In this document: positions 1 to 64,000 of the stretch, one piece after another
How positions within the stretch are numbered: the first letter of the stretch is position 1
How the letters are laid out: each line of letters begins with the position of its first letter
NCBI RefSeq assembly: GCF_011947365.2
Contig: NZ_JAAVSH020000001.1
Location: 613,119 to 677,118 of the forward strand
Reading direction: 5' to 3'
Source of the DNA: an endosymbiont of Lamellibrachia barhami
GTDB lineage: Bacteria; Pseudomonadota; Gammaproteobacteria; Chromatiales; Chromatiaceae
Length of the DNA stretch: 64,000 nt
Made by a program: the position numbers and the translations under genes
Notes under the pieces: generated by a model
What the model saw: only the letters and a program-made list of their open reading frames with translations
The model's database searches: none
Told to the model about the DNA's origin: nothing

Positions 1-2894
1 GCATTAGCCGTCAAAGCAATAATAGGCAAATCCTTGAATTTCTTCTGCTCTCGTATTTGGCGGGTCGCTTCATACCCATCCATGACCGGCATCTGGCAAT
101 CCATTAGAACACCATCGAAATCCTCCTTGGCCAATAACTCCAGCGCTTCCTGTCCATCGAACGCCGTTTCAACTCTAATTCCACTCATGGCAAGGATGTC
201 CAGCACGATTTCCCGGTTTATTTCGTTGTCCTCAACCAACAGAACCTTGGCACCCCGCAAGCGTACCGTGGCTTGGTCGACATCCATCTCATTTTGATTG
301 GCCAATGCCCTGTTTTGCGAAGACTCACTCTGTTGAGTCTTCAGGCTAACTGTAAATCTGAAGATGCTGCCGACGTCTTGTTCACTTTCCACCGCTATTT
401 CGCCATTCATCAACTGGACGATCTTCTTGGAAATGATTAAGCCGAGGCCAGTACCTCCATACTTACGGGTTGTCGAACTGTCAGCCTGACCAAAGGGTTG
501 AAACAGTCCTTGCAGCTGTTCCTGGGACATGCCGATACCAGTGTCCTTTATGGCAAACTGTAATACGACTTCATGGTCACTCTCTTCTTTCAAGGCAACC
601 TTCAACGAAACACTATCGCCCGCATCGCTGAACTTCACTGCATTATCACCCAGGTTGATAAGAACCTGGCTTAAACGTAATGAGTCTCCACTCAGCGCCA
701 TAGGAACTTCCCGATCAATTCGGACCGAAAGCCGAATACTCTTTTCCTCGGCCTTGAACCGCAGCAGATTAACAAAGTTATCGATGACATCCTTGAGATA
801 AAAATCGACTTCTTCAAAATTTAGCTTGCCCGCCTCGATCTTGGAAAAATCAAGGATGTCATTTAGGATCCCAAGCAGGTTTTCAGCTGAGCGGTGAGCC
901 TTGCCTATATAATTCCGTTGCTTATTGTCCAGCTCAGTTTTCAATGCAAGATGTGTCATGCCGATGATGCCATTCATCGGCGTACGAATTTCGTGGCTCA
1001 TGTTGGCCAAGAAGTCACTTTTCGAACGATTTGCTGACTCAGCGGCCTCTTTTGCTTCTGCCAGCGTCTGCTCAGACGTCTTGCGTTCAGTAATGTCTTG
1101 AACAGTGCCTTCAGACCGAATAATCTCACCTGAGTTGTTACGGTGATATTCGCACCGCTCCTGGATCCATCGAATATCATCATCGAATGACTTCCGGACA
1201 ATCCTGTATTCAAAGATATGAAGGACTCCTTTTTTCATAGAGTTCTCGCGCTGTTCCACAACATAATCGCGATCATCAGGATGAACAGTGTCCAGGTACA
1301 GTTCGTACTCCAAGTCGAACTTCTCCGGATCGACACCGAAAATACGAAAAGCCTCTTCCGACCAATGCAGTTTGCCGGTGGTTAAATCGTGGCTCCAGTT
1401 TCCAGTATGGGATATCCGCTGAGCCTCAGCCAATTTCTGCGCATAGATATCGGCTTCCCTCTCTGCAAATTCAGCTGCCACAACGCGGCCTTGTAGTTCC
1501 CGGCTTAGTTGCCTGTAATTGGTGACGTCCTGACTTGTCCCGCGATAGCCTGAAAAAACACCATCTGTGAAATATGGCTTTGCCGTCACATTGAATTGAA
1601 GGGCCTGCCCAAGGAAGTTCTCTATCTTGCAAAGAACCTTTTTGACGGGTTGTCGGGTTTCAATATTTTTCAGGAAGGTATCGAGGTCAGGTTGGTCGGA
1701 ATCGGGGTCGGGTGAAATCAGCTCATGAATCTGTTTGCCGATATAGTCATTTGGATTGATGCCGGTTATATCTTTCATCCGGAATGAGATGTCAGTGAAA
1801 CGCAATTGTGAATCCGTTTCCCACAACCAGTCGGATGCAGTTTCCCTGAAATCGGCAAGTTTATTTTTTGTTATATTCCAACCTTTTCGGGCAAGCCTGC
1901 TGCCGGCGACCCCCCATGATGCAAACGCCGATACAAGAACCAACAAAATGATAATGACAATGCTTTCGCGATGGCTCTTGAGAATGGCGCGGTAGACTGA
2001 TGCCAGGTTTATTTGAGAAGCGATTGTTAAATGATTATCACCGACAACCACATTTCTGAAGGTAAACAGGTACTGATCACTCTCTATTTGACCTTTTGAA
2101 GTCGAGGCAACGTACTTAAATACCTTGGGAAAGTCTGTAGGGAACAAAGCTTCTTTATCAAACATAAACCCCCATTCCGCCTCTTCTGCAGGACCGATTA
2201 AATAGTGGCCGTTTTGGTCAAGAAGCAGTGGAAACTCAGATGATGTGGCAGGTATCATTTCGCGGATTGTCTTCAGCAGATAATGACCGCGATAATTCAT
2301 CACCAATACGCCAATTTTGCTGCCGGAAGGGGAAAAAACAGGTGCAGACACTCGCAAAGTCGGTTTATAAGGTCGCTCGATTGCGCCTTTTTCCATATTG
2401 AGGTCGAATTGTGAAATGAAGTGCTGACCCAACCTCTTGGCCACTGCCTCCTTGAAGTAGTAACGACTGGATTTATCCTGGAGTTGCGCTTTGGAAACAC
2501 TGATGGGTGCGCCGTCATTGTAATTGACGCGGACAACCTCTCTGCCATCGATATCCAATATTCGGATCTGATCGAAAACCTTTTTTTCTCGTGCAAAAAT
2601 CTGGAGTTTATTTGACAGACTTATCCTGGCTTCAGGTACCTTCATTTCCAAGGCATCTTCTAGATCCTGATCCTTGGATAGAATGCGAAGATCGCTGATC
2701 ACATCCCCAAGCTCTTCTCTGAAAAACTCCGCCGCCAGTCTGACGTTGCTTTTGGCGGAAGTATTCAATTCAACAACAGATACTTGTGCCTGGCTAAATA
2801 AAACACCAAGTGCCAACAACAAAATCACCACTACAGCAGGGAAAAATAGCTTTAGGGCTATTTTCAGCTGTTCTTTTGTAGAGACCTTGGGCAT
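1..2894 (-). CDS. Hybrid sensor histidine kinase/response regulator: periplasmic sensor region, PAS domains, HisKA, HATPase, REC (3' end truncated by window edge)
   Basis: Reverse-strand translation from ATG at 2894 ([27 protein letters not shown]...) reads through PAS segments, ...[20 protein letters not shown]..., ...[14 protein letters not shown]..., then a receiver with [16 protein letters not shown]. Confidence 0.9.
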
Positions 2895-2925
2895 TTTCCT
2901 CACCCCCCACTACTTAAATTTTCTA

Positions 2926-3813
2926 TTATTGATTGATGGCTTTAACAGCAGCTTTGAAAAAGGTTTGAATGCCGATTGGCTCCTCTATGCAATGAGTCGC
3001 TCCAGCAACTAGCCCCGACTCCATGGCTCCGCGCTCCTCACGCGCTGAAATCAGCAATACAGGGATACCGGCAATGGAACCACCCTTGATTTCACGCAAT
3101 CTTTCTATAAATGGTATTGCTTCCTGGTCATCCTGTTTCCAACCATAAACAATGAGGTTGGGTTTGTGGCTTTCGAGTGACTGCATTGCATCATCTGCAT
3201 GAGAATATTGCTGAATTTCCCTAACATCTGCAATTTCAAGGATGCTGGCGATGATGTTACTGAAATTTTGACTCTTACTGACGATCAGGATTGCGGTCTC
3301 ATTCCAGTTGACGGACTTCGGGATCAAATCATCGGTGTCCACCATATCTGGCTGTTCTGAATCCGTTTGTAGAGATCTGGTTATACCAAGAACCTCGGGG
3401 TTATTTTCCGCATACGGACGAAATCCTATGTCTTGTTTCAGGATGTGATTCATGAGCCAGTTTTTCAGGAAGTCCAGGAGTTCGTCTTGAACTATATCGT
3501 CTTTTTTCTCAAAAAAACGGTGCGCGATATCTGCGACCTGATCTGTGAGCTTTTCATGTTGTCGCTTGTGATCCTCAAATGAAGGGTATCTGCAAGCCAG
3601 CATCACCCGTTCTTCTCGGGAAAAATGATAAAGGGTGTAATCAATCAACGTGTTTAGGGCACTGCCCAGGGCCTTTTGATCCTCCATTGTGCCGATTTGG
3701 GCATAAAGTTGATTGATCAGTTTAACAATGATTTTATGATCCTGATCGATCGAAGGATTGCCGACGCTCATAGACTCCGACCATTCTATAAAATCCACAG
3801 CCTTACTCCACAC
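2926..3813 (-). CDS. Bacteriohemerythrin domain fused to a C-terminal response-regulator receiver-like domain
   Basis: SVGNPSIDQDHKIIVKLINQL...HFSREERVM...FEDHKRQHEKL...LKNWLMNHILKQD hemerythrin ligand pattern; C-terminal REC-like alternation (ILIVSKSQNF...LIVYGWKQDD...PVLLISARE). Confidence 0.85.
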   Translation of the reverse strand: MWSKAVDFIEWSESMSVGNPSIDQDHKIIVKLINQLYAQIGTMEDQKALGSALNTLIDYTLYHFSREERVMLACRYPSFEDHKRQHEKLTDQVADIAHRFFEKKDDIVQDELLDFLKNWLMNHILKQDIGFRPYAENNPEVLGITRSLQTDSEQPDMVDTDDLIPKSVNWNETAILIVSKSQNFSNIIASILEIADVREIQQYSHADDAMQSLESHKPNLIVYGWKQDDQEAIPFIERLREIKGGSIAGIPVLLISAREERGAMESGLVAGATHCIEEPIGIQTFFKAAVKAINQ

Positions 3814-4063
3814 GATTCATGGCATATGTAACATTTTGCCCTTCCAATATGGCGCAAGCAAGGGCAAATAAGTGCCTGTGGCCATCGGAAGATAATTGGG
3901 GAGCACTGCTTCGCGGTTCTGACTGTCTGCCGCTGGTTGATAAACAGCCTACTGTAGAAGTCACTCTGCACCCCGTCACATCCCTCAGGCTTCAGATATG
4001 GACATTGCTTAGCCGTCACCACGGCCTTCGACATTCACACGTTGAGCTGTAGACTGCAACTGT

Positions 4064-5289
4064 CTAAGCTGTTCTGTGATCCAAGAAAGTTTCAGGAGAG
4101 ATCCTCCATTTAGCAGGATCCACAGCACTAATAATCTTGATCTCATCCCCCTTTTGCTTAGCTGAGAGATCTACGTCCTGGGGAGTGAGGAACTGACGTT
4201 TGATGGAGTCAAAAACGATCCTGATCTTTGGGGACAAAAGATCTTTCTTGCCTGATTCTACAACCACGGCAAACCGTGCATCCGAGAGGGAAACCAATGA
4301 ACCGATGGGATAGATCCCTATACAGTGGATGAAGCTCTGAAGCAGCTCCTGATTGAAGCGCGATTTGCCCCAGGTGACCAGTTTTACCAATGCAGTATGG
4401 GGAGACATCACCTCACCGTACACCCGGTCCGCCGTGAGGGCATCATAAACATCGACGATGGCCGCCATCTGTCCATAAAGCGAGATCTCATCACCGCGCT
4501 TCCCATCCAGATATCCGGTCCCGTCCAGACGTTCATGATGCTCTGTGGCAATACTCAGAATGATATCGGAAATACCCGGCACCGCCTCCAGGAGTTCCTT
4601 GCCGTAGACCACGTGCTTTTTCATGATGGCAAACTCCTGATCGGTCAGTTTGCCGGGTTTATTTAGGATTTTCTGTGGTGTCTTGATCTTACCAATGTCA
4701 TGCAGCAACCCCCCAATGCCGATCTGCAGCAGATCCTCTTCAGGAAAATTGAGATGTTTGGCGAAAGTGGTCAATAGGACAGATACACTGACTGAGTGCT
4801 CGAATATGTATTTATCCATCTTTCGGATTCGGGTGAGACCAAGCAGCGCGTCTTCATTGCTCATGATAGAGGAGACTATCCCCTCGACCACCGGATTGAC
4901 TCGCTCCAGCTCGACCTGACGCCCCAGCCGCACGTCTTCCATTATATCTGCGACTACCTGGGTCGCCTCCTTTTTTACCTTGGACGCACGTGCCAGCTCC
5001 TCAGTCATACTCTTGGTCCGGGTCGATTTCCGGCTAGCCTCCGAGTCCACCAGAACCCTTTCAGGAGACTTTTTTCCGCCTCATAAGCAACATCATGCTT
5101 TTCTATATCGATCCCTTTGTCAGTATCGATGTAAAGCTCACGGATTCCTGCATTTCGGATCGCACTGATCTGCATCTTGTTTTTGATTTTGAACTTGTTT
5201 ACTGCAAAAGGGTGTTTCATCCAGTTGCAGCTAAGATCATGGACATACATCCCAATCGTCAAACTGGATACATCAATCTTTTTTATCAT
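4064..5289 (-). pseudogene. HD-GYP domain phosphodiesterase with N-terminal DUF3391-like domain, split by a -1 frameshift (ORFs 5005..5289 and 4064..5050)
   Basis: N-part MIKKIDVSSLTIGMYVHDLSCNWMKHPF; C-part HDIGKIKTPQKILNKPGKLTDQEFAIMKKH...EHHERLDGTGY. Frames join if the T6 tract at 5070-5075 had one more base. Confidence 0.8.
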
Positions 5290-5584
5290 TTCGATGCTCT
5301 ACCTGATTGTGTCCCAGACTCATCGCTTGAAACTTTATTGGCCCCAATTTAGAAACCCTTTTATCTCCGCCTCGGCACTCCTTGGCTATCTCCCGGACAT
5401 TTATCCGCGTACCGGGGAGGCCAAGGGCAAGAAGGGCTTCCTGTTCCGCCTCCATTCGCCTAGCCCACTGACGGGCATAGGTTTTCTTTGGGTGGGACTT
5501 GGGTTTGAGGATTTTGCCTTCTTTTTTGAGGATGGCCTTGTCTTTGCCATTTGGCAATCGTAGCCACTGGAATTCTTCTCCCAA
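5273..5584 (-). pseudogene. Possible decayed N-terminal remnant of a phage-type integrase beside tRNA-Phe
   Basis: KTYARQWARRMEAEQEALLALGLPGTRINVREIAKE resembles the N-terminal region of tyrosine integrases; no catalytic domain; lies just beyond the tRNA-Phe 3' end. Confidence 0.35.
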
Positions 5585-5631
5585 ATACCTTCACAGTCAT
5601 GTCAAAACAAACTGAGGAGGAAAATGGCAAT

Positions 5632-5659
5632 AAAAAAGCCCCTGGAATCAGAGGCTCAA
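5632..5659 (-). terminator. Rho-independent terminator after tRNA-Phe
   Basis: Reverse strand GAGCCTCTGATTCCAGGGGCTTTTTTATT hairpin plus U tract. Confidence 0.7.
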
Positions 5660-5662
5660 ATA

Positions 5663-5738
5663 TGGTGGCCAGGCGCGGAATCGAACCACGGACACGGGGA
5701 TTTTCAGTCCCCTGCTCTACCGACTGAGCTACCTGGCC
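5663..5738 (-). tRNA. tRNA-Phe (GAA), CCA encoded
   Basis: Reverse strand GGCCAGGTAGCTCAGTCGGTAGAGCAGGGGACTGAAAATCCCCGTGTCCGTGGTTCGATTCCGCGCCTGGCCACCA folds as a cloverleaf. Confidence 0.97.
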
Positions 5739-5836
5739 ATAAATCAGAGCGCGTATTACAGCGATCTTGGGGCAGTTAGTCAAGCGGATACTGGATATTT
5801 CTCACCTTCCTCAAACAGCGCCAATTCACTGCAGTT

Positions 5837-6109
5837 TCATGAGCCGGGTAGAGTGAACTCAGGCGGGTTCGCAACGCCTTCACCAAAAAAGTAATTTTCC
5901 ATCTGATCCTCGAGAAACTTCCTCGCCTTCGGATCCATGGGGCTGAGGCGGTTTTCATTGATCAGCATGGTCTGAAACTTGAGCCACTCTGCCCATGCCT
6001 CTTTGGAGACGTTATCGAAGATCCTCTGGCCCAGATCACCGGGATAGGGTATGCGGTCCAGTCCTTCGGCTTCACGATTCAGTTTGACGCAGTTTACGGT
6101 ACGGCTCAT
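5837..6109 (-). CDS. yggX: Fe(2+)-trafficking protein
   Basis: [55 protein letters not shown] is characteristic. Confidence 0.96.
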
Positions 6110-6163
6110 GGGGGCTCTCCTAGGGGGATACTATTGGGAGAAATACCGCCGCCAGCCGGCCGG

Positions 6164-7237
6164 TTATCCGACACTGCCAACAGTTGAATACTTCTCCAGC
6201 TCATTGATGATTCGTGAAACCGGCGCAGCCAGTCCCAGTCCAGAGGAATCCTGGGTTTTATACCAGATACGATCACCTGCATCCAAGACTGCGTTACTGG
6301 GGTTATTGGCGTACATCCGCAGTGGCGTTATGTCGAGATGGAAGTGGGTGAAGGTGTGTCGCCTCAAAGGCATCTCTTGCAGCACACCTGCCTTGATCAC
6401 GAAATGCTCCCGGCACCAGGCCGATGGTTCCCGGGATGCAGGGCACTCCGGAAAACTCCAAAGTCCGCCCCAAATTCCCACCGGCGGTCTGCGCTCCAAC
6501 AACACTGCGCCCTCGCCATTTTGTACGACCAGCATCTTAGCCTGCTTCACCGGCAATGTTCTCTTTGGACGGGGAGAGGGAAACGCCCGTTGATGGCCGC
6601 TCGCATTGGCCATACATTGCCGCTTCAGTGGACAGACCGCGCAGCCCGGCTGCCCGCGCCGACAAACAGTCGCGCCCAGATCCATCATTGCCTGATTATA
6701 GGCCGCGACCCGCCTTTCCGGCGTGTAGGTTTCCGCCAGATGCCAGAGCTCCCTTGCAACCGCCGACTTGCTTGGCCAACCCTCAATTTCAAAACAGCGC
6801 GCCAACACCCTTTTTACATTACCATCGAGGATCGGATGGGATTGCCCCAACGCCAGAGAGAGGATTGCGCCGGCGGTGGAACGTCCAATCCCCGGCAGGG
6901 ACTCAACCTGATCGATATCCTCGGGGAATCGGCCGGCATGACTATCCCGGATGACTGCTGCCGCCTTATGCAGATTACGGGCGCGGGCGTAGTACCCCAA
7001 ACCCGACCAGTGGTGCAGTACCGCATCCTGGGAGGCGTTTGCCAGCTGTACCACATCGGGAAAACTGGCTATGAAACGCTCAAAGTAGGGGATGACCGTG
7101 GCCACCTGGGTCTGCTGCAACATAATCTCGGAGACCCAGATCCGGTAGGGATCCGCATCCCGCTGCCAGGGGAGATCATTGCGACCGAATTGGTCGAACC
7201 ACTCAAGAATGGCCTGGGAGAATTTACGGGCATGCAT
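6164..7237 (-). CDS. mutY: A/G-specific adenine glycosylase
   Basis: GRNDLPWQRDADPYRIWVSEIMLQQTQVATVIPYF; HhH LPGIGRSTAGAILS; Cys cluster CRRGQPGCAVCPLKRQC. Confidence 0.97.
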   Translation of the reverse strand: MHARKFSQAILEWFDQFGRNDLPWQRDADPYRIWVSEIMLQQTQVATVIPYFERFIASFPDVVQLANASQDAVLHHWSGLGYYARARNLHKAAAVIRDSHAGRFPEDIDQVESLPGIGRSTAGAILSLALGQSHPILDGNVKRVLARCFEIEGWPSKSAVARELWHLAETYTPERRVAAYNQAMMDLGATVCRRGQPGCAVCPLKRQCMANASGHQRAFPSPRPKRTLPVKQAKMLVVQNGEGAVLLERRPPVGIWGGLWSFPECPASREPSAWCREHFVIKAGVLQEMPLRRHTFTHFHLDITPLRMYANNPSNAVLDAGDRIWYKTQDSSGLGLAAPVSRIINELEKYSTVGSVG

Positions 7238-7289
7238 GGCGAGAACCGCAGCCTGGATGGCATATAAGCGCCATCCAGGCCAGAGGGGA

Positions 7290-8148
7290 TCAGAAGAGGC
7301 CCTTCAGGCCCCCTGGTAGCTTATCCATCAAACCTCCGGGCAGTTTCTCTTCCAGCTTCTCATTCAGTTTCTCTTTGAGTTTGGCCTTCTGACTCTCCGC
7401 CAACACCTTGCCAAGATCGATGTTCCAGTGCGGATCCGCCCAGGCGCCTTGGATATGCACCGGGATCGGCACCCCTTTGAGTTCCTCCAGCCCTTCTCCA
7501 CCCTGACCCTTTCCGGAGCCGACTATCACCGGCTTGACCGTATAGTCGAGTGACTCCGCCACGAGGTTCACCTTGCCGGTGCCCTCCACCCGCAGAAAGG
7601 GGGATTTAGCCAGCAGATCACGATTGTCCAGTACACCATTACGTATAACGGCGCTGGCGCTCATCTCGGAGAAGTCGGTCTGCTCCGGCTCATTGGTTGC
7701 GGGGGGGGTCTTCCCCGTCAGTTTCGCTTTGGCATCACGAAGCATCTTCGCCAGGTTGATGCCTTTGATCGCGCCGTTGCGAAAATCGAAATCGAGCTTG
7801 CCGTTGAGGGTCTTTTTGAGCTGACTGACGGTCTGACCGGCACTGGTCAGATTGGCGTTGAAGCCACCCAGACCCGCCAACCGATCCTGGCCTGACACAT
7901 CCTTCACCAAAGGGCCGGCCTGAATACCGCTGGCGCTCTGGTTGATCTTGAGTTTCGGCGTCTTGCCCCGCACATCGAGATCCACCGTCCCTTTGAGGGC
8001 GCCATCGTAGAAGCGTCCCACCTTCTGGTCGATATTCAGTTTGCCGCCTTTGCTCTTCACCTTGACCTGAATCGCCTCGGCACGGATATTGTTCGCCTTT
8101 ACACTGCCCACCCGCAGGGTGCCGTCGAGATCGAGCTTGCGCAACATC
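7290..8148 (-). pseudogene. AsmA-family protein, C-terminal part only (N-terminal part is at 40815..42085 on the + strand)
   Basis: MLRKLDLDGTLRVGSVKANNIRAEAIQVKVKSKGGKLNIDQ... nearly identical to the end of the 40815 ORF; homology starts abruptly at 8148; ends ...LPGGLMDKLPGGLKGLF. Confidence 0.85.
7604..8148. repeat. 545-bp inverted repeat, copy 1 (partner 42086..42630)
   Basis: Reverse complement matches 42086..42630 over equal lengths with a few substitutions (for example TVDLDV/TVNLDV, NQSA/KQSA, AIKG/AVKG). Confidence 0.93.
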
Positions 8149-10216
8149 GTGGCCCGCAACCCGTCTCTCCCAATCCCTGGCCGATACCCCCGCGGCAATG
8201 ACGATCATCGGCAAAGAGATAATTCGTGCTTCCGGCTCCAGGAATATTCTATTTACTGCGACTGGCTGCCGGGTTTTGCGGTGAGCTTCTATTATTCTGG
8301 CTCCGGGCCGCAACCTATCACGGCCTGGCCGACCAGTATGCTCGCGACATGCAGGTACGCGCTGATCGATGGACGATCGGTTTACGATCCGGCTTTTGGT
8401 GGTGTTGCATGGGCCGACGCATGCCGATCGAGTCGACGAAATATCAGCGTATCGAAGAGGTGATTCAGGCCCAATGCCGCCGCCTATGGTTCAACTCATT
8501 TGCCGGCGTTGTCAACGGTATTATGCCGACCACCCACGTGATCGTCAGCGCAATGTTGAAAACCATCATAGGCGAAGGCAATGCGCGCAAGATTTATGGC
8601 CGTTATGCCGACTCGGTGGGGACTTCGCCTATAGGATTTCAGCCAACTACAGTGAATACGACGGTTTTGAAGAACGCGAAGACAGCGCCGACACCCGCTG
8701 GTTCAACTTCCACGGAGAGCAAACACTGGATAACGACGACACGGTGGAGTTTCGTGTCGGTTTCAGCCGGGGAAACTACGGCGAAGGCTGGTCGGATATC
8801 TTTCAGCAGACCAGGGTATTAAACAATCGTTACAACTTCCAACAGATAGCCTGGACTCATCAGCAATCCCCAAGCAATGAGTTTCGTCTCCAGTTTTATC
8901 ATAACTACCAGCAGATAGAGGACAACTACCGTTCACCTGTCATCTCAGACGTCATCAAAGGGTTGGATGACCTGCAAGGCTTTCCTGAGCCGGTACGACC
9001 TGACATCTTCGCCCTTGGACTCTCTGGTGGGAACTACAATTTCCAGATGTTTCTGGATGAACTGAAACTCACCGACTCGCCTCTGACCCTCTCCTGGCTG
9101 GGTTTTGAGTCAGATAGATACGATCTGGAATTTCAGCAGACTCTGCAGACGTCAGATAACCTACGGTTAGTGTGGGGGGCGGGTGCGCGGCAGGATCGCG
9201 GAAAAAGTGTCTGGATCTTCCATCAATACGATGCCATCACGCGGAATCAAATACGACTCTTTGCCAACACAGAGTGGCATATCTCTCCCGCATGGGTTGT
9301 CAATGCCGGAGGAATGGTCGAGCGCTTTGAAGATAAGGATCCATTATTCTCTCCCCGCCTCGCAATCAATCACCACATCGATCAGAACAACACCATCAGG
9401 GCGAACGCTTCGCGCGCCTACCGCATGCCCACACTGCTGGAGGACCACATCAACCTCGTGGTCTTTCTCGATGAGCCGCTCAATGATGTGAACACCTGGG
9501 TGCTGGGAACCGGAAACCTGGACCCACAGTCCATCGACAGTTTTGAGCTGGGATATCTGGGCAGTTTCCCTGAAGTTGGCCTGACCCTGGATCTCAAACT
9601 GTTTCATGAAAAGATCGACAATATCATTAATGAATTCCGTAATTTGGATATTCCAGACCCGAACCGTGGACTGACCGACCCCATCGCCCTTGCAACACTG
9701 AACAATTTCAACGACCTGATTCAGGAGGGCGCAGACACCTACATAAACGCAGGTGAGGCGACAATCAATGGACTGGAGGTGAATCTTGACTTCAGGCCGA
9801 CTCCGCGCGATTTGATTTTTCTCGGCTACGGCTACGCCAATACTTACGGCCAGGAAGGTTTCCTGATTCAGGATAGCACGATCCAAACCAGAAATAGTAT
9901 TAGTGATAATGTTGCAAGTCATACCTTCAGCATCCTCGGCAGCCACCGTTTCGACAGTGGTATCCAGATCAGTTCGGCCTACTACTATGTTGGCGAAATG
10001 GTTTGGAGTGGTGAAGGCGACCTAATCCCAACCTTCAGGCGCTGGGATGTGAGACTGGGAAAAGAGTTCACTCTCCCGGGGATGGACGGAGAAATAGCGC
10101 TTATCGGACAAAACCTCAACGGTGGGCATGTGGATTTTTTCAACGCGCCGAGTCGTGACTTAGTCAACCGGTGGGAAACCCGTTTCTTTCTCCAAGCCTC
10201 TTTAGAATTTAGATAA
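8149..10216 (+). pseudogene. TonB-dependent receptor, 5'-truncated at the repeat junction and frameshifted in the plug domain; beta-barrel part in frame from ~8618
   Basis: Right after 8148: ATRLSQSLADTPAAMTIIGKEIIRASGSRNI; then LIDGRSVYDPAFGGVAW and FAGVVNG in other frames; barrel ORF ...GDFAYRISANYSEYDGFE... to terminal FFLQASLEFR. Confidence 0.8.
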
Positions 10217-10233
10217 TTGTTGTCTAATCACGG

Positions 10234-11313
10234 TTGTTACAACGGATTAAAAACCGCTTAACCGATAAAGCGAAAAGAAAAGGAAGCCGAGACTTGTTTA
10301 CTAACGGCGAATTGACAGCCCTGCGGACAGGTGATGCCCTGCCCGTATTGGGGCGTTTCTGCCGTATATTATTGTTGCTTTTTCTGGCACAGCATTTTAT
10401 CGCTGGATATGTCTATTCACAGGAAATCGAAAGACAGCAGAATATTCTGATCATAAAAAGCGGAAACGCAACCGTTTACGGCAAGGTGATCAGTGCCATT
10501 GAACACTATTTTATTCTCTACTGCGAAAGACATCCCGACGTCTGCACTGAGGTCGACATCACATCATCAACCCCAACTGACCTGAAACCCGAATGGTCCA
10601 GACATAGCGACCTGATCATCACGCTCGGTACAAAAGCCGCAACATTCACACGGAATAATGGCGTCTCGAAAAAGACCATCCATGCCATGATACCGATGCT
10701 ACCGAATAGAAACTCCAACATCAGCGACAGGTTCTTCCAGGAAGCAGATACGATCTATCTCAATCAACCACTTGAACGCAGCCTCAGGCTGGCAAAACTC
10801 TCTACAGGCGGAGGAAAACGTATCGGAATATTGATCCACAAGAATAACCGTCCTGCTGAATCCATCTTGCGAAAGAGCGAAAACAAGCTGGGGGTCACAA
10901 TAACACTGGCAGAAGTTGTCGACAGCAAAGAACTTGGCAGCAAACTTGGAAAATTATTGGAAAGTTCGGACGTTCTTCTGGCGCTGCCCGATGCCAACAT
11001 CCATAATAGAAAGACCATATCCAATATACTCACATCCACCTACCGCAAACAGGTGCCCGTTGTGGGATTTTCAGCCGCCTATGTAAAGGCCGGCGCCATT
11101 TCCGCTGTTCATTCCACCCCCGATGATATTGCGCGGCATATAGTCGATGTCTCCGCCAGCCATCTCAGCAAAAAAAACGATCTTATAAAAGGTCCGAAAT
11201 ACCCGAAATATTTCTCTGTCAGCGTCAATAGAAAGGTAGCAAGGTCATTGGGGATTAAACTTCCTTCAGAAACTCACCTCAGAGATCAGATCAGTGCAGG
11301 TGAAACACCATGA
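10234..11313 (+). CDS. ABC-transporter substrate-binding-like periplasmic protein (PF04392-type)
   Basis: ILIIKSGNATVYGKVISAI...DLIITLGTKAATFTRN...RIGILIHKNN...VPVVGFSAAYVKAGAISAVHSTPDDI; sits between TonB receptor and kinase. Confidence 0.7.
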   Translation: MLQRIKNRLTDKAKRKGSRDLFTNGELTALRTGDALPVLGRFCRILLLLFLAQHFIAGYVYSQEIERQQNILIIKSGNATVYGKVISAIEHYFILYCERHPDVCTEVDITSSTPTDLKPEWSRHSDLIITLGTKAATFTRNNGVSKKTIHAMIPMLPNRNSNISDRFFQEADTIYLNQPLERSLRLAKLSTGGGKRIGILIHKNNRPAESILRKSENKLGVTITLAEVVDSKELGSKLGKLLESSDVLLALPDANIHNRKTISNILTSTYRKQVPVVGFSAAYVKAGAISAVHSTPDDIARHIVDVSASHLSKKNDLIKGPKYPKYFSVSVNRKVARSLGIKLPSETHLRDQISAGETP

Positions 11314-14096
11314 TCCTGAATCAATTTAAAACCTTCAGAGCACAAGCATTAATTGCAGGATTACTGCCCGCAATCGCCTTGGCAGTGCCATTGATCACCT
11401 ATCTGATCAATACGCAATTGGATAATCTGTTCGACGCATTCAATGAACGTGGACAGGCCATTGCCAATGAAGCCGCCGCATTAAGCACTACCGGATTGTT
11501 TACCCGTAACTCGACAACCCTGAAAACCAATCTAAAATCGATCTTTCGTCATAGTGACGTCAGTGAAATCCGGGTACTCGATGAATCAAACAACACACTT
11601 ATCAATATAAATAGTCATCCCAATAATCCAGTGACAGGGAATAACAACGCCACCGACAACCACATTATTTTTCGTGCGCATGTCGGTCAGGAAATCATGG
11701 CGATTGATGTCTCCGACTATCCTGAACAAAACGAGGAACCTGAAATAACCACTTTGTCAGGTTCCGCACCACTAGGTAGTGTTGCCATCACTATCAGTAC
11801 GAAAAAACTGCTGACCAACAAAAGCCGAATTATGCGCAACAGTCTTCTTATATTGTGGTTCGGGTTGATTGGAACCATTCTCTTCTCACTTGCACTCAGC
11901 AGGCGGGTTACGAGGCCAATTTCGCGCCTGACAAAGGCAGTGGTGCAAATGCAAGCCGGTGATTTCTCCACCTTGATTCCAGAAAAATCTTACCGGGAAA
12001 TCGTCAGTCTTGAAGAGAGTTTCAACTCAATGGCCAGAGAGTTGAAACTGTCCCGGGAAAACATGCAACAGCAGATTGATCAGGCAACTTCAGACCTGAT
12101 TCAAACAATGGAAGCACTGGAAATACAGAATATCGAACTCGACTTGGCAAGAAAACGTGCAGTCATGGCAAGCCATGTGAAATCAGAATTTCTTGCCAAC
12201 ATGAGCCATGAGATCAGAACACCCATGAATGGCGTTCTGGGTTTTGCGAACTTACTCAAAAATATGGACCTTGATAAAAAGCAGAAAGACATCGTCAACA
12301 CAATCACCAAATCTGCTACCAACTTACTGGAGATCATCAACCATATCCTTGATTATTCAAAGCTTGAGTACGGCAGACTGGAACCAGACAGCTCAAGTTT
12401 CTCTGTAACCGAGTGTTTTGAAGATCCTGTTGTACTGCTGGCTCCATCGGCCCAGGACAAAAACCTGGAACTTGTACTGATGGTCTACTCGGACATTCCT
12501 GACAGACTGATCGGCGATATAACCAGAATCAGACAAATTCTTGTCAATCTGTTGAGCAATGCGATCAAATTCACTCACACGGGTGAAGTCATTGTTCGTG
12601 TCATGCTTGAGCGTGAAACAGATAGCGAGTGTACACTGAGCTTCACGGTAACCGACACAGGCATTGGTATCGACCGTGATGCACAAGAGTATCTTTTTCA
12701 TGCATTTCAACAAGCTGATACATCTACCAGCAGAATGTATGGCGGCACCGGCCTTGGACTGAGCATTTCCAGGAAGTTGGTTCAATCGATGGGCGGCAGC
12801 ATCGAGGTGGACAGTGCACGTGGGCAGGGCTCCTGTTTCCGGGTCACGCTGACTCTGAAAAAAGATGACTCTGAAAGCAACAAACCGCAATCAGCACAAT
12901 TTTATAACAAAAGTTGCCTGATCATCGATCAGCACAAACTATCTCGCCTATCCATCAAACATCAATTTCTTAAACGAGGATTTTTGACCAAGGATTTGGA
13001 GACTGTTGACACAGAGGAGCCGATCATCTCTCTTGCAGATTTGATCGTATGCGGCTTTACAAAAGACGAAATCACCTCAGGTAACGCAGATATAACAGCA
13101 AAAGGTTTTCTGACTTCTTTCAATCTTCCTGTCCTGGTACTTCTCAGCACATCAGACCGAAACACCATAGAAAATTTCCACATCGACAATACTACCTGGT
13201 CTCTTTCCAAACCCTTGGACAGCGAAACTCTCGACAACGTCCTTAAGGAGATTTTTTCCGCCGGTGAAGCTCACGACCACTCAACAATTGCCTCAAACAT
13301 TGATCGCGACACCTCATTAAGGGGGAAAAGGATCCTTGTCGTAGATGACAATCACATTAACCTGGAACTGGTGAACATCCTCCTTTCTGAAAAGGGCGCT
13401 GTTGTTTCAGAGGCGAATACCGGCATCGAAGCCATTGATCTGGCTACAAAGAAGCAGTTTGACCTGATACTAATGGATGTCCACATGCCGAAACTAAAAG
13501 GTACGGACGCTGCAATAAGAATTCGTGAGAACTGTGCGAATCGTTCCAACTCACCGCCGATCGTCGCACTCACTGCTGACGTGGTACCCGAGACACGAAA
13601 TGAGGTAATAGCTGCGGGCATGGATGGTTATCTGCTAAAACCACATACGGAATCTCAACTTCTGAACGTAATACTTCCACTGTTAAGGGGGGAAAAACCT
13701 CAACTGGCTCAGGTGATGGCAACCGCAAATGAGTCAGTTGACTCAGACACTGACCTCCCAATCAGGGACAAAGAAAAAGCGTTAAATATTGCTGGCGGCA
13801 ATACAAAACTTGTTGATGAAATGTTCAACCAGTTTTGCAACGAACTGCCGGAACAGGCCGGGGTAATCCGTGGGAATCATGCTGCCCGGCAGTGGGACGA
13901 TCTCAGAGAGAATGTTCACCGCCTGCATGGAGCCACTTCGATCTGTGGGGTTCCTGCATTGAATCTTGCTGTTACACACTTGGAAGCGGCCTGCAAATCA
14001 AGAGACGAAGCAAAAACTCTGGAAAAACTGCAGCGATTCAATCACGAAGTCGAACGTCTCCTTGATTTCAGTAGCCAGGAGCTGCACAACGATTAA
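11310..14096 (+). CDS. BarA-like hybrid sensor histidine kinase (HAMP, HisKA, HATPase, REC, Hpt)
   Basis: HAMP after [58 protein letters not shown]...LILMDVHMPKLKG; C-terminal Hpt-like NVHRLHGATSICG. Confidence 0.93.
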   Translation: MILNQFKTFRAQALIAGLLPAIALAVPLITYLINTQLDNLFDAFNERGQAIANEAAALSTTGLFTRNSTTLKTNLKSIFRHSDVSEIRVLDESNNTLININSHPNNPVTGNNNATDNHIIFRAHVGQEIMAIDVSDYPEQNEEPEITTLSGSAPLGSVAITISTKKLLTNKSRIMRNSLLILWFGLIGTILFSLALSRRVTRPISRLTKAVVQMQAGDFSTLIPEKSYREIVSLEESFNSMARELKLSRENMQQQIDQATSDLIQTMEALEIQNIELDLARKRAVMASHVKSEFLANMSHEIRTPMNGVLGFANLLKNMDLDKKQKDIVNTITKSATNLLEIINHILDYSKLEYGRLEPDSSSFSVTECFEDPVVLLAPSAQDKNLELVLMVYSDIPDRLIGDITRIRQILVNLLSNAIKFTHTGEVIVRVMLERETDSECTLSFTVTDTGIGIDRDAQEYLFHAFQQADTSTSRMYGGTGLGLSISRKLVQSMGGSIEVDSARGQGSCFRVTLTLKKDDSESNKPQSAQFYNKSCLIIDQHKLSRLSIKHQFLKRGFLTKDLETVDTEEPIISLADLIVCGFTKDEITSGNADITAKGFLTSFNLPVLVLLSTSDRNTIENFHIDNTTWSLSKPLDSETLDNVLKEIFSAGEAHDHSTIASNIDRDTSLRGKRILVVDDNHINLELVNILLSEKGAVVSEANTGIEAIDLATKKQFDLILMDVHMPKLKGTDAAIRIRENCANRSNSPPIVALTADVVPETRNEVIAAGMDGYLLKPHTESQLLNVILPLLRGEKPQLAQVMATANESVDSDTDLPIRDKEKALNIAGGNTKLVDEMFNQFCNELPEQAGVIRGNHAARQWDDLRENVHRLHGATSICGVPALNLAVTHLEAACKSRDEAKTLEKLQRFNHEVERLLDFSSQELHND

Positions 14097-14102
14097 CAGG
14101 AC

Positions 14103-14188
14103 GTAGGATGCTGGTGAGCTTGCGAACCGCATCAGTCGAGTCGGGAAATCACGCGAGCGATGCGGTTCGCAAGCTCACCACATCCTAC
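14103..14188. repeat. MITE family A core palindrome, copy 1
   Basis: GTAGGATGCTGGTGAGCTTGCGAACCGCATC...GATGCGGTTCGCAAGCTCACCACATCCTAC. Confidence 0.85.
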
Positions 14189-14212
14189 ATACTTGTTTCA
14201 GACAGATAATGT

Positions 14213-14705
14213 CTATTGAGCCTTACTGATCACCGCCGTGCAGTTTGTTCCACCAAAACCAAACGCATTCACTATGGCAGTACGATTTCTGGACAAAGGC
14301 TGGGCCTTGTTCGCCACATAGTTCAAGTCACACTTGGGATCAGGGTCATCCAGGTTGATGGTGGGGATGGCGATACCCTTGTTGAGGCTCAACAGTGCCG
14401 AGATCAGCCCAAAGACACCCGAAGCACCCAAAGTATGCCCCACTTGCCTGAAGTCATCGGAACATCGGCGGCACGCTCACCAAACACCGCTTTTATGGCG
14501 TCGGTTTCTATCACATCGTTAGCCTCGGTCCCGGTGCCATGGGCATGGATATAGTCAACATCATCGGGCGTCATACCCGCGCTCTTCAGCGCATCCCCCA
14601 TCACATCGATCTCATGCTCCATACTCGGACGAGTGAGATGGCCGTGACAGGTATTGGAGGCGTATCCATCCACAAAACCAAGAATTTCGGCACCGCGGCT
14701 ACGAG
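14213..14705 (-). pseudogene. Beta-ketoacyl-ACP synthase (KS), C-terminal fragment with a -1 frameshift
   Basis: SRGAEILGFVDGYASNTCHGHLTRPS...DYIHAHGTGTEANDVIETDAIKAVFG...MGHTLGASGVFGLISALLSL...NAFGFGGTNC; frames join if one A is added in GGCAAGTGGGGC. Confidence 0.85.
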
Positions 14706-15222
14706 CACGCACGTCGAGCAGGTTCTCCTCGAATTTGGTGGTGAGCGTCGACAGCGACTGGCTGATCTCCTTGAAACGGGTCTTTTTGTCGGCAGAGAGG
14801 TCGACACCGGAGAGGTGGAAATCGAGCAGGGCGTCATCCAGTACCTTATGTTGAACGGGGTTCAGGTCTTTCTGCTGCTCGGCGACAGCCTTAAAGGCGG
14901 CGAAGAGCTCGGCATTCTGCCCCATCTCGGTGCCGTATTCACTCAGCTTGGGCAGGCAGGTGTTGTAGGCGCTTCGCAGCGCTTCGTTGTTGACCACCGA
15001 ATTCATGTGGCTGACGGGAGACCAGGCGCGGCTGAGCCGGTCGTCGAGTCGCTCCATCGGTTCCACCAGATTGTTCCATGTGAACCGCTGCGCTCCCTTG
15101 AGCAGTGCCTCGATCTGTTCCCGGTTGTGGGACAACAGATGGTCCAGGGCGGGTTCCACATGATCGGGCTTGATCCGGGAAAAGGCTGGTAGGCCGTCCA
15201 TCTCCAACAGGGGGTTGTTCAT
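14706..15222 (-). pseudogene. prlC: Oligopeptidase A (M3 family), N-terminal fragment fused in frame to the KS fragment
   Basis: MNNPLLEMDGLPAFSRIKPDHVEPALDHLLSHNREQIEALLK...FHLSGVDLSADKKTRFKEISQSLSTLTTKFEENLLD then abrupt change to KS sequence; no HEXXH zinc site. Confidence 0.82.
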
Positions 15223-15316
15223 CTGTGATAACTCCGGAATTGAGAAAACGAATGATAGCGGGGAGATGGGGGGTGACTCAGTGAAAACCAACCCCGGATA
15301 AATCGGGGGGGTTGCA

Positions 15317-15345
15317 GGCATGATCAAACGCAGTGGATCAGGCAA
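15317..15345. repeat. REP-like palindrome, family B
   Basis: GGCATGATCAAACGCAGTGGATCAGGC. Confidence 0.6.
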
Positions 15346-15351
15346 AAGCGT

Positions 15352-15930
15352 CTAGTCGTTGAAAAAAGGTGTCTGTTCCGCCTGTGTGGGTTGTTTCATA
15401 TAGTGGATGATATTGTTTGGCTCAAAGGGAACGCCCTTGTACAGATCGCAGAGATAACGGCTGTAGAGCGTATGCCGGTAGTTATCCGATCCGCTGAGGA
15501 TAATCTTTTTCCAGAGCGGTTTTTTCAGGGCCTTCAGGCCCTTGTTGCTGCCGTATGCGTAGACCTTGTATTGGCGGTTGCCACAATGAAATCCCTCGTA
15601 AGAGGTGTTGAGAGCGCCACGGTTCGAGCGGATGGCGAGCAGCACCCGGATGGCATTGTCCTCCCCAGGTTGCAGCGTGCTGCGATCGATAAAAAAACGG
15701 AAGCGTCCGCTGCTGTCAGTGACCTGGAATTCGGTCAGTTGATCCTCGTTCAGATCTTTCGGCAGGGTGACCTTTCCCTCCTCCCAGACATACTCTTCAA
15801 CCTTCAGGTTGGGTCTGTCGGTGGGTTGATCGATAAATGGACGATCCTTCGCGTTCAACAACAGGGGAAGTGAGAGCAGCAGTAGTGGGAGGTATCGGTA
15901 GTGCATGGTTTTCCTGGAGTTCATTGTCAC
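15352..15930 (-). CDS. CNP1-like family secreted protein
   Basis: Signal peptide; ...YVWEEGKVTLPKDLNEDQLTEFQV...FFIDRSTLQPGEDNAIRVLLAIRSNRGALNTSYEGFHC. Confidence 0.75.
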   Translation of the reverse strand: MTMNSRKTMHYRYLPLLLLSLPLLLNAKDRPFIDQPTDRPNLKVEEYVWEEGKVTLPKDLNEDQLTEFQVTDSSGRFRFFIDRSTLQPGEDNAIRVLLAIRSNRGALNTSYEGFHCGNRQYKVYAYGSNKGLKALKKPLWKKIILSGSDNYRHTLYSRYLCDLYKGVPFEPNNIIHYMKQPTQAEQTPFFND

Positions 15931-15982
15931 GGATTTGACCGCAGGTCTGGCGCTTGGTTCGGATCCGTAGATCCAGTAATGA

Positions 15983-16014
15983 AGGGGTCGGAGTCAAATT
16001 TGACTCCGACCCCT
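15983..16014. repeat. Perfect 32-bp palindrome, family C
   Basis: AGGGGTCGGAGTCAAATTTGACTCCGACCCCT. Confidence 0.9.
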
Positions 16015-16051
16015 GTGAACTTGGATGGGGATATTACCATGCCAGGGTCGA

Positions 16052-17002
16052 TCATGCGGCAAACCGCGTGGCCAGCATCCAGGTGCTGACACCGCCAAGG
16101 AGGAAAAACCCCGCGATGAAACCGAAGGCAAAACGGCGGTAGCGTTTGACGAGGGCGAATTCTGCGTTGGAGGAGATAATAAAAGGGCGGTTGGAGTCGG
16201 GCTGGCTCAGGGTGTGCAGCGACGGATGATCCTCTATCAACTGTTCACTGGCGACCTCGCGTTCAGCCTTGCGCCGGGCCGATTCCCACTCACCCATGTC
16301 GATGGCGCCATTGCCGTCCCGGTCGAAACGCGCGAGCAGTCCGGCGCGGTCCTGTTTCCACTGGCGCAGGCGTTCCCGCACCATATCCTGCCGCATGGCG
16401 AGCCGGTCCGCCTCGCCAAAGGATTTAAACAGGCCGATGGCGTAGAGTGGATCGCCGGGGTAGATGGTCTCCTCGGTATAGCGGTAGTGGCCACCCGAGC
16501 GGTAGCTGCGGATGTTGAGGTTAAGTCCAAAGAGGGTGGTTGAGCTGTTGAAATCAAGCCCTCCCGTTGCCGGCCCGGTTTGAGGCAGGCTGTTGCTGCC
16601 GTACCAGACACTCTTTTCGCTGGGGGTGACTGCGGCGCCATCGGGGTCGACGATACACTCGCCGCTCTCATCCTTGAGCAGAAACAGTCCCTCACTGCCA
16701 CCCTGGCGAACGGTGCGCCACCCCTTCTCTCCCCTGCGTTCGATCTTGAAGCGGAACCAGCAGCATGGGCTGTGGGTGAGCGGGGTGATGATGGGCTCCC
16801 CTTTCATTGCCGCCGCTTCGCCGTTTAGCTCCACATAACCCTGATGGGCGGAACGGATGCGAGAGGTAGGGGTGTCCTCTATGGTCCGGGCGTGTGCCAG
16901 GTTACGAAACGAGAAGAAGAGTGCGGCGAGGCTCAACAGGGAGAGTGCGCCGGCCCAGACCCAGAACTCCAGGGTCGGCAGGGCAAGCAGATCGGCAGAC
17001 AT
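16052..17002 (-). CDS. GIDE-domain membrane protein with EF-hand-like segment
   Basis: ARTIEDTPTSRIRSAHQGYVELNGEAAAMKGEPIITPLTHSPCCWFRFKIE; DRDGNGAIDMGEW; TM segments at both ends. Confidence 0.8.
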   Translation of the reverse strand: MSADLLALPTLEFWVWAGALSLLSLAALFFSFRNLAHARTIEDTPTSRIRSAHQGYVELNGEAAAMKGEPIITPLTHSPCCWFRFKIERRGEKGWRTVRQGGSEGLFLLKDESGECIVDPDGAAVTPSEKSVWYGSNSLPQTGPATGGLDFNSSTTLFGLNLNIRSYRSGGHYRYTEETIYPGDPLYAIGLFKSFGEADRLAMRQDMVRERLRQWKQDRAGLLARFDRDGNGAIDMGEWESARRKAEREVASEQLIEDHPSLHTLSQPDSNRPFIISSNAEFALVKRYRRFAFGFIAGFFLLGGVSTWMLATRFAA

Positions 17003-17574
17003 CAGCCGAACAGGGTGCCGACATTCACGTCTCTGATCTCTTCCTCGTCAAACTCAAGCAGTTCAGCCCCCTTGAAATTAAAACGACTGGCCAGCAGGAT
17101 ATCGGGAAACTGCTCGATGCGCACATTGTTGTTGTTGGCGCTCTCATTGTAAAACTCCCGCCGGTCGGCGATGCTGTTCTCCAGGCCGGTGATGCGGGCC
17201 TGGAGATGCTGAAAGCCGTCGTTGGCCTTCAGATCGGGGTAGTTCTCCGCCACGGCGAAGAGATTGCCGAGACCGAGGCGCAACGCGCTCTCAGCGCTGC
17301 CGACGGCCCCAACGTCCCCCTGCTGGCGGGCGCTGGCAACGGCGGAGCGGGCCAGCATCACCCGCTCCAGGGTCTCCTGTTCAAACTTCATGTACTGCTT
17401 GCAGGTCTCCACCAGTTTGGGCAGTTCGTCGTGACGCTGCTTCAACAGCACATCGATATTCGACCAGGCCTGGGTTACGCTATGCTTGAGCCGCACCAGA
17501 TTGTTGTAGATCATTATTCCGTAGATGAGCGTGGCGATGGCCATGCCGGCAATCACAAACAGTACAATTTCCAT
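17002..17574 (-). CDS. LemA family protein
   Basis: YNNLVRLKHSVTQAWSNIDVLLKQRHDELPKLVETCKQYMKFEQETLERVMLAR; YNESANNNNVRIEQFPDILLA. Confidence 0.95.
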   Translation of the reverse strand: MEIVLFVIAGMAIATLIYGIMIYNNLVRLKHSVTQAWSNIDVLLKQRHDELPKLVETCKQYMKFEQETLERVMLARSAVASARQQGDVGAVGSAESALRLGLGNLFAVAENYPDLKANDGFQHLQARITGLENSIADRREFYNESANNNNVRIEQFPDILLASRFNFKGAELLEFDEEEIRDVNVGTLFG

Positions 17575-17589
17575 TATTCAACTCCGCTT

Positions 17590-18123
17590 ATGTCCAATAT
17601 CCGACCCTTTGAATCTAGCATGCCACAGGTTGCCAACGATGCCTGGATCGATGAAACCGCCGTCGTGATCGGCAATGTGAGCATCGGTTCTCACTCTTCT
17701 GTCTGGCCCATGACCGTCATTCGCGGCGATGTGCACGCGATTCGTATCGGCAGTGAGAGCAATCTGCAGGACGGTTGCGTGCTGCATGTCTCTCACGACA
17801 GCAAATACCGGCCGGGTGGCTCCCCATTGACCCTGGGTGACCGGGTCACGGTGGGGCACAAGGCGGTGCTGCACGGCTGTAATATTGCCGACAGTTGTTT
17901 TATCGGCATGGGGTGCACAATTCTTGATGGCGCCGTGTTGGAATCGCGCACCATGTTGGGGGCCGGCTCACTGGTACCCTCTGGAAAACACCTTGAGGGG
18001 GGCTATCTCTGGGTGGGAACACCGGCTCGGCGGGTGCGCCCCCTCAGCGATCAGGAGTTGGAATATCTCGATTACTCTGCGGCACACTATGTGCGGTTGA
18101 TGAAAAAACACGCGGGAAAGTAG
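17590..18123 (+). CDS. Gamma-carbonic anhydrase-like hexapeptide-repeat protein
   Basis: IRPFESSMPQVANDAWIDETAVVIGNVSIGSHSSVWPMTVIRGDVHAIRIGSESNLQDGCVLHV. Confidence 0.94.
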   Translation: MSNIRPFESSMPQVANDAWIDETAVVIGNVSIGSHSSVWPMTVIRGDVHAIRIGSESNLQDGCVLHVSHDSKYRPGGSPLTLGDRVTVGHKAVLHGCNIADSCFIGMGCTILDGAVLESRTMLGAGSLVPSGKHLEGGYLWVGTPARRVRPLSDQELEYLDYSAAHYVRLMKKHAGK

Positions 18124-18244
18124 CTATTCAGCTCACTGTTTGATTGGCCCCATAACAGCGCAAAAATGCAGGACGTAGGATGCTGGTGAGCTTGCGAACC
18201 GCATCATTCGCGATCGATGCCGTTCGTTTCTCACCACATCCTAC
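18120..18244. mobile_element. MITE family A, copy 2 (truncated/rearranged right end)
   Basis: GTAGCTATTCAGCTCACTGTTTGATTGGCCCCATAAC...GTAGGATGCTGGTGAG...CTCACCACATCCTAC; left arm matches the reverse complement of the right arm of 28684..28844. Confidence 0.8.
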
Positions 18245-18373
18245 ATGGGCAGCCAGCATGGGTGCTTTTTTGCCGTGATCTGAATCGTTCCCAGTGGTTA
18301 TTCTTAAACTTGCATCTCTATGATATTGCTGTAATTATTAGTTTAATGCAGTCGATTGACCGGAGGATGGCAA

Positions 18374-18688
18374 ATGGACGTGTTTATCGGGAATCTGCCG
18401 GCAGAAGCCAGGTTGCTGGAGATACAGGATCTGCTGGGCGGCCTGTCAGTGCATACTCGCTTTGAGCGCCGCATGGGATGCGACTGCTTCGACAAGGATT
18501 ATCACTTCTTCATCGTCTTCACCTCATCGGACAGTGAGGGTCGGGCGTTGATCAAGGCGCTGAACGGTAAAATCTTCGATGGCTGTCGTATTACCGCCCG
18601 CGAGTTTATCAAACGCGCCGATTGTAATGCCCCAGCTCGGGATTGGGATCGTCGGGAACGCCGCTTTAACCGCGCAACATCTGAATAA
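18374..18688 (+). CDS. RRM-like RNA-binding protein, copy 1
   Basis: MDVFIGNLPAEARLLEIQDLLGGLSVHTRFERRM...FFIVFTSSDSEGRALIKALNGKIFDGCRITARE. Confidence 0.75.
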   Translation: MDVFIGNLPAEARLLEIQDLLGGLSVHTRFERRMGCDCFDKDYHFFIVFTSSDSEGRALIKALNGKIFDGCRITAREFIKRADCNAPARDWDRRERRFNRATSE

Positions 18689-19475
18689 CCGGAACGGTAT
18701 CAGGCAGGATATCGCGCCACAGCCGGAAGGATTCGGCCGCCTGCTCCACCAGCATGCCCAGACCATCCAGCGCCCGGGCGGCATGACGCTCCCGCGCCCA
18801 TTTTTGAAATGCTGTGGGTTCATCCCCGTACATCATGTCGTAACACCAGCTGCCTTTTGTCAGTACACCTTCGGGAATCTTCGGCACCTCTCCACCAAGA
18901 CCTGCGGCAGTGCCGTTGATGATCAGATCGAACTGCATGCCCTCAAGTTCATCCAGACCACAGCCCGCCACCGGGCCGAAGCCGCTTAGGACGGTGGCCA
19001 GAGAATAGGCCTTGGCCGCAGTGCGATTGGCGATGATGAGCCGCTTCGGCTGTTCTTCGAGCAGGGGGTGCACCACGCCGCGGACCGCGCCACCGGCGCC
19101 GAGTATCAGGACCCGCTTTCCCTTGAAGCGAAAGCCGTGGTTGATGGTAAGGTCGCGCACCAGGCCGATGCCAATGGTATTGTCGCCCCCACTTGCTGCT
19201 TCGAGCCGATCAGGGTATTGACCGCCGGCGGTGTGGGCCCGCTTGCTGAGCTCATCCGCCAGACGCCAGGCCGCCCTTTGAAACGGCACGGTAATGTTGA
19301 GCCCCTGGCCGCCATCCTGAGAAAAACGTGTTACGTCGCCCTCGAAGTCGTCGAGGCTACCAAGCAGGCGGGTGTATTCCGATGGACTCCCCGGTTTGTG
19401 CCGCAAAAGCGGCGTGGATCAGCGGGATTTGCTGTGTTCGATGGGGTTGCTGATGACGGCGTAGTTGTCGGTCAT
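18666..19475 (-). pseudogene. aroE: Shikimate dehydrogenase, frameshifted copy
   Basis: Near-identical to 20094..20909 but frame broken by indels; ORF 18666..19406 lacks the proper N-terminus and has a scrambled middle. Confidence 0.88.
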
Positions 19476-19480
19476 GGTGA

Positions 19481-19799
19481 TTACTCATTCAACCACTGTG
19501 CCACCTCTTTGGCGAAGTAGGTCAGTATGCTGCGTCGGTGCCGGCGCGTTTGAAACAGAGCAGGGACTCCAGCACCACTGCCTGTTTGTCGAGCCAGCCG
19601 TTTGCGTGGCGGCCATGAGCATGGCGTGGTCTACCACTGACCTTGATAAGCGTAGGTGGTCGGGACCCTGAAGGTCTCTTTCTACCCGGCGCACCACGTC
19701 GAGGCAGGGTATGCCCGGTTTTAACATCACCATGTCGGCCCTCCTGCAGACGATCGAGGGCAACCGTGCAGCGCCTTCGTCGGTATTACTGGCGGGATC
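19481..19799 (-). pseudogene. hemB: hemB 3' fragment with many indels
   Basis: Matches 20916..~21225 with multiple inserted and substituted bases. Confidence 0.88.
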
Positions 19800-19805
19800 T
19801 TTGCT

Positions 19806-20116
19806 ACGTGTTTATCGGGAATCTGCCGGCAGAAGCCAGGTTGCTGGAGATACAGGATCTGCTGGGCGGCCTGTCAGTGCATACTCGCTTTGAGCGCCGC
19901 ATGGGACGCGACTGCTTCGATAAGGATTATCACTACTTCATCGTCTTTACCGATTCAGACGATGAGGGCCTGGCGTTGATCGATTCTCTGAATGGCAGAC
20001 TCTTCGATGGCTGTCGTATCACCGCCCGCGAGTTTATCAAACGCGCCGATTGCAATGCCCCGGCTCGGGATTGGGATCGTCGGGAACGCCGCTTCAGCCG
20101 CGCAACATCTGAATAA
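19806..20116 (+). CDS. RRM-like RNA-binding protein, copy 2 (native start codon lost; ORF runs in from the hemB fragment)
   Basis: ...YVFIGNLPAEARLLEIQDLLGG...YFIVFTDSDDEGLALIDSLNGRLFDGCRITARE. Confidence 0.65.
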
Positions 20117-20909
20117 CCGGAACGGTATCAGGCAGGATATTACGCCACAGCCGGAAGGATTCTGCCGCCTGCTCCACCAGCATACCCAGACCATCCAGCG
20201 CCCTGGCGGCATGACGCTCCCGCGCCCATCTTTGAAATGCGGTGGGTCCATCCCCGTACATCATGTCGTAACACCAGCCGCCTTTTGTCAGTACACCTTC
20301 GGGAATCTTCGGCACCTCTCCACCAAGACTTGCCGCAGTGCCGTTGATGATCAGATCGAACTGCATGCCCTCAAGTTCATCCAGACCACAGCCCGCCACC
20401 GGGCCGAAGCCGCTTAGGCCGGTGGCCAGAGAATAGGCCTTGGCCGCAGTGCGATTGGCGATGATGAGCCGCTTCGGCTGTTCTTCGAGCAGGGGGCGCA
20501 CCACGCCACGGACCGCGCCACCGGCGCCGAGTATCAGAACCCGCTTTCCTTTGAAGCGAAAACCGTGGTTGATGGTAAGGTCGCGCACCAGGCCGATGCC
20601 ATCGGTATTGTCGCCCCTCAATTTGCCGTTTTCGAGCCGGATCAGGGTATTGACCGCGCCGGCGGTGTGGGCCCGCTTGCTGAGCTTATCCGCCAGACGC
20701 CATGCCGCCTCTTTGAACGGCACGGTAATGTTGAGCCCCTGGCCGCCATCCTTGAGAAAACGTGCCACGTCGCCCTCGAAGTCGTCGAGGTTACCAAGCA
20801 GGCGGGTGTATTCGATGGACTCCCCGGTTTGTCTTGCAAAAGCGGCGTGGATCAGCGGGGATTTGCTGTGTTCGATGGGGTTGCCGATGACGGCGTAGTT
20901 GTCGGTCAT
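20094..20909 (-). CDS. aroE: Shikimate dehydrogenase
   Basis: MTDNYAVIGNPIEHSKSPLIHAAFARQTG; GLNITVPFKEAAW; NTDGIGLVRDL; LILGAGGAVRGV. Confidence 0.97.
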   Translation of the reverse strand: MTDNYAVIGNPIEHSKSPLIHAAFARQTGESIEYTRLLGNLDDFEGDVARFLKDGGQGLNITVPFKEAAWRLADKLSKRAHTAGAVNTLIRLENGKLRGDNTDGIGLVRDLTINHGFRFKGKRVLILGAGGAVRGVVRPLLEEQPKRLIIANRTAAKAYSLATGLSGFGPVAGCGLDELEGMQFDLIINGTAASLGGEVPKIPEGVLTKGGWCYDMMYGDGPTAFQRWARERHAARALDGLGMLVEQAAESFRLWRNILPDTVPVIQMLRG

Positions 20910-20915
20910 GGGTGA

Positions 20916-22064
<1,149 letters not shown>

Positions 22065-22066
22065 TC

Positions 22067-22441
22067 ATGGAACAGCAGAACAAATCCCCCCATATTTTTA
22101 TCGTGGAAGAGGCGACCTTCGAAAAGAAGGTGATCCAGGCCTCTGCAGAACTGCCTGTCATGGTGGATTTCTGGGCGGAGTGGTGTTCGCCCTGTCTATC
22201 CCTTGCCCCGGCCCTGGAGAGGGTGATCAAAGAGTTGGATGGGGCTGTACAGCTGGCCAAGGTGGAAGTGGATGACAATATGCGTCTGGCGGGCCACTAC
22301 CGTCTGCGCGGATTTCCGACGGTGATCCTGTTCCATCATGGGGAAGAGTTGGGACGTTTTCATGGTTCCCGCGCCAGTCACTGGTTACGGGAGTGGATAG
22401 AGGAGCATCTGCCCGACTATCTGGCCAGCCGGGCTGTGTAA
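22067..22441 (+). CDS. Thioredoxin-like protein (WCSPC motif)
   Basis: PVMVDFWAEWCSPCLSLAPALERV...LAKVEVDDNMRLAGHYRLRGFPTVILFHHGEE. Confidence 0.92.
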   Translation: MEQQNKSPHIFIVEEATFEKKVIQASAELPVMVDFWAEWCSPCLSLAPALERVIKELDGAVQLAKVEVDDNMRLAGHYRLRGFPTVILFHHGEELGRFHGSRASHWLREWIEEHLPDYLASRAV

Positions 22442-22501
22442 AAATGCAGGCTGGATCAGGCGCAGCGTATTCGGCGTAAGGCGTCTGTTCGTAGTACATT
22501 T

Positions 22502-22532
22502 TGCCTGATCCGCTGCGCTTGATCAGGCCTAC
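22502..22532. repeat. REP-like palindrome, family B
   Basis: TGCCTGATCCGCTGCGCTTGATCAGGCCTAC. Confidence 0.75.
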
Positions 22533-22789
22533 GGACTATTGGCAGCGTGATTTGCCTATAGAAATAAGCATTAAACGATTTAATATTCTGGATTTTCTCG
22601 CGATAGAGAGGGGGGATGCCTGTGTTGGTTGTAAAATAACCAATAAAAACAATAAGATGAGAATTGATGGCAGTAAATCAACAGTTGATAATAAATGTCT
22701 AAAGAATTCCGCAGAGGCGTCGATACATTGAGTAATGGACGACAAATGAATTCGATCCTCCTCCGGCGCTGAAAAATGCGCTGTTTAGG

Positions 22790-22818
22790 CCCACCCCTTC
22801 CCCGGGTGGGTTTTTTTT
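22790..22818 (+). terminator. Rho-independent terminator
   Basis: GCCCACCCCTTCCCCGGGTGGGTTTTTTTT. Confidence 0.75.
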
Positions 22819-22841
22819 ATGTGCGGGAACCTGGGCTGGAT

Positions 22842-25688
22842 CTATTCAGGAAGGAGTTCAGGCAGAGGTTTGCCGATGTGGAAACCTTGAGCGTAGTCGA
22901 TCCCCAGCTCGGCCAGCAGCTGCAGGGTGGCTTCATCCTCGACAAACTCGGCGATAGTCTGCTTGCCGAATCCTTTGGCAACCTCGGAGAGTGCCTTGAC
23001 GAAGATCTGATCCTCCTTATTGGAGGCGAGTTGCTGGATAAAGGAGCCGTCGATCTTTACATAATCCACCGGCAGCTGCTTTAGGTAGAAGAAGGATGAA
23101 AAACCGACGCCGAAGTCATCCAGCGCAAAGCGGCAGCCGAGCGCCTTAATCTGTTCCATCAACTGTTTTGCCGCTGTGATGCTGGAGACAGCGGCGGTTT
23201 CAGTGACTTCAAATACCAGACTGCCTGGGTCGACTTGGTGTTTTGCCAGCTGTTTCTTCAGATAGGGCAGTAGCCGGGGATCGTCCACCACCATGCCCGA
23301 GAGGTTGACCGAGAAGGTGATGTTGCGATGTGACTGCTGCAGCTGCTCAAGCCGCTTGATGGCTTTCTTGAGAATCAAGCGGTCGATCTTGTGGATCAGG
23401 CCAGTGGTTTCCGCAATCGGAATGAACAGTCCTGGAGGGATCAGGGAGCCGTCCTGCTCCTGCATACGGACCAGCACCTCGTAGTGTGAGATACGGCCAT
23501 CGCTGATCTGCTGGATCGGTTGAAAGTGGAGAACAAAGCTATCTTGCAACAGCGCCTGTTCGATCTGCTCTTTGATTTGGAGCTTGGTTTCAATCTGCTC
23601 GCGGATGTTTTCGTCAGCAGAGAAGAGGTGCCAGCTGTCACGTCCGGCATCCTTGGCCTGGTACATCGCAAGGTCTGCATTGGCCATCAGATCGTGCACA
23701 GTAATGCCGTGGAGTGGGTAGAGTACGATGCCGATGCTGGCGGAGATCTTATGCCTGTTGCCACGAACCGGCATCTCGACTCTGCTGAGTTCCTCCTGGA
23801 TCTTTTGTGCCACGCCGATGGCCTCTTCCTTACTCGTCTCCCGCAGGGCCAGCGCGAACTCATCGCCGCCGAGCCGGGCCAGCAGATCGGATTCCCGGGT
23901 CACCGCACGCAGCCGTTCAGCCACCACTCTGAGCAGGGCGTCCCCTGCCTGATGGCCGCTGGTATCGTTGATATCCTTGAACTGGTCGAGGTCGAAATAG
24001 AGCAGTGCGGAGGTGTGGCCGTAGCGCTTTGCTGCCTGCAGCATCGCTTCGAACTCGATATGAAAACGACGCCGGTTGAACAGCTCCGTCATGGGGTCAT
24101 GGTCGGCCAGCCAGGCCAGGTTCTCCTCTGCCTGTTGGCGTTCGGTAATATCGATGCCGGCGGACAGCACTGCTGGATCATCCTCTCTTGCGATATCGAG
24201 CCGCGCATGGAACCAGGAGATTGTGCGGGTTTCACCGTCTGCGGTAATGATGTTGCAGTCGTGATGGTAGTGATCCAGGCTGGCATTACGCAGCTGAAAG
24301 AGTTTTACGATGGTCTCGGGGTCAAGGTTCTTGGGGTGAAGCAACTGATCGAAGTGGAGCGTCGGATGAGTTTTCAGGTCGTAGGCGGTCAACTGACTTG
24401 CAAAATGGTTGATGCTGTTTATCCGGCCGTCCATGCGCTGGGTGATGATAATGATCTGGGCAGTATCCATCAGGCCCTGCACGAAGTCGCGTTGTTGGGC
24501 CAGTTCACTGGTGCGCTGCAGCAGGTGGCGGGTGCGGCTGTTGATCTCTGACTGCAGGGCTTCCAGTTGGAAGATGAGTGTTTCCGTCGTCTCTCCGAGC
24601 CGGTCTATTTCATCGTGAGAGAATGAATCATTAGTGGTTGACTGCAGTGACGAACGGGCTTGGCCGTAGGCCTGCTTTGCCAGCAACGGCAGGGTGGTTG
24701 AGACCCGTTGCAGCCGTGCCATGGGACCCCATAACAGCATCAGCAGCAGCAGCTCGGTGAGCAGAATCCCGGCCACACCGGCAGTGATGTTGCTGTGAAG
24801 GGCGCTCTCCATTGTCTGGATGTGCCCGGAGATGTCTTCGATGATCAGCAGGTGTGCCGGCGTGTCGGTTGCATCATTGGTCAGTGGAAAAGCCGTGATT
24901 TCCAGGGTCTGGTTTTCCAACTGTAGCTGTTTGCTTTGTGAAAGGTCGGCAAACTGCAGTTGTTCTGCTGCCCTGTTCAGGCGTTGCAGGCTGGCGTGAG
25001 CGCCGGAGAGTGCCGTTACCCGCATCTCCCAGGGCGCGAGAAAGCCTTTGGAAGCTGCATTGCTTGATTGCTCTCTGACCAGGACAGCGATACCGGCGCC
25101 AGTGATCCGTTGCAGTCTGACCACCGTGTCTGCGACCAGTTCGCCGACGACCAATACGCCAGCCGTGCTGCGGCCCTGCAATACCGGGACGGCAACATAT
25201 TGTCGGCATTCACGTCGGCAGGCGAGTGTGCTGGCAGGTTCTTCGTTCTCGATGACATGATCGACCAGGGTGTGGCTCAGCGTTGGGCCGATGTTGCGTC
25301 CCCAGGTGAACAGTGGCGCCCCCGCCTTTGAAAAATAGTGGATGGTATCCACCCCCCACTCAATCTGTAGCAGAGAGCCGTGTTCATGAACAATAGCGCT
25401 GATCTGCTGCGCAAGATCCAGATCGTCTTCTGCATCGACGTCAAGTTCGGGTATCAGGCCGGCTATGCTGAGCAGTCTTGAATAGGTTCCCTGTACCAAT
25501 CCGTCAACTTCCCTGGCGCGTTGTTCCCGGACCTCTGTGCGTTGTATTTCGAATTGATCCTTCTGTTTCAGATAAGCGATAGCCGTTAAAGAGACGTTGA
25601 TGAGGACCAATAAGAGACTGAGCAGAATCAACAGCTTCCACTTAAGGCTGATAAATCGGGGTTCACGGTGTTGCAGTCTGGTTGTCAT
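22842..25688 (-). CDS. Membrane GGDEF-EAL protein with periplasmic sensor and PAS
   Basis: ARLGGDEFALAL; YEVLVRMQEQDG; FALDDFGVGFSSFFYLKQLPVDYVKIDGSFIQ; two N-terminal TM segments. Confidence 0.94.
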   Translation of the reverse strand: MTTRLQHREPRFISLKWKLLILLSLLLVLINVSLTAIAYLKQKDQFEIQRTEVREQRAREVDGLVQGTYSRLLSIAGLIPELDVDAEDDLDLAQQISAIVHEHGSLLQIEWGVDTIHYFSKAGAPLFTWGRNIGPTLSHTLVDHVIENEEPASTLACRRECRQYVAVPVLQGRSTAGVLVVGELVADTVVRLQRITGAGIAVLVREQSSNAASKGFLAPWEMRVTALSGAHASLQRLNRAAEQLQFADLSQSKQLQLENQTLEITAFPLTNDATDTPAHLLIIEDISGHIQTMESALHSNITAGVAGILLTELLLLMLLWGPMARLQRVSTTLPLLAKQAYGQARSSLQSTTNDSFSHDEIDRLGETTETLIFQLEALQSEINSRTRHLLQRTSELAQQRDFVQGLMDTAQIIIITQRMDGRINSINHFASQLTAYDLKTHPTLHFDQLLHPKNLDPETIVKLFQLRNASLDHYHHDCNIITADGETRTISWFHARLDIAREDDPAVLSAGIDITERQQAEENLAWLADHDPMTELFNRRRFHIEFEAMLQAAKRYGHTSALLYFDLDQFKDINDTSGHQAGDALLRVVAERLRAVTRESDLLARLGGDEFALALRETSKEEAIGVAQKIQEELSRVEMPVRGNRHKISASIGIVLYPLHGITVHDLMANADLAMYQAKDAGRDSWHLFSADENIREQIETKLQIKEQIEQALLQDSFVLHFQPIQQISDGRISHYEVLVRMQEQDGSLIPPGLFIPIAETTGLIHKIDRLILKKAIKRLEQLQQSHRNITFSVNLSGMVVDDPRLLPYLKKQLAKHQVDPGSLVFEVTETAAVSSITAAKQLMEQIKALGCRFALDDFGVGFSSFFYLKQLPVDYVKIDGSFIQQLASNKEDQIFVKALSEVAKGFGKQTIAEFVEDEATLQLLAELGIDYAQGFHIGKPLPELLPE

Positions 25689-25706
25689 GCGCCCGTATCC
25701 GCCGAA

Positions 25707-26939
25707 TCAGAATCGATAGGAGGCGAGCAGGCTGAACATCTGCCAGTGGCGTTCTGTTTGGAAAGGGTTGTTTTCCCTTAATGAGAGCCAGGCAGTGCCG
25801 TCAACCCAGTGGTATTCTCCGCGCACCATGAAGGCGGGTGTGACATCCCAACGCAGCCCCAGGGTCCAGTCTTTGGCAAACATGTTGTGGGCGGGTATGC
25901 CGAAGGGTCCGGCCTCCTGTTTGGTGCCGTCCCGGTCGTTCCGGTCAAGATAGCTGACATCGTAGCGGGCGATGATCTCCCAGTCGCTGAAGAGGTCGTG
26001 GGCCAGCTGTAGATAGTATCCTTCGGCGGCACTGTCCTTGTCGGGCCGGAAGACTCCCAAGTCCCGGTTTATCACATCCTCCTGCATATATTCTGTGGTG
26101 AAGTGCCAGGCCTCTGCATTGTATTGGAGCGAGAGTACCCGCAATTGGATGCCGATAGTGCCGTCAGTGAAAGGGTCTGTGGGACCGGGGTCGAAGTTAA
26201 GATCCCCGTCGGCAATGGTGGCCGAGAGCCGGATGCGGCCGCCATCCAGTTCGTACATGATCCGGCCAAATACGAAGAGGTCGGCACTCAGCTCTCCCTG
26301 CCAATCATTTCCAAGATAGGCGTATTCCACATTTTTATCCGTCACTGGTTTGCCCATGCCGCCCTGGAACAGCAGATCCCCCCAATCTGTCAGCAGGTCG
26401 CTGTAAATCTCAAAGCCGTCATTGGAGAGTTCCAGATTTCTCACCTTGTCAAAATAGATCGATTGAGGCAGAAAGTTGGTGGGACGGGTGAAGGCGACAT
26501 CCCTGGTCTCGTTGTAGAGACCGATGGGAGTCTTTACGCGGCCGATTCGCAGGCCGAGGTTCCAGTTGTCAAAGCTTGCGAAATGGTAGTCGAGCAGGCC
26601 GTAGTCGAGGCTCAGTGAACCGTCCTGCATCTCACCTGCGGTGAGTGAGAGAAGCTGACCGGAGATCTGTAGTTGCGGCGTCAGCCGATAGGAGGCGTTG
26701 AGACCGAGTTCGCGAAAGTCCCAACTGCCGTTGCTGCTGTCACCGAACCAGCTGTTGGCGGATGTGTGAGTGTAACCCTGGCTCAGAAAGCCGTGGATCT
26801 GCAGGTTTTCATCACCAAACAGGGGGGATGCCGTCGCCAGTGGCGGCAGCAGCCAACTGAGCAGGACGAGCCGCCTACTCCACTTCGAGAATCTGTACCG
26901 ATTCATCTCTGATATCCTTGGAAATATAACCGATTGCAC
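25707..26939 (-). CDS. Outer-membrane porin-like beta-barrel protein
   Basis: Signal peptide; IHGFLSQGYTHTSANSWFGDSSNGSWDFRELGLNASYRLTPQLQISGQL...; C-terminal Phe (LLASYRF). Confidence 0.7.
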   Translation of the reverse strand: MQSVIFPRISEMNRYRFSKWSRRLVLLSWLLPPLATASPLFGDENLQIHGFLSQGYTHTSANSWFGDSSNGSWDFRELGLNASYRLTPQLQISGQLLSLTAGEMQDGSLSLDYGLLDYHFASFDNWNLGLRIGRVKTPIGLYNETRDVAFTRPTNFLPQSIYFDKVRNLELSNDGFEIYSDLLTDWGDLLFQGGMGKPVTDKNVEYAYLGNDWQGELSADLFVFGRIMYELDGGRIRLSATIADGDLNFDPGPTDPFTDGTIGIQLRVLSLQYNAEAWHFTTEYMQEDVINRDLGVFRPDKDSAAEGYYLQLAHDLFSDWEIIARYDVSYLDRNDRDGTKQEAGPFGIPAHNMFAKDWTLGLRWDVTPAFMVRGEYHWVDGTAWLSLRENNPFQTERHWQMFSLLASYRF

Positions 26940-27354
26940 CGGGAGTCTTTTTTATTATCTCGATCATTTCCGCCTCTGACTGGACGGTGTCGGGGGCCTG
27001 TCCGGTCCCTGAAAAGACTTTTCTGTCCCATGCGCGGCGAAGTTGATGGGGAAATACCCCCAGCAGCTGTTTTGCGAATGCTTTGTGTAGTTTGTGTTTG
27101 TCGGGAAAGACAAAGACCCGAATGGCAGCGCCATCGGGCCAGACCTGGCGGCGCATGCTGAAGATGGCGCGTGCGGTGCTGCGGTTGATCTCTGTAATCT
27201 CAGTATCAGGATGGGTGATCAGTTGCAGCGCAAAAGCCTGGGGGGATGGAAAAAACAGCAGGCTGAAGACAAGCAGCAGTACTGGTGCCAGGGGGAAGCG
27301 CCGGGGAGAGTCTTTGTCTGGGATACCTGCTGTACGGTCCTGCCGTTTTTCCAT
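26875..27354 (-). CDS. PstS-like periplasmic phosphate-binding-type protein
   Basis: ITEINRSTARAIFSMRRQVWPDGAAIRVFVFPD...WDRKVFSGTGQAPDTVQSEAEMIEIIKKTPGAIGYIS. Confidence 0.75.
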   Translation of the reverse strand: MEKRQDRTAGIPDKDSPRRFPLAPVLLLVFSLLFFPSPQAFALQLITHPDTEITEINRSTARAIFSMRRQVWPDGAAIRVFVFPDKHKLHKAFAKQLLGVFPHQLRRAWDRKVFSGTGQAPDTVQSEAEMIEIIKKTPGAIGYISKDIRDESVQILEVE

Positions 27355-27482
27355 GGTACTTGTCGCGATCCTTTTTGATGCAGACAGCTTAACGTAATTT
27401 GTTGATTCAAATTCCCATAACGGCCGATGGCGCTGTGTCTTGAGTGGTTTGATACATGATTGGGAATTGAATTCTTTCTGGT

Positions 27483-28040
27483 CTACCTCCGGCTGATCCG
27501 GCCGGAAAACAGATCACGAATGGGGGTTGGGCGTTTCATGTCGCCGGTCTCGCCATGCAGAATCAGGTCGATGGCGCTACCGCAGCGGCTGTGCACCTGT
27601 AGTGCGTTACGGGCTGGGGGACGTTTGCTGAGGTTGGCGCTGGTGGATATGAGTGGCCTGCCGCAGGCGTGGCAGAGGGCCGCAGCAACTGGATGGTCGG
27701 TGACTCTGACCGCCACAGTTGAATGTTTCCCGCGTATCCAGAAGGGCAGATCCGCCGCGGCGGGCAGCAGCCAGGTAACGGGGCCGGGCCAGCTGTCGAG
27801 CGCCGGTTTGAGTCTTGTTTGCGGAATCTGAGCCAGGTAGGGCCGCAGTCTTTCGAAGTTGTCCGAGATGAGGATCAGGCCCTTGTCGGCGGAACGTTTT
27901 TTCAGCGCCAACAAGCGGAACACTGCCAGAGGGTTGAGTGGATCGCAACCCAGCCCATAGACAGACTCGGTGGGATAGGCGATAAGACCGCCCCCGAGCA
28001 CCGTCCGGACGGCCAGTCGGAGGTGCCAGGGGTGAATGAC
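27483..28040 (-). CDS. tsaC: Threonylcarbamoyl-AMP synthase, Sua5/YciO/YrdC family (start approximate)
   Basis: GGLIAYPTESVYGLGCDPLNPLAVFRLLALKKR; PGPVTWLLPA; STSANLSKRPP. Confidence 0.93.
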   Translation of the reverse strand, partial: VIHPWHLRLAVRTVLGGGLIAYPTESVYGLGCDPLNPLAVFRLLALKKRSADKGLILISDNFERLRPYLAQIPQTRLKPALDSWPGPVTWLLPAAADLPFWIRGKHSTVAVRVTDHPVAAALCHACGRPLISTSANLSKRPPARNALQVHSRCGSAIDLILHGETGDMKRPTPIRDLFSGRISRR

Positions 28041-28044
28041 AGGT

Positions 28045-28551
28045 TTAGCCGGCAAGTTCGGCCTGGAGCTTGGCGTCCTTGTCCATGACGCTTTGGGCAT
28101 TGGCCTGCCGCTCTTCACGGATGCGCACCGCCAGCGCCTCATCGCCAAGCGCGAGGATCTGGGCAGCGAGATAGGCTGCGTTCTTGGCGCCAGCCTTGCC
28201 CACTGCAACGGTTGCGACCGGGATGCCGCCTGGCATCTGCACGGTGGAGAGCAGGGAATCCATACCCTTCAATGGCCCGGCATCAAGAGGTACGCCAATC
28301 ACCGGCTTCAAGGTGGCGGCTGCCACTGCTCCGGCCAGATGGGCCGCCAGTCCAGCGGCAGCAATGAAGGCATTGCAACCGCGACCGTCCGCATCTTTTA
28401 CGTAGTTGTGGGTGACATCGGGGGTACGATGGGCCGAGGTGATCTTTACTTCGTATGGGATCCCGAGAGAGCCTAAAACCTCCAGAGTTGCCTGCATGAC
28501 CGGCAGGTCGGAATCTGAACCCATCAAAACGGCGACAAACGTTGTACTCAT
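28045..28551 (-). CDS. purE: 5-(carboxyamino)imidazole ribonucleotide mutase
   Basis: [72 protein letters not shown]. Confidence 0.96.
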
Positions 28552-28683
28552 AACAAACCTGCAAAAGTGCTGTGGAGAGCAGCTGAAGATACCGGAAATA
28601 GGGTGTGACGACCAGAATTGAGGCGATAGATTCATCAGTTTGTTTCAATATGCCCTTTTTACTGAGAAAATCGTTAAAATTTG

Positions 28684-28844
28684 GTAACTATTCAGCTCAT
28701 TGTGGATACGCCGATAATGTGTAGGATGCCGGTGAGGAACGAACCGCATCGATCGCGAATGATGCGGTTCGCAAGCTCACCGGCATCCTACGTTCTGCAT
28801 TTTAACCGTTATGGGGCCAATCAAAGGGTGAGATGAATAGTTAC
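28684..28844. mobile_element. MITE family A, complete 161-bp copy with 8-bp TSD AAAATTTG
   Basis: TIRs GTAACTATTCAGCTCA / TGAGATGAATAGTTAC; AAAATTTG at 28676..28683 and 28845..28852. Confidence 0.88.
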
Positions 28845-28902
28845 AAAATTTGTGAAATATCGATCTGTCTTGGTGTTAGGTGTGACGAAAGAGAGTTGCA
28901 GG

Positions 28903-30363
28903 ATGGTTTTCTCTTCATTTAAATTTATTGCTCTGCTGGTTATGTTGCTGCTGTCGTTAAGTGCGGTGGGGGGGAGTGTGCCGCTCAGCGTACAGGAAAA
29001 GGCATGGCTGGATCAGCAGGTGCAGGTTCGGGTGGGGTTGATTGATGGGATGGCGCCCATCAGCATCTACAAGCAAAACCGTCAGCCGTCGGGTATCGCT
29101 GCCGACTATCTGCGCTTTGTAAGCCGGAAGATGGGCCTGGAGCTGAAACTTGTTCCTTTCGAGGACAGGTCGGCCCTTGATGCAGCGATGATGGCAGGGG
29201 AGTTGGACGTGTCGGCCGTGGACGGCTGGACCCCGGAACGTGCTGAATTCCTGCTGTTCACCCGTCCCTATATCAATCTGCCCGGTGCGTTATATGCGTC
29301 TGGGCGCATGCCTCAACTGACGCTGCAGGAGTTGCCTGGAAAGCGGGTGGCGGTGGTGGAGCTGAGCGTCTGGCAGGATTGGCTGATGCGGGAGTTACCT
29401 GACACTACTCTGGTGAAGGTGTCGGGTGTTGCCGGGGGCTTGTTGAGTGTCGCCATGGGTGATGCGGATGCTTATCTTGGTGATACTGCGACTGCCAGGC
29501 ACCAGTTGACGCAGGGGGCTGCCACTGGCGTTATGGAGGTGGCACAGGCAGGGCGTTCAAGAGATCTTTCCTTTGCGGTTGGCAAGGACAATCAAATGCT
29601 CGTCAACATCCTGCAGAAAGGGCTGGACCGCATCTCACCTGAAGAGCAGTTGGAGATCCGCAAGCGTTGGCAGGTACTCGATCAGCCGCCGCTGTTACAG
29701 AATAGTTCAGTGGTGGTCATATTGTTGATCCTGCTGGCACTGCTTTGGATCGGTGTTTGGATCTGGGCTTTCAGGCGTCTGGTGGATCGCAAGGTGGCGC
29801 GCAGAATCGCTGGGTTGAAGCGATCTCTCAACCGGCGGCGGCGGGTTGAGAGAGAGCTGAAAGAGGATCGTGAACGATTAAGACTGCGATTGGCGCAGGT
29901 AGAGCGTGACAGTGGGATGGCCCAAAATCACCTCAGCCTGTTGGGGCTGTCGGTTCTGTTTGGCGGCTGGGAGTGGGATGTAAGGAGGGAGCGGCTGCGT
30001 TGGGACGACAATCTGCAACGGGTATTCGGCTTTCGGTCGGGAAGTTTCGATGGAACATTTGATGCCTACCTGGGTCGAATCCATGTTGACGATCGGGAAG
30101 CCGTAGTGGCAGCCTTCAAGAAAGCGCTGCAGGGTGGTGCGGATTTTCGCATCGAGTACAGGATCGTCAAACCGGATGGAGAGGTCGTGTGGTTGGTTGA
30201 TAGCGCTCGATTCGTTCGAAATGCAGGTGGCAGCGGTGCCCGTTTGCTTGGCGTGGCCCGGGTCAGTGAGGGGCGGGACGATCAGGGCATGTTAGCATCC
30301 ACCGGTTCGACGGCTACGAGTGAAGAGAAGCCCATACAGGGGTTTGCATATAAAGGTCTCTGA
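28903..30363 (+). CDS. SBP_bac_3-type sensor, TM, PAS protein without recognizable output domain
   Basis: VQVRVGLIDGMAPISIYKQNRQPSGIAADYLRFVSRKMGLEL...; TM VVVILLILLALLWIGVWIW; PAS GWEWDVRRERLRWDDNLQRVFGF...; short tail then stop. Confidence 0.8.
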   Translation: MVFSSFKFIALLVMLLLSLSAVGGSVPLSVQEKAWLDQQVQVRVGLIDGMAPISIYKQNRQPSGIAADYLRFVSRKMGLELKLVPFEDRSALDAAMMAGELDVSAVDGWTPERAEFLLFTRPYINLPGALYASGRMPQLTLQELPGKRVAVVELSVWQDWLMRELPDTTLVKVSGVAGGLLSVAMGDADAYLGDTATARHQLTQGAATGVMEVAQAGRSRDLSFAVGKDNQMLVNILQKGLDRISPEEQLEIRKRWQVLDQPPLLQNSSVVVILLILLALLWIGVWIWAFRRLVDRKVARRIAGLKRSLNRRRRVERELKEDRERLRLRLAQVERDSGMAQNHLSLLGLSVLFGGWEWDVRRERLRWDDNLQRVFGFRSGSFDGTFDAYLGRIHVDDREAVVAAFKKALQGGADFRIEYRIVKPDGEVVWLVDSARFVRNAGGSGARLLGVARVSEGRDDQGMLASTGSTATSEEKPIQGFAYKGL

Positions 30364-30450
30364 AGCTGAGAACTTGATTTCCCCCGGGTTCTTGGGGGAA
30401 TGGGTATTGTTGAGGGCGCGAACTTCAGGGATGGAGAAGGAGTTATACAG

Positions 30451-31056
30451 ATGTTAATTCGTCTCGCACTGCTTTTAGTGCTGATGAGCGGGGCTCTACC
30501 CGCAATTGCCAGTGCCAGTATCGGGCCTTCCGAAAGGGTGCGGCATACGATGGATGATGTGGTGGGGGTTCTGAACGACAAGGGACTGACATCCGCAGAA
30601 CGCCGGGACCGTGTCAGCACCATCGTGGATGAAACCTTCGATTTTCAGGCAATGTCACAGGTTATTCTGGCGGCCAACTGGAGAAAGGCATCCCCAAATC
30701 AACGGGCGCGTTTTGTCGAACTGTTCCGGGAGTTGCTGGAGAATACCTATTTCTCCGCTCTGGACAGCTATTCAGGCCAGACCGCACGTTTAGGCAGGGA
30801 GCGGGTAAAGGGCAAACGGGCACAAGTACAGACATTTGTCATTACCAGTAGCGCTGAGATACCGGTCAGTTACAAACTGCGACAGAAACAGGATGATTGG
30901 TTCGTCTATGATGTAATTGTGGATGGTGTCAGTCTTATCAGTAACTACAGAACGAGCTTTCGCAACCTGGTCAAGCAGAAGGGGATGGATGGTCTGCTTG
31001 AGCAACTGCAGCAGAAGGTTGCTAAATTAAGGTCGAAGCAGACACCAGTGCAATAG
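30451..31056 (+). CDS. mlaC: MlaC/Ttg2D phospholipid-binding protein
   Basis: VSTIVDETFDFQAMSQVILAANWRKASPNQRARFVELFRELLENTYFSALDSYSG...DWFVYDVIVDGVSLISNYRTSFRNLV. Confidence 0.9.
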   Translation: MLIRLALLLVLMSGALPAIASASIGPSERVRHTMDDVVGVLNDKGLTSAERRDRVSTIVDETFDFQAMSQVILAANWRKASPNQRARFVELFRELLENTYFSALDSYSGQTARLGRERVKGKRAQVQTFVITSSAEIPVSYKLRQKQDDWFVYDVIVDGVSLISNYRTSFRNLVKQKGMDGLLEQLQQKVAKLRSKQTPVQ

Positions 31057-31062
31057 CTTTAC

Positions 31063-31124
31063 AGGAGGCTGTCGGGTTTATCCGTTTGCAGCCAAACAGC
31101 GTTAAACCCGACAGCCTCCTTGCG
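31063..31124. terminator. Long intergenic hairpin after mlaC
   Basis: AGGAGGCTGTCGGGTTTA...TAAACCCGACAGCCTCCTT. Confidence 0.65.
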
Positions 31125-31263
31125 TGCAAACACCCTCTTCTGAGACTGCTACACTTGCTGTAGTGTAGCCAATGCACCTACACCCGCGTTGTTCAAGATA
31201 GCCCCATTGATTCCAGACAGCACAGATTATCCCAATAACAAGATCATCTGAAGGAGAAGCTTC

Positions 31264-32136
31264 ATGTTTAGAAAGACACTCATCACTGTCGCAATAGCGA
31301 CGATTTTGCATCTAAGTGCAACGGTCTTTGCCGATGCCACCGTCGCCCCGGATGCCGCTGCCGATGCAACGGCCATCGAGCAGGAGGTTATCGCAGACTC
31401 GCAAGTGGCCACCGAGGAGGCGTCAGCAGAAGCTGCTCCGGTCGTGGCAATTGAGTCTGTGCCGAAAGAGAGTGTCGCAGTCACCACCGAGGCGCCTGTA
31501 GTGGAGAAGAGCGTTGCCGCCCCCGCCGAGGCCTCTGCACCTGTGGCAGCAGCCCCCGCAGGCAGGGGGATGATGGCGCATCACCGGTCGATGCAATCCA
31601 TGGAAGAGCGTATGAAAGCGCGTGAAAAACGCTACGAGGCGCTGCAGAAACGGGCGCTCGAGTCGGGCGTGCTGCTCCCAGACCGTCCCACATGGATGGA
31701 TAAACCTGAAGTGGCGGATCTGCGTCCCTCCATGGAAGAGCGTATGGAGAGGATGAAGGCGCTCCGCAACATGAATTCGGAAGAGCGGGATGCCTATCGC
31801 CTTGAGCGTTATCAGGAGATGCGGGAACGTGCGGCTGAAGTGGGACTTGATCTGCCCGAGAAGCCCCCGTGGAAAGATCGCCCCGCAAGACCTGAATTGA
31901 ATCAGGATGATGAGTGGGCCAGGCAGCAGGCAGTGATCGACGGCATGACGCCGGAAGAGCGTGCCGCTTGTCATGCAATGCATCGTCGCCATATGCGACA
32001 GATGGGACCGGGTCGCGGCATGATGCAGCGTCCCCAGATGCCGGCGATGCCTGGGCGTGGATTTGGTCCGGGCCGTATGATGGGGCCGGGAGCCGGGTAC
32101 GGTCCCCAGGGCGACTTCTGGGATCCAAGCCGCTGA
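31264..32136 (+). CDS. Secreted low-complexity Met/Glu/Arg-rich protein
   Basis: Signal peptide, Ala-rich segment, repeated MEERM...LESGVLLPDRPTWMDKP / MRERAAEVGLDLPEKPPWKDRP units, tail MRQMGPGRGMMQRPQMPAMPGRGFGPGRMMGPG. Confidence 0.7.
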   Translation: MFRKTLITVAIATILHLSATVFADATVAPDAAADATAIEQEVIADSQVATEEASAEAAPVVAIESVPKESVAVTTEAPVVEKSVAAPAEASAPVAAAPAGRGMMAHHRSMQSMEERMKAREKRYEALQKRALESGVLLPDRPTWMDKPEVADLRPSMEERMERMKALRNMNSEERDAYRLERYQEMRERAAEVGLDLPEKPPWKDRPARPELNQDDEWARQQAVIDGMTPEERAACHAMHRRHMRQMGPGRGMMQRPQMPAMPGRGFGPGRMMGPGAGYGPQGDFWDPSR

Positions 32137-32142
32137 TGAGGC

Positions 32143-32230
32143 GTAGGCCCGATCAAGCGTAGCGGATCGGGCAACCCGGGTTTGAAATAGAAGACCTGTG
32201 AAGCCGGTTCCGCAAGCTTGAACCGGCCTA
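32143..32230. repeat. REP-like palindromes, family B (pair)
   Basis: GTAGGCCCGATCAAGCGTAGCGGATCGGGC and GCCGGTTCCGCAAGCTTGAACCGGCC. Confidence 0.65.
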
Positions 32231-32893
32231 TCCCTCGCTATATTGCCGTCTGGCGCCAGCCACCAGCGCTGCTGCCGATTCCCGGCTCAGGTAACGCCAG
32301 GGCCTGGGCAGCAAACCGGGCACCAGTGACTGGTATCGCTGATAGACCTCACCATGATAGACCACCAGTTTGCGCTCCTCGATACGTGAGCCGTAGATGA
32401 AGTAGAGCGTCATCATAATCGCTGAGACCAGCATCGCGGCGTCCATTTCCCGACTCCAGATCAATACCAGTCCCAGGCTGTACCAAGGGTGTCTGACGAA
32501 GCGGTGCAGGGGGGAGATGTGGAAATTCTCCTGGTCGTGAACCTCCCGGATACGCAGCCGCAGCTGGCGCAGGCCGATAAACTCTCCGCTATCGTAATAA
32601 CGCATCGACCATAGAAAACCGAGGATCGCCAGCAGCGTCAGGCCGTAGGTGAACCAGGTCAGGGCAGCATTGAACTCCCATAGAGGTGTGCTGTGCCAAT
32701 GCCACATCAATCCCAACGGCGGCAGCAGTAACAGCACAGCGAGCAGGTTGAAACTGATGCGATACCAAGGCATGAAAGCGGGAAAATGTTTTGCAACCCA
32801 GTGCTTGGCTGTGAGAGATGCAAGTAGCGAGTGGCTCAGAAAATAGAGCAACCAGAGCGTGGCGAGTATGAGCAGGTTTCCGTATTCGTGCAT
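32228..32893 (-). CDS. NnrU/isoprenylcysteine-methyltransferase-like membrane protein
   Basis: LYFLSHSLLASLTAKHW...MRYYDSGEFIGLRQLR...ISPLHRFVRHPWYSLGLVLIWSREM...YFIYGSRIEERKLVVYHGEVYQRYQ. Confidence 0.75.
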   Translation of the reverse strand: MHEYGNLLILATLWLLYFLSHSLLASLTAKHWVAKHFPAFMPWYRISFNLLAVLLLLPPLGLMWHWHSTPLWEFNAALTWFTYGLTLLAILGFLWSMRYYDSGEFIGLRQLRLRIREVHDQENFHISPLHRFVRHPWYSLGLVLIWSREMDAAMLVSAIMMTLYFIYGSRIEERKLVVYHGEVYQRYQSLVPGLLPRPWRYLSRESAAALVAGARRQYSEG

Positions 32894-33007
32894 TTTTTTC
32901 CAGGTGCCTGTTAAAGAGTGATGGCAAAGGGTTGGAGTCTGGGTAGGTTGGGTTAGGCTGTCTTTTTGGTCGCAACCCAACAATATGCGCCGTTAGACCC
33001 AGATTCC

Positions 33008-33806
33008 CTATGACGATTTTAGACGATCCAGCCGCAGCCGCTGGCGCTCGTCAAATAGACGCCGGGAGCCGAGCCAGACTGCCGCCGTGGCGCCGAAGCC
33101 GGTGCCGGCAGAGATCAACAGCAGTATCAGTATCTGATATTTTGCCGCTTCGAAGGGGGGGCTGCCGGCGAGTATTTGGCCGGTCATCATGCCTGGCAGG
33201 CTGACCACGCCAGCGGCGGCCATGGCATTGATGATGGGAATCAGACCGCTACGCAGGGCGTTGCGGCGAATCTCTTTGATGGCGTTATGCCAGTCGTGGC
33301 CCAACATCAACCGCGCCTCGATCTGCTGGCGCTGCTGCCAGGCGTTGTGGGTGAGATTGTCGAGACTGATGGCGATGCCGGACATGGTATTGCCCAAGAG
33401 CATCCCCAGCAGCGGTATCAGGTACTGTACCGAATACCAGGGCTCCACATGGATGATCACGTTGAGCGCCAGAATCGTCACGCTGAAGGATGAGATGAAC
33501 ATGGAGAGGGTACCCACCCCCATGCCCCAGATCCCGCTGAAGCGCCGTGCCTGCCGGGCCATGACCTCGTAACCCGCCATAAAGAGCATGAAGAGCGCCA
33601 GAGCTGCAATAAACAGGGGGGTGGGACTGGGCGAAGAGGCTTTTCAATACCAGTCCCAGCAGGGTCAGTTGCACGATGCTGCGCAGGGCGGCGATCAGCA
33701 GTTTTCGTTCCACACCGAGAGAGAGGCGGAAGGTGAGCATCGCCAACAGCAGCACCAGACCGGCTGCCAGACCAATGTCGAGGGCGCTGAGCCGGATCAG
33801 TTCCAT
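33008..33806 (-). pseudogene. fetB: FetB-type ABC permease split by a -1 frameshift at a G6 run
   Basis: N-part MELIRLSALDIGLAAGLVLLLAMLTFRLSLGVERKLLIAALRSIVQLTLLGLVLKSLFAQSHPP; C-part LFMAGYEVMARQARRFSG...; one extra base in 33617-33622 restores the frame. Confidence 0.85.
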
Positions 33807-34402
33807 GTTGTCTCCTGCAGCCTGCCCTGAACAATCTGCAGATGCCGGTGGGCGACCCGCTGTTGCTGCGCCGGGTCGTGGGTGACCCAGATCACCGCGC
33901 TATCGTGTTTTTTTCGCCACTGGTCGATGAGGACTTCCACCCGCTCCCTGTTTGTCTGATCCAGGTTCGCGGTGGGTTCGTCCAGCAACAGAACCTGGGG
34001 CTGGTTGAGCAGCAGCCGGGCCAGGCCGAAACGCTGTTTCTCGCCACTGGATAACCGGGAGACAGACCAGTTTTTGCTCTCGGGTGGAAGGTCGAGCGAC
34101 TGCAGCAGAGAGAGATCCTGCTGCGGCAGGTGGTCGATGATCCGCTCAGCCCACCAGGCGCTTTCTGCGGGTAGCAGGCCGACCCGTCGGCGCCATTCAG
34201 ATCCGGTGAGTGACTGGCGAGGTGTCTGGTCGACGAAGGCTTCCCCCTGATGTTGCGCATCGAGATCTGCGATGGCGCGCAGCAGCAGCGACTTGCCGCA
34301 ACCCGAGGGGCCGGTAAGCGTGATGCACTCCCCGGCCGTCAGCTCGAGATCGAAGGCAGCGAGCAGAGGTGTCTGGAAGGCTTTTAGGGTCAGGCTGCCC
34401 AT
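33797..34402 (-). CDS. fetA: FetA-type ABC ATPase
   Basis: LTGPSGCGKSLLLRAIADLD; LSSGEKQRFGLARLLLNQPQVLLLDEPTANLD. Confidence 0.92.
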   Translation of the reverse strand: MGSLTLKAFQTPLLAAFDLELTAGECITLTGPSGCGKSLLLRAIADLDAQHQGEAFVDQTPRQSLTGSEWRRRVGLLPAESAWWAERIIDHLPQQDLSLLQSLDLPPESKNWSVSRLSSGEKQRFGLARLLLNQPQVLLLDEPTANLDQTNRERVEVLIDQWRKKHDSAVIWVTHDPAQQQRVAHRHLQIVQGRLQETTWN

Positions 34403-34412
34403 GAGGGGTTGC

Positions 34413-35111
34413 TCAGTCGCAACGCCGGAAGATCAGATCCCAGACGCCGTGACCCAGGCGCTGGCCCCGCTGTTCGAAGTGGGTCAGGGGACGATCCGAG
34501 GGGCGTGGGGAGAAGTTTCCCCGGCCTGCGCTGTTGGTAAAACCCGCCGCTTCGCTGAGTACCTGCAGCATCTGTTTGGCATAGTGCTCCCAGTCGGTGG
34601 CCATGTGCAGAAAGCCGCCGGGCTTGAGCGCCTGGTGCGCCAGCTGTGTGAACTCCGGTTGTACGATGCGGCGCTTATGGTGTTTCTTCTTGGGCCAGGG
34701 GTCGGGAAAGAACAGGTAGAGTCCATCCAGGCAGCCGGCTGGCAGATGGTGGCGCAACAGCTCCATGGCATCGCTCTTCAGTATGCGTGCATTGTCGCTG
34801 TCGTTCTCTTCCAGTTTCAGCATCAGGCTGCCGACGCCGGGGCCGTGCACCTCGACGCCAAGGTGGTTCCGCTCTGGATGGCGAGCCGCCAGTGCAGCCA
34901 GGGTCTCCCCGTTGCCGCAGCCGATCTCAAGAAACAGGGGGTGATTGTTGCTGAAAATGGTGGCCGGATCCATCAGGCCTGTGGCAGGAAGCTCCAGTCC
35001 GTAACGGGGCCAGAGTTCCTCGAAGGCCCGCTTCTGGGCCTGGGTGGTGCGGCTCTGGCGCAGCACGAAGCTGCGGATCGGGCGATGGGTTGTCGATGCC
35101 TCTTCTTCCAT
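34413..35111 (-). CDS. trmB: tRNA (guanine-N7-)-methyltransferase
   Basis: LEIGCGNGETLAALAARHPERNHLGVEVHGPGVG; GLYLFFPDPWPKKKHHKRRIVQPEF. Confidence 0.96.
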   Translation of the reverse strand: MEEEASTTHRPIRSFVLRQSRTTQAQKRAFEELWPRYGLELPATGLMDPATIFSNNHPLFLEIGCGNGETLAALAARHPERNHLGVEVHGPGVGSLMLKLEENDSDNARILKSDAMELLRHHLPAGCLDGLYLFFPDPWPKKKHHKRRIVQPEFTQLAHQALKPGGFLHMATDWEHYAKQMLQVLSEAAGFTNSAGRGNFSPRPSDRPLTHFEQRGQRLGHGVWDLIFRRCD

Positions 35112-35274
35112 TTAAGCAGTGTCCGTCCTGAAGCACTGTTTTAACCACGAAGCGCACGAAGTACACGAAGAAAATTTATGGCTAATCAATTTTTTACCTT
35201 CGTGCCCTTCCTTTGTGGTTGGATGCGGGCTTCCGGACGGATAATAACCAGTGTTCATTATCATTCGCTATGGA

Positions 35275-36072
35275 TCAGAAAAAGAGTCCGTCCATCGGCG
35301 AAGAGGCGGAGGCGAACCGCTTGGCGGGCATGCGTCCGGCGAGGTAGGCTTCGCGCCCGGCCTGGATGCCCTTCTTCATGGCGGAGGCCATGAGTATCGG
35401 CTTCTGGGCGGCGGCGATAGCGGTATTCATCAGCACGCCGTCGCAGCCCAGTTCCATGGCAACTGCAGCGTCGGAGGCGGTACCCACGCCGGCGTCCACC
35501 AGGATCGGCACATTGGCGTTCTCCACGATGGTGCGGATGTTCAGGCGGTTGCGAACGCCAAGTCCGGAGCCGATAGGGGCGGCCAGCGGCATCACCGCAA
35601 CGCAGCCTATCTCTTCCAGCTGTTTGGCCACGATAGGGTCGTCGTTGGTGTAGACCATGACGTCGAAGCCGTCCTTGATCAGCTCTTCGGCGGCACCCAG
35701 GGTCGCAATGACGTCGGGGAAAAGCGTCTTCTCATCACCCAGAACCTCCAGCTTCACCAGGTTGTGCCCATCGAGCAGTTCCCTGGCCAGGCGGCAGGTG
35801 CGCACGGCAGTTTTGGCATCGAAGCAACCGGCGGTATTGGGCAGATAGGTGAATTCACTGGGCGGAAGTATCTCCAGGATGCTCGGCTCGTCCTTATTCT
35901 GTCCCATGTTGGTGCGGCGCACTGCGATGGTGACGATCTCGGCGCCACTGGCCTCGATGGCGGCGCGGGTCTCGGCCATGTCTTTGTATTTGCCGGTACC
36001 CACCAGTAGGCGGGAGGTGAATTCGCGGCCGGCGACGGTAAAAGAGTCGGTTCTGCTATTTTCGTTAGACAT
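35275..36072 (-). CDS. thiG: Thiazole synthase
   Basis: [73 protein letters not shown]. Confidence 0.97.
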
Positions 36073-36126
36073 GTTCTTTATCGGAAGTTTGAATGGCTGG
36101 ACGTGGATGATATCGGTTGATCTGCT

Positions 36127-36327
36127 TTATCCGCCGCCGACGGCGTGGATGATCTCAATCTTGTCACCGGCGTGCAGGTGATGGCCGCTGAAGGTGCTTC
36201 GGGGAATCAGTTCCTCATTGACCTCGACGGCGATCCGCTGCTCTGTGAGCTCAAGTTGTTCAATCAATCCTACCATGTCCGTGTCATCGGGGATTTGCTT
36301 TTCTGCGCCGTTTATATAAATCTGCAT
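36127..36327 (-). CDS. thiS: Sulfur carrier protein ThiS
   Basis: MQIYINGAEKQIPDDTDMVGLIEQLELTEQRIAVEVNEELIPRS...IIHAVGGG. Confidence 0.95.
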   Translation of the reverse strand: MQIYINGAEKQIPDDTDMVGLIEQLELTEQRIAVEVNEELIPRSTFSGHHLHAGDKIEIIHAVGGG

Positions 36328-36454
36328 CTTCAGGTCTCTGCGCTGACAATCAAGGGCTGGATGTAGCCAAACGGCGAGTTTACACCAATCCGGCGGTGCA
36401 TATAAATGGAGACGCAACGGAAGTATTGATCTCAAGGTTTGGGGAGCGGGTCTT

Positions 36455-38287
36455 TTGGAACAATGGAGTGAAGATCTAATCCCCGTCGAGCGTGCGCGCA
36501 CGCTCGACGGGATGTTTTTTCAGCGGGTTCGGCGCACACCGGATGCCCTGGCGTATCGAAATTTCCACAGAAAAGAGCAGCGCTGGTACGACCTGACCTG
36601 GGCCGAGATGGGCGAGCAGGTGGCGCGCTGGCGTCAGGCGCTTGCCGGAGAGGAACTCGAATCCGGTGATCGGGTGGCAGTGTTGTTGCGCAACTGCCCG
36701 GAGTGGGTGATGCTCGATCAGGCCAGCATGTCTCTGGGACTTGTGCTGGTGCCGCTCTATACCGATGATCGTGCCGAGGCAATTGCCTACATCATGGAGG
36801 ACGCAGCGGTAAAGCTGCTGCTGGTGCAGGATGCCGGCCGCTGGAACCGCATGGCCCCGGCGTTGGCGGATCTGCAGCAGTTGCAGCGGGTGGTGGTGCT
36901 GGAGGCGAACAAAGAGCCGGTGCAGCTGGGCGAAGAGGGCGATATGGTCCTGACTGCGGATAGCTGGCTGCCGGAGAAAGGCGAACCGCTGACCCAGCGA
37001 AGTGCCGATCCGGACAGTCTTGCCTCAATCGTCTATACCTCGGGCACCACAGGGCGACCCAAAGGCGTGATGTTGAGTCACATGAACATGCTATCCATCG
37101 CCCACGCCTCGCTGACTGTGGTGGACTGCTACCGGGAGGACAGTTTTCTCTCCTTTCTGCCGCTCTCCCATACCCTGGAGCGGACCGCCGGTTACTATCT
37201 GCCGATGATGGCCGGCGCCTCGGTCGCTTTCGCCCGCTCCGTTACCCAACTCGCGGAGGATCTGCAGTACATCAAGCCCACGATCATCATCGCGGTGCCG
37301 CGCATCTTTGAACGGGTCTATGCCAAGCTGCAGGATCAGATGAAGAAAAAACCGGCCATCGCCCGCCAGCTGTTCAACCTGACGGTCACTATTGGCTTCA
37401 AGGATTTTGAGCGGCGTATGGGACGCCGACGCTGGTCCCCCGCGCTGTTACTGATGCCGCTGCTACGGCGATTGGTGGCGGAGAAGGTTTTGCAAAAACT
37501 GGGTGGCCGTTTGCGCGGAGCGGTCAGCGGTGGGGCGGCGTTGTCGCCGGAGATCGCGCGCATCTTTCTTGGACTTGGGCTGCCGATGGTGCAGGGCTAC
37601 GGTCTCACGGAGACCAGCCCGGTGATCAGCGTCAACCCGCTGAACGACATCAGGCTGGGCAGTGTGGGCATCCCGTTGCGGGGAATCAAAACGCGGATCG
37701 GCGAAAACGATGAACTGCTGGTCAAAACGCCGGGCATGATGCTTGGCTACTGGAACAATCATGCCGCGACGGCGGAGATGATCGATTCTGACGGCTGGTT
37801 GCATACCGGTGACCAGGTGCGCTTTGATGAGGATCGGCATATCTATATCACGGGCCGGCTCAAGGATATTCTGGTGCTCTCCAATGGCGAGAAGATTCCT
37901 CCCGCAGACATGGAGCTGGCGATTGCCCTGGATCCGCTGATTGAACAGGTGATGGTGGTGGGAGAGGGTAAGTCCTACATGAGTGCACTGGTGGTGTTGA
38001 ATGCAGATCTCTGGCCCGGTCTGGCGGATGAGTATGGCCTGGACGCCGCCGATCCCGAAAGCCTGAAACAGAGTCGTCTCCAGCATGAGATCCTGAGTCG
38101 TATCAAGGCTGCCCTTGGTGGCTTTCCCGGTTATGCCAAGATTCGCCGGGTGGCGTTATTGCTGGAACCCTGGACCGTGGATAATGGCATGTTGACGCCG
38201 ACCCTGAAGGTCAAGCGCCCGATGGTATTGGAACACTGCGCAGGAGAAATGGAAGTTCTCTACAAGGGTGGGCCTGCGTCAGCGTGA
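36455..38287 (+). CDS. AMP-dependent long-chain acyl-CoA synthetase
   Basis: SIVYTSGTTGRPKGVMLSH; GYGLTETSPVISVN; DGWLHTGDQVRFDEDRHIYITGRLKDILVLSNGEKI. Confidence 0.94.
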   Translation: MEQWSEDLIPVERARTLDGMFFQRVRRTPDALAYRNFHRKEQRWYDLTWAEMGEQVARWRQALAGEELESGDRVAVLLRNCPEWVMLDQASMSLGLVLVPLYTDDRAEAIAYIMEDAAVKLLLVQDAGRWNRMAPALADLQQLQRVVVLEANKEPVQLGEEGDMVLTADSWLPEKGEPLTQRSADPDSLASIVYTSGTTGRPKGVMLSHMNMLSIAHASLTVVDCYREDSFLSFLPLSHTLERTAGYYLPMMAGASVAFARSVTQLAEDLQYIKPTIIIAVPRIFERVYAKLQDQMKKKPAIARQLFNLTVTIGFKDFERRMGRRRWSPALLLMPLLRRLVAEKVLQKLGGRLRGAVSGGAALSPEIARIFLGLGLPMVQGYGLTETSPVISVNPLNDIRLGSVGIPLRGIKTRIGENDELLVKTPGMMLGYWNNHAATAEMIDSDGWLHTGDQVRFDEDRHIYITGRLKDILVLSNGEKIPPADMELAIALDPLIEQVMVVGEGKSYMSALVVLNADLWPGLADEYGLDAADPESLKQSRLQHEILSRIKAALGGFPGYAKIRRVALLLEPWTVDNGMLTPTLKVKRPMVLEHCAGEMEVLYKGGPASA

Positions 38288-38335
38288 TCTGTCGCTGACA
38301 CGGTGTCTTCGGCTTGCTAGAATCGTCACTGCCAC

Positions 38336-38409
38336 GCGGGTATCGTATATCGGTATTACCCTAGCTTCCCAAGCTAGTGAGGCGAGTTCGACTCTCGCTA
38401 CCCGCTCCA
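38336..38409 (+). tRNA. tRNA-Gly (CCC), CCA encoded
   Basis: GCGGGTATCGTATATCGGTATTACCCTAGCTTCCCAAGCTAGTGAGGCGAGTTCGACTCTCGCTACCCGCTCCA. Confidence 0.95.
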
Positions 38410-38617
38410 TTTCATGCTGCTGTTTGGGTTCCCTGTCTGCGCCCGCAAACTGGCGCCCCTACAAGCGAATTCGTCTGTCCGGGTTTATCGGTGAATGGGT
38501 GTCGGTGTTTCCATTGTTGATTGATCTTTCCATGCATATTTTCTTTTGGAAGCTATGATGGTACTGACAAAAACAACACTCTTGTTCCCATCATATGTTT
38601 CATAGGAAGCTCTTCCC

Positions 38618-39076
38618 ATGACTGCAATTTCGTTAATGGATCCAAGTCCCACTGTGCTGAAACCGACCGACACTATCAGCACAGCTATCCAGGAGATCAT
38701 GCAACACCGCTATCGCCAGGTGCCGGTAGTTGCAGAGGACGGGAGCTTTCTTGGTGTGTTCGGGGTCAACTGCCTGCTGAAACTGGTTTTGCCCAAGGCA
38801 GCGATCATGGAAAAAGGGCTCACCAGTCTCTCTTTTGTTTATGAGACCCTGGGTGATCTTCATCAACGTCTTCAAGGCATGGAGCATGAGCCGATCTCCA
38901 TCTGTATGAAACAGGATGTCGAGATTGTCACACCCGACACCTCCTTGGTGGAGACTCTGTTGGTCCTCTACCGCAACCGAACCAGCATCCCGGTGGTGGA
39001 TCCTGAAAACAATAAACTGCTTGGCATGATTTCCTACTGGGATGTCGGCGAAAAAATCCTCTCCGCCAAAGGATGA
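38618..39076 (+). CDS. Two-CBS-domain protein
   Basis: PTDTISTAIQEIMQHRYRQVPVVAEDGSFLGVFG...PDTSLVETLLVLYRNRTSIPVVDPENNKLLGMISYWDV. Confidence 0.88.
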   Translation: MTAISLMDPSPTVLKPTDTISTAIQEIMQHRYRQVPVVAEDGSFLGVFGVNCLLKLVLPKAAIMEKGLTSLSFVYETLGDLHQRLQGMEHEPISICMKQDVEIVTPDTSLVETLLVLYRNRTSIPVVDPENNKLLGMISYWDVGEKILSAKG

Positions 39077-39082
39077 TTGCAA

Positions 39083-40420
39083 ATGCATAATATCCATCAG
39101 CCGGATGTGATCTTTGGGTTCGACCCACTCTGGTTTGCCGGAGCGTTATTCGTATTCACCTATGCGATGATACTTACCGAGCGCCTGAATCGCGCTATCG
39201 TCTCACTGACTATGGCCTGCCTGATGATACTTGGCGGCGTATTGACTCAGGAAGCCGCTTTTCAGGGTGTGGATTTCAACACCCTGGGATTATTGACCGG
39301 CATGATGATCATTGTTGGAATCACCAAGGATTCAGGGGTGTTTCAGTATCTGGCCATCTGGTCCGCCAAACGGGTCAATGCCGATCCCTGGGGCATCCTG
39401 GTCACCCTGGTTCTGGTTACCGCGGTACTCTCCGCACTGCTGGACAATGTCACTACCGTACTATTGATCGCCCCCGTTACCCTGCTTATCACCGATGCGC
39501 TTAAGGTCAGTGCCTATCCCTATCTGTTTGCCGAGATCTTCGCCTCCAATATCGGCGGCACGGCAACCCTGATCGGCGATCCTCCCAACATCATGATCGG
39601 CTCTGCCGTAGGGCTAAGCTTCAATGATTTCCTGTTCAATCTCGCTCCCCTGTCACTGATTGTTCTTCCCCTGACCCTGATCCCCATCTACTTCATCTGG
39701 GGGCGCAAACTCGTCGCTGACCCGCAGAGCCGCCAGCAGGTCATGAACTACCGGGAGGCGGATGCCATCACCGATTCACGCCTGCTCAAGCAGTCGCTGT
39801 TCGTACTGGCTCTGGTGATGGCCGGATTCATCCTGGGCCACGATATCGGCCAGCAACCGGCTACCATTGCCATGTTTGGTGCTGCAGTGCTGCTGATTTT
39901 GATCAACCTGCCGAAGGATCCCAGTGAGCAGTCCAAGCGGGTACACAAAGCTTTTTGCGAGGTGGAATGGATCACCATATTCTTCTTTATCGGCCTGTTT
40001 ATCGTGGTTTATGGTGTGGAAACCACAGGCCTGCTGGAGATGCTGGCGAATCAGGTGCTGGATCTCACGGGCGGGGACAAGGCAACCACTGCCATCGCCA
40101 TCCTCTGGGTCTCAGCTGTGGCATCAGCAGTGGTGGATAACATCCCTTTCGTCGCCACAATGATCCCTCTGATCGAGAACATGGCGGTAACTTTTGGCGG
40201 TTCCGAGGAGTTGGGGCCTCTGTGGTGGTCGCTTGCCCTGGGCTCCTGCCTGGGCGGTAACGGTAGTCTGGTCGGGGCAAGTGCCAACCTTATCGTGGCG
40301 GGATTCGCCGAACGTGCCGGACAGCCGATACGCTTCCTGCCTTTCATGTTGATGGCTTTTCCATTGATGCTGATGTCGATACTGGTGAGCAGTATCTACA
40401 TTTACCTGCGATATTTTTAA
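39083..40420 (+). CDS. SLC13/ArsB/NhaD-type anion or Na+/H+ transporter
   Basis: Multiple TMs; GLLTGMMIIVGITKDSGVFQYLAIWSAKR; DNVTTVLLIAPVTLLI; NIGGTATLIGDPPNIMIGSA; GNGSLVGASANLIVAG. Confidence 0.9.
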   Translation: MHNIHQPDVIFGFDPLWFAGALFVFTYAMILTERLNRAIVSLTMACLMILGGVLTQEAAFQGVDFNTLGLLTGMMIIVGITKDSGVFQYLAIWSAKRVNADPWGILVTLVLVTAVLSALLDNVTTVLLIAPVTLLITDALKVSAYPYLFAEIFASNIGGTATLIGDPPNIMIGSAVGLSFNDFLFNLAPLSLIVLPLTLIPIYFIWGRKLVADPQSRQQVMNYREADAITDSRLLKQSLFVLALVMAGFILGHDIGQQPATIAMFGAAVLLILINLPKDPSEQSKRVHKAFCEVEWITIFFFIGLFIVVYGVETTGLLEMLANQVLDLTGGDKATTAIAILWVSAVASAVVDNIPFVATMIPLIENMAVTFGGSEELGPLWWSLALGSCLGGNGSLVGASANLIVAGFAERAGQPIRFLPFMLMAFPLMLMSILVSSIYIYLRYF

Positions 40421-40476
40421 GCGCCAGCAGTTTCTTCCTTTTTTGATGCCCTACAGCTGATTAATGAGAGCCTGCC

Positions 40477-40791
40477 ATGTTAAAACTCTATGAGGCGGCT
40501 GACCGCATCGAAGCCCAGATGCTCAAGGATTTCCTTCTGGAACAGGGGGTCGAAACGGTGCTGCTGGGAGATTATCTGTCCGGCGCCGCCGGAGAGTTGG
40601 CGGCCAATATCTTCCCTGCGCTCTGGCTGGTGAACGAAGAAGATCTGCCGCGGGCGAAGATTCTGTTACAAATTTTTACAAATAACCGGATCCAGGCTGC
40701 TGGTGAAACTGCTTGGGTCTGCCCAAAATGCGGTGAAAAGGTCGATGCGGGCTTCGATCTGTGCTGGAATTGTGCTACACCTCGTAGATGA
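40477..40791 (+). CDS. DUF2007-like protein with C-terminal zinc ribbon
   Basis: KLYEAADRIEAQMLKDFLLEQGVETVLLGDYLSGAAGEL...CPKCGEKVDAGFDLCWNCA. Confidence 0.8.
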   Translation: MLKLYEAADRIEAQMLKDFLLEQGVETVLLGDYLSGAAGELAANIFPALWLVNEEDLPRAKILLQIFTNNRIQAAGETAWVCPKCGEKVDAGFDLCWNCATPRR

Positions 40792-40814
40792 TAATACAAA
40801 CAAGGAGATGATGG

Positions 40815-42632
40815 ATGGGCAAGATCCTGAAAGTGCTGTTCGGGCTGCTGGTATTACTGGTCGTACTCATAGTTGCCGCAGTGATCATTGTGCCGATGGT
40901 TGTGGACCCCAACGACCACAAACAGGAGATCATCGCCGAAGTGCAAAAAGCCACTGGGCGTGATCTGACCATCGGCGGAGATATCGGTCTCTCGGTCTTT
41001 CCCTGGCTCGGCCTTGAACTCAATGGCCTGAGTCTCAGCAATGCCCCCGGTTTTGGTGATCAGCCTTTTGCCGCCCTCGATCATGTACAGGTGCGGGTCA
41101 ACCTGGTTCCGCTGATACTGCAGCAGGCGCTTGAAGTGGATAAGGTGCAGGTGGAGGGGCTGGTGCTGAATCTGGCGAAATCGAAGGACGGTGTCACTAA
41201 CTGGGATGATCTTGTCGAAGCAGGTCAGAAGGAGACGGCTGATAGCCGTGCTGCTGAGGTGCAGGTGACGGAGAAAAAATCCGCCGGCAAGGGAATGGGT
41301 GCATTTTCCATTGGCGGGATCGAAATCAGTGGCGCGCACATCGTCTGGGATGACAAGTCGACCGGTGATCGTTTCGAAATCAAGGATCTGGAAGTCAAAA
41401 CCGGAGCTATGAGTCCGGGACAGCCGGTTGAATTCTCCCTGGGTTTGGGGCTTGAAAGCGCCCAGCCAGCTTTGCAGAGCAGGGTCGACCTGTCTGGCAA
41501 TCTCAACGCAGACCCGAAAGCCGGGAGCATTGCGGTAGAGACCCTGAGGCTGTTGCTGAAGGTAACCGGAGAGGGCCTCCCCAAAGAAGGTGTGGAGGCT
41601 GAACTGCGTGCTGATCTCTATGTCAACCAGAAGGCGGAAATCCTGGAGATCAAGAACCTCGTGTTGGAGTCGGGGGAGCTCAAGATAAGTGGCGCTGCCA
41701 AGGGTCAGGGTATCCAGAGCGCACCTGCATTTAATGGCGAGATCAAGCTGGCTGAGTTCAGCCTGCGGCAGTGGATGGAGAAGTTTGGACTGCCGGTACC
41801 TGAGACTGCTGATCCAAAAGTGCTGAATCGGTTGGGCATGACACTCGCTTTTACGGCAGATCAGAAACGGGTGGCGCTGAAGGATCTGCGGATGGCGTTG
41901 GATGACACTCAGATCAAAGGTGAATTTGAGCTGATCGACCCGGCCAATCCTGCCTATGCCTTTACCTTCGATATCGACAAGATAGACCTGGACCGTTATC
42001 TGCCGCCAAAGTCTGCGGGTGAGACAGGCGGCAGTCAGTCTTCCAGCGGCAAGCAGGCCAAAGAGGAGCCCCTGTTTCCGGTGGAGATGTTGCGCAAGCT
42101 CGATCTCGACGGCACCCTGCGGGTGGGCAGTGTAAAGGCGAACAATATCCGTGCCGAGGCGATTCAGGTCAAGGTGAAGAGCAAAGGCGGCAAACTGAAT
42201 ATCGACCAGAAGGTGGGGCGTTTCTACGATGGCGCCCTCAAAGGGACGGTGAATCTCGATGTGCGGGGCAAGACGCCGAAACTCAAGATCAAACAGAGCG
42301 CCAGTGGTATTCAGGCCGGTCCTTTGGTGAAGGATGTGTCAGGCCAGGATCGGCTGGCGGGCCTGGGTGGCTTCAACGCCAATCTGACCAGTGCCGGCCA
42401 GACGGTCAGTCAGCTTAAAAAGACCCTCAACGGCAAGCTCGATTTCGATTTTCGCAACGGCGCGGTCAAAGGGATCAACCTGGCGAAGATGCTTCGTGAT
42501 GCCAAAGCGAAACTGACGGGTAAGACCCCCCCCGCAACCAATGAGCCGGAGCAGACCGACTTCTCCGAGATGAGCGCCAGCGCCGTTATACGTAATGGTG
42601 TACTGGACAATCGTGATCTGCTGGCTAAATGA
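40815..42632 (+). pseudogene. AsmA-family protein, 3'-truncated at the repeat junction
   Basis: VLLVVLIVAAVIIVPMVVDPNDHKQEIIAEVQKATGRDLTIGGDIGLSVFPWLGLELNGLSLSNAPGF; ends ...NRDLLAK-stop where the 7.3-kb copy continues SPFLRVEGTGKVNL. Confidence 0.88.
42086..42630. repeat. 545-bp inverted repeat, copy 2 (partner 7604..8148)
   Basis: See copy 1. Confidence 0.93.
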
Positions 42633-43210
42633 TACGGTTCAAGACGATTCTTTGTCCCCAAAGCTCCGGATCTGAAGACCCCACCCCGTCGGGTAGCTTG
42701 TGCATCACGCGTCGATCGGTTCTCTCTCCTGATTAGACTTGGTTGCTTACTTCACCCCTTCGCATCTCATTCTCAGCTTTTGGCTATCACAAGCCCACTG
42801 AACCTCCGTCAGTGGTCATTCCGGTTTTCTCCTCCACACTGTTACCAGGCTTCACAGGCCGGAACTTCATCACTACTACGAGCTCATCTGCCACCTCACA
42901 CTCCCAAACATCTTGAGTCTCCTCTTGATGAGTGAGCCTTGAAAACAAGGACTGTGCAAGGCTTCCCCCGTTACTGCAAACTCCCGGTAAGCAACGCCAT
43001 CCTGCAACACACCACAGGCCTGACCGAGTATTGGGCTTCGCCCTATTTCGCAGGCTGACCCACCTGTTGTGCCGAACCAGGTTCACTTGCGTTATGTGTC
43101 GCTTACTTCCTATGGCTTCCTTCAGACCCAGCCGTTACCAGCTACGCCCTTGCCAATCGGATTGTCTTCCCTCGATCGGGTGACGCCCTCTTCTTTCAGA
43201 GGGCCGGGTT
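42631..43210 (-). mobile_element. Possible group II intron 5'/non-coding fragment lacking its reverse transcriptase (tentative)
   Basis: Structured sequence with no credible protein; reverse strand ...GTGGCAGATGAGCTCGTAGTAGTGATGAAGTTCCGGCCTGTGAAGCCTGGTAACAGTGTGGAGGAGAAAACCGG resembles sequence preceding intron-encoded proteins; abuts the asmA breakpoint. Confidence 0.35.
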
Positions 43211-43236
43211 TGCCTGCTTCGCAGGGCAAACAAAAA

Positions 43237-43262
43237 AGGCCGACAGAAACTGCCGGCCTTAA
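43237..43262 (-). terminator. Rho-independent terminator for norCB
   Basis: Reverse strand AAGGCCGGCAGTTTCTGTCGGCCTTTTTT. Confidence 0.85.
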
Positions 43263-43298
43263 GTGAGGCTGTTACACCTCAGGTGGGTTTATGGTTAT

Positions 43299-44702
<1,404 letters not shown>

Positions 44703-45149
44703 TTAACCCTGGATGTTTGGCGGCCAGCCAGCGGTGTTGATCTCAGATACATACTTCAGAAATTCAGCCAGGGCAGTCAGCTCTTCGTCGTTGAAGTTGA
44801 ACTGCGGCATACTGCGGCGACCGGGTATACCATCTTTCGGACGGCTCAGGATAAAACCCTTGATCGCATCGGTCGAATTGCCAAAACGCTTGTAGACGTT
44901 GCCCAGCTCAGGCGCAAAGTAGGCGCCCTCCCCCAACAGCGTGTGGCAGCCAATGCAGTTGTTCACCTCCCAAAGCGTCTTGCCTTGGGCGATCACCGGA
45001 CCCAGCTCCCCCTCCAGGGCCGCCCGGTTATCACGATTTGGAAGCTGCCCCAGCGAGTCGAACGTGAGGGCGAGAAAAAGTAGAAAGAAAAAAGCGCTGC
45101 CACCATAAAAGATGTTGCGCGCCATCGATTTAGTAAAGGCCTCGGCCAT
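44703..45149 (-). CDS. norC: Nitric oxide reductase cytochrome c subunit
   Basis: MAEAFTKSMARNIFYGGSAFFFLLFLALTFDS; GKTLWEVNNCIGCHTLLGEGAYFAPELGNVYKR. Confidence 0.96.
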   Translation of the reverse strand: MAEAFTKSMARNIFYGGSAFFFLLFLALTFDSLGQLPNRDNRAALEGELGPVIAQGKTLWEVNNCIGCHTLLGEGAYFAPELGNVYKRFGNSTDAIKGFILSRPKDGIPGRRSMPQFNFNDEELTALAEFLKYVSEINTAGWPPNIQG

Positions 45150-45213
45150 GTGATTACTCCTTTGCATGCAGACTTGCGACGTAAATTAGAAAATATTAAT
45201 AGATGACAAGGCT

Positions 45214-45227
45214 TTGACCTTGATCAA
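45214..45227. promoter_or_regulatory. FNR/DNR-type box upstream of norC
   Basis: TTGAC-CTTG-ATCAA about 65 bp upstream of the norC ATG. Confidence 0.75.
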
Positions 45228-45244
45228 GTTATGGTTTTGGAGGG

Positions 45245-46135
45245 CTATTTGCACCACGCCCCCTGTTCGATCCAGCGCATCAGCAGACTGGTATTCGGGT
45301 GGTCACTCTCCTCACCCGGATTGATACCAGGCGGCATACGATTCTCCGTCAGACGCTGGTAAAGCCGACTCTTTTCTGCCTCGTGTGGAATAACGATAGG
45401 GATACCCGGTCTGCCTTGTTTTTTGTTGGTTCGGGAGAAAGCCCCCGTCATGATGGCCTCATGGCTGCTCAGGTTGACCTCATTGAAGTTGGGCGGATCC
45501 CGGAACCCGGCGTGGCAGGAGACACAGGCGATCTCGGAGCCAAATGCCGTGGGCTCGGCAAAGAGCGGCAGCACGCTGGTCTTGAAAAACTCGTCATCAG
45601 CCGCCCCGCTGTCGATCCACTTTTTGACCTTCTGAATACTTTCGGTATCGGTCGGATGCAGGAAGGAGACTCCCAGCGGCATACGGTTGTTTCGGAGTTT
45701 ATGCACCAGACGGCTCTCTACTGGCTTGCCCGGTGAGATGACGGGTCTGGCCGGAGTTTCAGTGGAGCCTCGCAGAATACCTTCACAGCTGGAGAGGTCC
45801 AGCCCCCGGTAACTCCGTGACGGGTCATTGGAACTGTGACAAACGATGCAGGCCGGTCCATTGCCAAAGGCGTTTGGAGTCCGCATCAAGGTGGCGATGT
45901 AATCGTAGGTAATAGGGATGTTTCCCTGCAGAACCAATGCCTTGACTGCATCATGATCCCCTTCGATCTTGAGTTCACCCAAGCGGATCTTGCGCCACAT
46001 CTGATGGGTGACGCTGGCTGGATTCACTACTTCATCCGCAGCCGACAGTGCCGCTGAAAAAAACAGCGATGAACAGCCAACGATCAAAGCGGTAACCAAA
46101 TAAAATGTGCATCTATACTTTTTCGAACCAAACAC
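45245..46135 (-). CDS. Periplasmic diheme cytochrome c (GTG start proposed)
   Basis: CIVCH and CVSCH motifs; signal-like VTALIVGCSSLFFSAALSAADE; NNRMPLGVSFLHPTDTESIQKVKKWIDSGA; ENRMPPGINPG. Confidence 0.8.
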   Translation of the reverse strand: MFGSKKYRCTFYLVTALIVGCSSLFFSAALSAADEVVNPASVTHQMWRKIRLGELKIEGDHDAVKALVLQGNIPITYDYIATLMRTPNAFGNGPACIVCHSSNDPSRSYRGLDLSSCEGILRGSTETPARPVISPGKPVESRLVHKLRNNRMPLGVSFLHPTDTESIQKVKKWIDSGAADDEFFKTSVLPLFAEPTAFGSEIACVSCHAGFRDPPNFNEVNLSSHEAIMTGAFSRTNKKQGRPGIPIVIPHEAEKSRLYQRLTENRMPPGINPGEESDHPNTSLLMRWIEQGAWCK

Positions 46136-46253
46136 ATCTTTCTCCTGATTTGGCGCAACGACCCTCGCCAAGCCGATTGCAACGAAGGTCACTGCCGGGC
46201 AATATGACCGAAACCGAATGCCTTGTCCATCGACGTAAAACCGGAGCAGATAG

Positions 46254-47096
46254 TTGATTTCCCCCAGACTCTTTTTTGTCGTGCTCGCCACGCTGATAGC
46301 CTTCTCATCAACCTGCGCCAGCGAAGAGAGGGAAATACATCTGCGGCTCCCTCCCGCCTCTTTGGCGCAGTGGTATAAACCGGCCAATAAACGTCACGTC
46401 TGGCTACACAACATGTTCAAACTGCGCCGCGAGATGCTGGCGGTCTCCGACTATTTGGCACTGGAAGATCGGGCGCGACTCAAAAAGTGGACCACTCGCC
46501 TGGCACAACACTACCGCAAGATTGGCGAAATGGTGCCGGAGTGGCGGGATGAACTGGAACCCGAACAGATGGACGCACTACAAAAGGCGGCGGAACAGGG
46601 CGATTACAAACAGGCCGCCAGCTCATTGCGAAAACTTGGTCTCAACTGCCGTTCCTGCCATCGGGACTATCGCGCCGTAGCTGCTGCACTCTATCGCAGC
46701 CCGGACTTCAGCCTAGTCAGTGTTGAGGATACTGAGACACTGGAGGAGGAACCTTATAAGAGGGTGATGGAGCGTCTCACCATGCTGCTCAACCGGGTAA
46801 AGATAGCCAGTGAGGATGAGAGAAAACAGACTGCGCTCGATAGCCTGGGCGATCTTCGCCGGCGGCTTGATGACCTTGGACAGAGTTGTGAATCCTGCCA
46901 TAAGGACGAAGATCAAAAATCAAGAATCCTCGGCCCTGAAACAGAGAAATCCCTGACGGCACTTGAACAGGCGATCGAAGCAGGAGAAAAAAAGCAGGCA
47001 GGACGCCATCTGGGAACACTGGCCGTCCAGAGCTGCGCACGCTGCCACAGCGTGCATCGCACCCTGTATGACATTAAAAAGATGCTTGTACCTTAA
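46254..47096 (+). CDS. Periplasmic triheme cytochrome c
   Basis: CRSCH, CESCH, CARCH in three similar helical units; N-terminal signal sequence. Confidence 0.82.
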   Translation: MISPRLFFVVLATLIAFSSTCASEEREIHLRLPPASLAQWYKPANKRHVWLHNMFKLRREMLAVSDYLALEDRARLKKWTTRLAQHYRKIGEMVPEWRDELEPEQMDALQKAAEQGDYKQAASSLRKLGLNCRSCHRDYRAVAAALYRSPDFSLVSVEDTETLEEEPYKRVMERLTMLLNRVKIASEDERKQTALDSLGDLRRRLDDLGQSCESCHKDEDQKSRILGPETEKSLTALEQAIEAGEKKQAGRHLGTLAVQSCARCHSVHRTLYDIKKMLVP

Positions 47097-47121
47097 GCAA
47101 GACTTAAACGCCCCCTCCCCA

Positions 47122-47135
47122 TTGATGTATATCAT
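47122..47135. promoter_or_regulatory. Degenerate FNR-type box upstream of the octaheme gene
   Basis: TTGAT-GTAT-ATCAT (one mismatch to TTGAT-N4-ATCAA), about 130 bp upstream. Confidence 0.5.
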
Positions 47136-47266
47136 GATTTTTTCGAATAAAAACGGGTAGACTTCAACCTTGGTGTAATGCAGGTATATTTACACTCCGC
47201 ATAGATCCGCAGAGATCTGTCGTTGTCAGCGCCGCTGATTGGTGTTTACAAGGGGACATCGTCAAG

Positions 47267-48973
47267 ATGAGCAACCATTATCCTCCGGCCTCCAGGCGCC
47301 GGGTGTATCGCTTTACTTATATATCTCTCAGCTTCTCTATCTTGATTCTGACACTTGGCTGGGTAACCGCAACCCTGGCCTCCTCAGATCCAAAAATCGA
47401 AATGGGCATCTCCGAATATACAGATACGGATGAACGCCATGCGATTATCAAACTCAAAAAAGAGCGCACGGCAACCACTGATCATGCAAAACTGAAGGAG
47501 CTTCAAGGCCCGTTTTTTAGTGGCCCTGAAGTGACCAAAGCCTGCCTGGAGTGTCACAACACGGCAGGCCATCAGTTCATGAAAAACAAACACTGGACCT
47601 GGGACTACAAACATCCGAAGACAGGCCAGCACCTTGGCAAGAGTGTGTTGATCAATAACTTCTGTACCAATGCCAGAGGCAATGAGGGCATGTGTGCCCA
47701 GTGCCATGCCGGTTATAACATGGACAGCCCGGATTTTGATTTCACCAACCAGGACAATATCGACTGCCTGGTCTGCCACGAATCCACTGGCACCTACTAC
47801 AAAACACCCACATCAAAAGGCAACAAGGCCTGCTCCGTCATGTTTGAGGGCAAGCCAGCCATCGACTGGGCGGCGGTTGCCAAGAGCGTTGAGATGCCGA
47901 CTCGCAACAACTGCGGCAAGTGCCATTTCTACGGCGGCGGCGGTGACAATGTGAAACACGGTGACCTCTCATCTGTACTGTTCGACCCACCCAAAGACGT
48001 CGATGTGCACATGAGTGAAGCCGGCGAAGGCTTTTCATGTGTTACCTGCCACGTGGGCGAAGGTCATGAGTGGGCAGGTAGCCGCTACGAGATGCTGGTC
48101 AACGACGAGACTGGCACGGGTAAACCAGGCATGCCACGCGATGTTGCTTCATGCGAAAGCTGCCACAGCGCTTCGCCACATCCAATCACCTCTGTCCAGG
48201 GGATCAAGCTCAACAGCCATACTCAAACAGTTGCCTGCGAAACCTGCCACATTCCAGCTATTGCCCGGGGCGGTGTCGCCACTGAGGTCGACTGGGACTG
48301 GCGCACCATGGGCAGACTGAAAGATGGTGAGGGTTTTAAGCTGAAGGAGTATACCCAGGGTGACGGCCATCACCGCGCCACTTACAAATCGATCAAGGGC
48401 ACATTCACCTATGCTGAAGACCTTGAGCCAATGTATGCCTGGTTTGACGGCACCATGAACTACACCACGATCACCACCCAATTTGATCCATCAAAAGGCC
48501 CGATCGACATCAATAGTTTTTCCGGCTCCCATGATGACCCTGGTTCACGCATCTACCCGTTCAAACGCATGCACTCCACACAACCCTACGACAAGGGCAA
48601 CAACACGCTGCCCTATATGCATCTATGGGGCAATGATGAAGACGCACTCTGGGGCAACTATGATTTCGGCAAGGCAATAGAGGCCGGAATGAAGAAAAAT
48701 GGTATCCCTTACAGTGGTGAATGGGGGTTTGTCGAAACCTACTCCTACTGGCCCATCAACCACATGGTGGCGCCCAAAGACGATGCGCTGAGTTGTTCCA
48801 GCTGTCATTCACATGATGGCAGACTCGATCATCTTGATGGTTTCTATATGCCGGGTAGAGGCAAGAATGAAATGCTCGATCTTATCGGTTTGTTGGCAGT
48901 TCTCGGCACCCTGGGTGGGGTACTTGGACACGGCGCACTGCGCATGATCGCCACCCGCAGGAGGAAAGTCTGA
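47267..48973 (+). CDS. Octaheme tetrathionate reductase (OTR)-family cytochrome c, membrane-anchored
   Basis: Eight CXXCH motifs (CLECH, CAQCH, CLVCH, CGKCH, CVTCH, CESCH, CETCH, CSSCH); N-terminal signal and C-terminal TM. Confidence 0.9.
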   Translation: MSNHYPPASRRRVYRFTYISLSFSILILTLGWVTATLASSDPKIEMGISEYTDTDERHAIIKLKKERTATTDHAKLKELQGPFFSGPEVTKACLECHNTAGHQFMKNKHWTWDYKHPKTGQHLGKSVLINNFCTNARGNEGMCAQCHAGYNMDSPDFDFTNQDNIDCLVCHESTGTYYKTPTSKGNKACSVMFEGKPAIDWAAVAKSVEMPTRNNCGKCHFYGGGGDNVKHGDLSSVLFDPPKDVDVHMSEAGEGFSCVTCHVGEGHEWAGSRYEMLVNDETGTGKPGMPRDVASCESCHSASPHPITSVQGIKLNSHTQTVACETCHIPAIARGGVATEVDWDWRTMGRLKDGEGFKLKEYTQGDGHHRATYKSIKGTFTYAEDLEPMYAWFDGTMNYTTITTQFDPSKGPIDINSFSGSHDDPGSRIYPFKRMHSTQPYDKGNNTLPYMHLWGNDEDALWGNYDFGKAIEAGMKKNGIPYSGEWGFVETYSYWPINHMVAPKDDALSCSSCHSHDGRLDHLDGFYMPGRGKNEMLDLIGLLAVLGTLGGVLGHGALRMIATRRRKV

Positions 48974-49635
48974 TGACAATGCATAAGATCCTGGTCTTCA
49001 AGCGGTTTGAACGACTCTGGCACTGGAGCCAGATGGCGCTCATCTTCACCCTGCTGTTCACTGGATTTGCAGTACATGGCGTCTATAATCTGATCGAGTT
49101 TGGTGATGCCGTCACTGTACATACCTGGGCCGCGCTTGTGCTGTTGCTGCTCTGGGCATTCGCCATCTTCTGGCTCTTTACCACAGGGCAGTGGCGCCAC
49201 TATATCCCGACCACCGAGCACTTCATCAAGGTTGCCCGCTTTTACGCCTTCGGCATTTTCAAAGGAGAGCACCACCCCTATCGCAAGACCTACCGGCGTA
49301 AACACAATCCGCTTCAGGCGCTGACCTATCTTATGGTCAAGATCGTGATCTTTCCTGCGATCTGGATATCCGGCATCGCCTACCTGCTGATCAGTTTTGG
49401 ACAGGAGGCGCTTTTCAGCTGGATAGGACTTGGACCCATTGCGCTGGTCCATACCATCGCGGCCATCGCGGTCCTGCTATTCATCATCGCTCACGTCTAT
49501 CTGCTCACAACAGGCCACTCATTCATCGATCATGTGAAACCGATGATCACCGGCTATGATGACGTTGAACTGTCGGATGAAGAGTTGGCCTATCTGAAGG
49601 CAGATGAACCCGGGGTAATTAAAGAAGGGGATTAG
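48973..49635 (+). CDS. Membrane cytochrome b (b561-like) subunit, overlapping the octaheme gene
   Basis: Four TM segments; HKILVFKRFERLWHWSQMALIFTLLFTGFAVHG; HTIAAIAVLLFIIAHVYLLTTGHS. Confidence 0.88.
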   Translation: MTMHKILVFKRFERLWHWSQMALIFTLLFTGFAVHGVYNLIEFGDAVTVHTWAALVLLLLWAFAIFWLFTTGQWRHYIPTTEHFIKVARFYAFGIFKGEHHPYRKTYRRKHNPLQALTYLMVKIVIFPAIWISGIAYLLISFGQEALFSWIGLGPIALVHTIAAIAVLLFIIAHVYLLTTGHSFIDHVKPMITGYDDVELSDEELAYLKADEPGVIKEGD

Positions 49636-49659
49636 TTCCACTTCAAGTCTAACTTATGC

Positions 49660-49715
49660 AGGGTACAACCTGCGCACCATGATTGCTGCTTATTCCGGTG
49701 CGCAGGTTGTACCCT
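49660..49715. repeat. Palindrome family D, copy 1
   Basis: AGGGTACAACCTGCGCACC...GGTGCGCAGGTTGTACCCT. Confidence 0.85.
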
Positions 49716-49793
49716 ACCAAACCTCGCCATTCATCTGTTCAGGATGGCTTGAACACCGACTCTTGAGTTAGAAGGTCGTCAGTGGCTGACCCT

Positions 49794-50351
49794 CTATTCA
49801 CCCCGCCCCGACCAACGCATTGCTGTCTCACGATACTCCCCCCACAAGCCATGCTTCTGCTTAATTGCCTCACTCTCCCTCTGTTTCAATTGATCCCTAA
49901 AAGCACTGTCCAGCGGGTAACGATTGAGCACCACCGCATAACCATCAGCCACCATCTTCTCATTCAGACTATTGCCCTGATCATCCATCACCACCAGCGA
50001 AATACGCCCATATTTATCACGCCGATTCAGATTTCCACTCAACATCACCTGTTGACCCGGGGACACAAGACGCTTGAGATGAGAGGTCGACACATCGCCT
50101 ATCGACAACAAAACATCCTCACTCAAACCGGTACGCTGGGCGTCTCGTTGCAACTTGGGATTAGGGGTATCTTCCGGCGCGTCGATTCCAGCCAGCTGTA
50201 TACGCTCAGGACCGCCAGCAAGTTCTACAACCAGCGTGTCGCCATCCTCTATCTTCTGTAACTTATAGCGCTGACCTTCCTCGGCTACAGCGGCCATGCA
50301 GAGACAACCGGCACCTAGCAGTAGAACAAAATTTCTTAACAAGATATTCAT
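49794..50351 (-). CDS. Thermonuclease/SNase-like secreted nuclease
   Basis: KIEDGDTLVVELAGGPERIQLAGIDAPE...NRRDKYGRISLVVMDDQGNSLNEKMVADGYAVV. Confidence 0.92.
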   Translation of the reverse strand: MNILLRNFVLLLGAGCLCMAAVAEEGQRYKLQKIEDGDTLVVELAGGPERIQLAGIDAPEDTPNPKLQRDAQRTGLSEDVLLSIGDVSTSHLKRLVSPGQQVMLSGNLNRRDKYGRISLVVMDDQGNSLNEKMVADGYAVVLNRYPLDSAFRDQLKQRESEAIKQKHGLWGEYRETAMRWSGRGE

Positions 50352-50366
50352 AAAAACCCCGTGGAC

Positions 50367-50555
50367 CTATCTTGGCAACCAGAAGATAAAAAACAGACAG
50401 AAAATGGTCAATGCAATAAAAAGCAGAACAAAATTTTTCCGCGCCCCGGCACGATAGCCCTTTTTCTGAAAATGGGAGACTGCGCCGCAATGAGGGCACT
50501 CGGCAATATCTTCCGCTATCTTTTTACCGCAGTAGAGACAGTTTACTTCGCCCAA
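50367..50555 (-). CDS. Small zinc-ribbon membrane protein
   Basis: CLYCGKKIAEDIAECPHCGA plus one TM. Confidence 0.7.
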   Translation of the reverse strand: MGEVNCLYCGKKIAEDIAECPHCGAVSHFQKKGYRAGARKNFVLLFIALTIFCLFFIFWLPR

Positions 50556-50574
50556 TTGGTTATCCCTCTATTTT

Positions 50575-50605
50575 TAAGCAATCATGGTGCGCAGGTTGCA
50601 CCCTA
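50575..50605. repeat. Palindrome family D, half copy
   Basis: TAAGCAATCATGGTGCGCAGGTTGCACCCTAC. Confidence 0.7.
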
Positions 50606-50709
50606 CGGTCGTCACATTTAGATAAGCCACACTGTATGCAAACCGTCACCGCGAACGCTGAAACTTGAGTTATAATACCGCCCTGCCACTAGCATCAGGA
50701 CACTCTCTT

Positions 50710-51084
50710 GTGATTATAAAGACCAAATGCCTATTCCTCACCCTTCTCACCAGCATACTTTTGGTCGGCTGTAGTGCACATCCCGGTTCAGGGATTTGGC
50801 TGCCCGCAGAGGGAAGTGAGTCGCCTTACTCCAGGATCGAGGTGCTTTTCGAGGGACGGGCCGAGCTCTTTGTAGCAGGCCGGGAAGCGCATCTCTTCCG
50901 CTGTTTCTGGAGTGGGACAACCGCAGACAGCATTCACATGGATTGCATCTCGGCGGATGACGAGACCCAAAAACCCGTTTTCACCCTGCAGGTCTCTGCC
51001 GACGGAACCGCCAGACTCTCCGAGGCGGGCAAAAAACTAGGCCTTTTTCAGCGCACCGAGCAGATACCCACACGAAAAGAGTAA
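50710..51084 (+). CDS. Small lipoprotein of unknown function (start approximate)
   Basis: Lipobox TSILLVGCSAHPGSGIW. Confidence 0.6.
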   Translation: MIIKTKCLFLTLLTSILLVGCSAHPGSGIWLPAEGSESPYSRIEVLFEGRAELFVAGREAHLFRCFWSGTTADSIHMDCISADDETQKPVFTLQVSADGTARLSEAGKKLGLFQRTEQIPTRKE

Positions 51085-51091
51085 CGTCCTA

Positions 51092-52678
51092 TCAATGACT
51101 GGTTCCGCGGGAGCGGGTCAGTTTGTTGTGGACGTTGTATTTACCTGAAGGCTTTTTCATCGGCAGACGCTTGACCTCCTCAAGCGTCTTGGCGTCGTAG
51201 ACCACCAGCGCACCATCGAGATCCCAGATGCTGACCAGGGCATAGCGGCCATCCTTGGTGAACTCGACATGGGCCGAGGTCTTGCCGGGCGCCGGTTTCA
51301 GCGTCTTTACTATCTCCAGAGTCTGCTTGTCGATCACATGCATCAGGTCCCTGTTGGGACCGAAGAAGACATCGACCCAAGCGTAGGGACTCTTCTCATG
51401 ACTGCGCATGAAGAACCCTGGCCCCTGGGTGGGAATCCGTTTGATCACCTCCCAGGTTTCGGTGTCGACAATGGTGACCTCTGGCTTTTCGATATTTGGT
51501 GTGGCCAGCACGTTTCTACCCTGATACTGCCAGGTAATGGCGGAACTCAGGTGCGGCATGCCGGGCAGTGTCACCTGAGCCACGGCTCTCTTCAGGTCGA
51601 GATCGACAACCTGCCCCGCACTTCCTTCGAGCCCCTTATCCAAGCCCCGTGACGTGCCGATCACCCGGTCATACTCCTGGGTGAGGAAGAAGTCATCCAG
51701 ATAACCCTCCACCTGGATGCGGCGTACCGGAAAGCGTTCCTCTTTATGGGCATCCCCGGACTCTTCGCGATAGTCATGGACCCAACCGGAAAAACCCGCC
51801 GGCGGCTCGTCCATATAACCAATCTCCCAAACCTCGGGGATATCCTTCAGCGCGGCGATAAAACTCTCCCGCGGATCCGCCGTATAGACCGCGCTGACCC
51901 TTGAAGAGGTGCCGGTTGCGTCCACCACATCGATCACCTTCAGCGGTGAAAGGTCGCGGGCGTCCAGCACTACCAGGGAATGGGGCAGGTAGTTGGCGGC
52001 AATCACATATCGTCCATCGTGGGAGACCGCAATGCTGCGGGTATTGATGCCGGTCCGCACCTCAGCGGCATAGGTCAGGTTGAAGACATCGAATTTGCTG
52101 ATCCAGCCATCCCGGGAGGCGAAGTAGATGTAACGTCCGCCTTCGGCCCACTTGGGTCCACCATGCAGGGCGAAGCGGGTCGGAAGCCGGTGAATCGGTT
52201 CAAAAGTATCGCCATTCAGCAGGGTGGCGTGGTGATCCCCAAGTTCAACCACCATGAAGAGGTTGTCGATATCCGCCTCGAATTTAGGGCTGCCCGGCAG
52301 TTCTCCCGGTTTGTGGTAGACCAGTTGGCTCCCTTTGATTTCATCCATACCCCATTTGGGCATAACCTTCAGTGGGGTATAGATCAGCTCCACCAGCGAC
52401 GCTATCTCCGCCTCGTTGAGCTTCTCCTTAAAGGGCGGCATCTGTACAGCCGGACGGCTGTTTTCGATCATTTGAAAGGCAGACTTCCTGCGCAGCCGCT
52501 TCAGGTTTTGCGGCAGCAATGCAGGCCCGATGATCCCAAGCCGGCCAGGGCCGTGACACTCGGCACAGTGCGTTTTATATAGCACCGCAGCGTCGACCGC
52601 AGCGACACTCTGAGCCGCATTAAAAAGGCCAGACAGGCAGAAAATGGTCAGCAGCAGGGGACGGATCTTCATGGTCAA
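51092..52678 (-). CDS. nirN: NirN-like cytochrome c/d1 protein
   Basis: One CAECH plus d1-type propeller (FMVVELGDHHATLLNGDTFEPIHRLPTRFALHGGPKWAEGGRYIYFASRDGWISKFD); adjacent to nirJ. Confidence 0.88.
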   Translation of the reverse strand: MTMKIRPLLLTIFCLSGLFNAAQSVAAVDAAVLYKTHCAECHGPGRLGIIGPALLPQNLKRLRRKSAFQMIENSRPAVQMPPFKEKLNEAEIASLVELIYTPLKVMPKWGMDEIKGSQLVYHKPGELPGSPKFEADIDNLFMVVELGDHHATLLNGDTFEPIHRLPTRFALHGGPKWAEGGRYIYFASRDGWISKFDVFNLTYAAEVRTGINTRSIAVSHDGRYVIAANYLPHSLVVLDARDLSPLKVIDVVDATGTSSRVSAVYTADPRESFIAALKDIPEVWEIGYMDEPPAGFSGWVHDYREESGDAHKEERFPVRRIQVEGYLDDFFLTQEYDRVIGTSRGLDKGLEGSAGQVVDLDLKRAVAQVTLPGMPHLSSAITWQYQGRNVLATPNIEKPEVTIVDTETWEVIKRIPTQGPGFFMRSHEKSPYAWVDVFFGPNRDLMHVIDKQTLEIVKTLKPAPGKTSAHVEFTKDGRYALVSIWDLDGALVVYDAKTLEEVKRLPMKKPSGKYNVHNKLTRSRGTSH

Positions 52679-52679
52679 C

Positions 52680-53867
52680 CTATCCAGTAAGCACTTGATC
52701 TATCGGCGTTTTATCTTCTGTGGCGGAGGAGATACCGATCTCTTCGTCAGTAAGATAACAGGCGGGGTCCTCACTCCAGGCATCGCCGGTGAGCTGCATC
52801 GCCCGCACCCGGGTATTGCCCCCGCAGATGTCGAAATAGCGGCAGACACCACAACGCCCTCCGATTGTGCGGGGACTCGCCTTGAGACCGGCCATGATGG
52901 GATCCGATGTATCCATCCAGATCTCGGAGAAAGACCGTTCCTTGACGTTGCCCAAGTCGTAGTTCCACCACATGGTGTCTGGATGGACCCGACCCTGATT
53001 ATCGATGTTGGCGATATTGACACCAGAGCTGTTGCCACCCCACTGGATCAGTTTCGCCTTGATGTGTTCAGTCTGCTCGGGAAATAGCCGTTCCGTCCAA
53101 TGGAGCAGATAGACGCCGTCCGCATCATTGTTACCGGTGACAAACTCCGTGCCTCGCCCCTTGGCCGCATCCTCCAGCGCGTGATCGAACAGCAGATCCA
53201 TGGCCCAGCGGGTGGTGTTGAGGAAGACGTCATCCTCACGGTTTTTGTTACCACGTCCCGCATAGTTGAGGTGGGAGAAATAGAACTTGTTAATGCGCTC
53301 CTCAACCATCAGATCCAGCAGTTGAGGCAACTCCTCCGCATTGTCCTGAGTCATGGTGAAACGCAGCCCCACTTTGATGCCTGCATCCCGGCAGAGACGC
53401 AGACCGTGCATCGACTCGTCGTAGGCTCCCTCCTTGCGGCGGAATTGGTCGTGGGTCTCACGGATGCCGTCGATGCTGATGCCAAGATAGTCGAAACCCA
53501 CCTCGGCGATCTTATCGATGTTCCGCTCATCGATCAGGGTGCCGTTGGTGGAGAGGGCCGTATAGAAACCCATCGCCTTGGCGTGGTGAGCGATCTCAAA
53601 GATATCGGGCCGTAGCAGCGGTTCGCCACCGGAGAGGATCAGAACCGGCACCTTGAACTGCTTCAGATCGTCCATCACATCGAAGACCTGGGCAGTATTC
53701 AGCTCATTCGGGAAATCGGTATCCGCAGAGATCGAGTAGCAGTGCTTACACATCAGGTTGCAGCGCCGCACAAGATTCCAGATCACCACCGGCCCCGGTG
53801 GGTTGCGTTTTGGCCCCAAGGGTTTGGGATCCAGTATTTCCTGCATGAATTGTGAGATTCTAAACAT
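52680..53867 (-). CDS. nirJ: Heme d1 biosynthesis radical SAM protein
   Basis: PPGPVVIWNLVRRCNLMCKHCYSISADTDFPNELN; SGGEPLLRPDIFEIA; C-terminal CGVCRYFDICGGNTRVRA. Confidence 0.96.
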   Translation of the reverse strand: MFRISQFMQEILDPKPLGPKRNPPGPVVIWNLVRRCNLMCKHCYSISADTDFPNELNTAQVFDVMDDLKQFKVPVLILSGGEPLLRPDIFEIAHHAKAMGFYTALSTNGTLIDERNIDKIAEVGFDYLGISIDGIRETHDQFRRKEGAYDESMHGLRLCRDAGIKVGLRFTMTQDNAEELPQLLDLMVEERINKFYFSHLNYAGRGNKNREDDVFLNTTRWAMDLLFDHALEDAAKGRGTEFVTGNNDADGVYLLHWTERLFPEQTEHIKAKLIQWGGNSSGVNIANIDNQGRVHPDTMWWNYDLGNVKERSFSEIWMDTSDPIMAGLKASPRTIGGRCGVCRYFDICGGNTRVRAMQLTGDAWSEDPACYLTDEEIGISSATEDKTPIDQVLTG

Positions 53868-53940
53868 AGTCTTCTTAATAATTAGGTAAAAGGCTAAAGG
53901 CTGGCAAATCGAAGTTTTGCATAAAGCATGTGTCAAGCAT

Positions 53941-54028
53941 GTAGGCCAGATCAAGCGTAGCAGATCGGGCATCCAGACTTTGGCAGAGCGATAAGGTTGC
54001 CGGTTCCGCTGCGCTTGAACCGACCTAC
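53941..54028. repeat. REP-like palindromes, family B (pair)
   Basis: GTAGGCCAGATCAAGCGTAGCAGATCGGGC and GCCGGTTCCGCTGCGCTTGAACCGACCTAC between nirJ and nirH. Confidence 0.7.
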
Positions 54029-54082
54029 GGAACACCAAGCTACAAGGCTTGGCCTATCCGGTGGCATGGCCTCCTTTTGCCT

Positions 54083-54589
54083 TTAACCTGGAATTCTCAT
54101 GCCGGTTTTTTTCAATATCCGGCTGCTGAACAGGACCTCATGGCCCCGGTTATCCTCACCTAAAAGTTCCACGATGATGCGGGTCTTCTCCATCACCTCG
54201 TCCCGGTCTCTGCCATGTACCATGGCGAATAGATTGTAGTGCCACTCAGGCAGATGACGGGGGCGGTGGTAGGCATGGCTGACAAAATCCAGCGCACCTA
54301 TCTTGCGGCCATACTCCTGCACCTTGTCGTCCGCCACATCCCAAACGGTCATGCCATTGCCCTTGAAGCCGAGAGTATAGTGGTTGGGTACGGCGCCAAT
54401 ACGACGGATGATGCCGGATTCAAGCATCCTGCGCATACGCCGCATCACCTCATCGGCGGTGCTATCCAACGCCTGGGCAACCTGCTCATAGGGTTCCGGC
54501 ACCAGTGGCAAACCACCCTGGGTCGCCACCACAATGCGACGATCCAGGTCATCCAGCGGCTGCGTTGCTACACCCTTATCCAATATCAT
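54083..54589 (-). CDS. nirH: Siroheme decarboxylase subunit, AsnC/Lrp-like (NirH position)
   Basis: LDRRIVVATQGGLPLVPEPYEQVAQALDSTADEVMRRMRRMLESGIIRRIGAVPNHYTLGFKGNGMTVWDV; DFVSHAYHRPRHLPEWHYNLFAMVHG. Confidence 0.88.
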   Translation of the reverse strand: MILDKGVATQPLDDLDRRIVVATQGGLPLVPEPYEQVAQALDSTADEVMRRMRRMLESGIIRRIGAVPNHYTLGFKGNGMTVWDVADDKVQEYGRKIGALDFVSHAYHRPRHLPEWHYNLFAMVHGRDRDEVMEKTRIIVELLGEDNRGHEVLFSSRILKKTGMRIPG

Positions 54590-54606
54590 CTCTCTCAGAT
54601 CCAGGG

Positions 54607-54846
54607 CTACTCCGACCCTTTGGGATCTATCTTGAGATCCGGAAGACTGACGCTACCGATCACCTGCAGCACGATGCCACAGCTAACAAAAAAGAATACC
54701 GAAGCCACCAAACTGGCGAATATGGGATTGTCCGTACCAACCGCGTAGGCCCGATAACCGGCGGCACACAGTGTAATGACCGCAGCAACGTAACAGATAT
54801 ATGCCACTATCAGAGATAGCCTCTGGGCAGGTTTTCGTGTCTTCAA
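54607..54846 (-). CDS. Small membrane protein of unknown function inside the nir operon
   Basis: 79 aa, about two TM segments (IVAYICYVAAVITLCAAGYRAYAV; FASLVASVFFFVSCGIVLQVIG); colinear between nirG and nirH. Confidence 0.55.
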   Translation of the reverse strand: MKTRKPAQRLSLIVAYICYVAAVITLCAAGYRAYAVGTDNPIFASLVASVFFFVSCGIVLQVIGSVSLPDLKIDPKGSE

Positions 54847-54882
54847 AAGTGGAGCCTCTTAATTATCTATAGCGTGTACTTC

Positions 54883-54955
54883 AGGGGTCGGAGTCAATCC
54901 GTGCAACCATGGTAACGTAAAAAAACATGGCGCGGACGGATTGACTCCGACCCCT
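54883..54955. repeat. Palindrome family C, long-hairpin copy
   Basis: AGGGGTCGGAGTCAATCCGTGC...GCGGACGGATTGACTCCGACCCCT. Confidence 0.88.
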
Positions 54956-54992
54956 CCATTCAAACTAGCGTATCCGTGGCATAAAACGAATT

Positions 54993-55439
54993 TCAAACCT
55001 CGAATTTCAGGCCGACAAAGAACTCCTCTTTTTTCGGCATATTGTAGACTTGATATCCTGTCACATCCTCAATCTCAACAAGCACCGACTCGATGCGCGC
55101 CGGGGTCTCTGTCGCCAGCACGAACCACATATTCAAGCGGTGGTCTCGCGCGTAGTTGTGGGCGACCTCGGAAAACGCATTGACCTGTTCGGCCACACGC
55201 TCGAAATCCTCTTCAGGAATACTCATGGCACAAAGACTGAGTCCGCCACCCAGACGTTCCGCATTGTAGAGTGGGCCAAAGCGGGAGAGCTGTCTCTTCT
55301 CCAGCATCTGCTCCAGACGCTGGATCAGTTCCGCCTCGCTGATACCGAGATGATCCGCCGCCTCCCGGTAGGGATGATCGGAGACTGGGAAGCCCCCCTG
55401 CAGACGATTGATGATAGCGCGGTCGACACTATCCATCAT
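54993..55439 (-). CDS. nirG: Siroheme decarboxylase subunit, AsnC/Lrp-like (NirG position)
   Basis: VDRAIINRLQGGFPVSDHPYREAADHLGISEAELIQRLEQMLEKRQLSRFGPLYNAERLGGGLSLCAMSIPEEDFERVAEQVNAFSEVAHNYARDH. Confidence 0.86.
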   Translation of the reverse strand: MMDSVDRAIINRLQGGFPVSDHPYREAADHLGISEAELIQRLEQMLEKRQLSRFGPLYNAERLGGGLSLCAMSIPEEDFERVAEQVNAFSEVAHNYARDHRLNMWFVLATETPARIESVLVEIEDVTGYQVYNMPKKEEFFVGLKFEV

Positions 55440-55912
55440 TGATAACGTGCACCACGCTGCTTAAAGCGACGCCCACTGAACAACACCTTGTGGGGAATGC
55501 CCTCGAGGCCACATGATTCAATAATCGCGTCGATGTAGTTGAGTACCCGCTGACGATCCTTGCCGTGGATCATACTGAAGAGGTTGTAGGGCCACTCGGG
55601 CAGACGCCGTGGACGCTGATAACAGAGAGTGACACAGGACTCACCACCAAGCTTCCCTCCGACCTCATCCAATTGTTCATCAGGTACATCCCAGACCACC
55701 ATCGCGTTGGCGGTATAACCCAACTCATGGTGACGCACCACGATACCCAGGCGCTTGATGATACCTTCATCCTGCAACCGGGTAATGCGCTCAATGACCT
55801 CCCGCTCCTCCATACCGATACGCTCACCCACCTCGGCATAGGGGTGACTTGAGAGCGGCAGCCCGCCCTGTATTTCGGCAACCAGGCTACGATCCGCGTC
55901 ATTCAGCACCAC
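55436..55912 (-). CDS. nirL: Siroheme decarboxylase subunit, AsnC/Lrp-like (NirL position)
   Basis: LVAEIQGGLPLSSHPYAEVGERIGMEEREVIERITRLQDEGIIKRLGIVVRHHELGYTANAMVVWDVPDEQ; CYQRPRRLPEWPYNLFSMIHGKDR. Confidence 0.86.
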   Translation of the reverse strand: MVLNDADRSLVAEIQGGLPLSSHPYAEVGERIGMEEREVIERITRLQDEGIIKRLGIVVRHHELGYTANAMVVWDVPDEQLDEVGGKLGGESCVTLCYQRPRRLPEWPYNLFSMIHGKDRQRVLNYIDAIIESCGLEGIPHKVLFSGRRFKQRGARYQ

Positions 55913-56415
55913 AGAGGAAACCCCAGATTGATGTGGAACTCTTTTCTTAATGGCAGATTGAGAATGGGGAACCCTGTCTCAGACTCCATCCTGGCCAGTA
56001 CTGCCGCCAGGTGTGCTTCCGAGGGCGCGGTTACCACAAACCAAAGATTATGCTCATCCTCACGTTCATAATTGTGATTCACTTCGGGGTAGGCGCTGAC
56101 CTTTGCGGCAACCGCTTCGAGCCGCTCTTCTGGAACGGCCATCGCCGCCAGGGTGCTGGCACCGATCTTCTTGGGCTTGAATACCGGGCCGACTCGACTG
56201 ATGACCCCCGCATCCTGCAAGCGCTGCAGAATCTTCAAGACCAACGCCTCACTGGTGCCGATCTTCGCTGCCATATCCGCATACGGAGTCGGTGAGAGCG
56301 GCAGCCCATGTTGATATTCGTTGAGCAGTCTCTTTTCCAAGTCGTTCAACTCCACCTTACCTGGATTCAGCGTACGTGGATGGGCCTGGCTGAAAAGCGA
56401 TGCAGGGTTAGCCAT
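55903..56415 (-). CDS. nirD: Siroheme decarboxylase subunit, AsnC/Lrp-like (NirD position)
   Basis: LEKRLLNEYQHGLPLSPTPYADMAAKIGTSEALVLKILQRLQDAGVISRVGPVFKPKKIGASTLAAMAVPEERLEAVAAKVSAYPEVNHNYERED. Confidence 0.88.
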   Translation of the reverse strand: MANPASLFSQAHPRTLNPGKVELNDLEKRLLNEYQHGLPLSPTPYADMAAKIGTSEALVLKILQRLQDAGVISRVGPVFKPKKIGASTLAAMAVPEERLEAVAAKVSAYPEVNHNYEREDEHNLWFVVTAPSEAHLAAVLARMESETGFPILNLPLRKEFHINLGFPLWC

Positions 56416-56416
56416 G

Positions 56417-57607
56417 TCACAATCCTGTCTGGTGGGCACGGGAGGTAAAAAAGATGCCGCTGGGCTTATCCACCGGCAGCCGATGGGTCAGTTCCTGGGT
56501 GCGGGTATCGTAGATCTGCACCTCGTCTTTGTCGCGAACCGAGATCCAGACAGATTCGCCACGGGGGCTGAATTCCATGTGCAGCGTACCCTTGCCGGGC
56601 TTCAGGGTATTGATGATTTCGAGGGTTTCGGTATCGATGACCTGAATGGTGTCGTTGTGGGGAAAAGCGAAGTTGACCCAGATCTGACGACCATCCGGAC
56701 GAGCCATGACAAACACCGGCTGACCATGTACCGGAATCTGCTTGATCTCTTTCCAGTTTTTACTATCGACAACCAACACCGCGTGCCGCCCCACTGCCGG
56801 CAGAAAGGCGCGGTCATCCGCCATCGCCCAGCCTTCGAGATGCGGCATCTTGTAAACCGGTAGTTTTTTCTGGCCACGGCCGTAGTCATCGAGGATCAGG
56901 CGGGTTCCCTTCTCCGGATGCCATAGATCGAGCAGCGACAGACCGTCCTGTCCGAAGAGGCCGGCAATATAGTAGCGCCCATTCGGCGTAATCAGCCCGT
57001 CATAGGGCAGGCTGCCGATATTTTCGAAGCGCTGAACAGCCGGTTTGGCCGGATCGCTCATATCGATAATCCAGCTCTCGCCGGAATCGTAGAGGCTGAC
57101 CACGAAGCGCTGATCCGGCGCGTCCACCAACCCCACTGTTTTGGATCCCTTCCTGTTGCCCTCCCGGTCAGTGATGGTAGTCGCGGGAATGTCGGCGATC
57201 AGGGAGAGGTCATCGGCAGAGAAGATCTTCACACCACCGGGTTTGTAGTTGGAGACTGCGATCAGGCTGCCATCCTGGGAGATAGCGCCGCCGATGCTGT
57301 TGCCACCCTGGATGATGCGCTTGACGATCTTGCCACAGAGGATATCCACCTTGGTGAGTCCACCGTCACGGCCGAACACATAGGCGTAACGCTCATCACG
57401 GGAGTAGACGACAGAGGCGTGGGAGAGGTCACCCAGCCCCTCGACCTGAAATAACGTGTTGTGGTGGGTGGTGTCCACAACTTTCAGGCTACCTGCCGCT
57501 CGCTCGACGATAACGCCCATATCGCCGGTGCCACGGATCAGACAATCGGATAGGGCGATACCGGGCAACAGAAACACCGTAAAAAACAGAATAGAGAGAG
57601 ATTTCAT
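56417..57607 (-). CDS. nirF: Heme d1 biosynthesis protein NirF
   Basis: d1-type propeller without heme c motif; MKSLSILFFTVFLLPGIALSDCLIRGTGDMGVIVERAAGSLKVVDT; follows nirC. Confidence 0.92.
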   Translation of the reverse strand: MKSLSILFFTVFLLPGIALSDCLIRGTGDMGVIVERAAGSLKVVDTTHHNTLFQVEGLGDLSHASVVYSRDERYAYVFGRDGGLTKVDILCGKIVKRIIQGGNSIGGAISQDGSLIAVSNYKPGGVKIFSADDLSLIADIPATTITDREGNRKGSKTVGLVDAPDQRFVVSLYDSGESWIIDMSDPAKPAVQRFENIGSLPYDGLITPNGRYYIAGLFGQDGLSLLDLWHPEKGTRLILDDYGRGQKKLPVYKMPHLEGWAMADDRAFLPAVGRHAVLVVDSKNWKEIKQIPVHGQPVFVMARPDGRQIWVNFAFPHNDTIQVIDTETLEIINTLKPGKGTLHMEFSPRGESVWISVRDKDEVQIYDTRTQELTHRLPVDKPSGIFFTSRAHQTGL

Positions 57608-57930
57608 CACCGCTTGACACCCTGTTTCAGTTGTTGCGCCAGCCATAGGGCTTCACTGTCGGTGAAAAATGGACGCCAGGGCGGCATCGGCGTGCCTGGG
57701 CGACCGTGCAGGATGGTGACCGCCAACTGCTCCGCTTGCCAGGGCTGCAGGCGCTTCGGTGTCAGAGCAGGACCCAGCCCCCCTTTCAACCGCATACCAT
57801 GGCAGGAGCCGCAGTCATGTTTCAACAGATAGAGCAATTCAGCCTGACGCGGGGAGACGATTTCCGCCTGCACGGCAGTAGCTGTCATAACAACAGACAT
57901 GGCCAACAGCAGGGTGAAAAAAGGTTTCAT
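57607..57930 (-). CDS. nirC: Cytochrome c55X (NirC)
   Basis: SPRQAELLYLLKHDCGSCHGMRLKGGLGPALTPKRLQPWQAEQLAVTILHGRPGTPMPPWRPFFTDSEALWLAQQL. Confidence 0.94.
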   Translation of the reverse strand: MKPFFTLLLAMSVVMTATAVQAEIVSPRQAELLYLLKHDCGSCHGMRLKGGLGPALTPKRLQPWQAEQLAVTILHGRPGTPMPPWRPFFTDSEALWLAQQLKQGVKR

Positions 57931-58066
57931 CAGGTTAATACTTCACTTCAAGGAGTCCTGAGCAAATCGTGAACAGCAGCTTTGCAGGCCACGATTTCTT
58001 CTTTAAAGACCCATAAATAAGACATTACTTAAATAGTAAGATATCACCTGGGTTTCGGGAGTGGCT

Positions 58067-58080
58067 TTGACTTCCGTCAA
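58067..58080. promoter_or_regulatory. FNR/DNR-type box upstream of nirC
   Basis: TTGAC-TTCC-GTCAA perfect half-sites, between the cupredoxin stop and nirC. Confidence 0.65.
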
Positions 58081-58085
58081 CCTCC

Positions 58086-58445
58086 CTATTCGACGTGTAC
58101 CACACCCGTCATTTTGGGATGTGGACCACAGCGATAGGGAAAACTTCCGACCTGATCGAAGCTGCGTTCATAGGTATCATCGGGAAACAGATAATCAGGC
58201 TCTGGATCCCCCGCCTGTTCAAACCAGACACTGTGGTACTGCCGCTTCTCCCGGTTGATCCAGCGCAGCCGCTGCCCGGCCTTGATGGTGATCTCCTGGG
58301 GCTCAAATTTAAATTTGATGATGTCTATCTCAGCGACCGGCGTCTGCGACCCCCCCGCCGACAGTGACGAGGCAGATAGGGCGAAAACCAGAACCAACAG
58401 GCTCCGACGAATGTTTATCAAATTGGTCGTCTTGCTCTTCATCAC
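58086..58445 (-). CDS. Plastocyanin/amicyanin-like cupredoxin
   Basis: EIDIIKFKFEPQEITIKAGQRLRWINREKRQYHSVWFEQ...GSFPYRCGPHPKMTGVVHVE (His, Cys-X-X-His ligand arrangement). Confidence 0.9.
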   Translation of the reverse strand: MMKSKTTNLINIRRSLLVLVFALSASSLSAGGSQTPVAEIDIIKFKFEPQEITIKAGQRLRWINREKRQYHSVWFEQAGDPEPDYLFPDDTYERSFDQVGSFPYRCGPHPKMTGVVHVE

Positions 58446-61270
58446 TGTGCAGTGGCGTTGATCTCTGCCTTATCGTTATCAAATCCCAGTTTGTAACCCA
58501 GGGAGACGTGGTGGAATCTGGCGTTGCTGTAGTCATCATGGATGGCGAAACCAAAATTGTAGACCTTATCTTTCGCCAGCGGCAGATCACCCGGCTTGCC
58601 GGTCTCAAGTTTACGCTTCATCACCAGGGTCCAGATGCCACCCTCCAACGAAGCGGTCATCTCTGCCGCCTCGCCGCCGCTCATGGCGCGCTGCTCCAGA
58701 ATGTGGCCATCCTCGACCTCGCCCTTGCCGGATCTGTAGCGCACCAGCTCCATATACTTGTGGGCGTCCATCTCCGCCTGCAGTTCATCCGCGCTCTTCA
58801 GCTTGTTCCAGCCACCGCGCTTCTTGCCACGACGCCCCTTGACCTCAATCTTAGTACGGCTCTCCTCGATGTACTTGGTCAGACCCTGTGAAAGATCGAG
58901 CTGCTGAGCTACCAGGCTGCCGTTTGCGGTCTCGGCATCCGGGGTGTGGGGCATAGAACGGAGATCGTGATGGCAGGTACCCCAGCAGCCAGACCGGTCA
59001 GCATACTTGACCTTATCGGTGGCAAACATCAGCGCCAGCTTCATCGAGTTACCCGGATCCATCTTGCCGCCCTCCACAAAGGGTACAGGCACATGCTCGG
59101 AATCCTCCCAGCTGAAGCGAAGATAGAGGTTCTCTCCATCGTGGGTCGACTCGACGCTGACCGGGATGCTGCCACGCTTGCCGGGAATAGGGGTCTTTTC
59201 AGCCTTCTGGCCGGTGACCATCTTTTCGCCCATGGCGGCGGTCTCTTTGTCGTGACAGGCAGTGCAACGATCTCCAGCCTTGATAAAGGGAAGGGCGCCG
59301 CCATGATCCTTGCCGGTCAGCATCCACTCCATGGAGGTCTGACCCGGATAGAAGATTGTGATCTCACGGCCTGCCGCCTTTGACCAGTCAATATGGGCAT
59401 CGATAACCGCGCCGCCGGTTGCCGCTCCACCCACTTGGGATGTTGCAGCAGCCGCCGCCTCACGTTTCACCGCATTGATCTCTACATCGGGCGATTCATT
59501 ATCGAAACCGATCCGGTAACCCAAGGAGACGTGGTGAAAACGGGCATTGGTATAGTCGTCGTGGATGGCAAAACCCAGGTTGTAGACCTGATCCAGAGCC
59601 AGACTCAGATCACCGGGTTTGTCGGATTTAAGCTTGCGCTTCATGACAACGATCCAAGTATTGCCCTCCTTGCGGGCATCCACCTCGAAGCCCTGACCAC
59701 CACTCATCAGACGTTGCGCCAGGATATCTCCATCCTCGGTCTCGCCTTTGCCGGATTTGTAGCGCAGCAGATCCATGAACTTATGGGCATCCATCTCCGC
59801 TTTCAGCTCATCCCCACTCTTCAGCTTGTCCCAGCCGCCACGTTTCTTGCCGCGACGCCCTTTGACTTCGACCTTGGTACGGCTCTCTTCAATATACTTG
59901 GTCAGCCCCTGAGACAGGTCAAGTTCCTGTGCAACCGGACTGCTGTTGGCCGTGTCGGCATCGGGGCTATGCGGCATGGAGCGAGCGTCGTGATGGCAGG
60001 TACCCCAGCAGCCCGAACGGTCGGCATACTTCACCTTGTCGGTGGCAAACATGACGGCCAGTTTCATGGGATTTTCAGGATCCATCTTGCCGCCTTCGAC
60101 AAACGGCACCGGCACATGGTCTGTATCTTCCCACTCAAAGCGCAGGTAGAGATTCTCGCTATCATGGGCAGCCTGCACATTCACGGGAATGCTGCCGCGC
60201 TTGCCGGGGATAGGGGTCTTCTCGGCCTTCTGACCAGTGACCATCTTCTCGCCCATGGCAGCGGTCTCTTTGTCGTGACAGGCAGTGCAACGATCTCCAG
60301 CCTTGATAAAGGGAAGGGCGCCGCCATGATCCTTACCGGTCAACATCCACTCCATGGAGGTCTGTCCCGGATAGAAAATGGTGATATTGCGCATCGGCAC
60401 GTCGCTCCAGTCGATACCGAAATCTGCAACCGGACCTGCCGCCATCGTGGCTGCAGTCGCCTCACCCGCCAGCTGAGATTTGTAGGCAGCCAAAGCGTCG
60501 GCAACGGCTTTATCCAGACGTGCCTTTTCGGCCTTCTTGGCTGCAATCTTGATCTCGCGGGCCTTCTTCGCCGCGGCCTGCTCCGCTTCAGCCTCTGCAG
60601 CCTCTTTGGCCTCTACCCGTTTCAAACCTTCGAGAAACATCTCGGGCACTTTCCGGATAAACGAGGGCTCTGGCGCCTCCAGCGCCTCCAGTTCCTCATC
60701 GGAGAGCAGATCACGCACAGGCTTGTGAGCAATGCCCTTGTGGCAGTCGATACAGGTCTGGCCGGTTTTGAAGGCATTCAGATGTTGTTTTCTCGCCCGG
60801 GGTTTCTGGAACTCCGGGTTCATGGATTCGAAATTGTGACAGTTGCGGCACTCGCGGGAGTCGGTGCTCTTCATCGTATCCCAGACCCGCTTCGCCATGG
60901 TCAGGCGGTGCTCATCGAACTTCTCAGGGGTATCCACGGTCCCCAAAATTTTATGGTAGATCTCGTTACTGGCCTGTATCTTCCTCGCCATCTTGTGTAC
61001 CCAAGGATCGGGAACATGGCAGTCAGAACAGGCCGCCCTGACGCCGGTGCGATTGGAATAGTGAATACTTGGTTTGTACTCCTCGTAGACATTCTCCTCC
61101 ATCTCGTGGCAGCTGATGCAGAACTCGAGGGTGTTGGTCGCCTCCATTGCGGTGTTAAAGCCACCCCAAAAGATGATGCCACCGATAAAAAACAGCAGTG
61201 CGCCACCCACAGTTGTACCAAGAATGAATCGCCGTGATGCCAGGCTGGGTTTTTTGAACTGGTCTGCCAT
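58442..61270 (-). CDS. NapC/NirT-type tetraheme domain fused to two tandem cytochrome c-552/DMSO-reductase-like heme-binding (EB_dh-like) domains
   Basis: NapC-like CISCH, CSDCH, CRNCH, CIDCH after an N-terminal TM; Ala/Lys/Glu linker; two 341-aa (1023-bp) repeats each with CTACH and CWGTCHHD and DHVPVPFVEGGKMDP. Confidence 0.88.
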   Translation of the reverse strand: MADQFKKPSLASRRFILGTTVGGALLFFIGGIIFWGGFNTAMEATNTLEFCISCHEMEENVYEEYKPSIHYSNRTGVRAACSDCHVPDPWVHKMARKIQASNEIYHKILGTVDTPEKFDEHRLTMAKRVWDTMKSTDSRECRNCHNFESMNPEFQKPRARKQHLNAFKTGQTCIDCHKGIAHKPVRDLLSDEELEALEAPEPSFIRKVPEMFLEGLKRVEAKEAAEAEAEQAAAKKAREIKIAAKKAEKARLDKAVADALAAYKSQLAGEATAATMAAGPVADFGIDWSDVPMRNITIFYPGQTSMEWMLTGKDHGGALPFIKAGDRCTACHDKETAAMGEKMVTGQKAEKTPIPGKRGSIPVNVQAAHDSENLYLRFEWEDTDHVPVPFVEGGKMDPENPMKLAVMFATDKVKYADRSGCWGTCHHDARSMPHSPDADTANSSPVAQELDLSQGLTKYIEESRTKVEVKGRRGKKRGGWDKLKSGDELKAEMDAHKFMDLLRYKSGKGETEDGDILAQRLMSGGQGFEVDARKEGNTWIVVMKRKLKSDKPGDLSLALDQVYNLGFAIHDDYTNARFHHVSLGYRIGFDNESPDVEINAVKREAAAAATSQVGGAATGGAVIDAHIDWSKAAGREITIFYPGQTSMEWMLTGKDHGGALPFIKAGDRCTACHDKETAAMGEKMVTGQKAEKTPIPGKRGSIPVSVESTHDGENLYLRFSWEDSEHVPVPFVEGGKMDPGNSMKLALMFATDKVKYADRSGCWGTCHHDLRSMPHTPDAETANGSLVAQQLDLSQGLTKYIEESRTKIEVKGRRGKKRGGWNKLKSADELQAEMDAHKYMELVRYRSGKGEVEDGHILEQRAMSGGEAAEMTASLEGGIWTLVMKRKLETGKPGDLPLAKDKVYNFGFAIHDDYSNARFHHVSLGYKLGFDNDKAEINATAQ

Positions 61271-61311
61271 TTGCTTACCGTTTACACGAGGAGAAAAAAG
61301 GCGAAAAAACG

Positions 61312-61342
61312 CGGGCATGGAGGCTATCCATGCCCGCTTTCG
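61312..61342. promoter_or_regulatory. Intercistronic hairpin between nirS and the multiheme gene
   Basis: GCGGGCATGGATAGCCTCCATGCCCGC stem-loop (reverse strand) without an obvious U tract. Confidence 0.5.
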
Positions 61343-61369
61343 GTGTTACCCGAAGTTATGCAACCCTGA

Positions 61370-62998
61370 TCAGGTTACGTGGTTAACGCGGTTGTAGACG
61401 TTGAACTTACCGGTCGGTGCGTAGAGGCCCTTGATACGTGCCTTCTCTTTGAGGGTCTTGGCATCGAAGATGATGATCTGACCGTTGGGCTTCTTGCTGT
61501 CCTTGCGATTCCAGACAGAGGTCCAGACCTCAGAACCATCTGCGTTGAACTCGATATGAACGGCTGCATAGCCTTCAACCTCGGTCAGACGAATGGTCTT
61601 GACGATCTCGCGGGTCTTCTTGGAGATGACCTGAATCGACTGCTGAACCTCAGGCTCAGGGGTCTTGGTCTGGTCAGCCCAAAAGTAGTCAGACTTGGGA
61701 TGGGTGCGAATGAATACGCCGGGACCATCGGTTTCGACTTCGTAGCAGATCTTCCATGCCATATCCGGGCGGCCCTTTGGATCGTTGCCCCAGACGGTGA
61801 CCTTGCCAACACCCAGATGGGTAGTACCGCCGACAGGACCACACTTGGAATCGATCCAGTTGGCGCCAGGACCAGGATGAGGTTTCTTATCCACATCGAT
61901 CATCGCTTCCAGCTTCTGGGTCTTGGTGTCAATGACCACCATTTTATCGGAAGCGTTGGCAGCAATCTGGAAGTAGCGACCGGTAGGATCGTAGAAACCG
62001 TCGTGAAGGTACTTGGCAGAGTCTATCTTGGTCATCTTCAGGTTGTCGATGTCAGTGTAATCAACCTGCCACATCTGACCCAGCTCCTTCATGGAGACCA
62101 ACCAGGTAGGCGCCATCGGAGTGTCATATACCGCTGCGACACGAGACTCGTTGACATACTCGCCATCAATATTCACGCCACGGGCAGAGACGACTTTCAG
62201 CGGCTCCATTGTCTTGGCGTCGAGGATAACGAAGTGAGGCGGCCAGTAACCACCACCGATAACGTACTTGCCGTCACCGGAGACCGCGACGTCACGGGCA
62301 TCATAAGCGACCTGCACCTGAGCCACCTTCATCTTGTCAGGCATGGCCCAGAGGTCAACCTTGGTCATCATGCCGTCACGACCCATGATGTACCAGAATC
62401 GCCCAAGGTCTTTGGCATGCAGAGTCTGGTGATGCTCAACCGCTTTCAACACATGCACGGCGTAACCGGTGCTGATGTGGGCGAACACCTCTTTTGTGTC
62501 ACCATCGATGATTGCAATCTTGCCTACATCACGCTCGATGACCAGGAAGAAGTTCTCCCAGTTACGACCGTGCATCGGCTTGGTAGGATAGTCCTTAGGC
62601 TCTACATAAACCTTGTGACGCTCCTTCATCAATGCCAAAGACATCTCCGGTGGAATCGGTGCCTCCTGCTGAATGTACTTGGAAATCAGGCTGATCTCTC
62701 CCTTCGACAGAATATCGTCGAAGTTGTTCATACCACCCTCTGTACCATAGGTGATAATCTTTTCGAGACGATTCTGACCCAGCTTCATGGTGTTTTCGGG
62801 TTCTAGATTCTTACCTGTGGCGCCTTTACGCAGAGTGCCATGGCAGCCGGCGCAACGCTGGAAATAGATTGATTTCCCTTTTTCAAAGTCTGCTTCCGAC
62901 ATGGTCGGCGCCGCCGCAGTAGCGTTTACTGCAAAACCTGACGTAACGACACCAAGGGCAAAGCCCAAGGCTGAAAGTGTAAATGTGGTTTTCTTCAT
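61370..62998 (-). CDS. nirS: Cytochrome cd1 nitrite reductase
   Basis: KGKSIYFQRCAGCHGTLRKGATGKNLEP; YPTKPMHGRNWENFFLVIERDVGKIAIIDGDTKEVFAHISTGYAVHVLK; IKGLYAPTGKFNVYNRVNHVT. Confidence 0.97.
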   Translation of the reverse strand: MKKTTFTLSALGFALGVVTSGFAVNATAAAPTMSEADFEKGKSIYFQRCAGCHGTLRKGATGKNLEPENTMKLGQNRLEKIITYGTEGGMNNFDDILSKGEISLISKYIQQEAPIPPEMSLALMKERHKVYVEPKDYPTKPMHGRNWENFFLVIERDVGKIAIIDGDTKEVFAHISTGYAVHVLKAVEHHQTLHAKDLGRFWYIMGRDGMMTKVDLWAMPDKMKVAQVQVAYDARDVAVSGDGKYVIGGGYWPPHFVILDAKTMEPLKVVSARGVNIDGEYVNESRVAAVYDTPMAPTWLVSMKELGQMWQVDYTDIDNLKMTKIDSAKYLHDGFYDPTGRYFQIAANASDKMVVIDTKTQKLEAMIDVDKKPHPGPGANWIDSKCGPVGGTTHLGVGKVTVWGNDPKGRPDMAWKICYEVETDGPGVFIRTHPKSDYFWADQTKTPEPEVQQSIQVISKKTREIVKTIRLTEVEGYAAVHIEFNADGSEVWTSVWNRKDSKKPNGQIIIFDAKTLKEKARIKGLYAPTGKFNVYNRVNHVT

Positions 62999-63107
62999 TT
63001 AGTTAAGTCTCCATCAAGGCCATCGATTATGAAGATTTTGGCAAAACCCCGTACTTTCGTGGGTTTAGTCACGTGCAGACGATAACGCCGGGGAGGAATA
63101 TCACTCT

Positions 63108-63121
63108 TTGACATGAATCAA
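63108..63121. promoter_or_regulatory. FNR/DNR-type box upstream of nirS
   Basis: TTGAC-ATGA-ATCAA about 110 bp upstream of the nirS ATG. Confidence 0.78.
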
Positions 63122-63335
63122 ACGCGTTTTTTATTGCTGGGTGGCAATCAGATTTTCAAACGTAAAAAAAAGTGAACCACTCGCGGAAAATCCCAAGCCT
63201 ATTCCTATAAAAATCACCGCACCTCAGTATATTAGCAATGATTAATTCAACCGCAACAACTCAATCTGCCGATCTTCAATTCGCAAATTTCTGATATTTG
63301 TCAGACAATGCAAGAAACCCCAATCCCAATTCTTA

Positions 63336-63349
63336 TTGACCTGCGTCAA
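63336..63349. promoter_or_regulatory. Second FNR/DNR-type box in the nirS-bacteriohemerythrin intergenic region
   Basis: TTGAC-CTGC-GTCAA. Confidence 0.68.
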
Positions 63350-63541
63350 TAAAAACCCGTGTTTTTTTGCAAACCATTGGCCACTTGCTTTCCCCTCCCC
63401 AGGTTGAGAACAGCTTTTTCCAAAGGAGAACCTGCCAAATTTACCCGCCATCATTTCAGATGGGTTTTTGAAATATCCCAAAGTGGCCTAGAATGTAGGC
63501 TGATTTCACAAAAAACAATCGATCACGCTGGAAATTAAGGC

Positions 63542-64000
63542 ATGAAAAAATTAAAAACACTGCTGCTTGTCGCCATCATCGGTCTCCTGATTGTTGCTGC
63601 AGGACTGGGATTTCTGTTTGGATTTAACAATCCGGTTGCATGGATATTGATCGGCATGGTGATTCTGATCCCCTTCATCTATAACTGGAAGGTTCGCTCG
63701 GACCAGCTGGTGTGGAAAGATTCCTACAGCGTTGGCATCGCCCAACTGGATGATGACCACAAGAAACTGATCGAGCTTTTGAACAAATTCCAGACAGCGT
63801 ATGAGTATCACACCGGCGAAGAGTTCGAGCGCAAGGCATTGGAAGAGCTGGTGGACTACACCAAATATCACTTCGAACATGAAGAGAAGCTGCTGCAGGA
63901 GAACAACTATCCGGACTTCGCCGCCCATAAGGATCAGCATGTCGCAATGATTGCCGAAGTGGAGCGTTTCGTGGAGGACTACCAGGTACGGGGACATGAA
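63542..64000 (+). CDS. Membrane-anchored bacteriohemerythrin (3' end at or beyond window edge)
   Basis: Two N-terminal TM helices; YSVGIAQLDDDHKKLIELLNKF...YHFEHEEKLLQENNYPDFAAHKDQHVAMIAEV. Confidence 0.9.
   Translation, partial: MKKLKTLLLVAIIGLLIVAAGLGFLFGFNNPVAWILIGMVILIPFIYNWKVRSDQLVWKDSYSVGIAQLDDDHKKLIELLNKFQTAYEYHTGEEFERKALEELVDYTKYHFEHEEKLLQENNYPDFAAHKDQHVAMIAEVERFVEDYQVRGHE

Follow-up and report, generated by a model that had tools for sequence, protein, structure and literature searches.

The window, a stretch of 64,000 nucleotides from the genome of an endosymbiont of the tubeworm Lamellibrachia barhami, contains two adjoining genes on the forward strand, of which the first (47267..48973, +) encodes an octaheme cytochrome c of 568 amino acids, the predicted catalytic subunit, and the second (48973..49635, +) a four-helix cytochrome b of 220 amino acids, the predicted quinol-reactive di-heme subunit. 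The first gene is the eight-CXXCH reading frame of the original prediction and stands exactly where it had been placed. Its assignment to the octaheme tetrathionate reductase (OTR) family, also proposed there, is confirmed at the level of sequence and modelled structure: the protein matched TIGR04315 at 575.2 bits (curated cut-off 375) and the Shewanella OTR (PDB 1SP3) at E 8e-93; all eight CXXCH motifs align with those of 1SP3, and in a Foldseek comparison its AlphaFold model matched 1sp3 (E 2.9e-37, TMt 0.81) and no other structure significantly. The criterion for enzymes of the NrfA and ONR types is a CXXCK active-site heme motif; none was found in the window OTR, where all eight motifs are CXXCH, and a Pfam scan returned no match to the HAO-type profile PF13447, family-level matches being of the OTR type. 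A tetrathionate reductase activity of the window protein is putative, the activity having been shown for homologs only (PMC6449678).

The AlphaFold model places helices at residues 9-34 and 535-567 of the OTR, in agreement with hydrophobic stretches at both ends that had been taken for two membrane anchors. The C-terminal one is the conserved membrane anchor, and a helix in this position was present in 127 of 131 OTR relatives; the N-terminal stretch may instead be a cleavable Sec signal. With its C-terminal membrane helix, the window OTR is not of the soluble periplasmic form known from Shewanella, and solubility is not a defining feature of the family.

Residue conservation was evaluated in an alignment of 131 OTR sequences that included 1SP3. 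The eight CXXCH motifs are conserved across this alignment with two deviations, a truncated gene lacking the first heme motif (L003) and a sequence gapped at one heme-7 cysteine (L015). Heme II is the catalytic heme of Shewanella OTR (PMC4484225), and by homology the same role is predicted for heme 2 of the window protein (C143-H147; 47693..47707, +), the columns of which are invariant (131/131). The lysine-ligated active-site heme that the original prediction had suggested looking for has a predicted counterpart here: Lys230 (47954..47956, +) occupies the position of K153, the unusual heme ligand of 1SP3, and is predicted to serve as ligand in turn; lysine was found at this position in all 131 sequences, and the histidine that follows it is conserved as well. 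The non-heme cysteine Cys133 (47663..47665, +; C64 of 1SP3), located ten residues ahead of the heme 2 motif and present in 130 of the 131 sequences, may have a catalytic role.

The cytochrome b matched PF01292 at 77.7 bits (cut-off 30.1), and its AlphaFold model consists of four long membrane helices, with the formate dehydrogenase-N subunit FdnI (1kqf_C, TM 0.64), whose quinone site lies on the cytoplasmic side, as best fold match. Four histidines (His17, His50, His160 and His174) were each kept in at least 129 of 130 sequences, and are predicted to be those expected for two b hemes. The OTR and cytochrome b genes share a single base in the sequence TGATG, where the OTR stop codon TGA (48971-48973) runs into the ATG (48973-48975) of its neighbor; the junction reads AGGAGGAAAGTCTGATG. 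A Shine-Dalgarno-like AGGAGG (48959..48964, +), read directly from the sequence, lies within the end of the OTR gene, eight bases ahead of the cytochrome b start, and a scan for promoters and terminators found nothing above chance. The four-helix b-type cytochrome said to overlap the octaheme gene was thus recovered, with an overlap of one base.

The membrane helix at the OTR C-terminus (residues 535-567; 48869..48967, +) carries the tail pattern FYxPGR...LDxxG...GVxxHGxxR, in which an H-x3-R motif is formed by His555 (48929-48931; 128/131 sequences) and Arg559 (127/131). By conservation, by the model and by its profile match, this helix aligns with helix 1 of five-helix cytochromes b of the PhsC/YdhU type: placing the OTR tail before the cytochrome b lifted the match to PRK15006 from 109.5 to 121.6 bits, in a single alignment without gaps that crosses the gene junction, both scores remaining below the NF011582 cut-off of 204. 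The five-helix protein YdhU of Escherichia coli carries LHALLR where the OTR has its H-x3-R. In a shuffle control, the YdhU N-terminus outscored 996 of 1000 shuffles; in a swap control, exchanging the helix body for other hydrophobic YdhU helices gave profile scores about as high, and a statistical proof of helix-1 homology was therefore rejected. Since the helix body alone is unspecific, the helix-1 assignment rests on the H-x3-R motif, the constant spacing, and fusions. On these grounds, what ends the OTR seems to be the first helix of a PhsC/YdhU-type cytochrome b and, because the tail lines up gaplessly with that helix and conserves H-x3-R, the membrane domain appears to be split over two genes.

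Tail helices of the same H-x3-R type also occur in three seven-heme cytochromes of other genomes (L207, L217 and L219). In L217 and L219, the next gene encodes a cytochrome b of the PhsC type; the corresponding match in L207 contains a stop. A nine-CXXCH cytochrome that does not belong to the OTR family (L194:298-2247) is fused to a PhsC-type cytochrome b via an H-x3-R helix, and the gene after it carries rhodanese-like repeats (named by eye).

A cytochrome b gene was found directly downstream of the OTR gene, on the same strand, at 137 of 141 sampled loci, a set in which some records are duplicated between collections and sampling is biased toward relatives of the query; the pairing spans Gammaproteobacteria, Bacteroidota, Ignavibacteriota, Chlorobiota and others. 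Two of the four unpaired loci lie at contig ends (L069, L113) and one has a disrupted OTR (L075), which leaves L141 as the true exception; here both the cytochrome b and the C-terminal membrane helix are missing, and 1SP3 likewise has no such helix. In one genome, OTR and cytochrome b are naturally fused in a single protein of 736 amino acids. Because the pair recurs at 137 of 141 loci, its presence in the window is not due to chance, and a cytochrome b partner is the rule throughout the OTR family. The original prediction of a quinol-linked partner, for which a lack of cytochrome b near close homologs had been named as contrary evidence, is borne out in this respect: in these homologs, cytochrome b adjoins OTR. 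Earlier work on single genomes had remarked on the pairing (PMC7509429, PMC6449678), and a family-wide account was not found in the literature searched; as far as could be found, the generality of the cytochrome b partner and the apparent location of the partner's first helix on OTR are previously undescribed, and of all parts of this picture the shared helix has the least documentation. A longer cytochrome b stands beside OTR in L095 (L095:9635-10966) and at ten other Bacteroidota-type loci; the L095 protein carries two C-terminal PAS domains identified by Pfam, which suggests a sensory variant of the module, and the other ten clustered with it.

The surroundings of the pair in the window are those previously described, with norCB and accessory cytochromes on one side and a nir cluster on the other. 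NorB-like (43299-44687, -) and NorC-like (44703-45167, -) genes are separated from the OTR gene by two accessory cytochromes, one diheme and one three-heme. The gene upstream of OTR on the same strand (46254..47096, +) encodes a cytochrome c'-like protein with three CXXCH motifs (PF01322, 49.2 bits); it was present in the tubeworm-symbiont genus only, and its membership in the OTR unit is uncertain. A nuclease gene separates the pair from the nir cluster, in which a NirN-like gene (51092-52678) is followed by NirJ, four genes of the siroheme-decarboxylase type, NirF, a small cytochrome c and finally NirS (61370-62998, -). Near nirS, a 958-aa protein (58442-61318, -) combines a tetraheme domain of the NapC/NirT type with two heme-binding repeats of the ethylbenzene-dehydrogenase type (EB_dh), which is an unusual set of domains.

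Among database entries, the locus has its closest relatives in endosymbionts of the tubeworms Escarpia and Lamellibrachia, with OTR proteins 96-98% identical to that of the window; OTR had already been reported in tubeworm symbionts (PMC7540712, PMC6449678). The same genome holds a second OTR and cytochrome b (L003:6618-8622; G000:C1, about 3238.6 kb) with its 5' end cut off: homology to all five congeners starts abruptly at L003:6618, beside transposase-like genes, and the pentaheme, HAO-like octaheme and NapC-type genes that precede the intact second copies in the five congeners are missing here. As a fragment without the first heme motif, this copy was rejected as a functional backup, and apart from the window OTR no intact copy was found in this genome.

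The window OTR falls into a strongly supported clade (clade A; 62 rows, SH-aLRT 100) together with homologs from Sedimenticola, Marithrix, Thiomargarita and Thioploca. The position of the pair between norCB and nir could point to a nitrogen-oxide role within this genus, as a quinol-linked reductase of nitrite, hydroxylamine or possibly NO that supplies ammonium or detoxifies denitrification intermediates alongside NirS and NorCB. The window shares this arrangement with each of the five congeners searched, with the cytochrome c'-like gene just upstream of OTR as a further element; nitrite is reduced in vitro by the Beggiatoaceae homolog BOGUAY_2386 (PMC6449678) and by Shewanella OTR (PMC4484225), and the Riftia trophosome converts nitrite to ammonia (PMC6449678). 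The earlier argument from synteny was tested across clade A and came out weakened: norCB and nir stood beside OTR at none of the 49 remaining loci of the clade, over 311 kb of inner flank, and the arrangement is confined to the tubeworm-symbiont genus, where it may nonetheless be meaningful.

Hardly any neighbor of OTR recurs in clade A beyond the tubeworm symbionts, and the genomic context that links OTR to sulfur metabolism therefore comes from other clades. Most of the neighbors that recur in distant relatives are sulfur genes, which also speaks against a primary nitrogen-oxide role. At the 34 loci of the Bacteroidota-type clade, a YeeE/YedE transporter (19/34) and a rhodanese (21/34) lie within 4 kb of OTR, and neither was found further out than 4 kb in the flanks examined; the naturally fused 736-aa protein stands between SoxY-like and rhodanese genes. 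In E. coli, YeeE serves the uptake of thiosulfate (PMC11073785), a function that would suit a reductase with thiosulfate as its product, and otr also neighbors a SoxY variant in a lucinid symbiont (PMC11237559). One paralogous gammaproteobacterial sub-clade of OTR adjoins HAO-like and NapC genes; because of this second genomic setting, a role in nitrogen metabolism keeps some plausibility, and we rate it as possible, if rather unlikely, for the window pair. In one gammaproteobacterial sub-clade (L158, L160, L161, L177, L178 and L077), a DUF302 protein precedes OTR and cytochrome b, and in five of these six loci a thioredoxin-like (TlpA-type) protein follows them.

Tetrathionate and nitrite, both named as candidate substrates in the original prediction, are also those of published assays on the Beggiatoaceae homolog. 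Recombinant BOGUAY_2386, assayed as a partly purified protein with an artificial electron donor, reduced tetrathionate at up to 93 umol/min/mg (U/mg) vs. 1.3 for nitrite (PMC6449678), an approximately 70-fold difference between values from different elutions that argues against nitrite as the main substrate. As a caveat, the authors of that study advise against inferring the substrate from phylogeny (PMC6449678). Since the tetrathionate/thiosulfate couple lies at +198 mV (PMC5146829), quinol can reduce tetrathionate, whereas the oxidation of thiosulfate by ubiquinone is disfavored. The assay and this potential together rank tetrathionate reduction first, nitrogen-oxide reduction second, and thiosulfate oxidation last; the window pair is best read, with a probability of roughly 0.6 and by analogy with the assayed homolog, as a putative quinol:tetrathionate oxidoreductase with nitrite reduction as a side activity. 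The reverse reaction, from thiosulfate to tetrathionate with reduction of quinone, might seem natural in hosts that are sulfur oxidizers, and TsdA enzymes, which belong to another family, can be bidirectional (PMC5146829); yet electrons from a couple at +198 mV would have to move uphill to ubiquinone, and also against the membrane potential if the quinone site is cytoplasmic as in FdnI, and the BOGUAY_2386 assay was reported in the reducing direction (PMC6449678), so that we consider this direction improbable.

The sequence shows the fold and hemes of OTR, its lysine and anchor, the four conserved histidines of the cytochrome b, the pairing of the genes and a natural fusion; the two proteins would form one membrane enzyme in which a periplasmic OTR is held on its C-terminal helix and joined to the di-heme cytochrome b. 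The cytochrome b would oxidize quinol, and electrons would pass through the two b hemes and the c-heme chain of OTR to the lysine-ligated heme 2, where a small oxidized substrate would be reduced; this is most probably tetrathionate, which would yield two thiosulfate, and nitrite and hydroxylamine would be side or alternative substrates. We infer quinol as donor, the direction of electron flow, the substrate, and the side of the membrane on which quinol is bound. With a membrane domain common to both polypeptides, the reductase would not work in the manner of the free, shuttle-fed Shewanella protein. That the cytochrome b is a mere neighbor and OTR is fed by soluble cytochromes, as the Shewanella enzyme is (PMC4484225), is very hard to credit against the 137/141 pairing, the natural fusion, the one-base overlap and the conserved tail helix.

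The annotation of OTR-like genes as nitrite or tetrathionate reductases often rests on homology to the soluble Shewanella enzyme. If the usual OTR form is a quinol-linked membrane complex, then the electron donor, the energetics and the appropriate assay conditions differ from those of this model, and the role of OTR in tubeworm symbionts, ammonium supply vs. respiration of sulfur intermediates, becomes testable with the two-gene unit. The membrane module of OTR appears, from sequence comparison, to be common to other multiheme enzymes, and we think it rather probable that OTR is typically a two-gene quinol dehydrogenase-reductase with a split cytochrome b, that the H-x3-R helix is a general plug that links different multiheme reductases to one quinol module, and that the Shewanella form is atypical in being soluble. 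The H-x3-R tail would then be a simple sequence mark for recognizing further multiheme reductases that are connected to the quinone pool.

Among known systems, the OTR of Shewanella oneidensis (1SP3) shares with the window OTR the fold, the eight CXXCH hemes, the lysine at K153 and the Cys64 position; in contrast to the window protein with its C-terminal helix and cytochrome b partner, it has no such helix and is fed by CymA/STC (PMC4484225). BOGUAY_2386 of the orange Guaymas Beggiatoaceae was reported to have N- and C-terminal membrane helices and, as in the window pair, a thiosulfate-reductase-type cytochrome b gene downstream, with tubeworm-symbiont homologs as its closest relatives (PMC6449678). 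Its probable relatives in our set (L055, L056, L057 and L076) share about 65-70% identity with the window OTR; at the clade-A locus L076, the cytochrome b is followed by apparent molybdopterin, iron-sulfur and membrane subunits, which is the gene order of BOGUAY_2386 (PMC6449678). BOGUAY_2386 very probably belongs to the same clade as the window OTR. The two loci differ in that thiosulfate reductase genes lie downstream of BOGUAY_2386, and nor and nir genes surround the window pair. In the Ignavibacteriae bacterium Ch128a, Otr and a cytochrome b561 show the same two-gene layout, and the same supply of electrons from the quinone pool has been proposed (PMC7509429); the ignavibacterial loci belong to a different clade, with about 40% identity to the window OTR. 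The cytochromes b of the PhsC/YdhU type (PRK15006/NF011582) resemble the OTR tail and cytochrome b taken together, in the gapless alignment, the H-x3-R motif and the b-type histidines, yet they hold five helices in one protein that are here divided between two. Finally, FdnI, the gamma subunit of formate dehydrogenase-N (1KQF chain C), is the best fold match of the cytochrome b at an identity of only about 16%, and its partner is an iron-sulfur subunit, whereas that of the window cytochrome b is the octaheme OTR.
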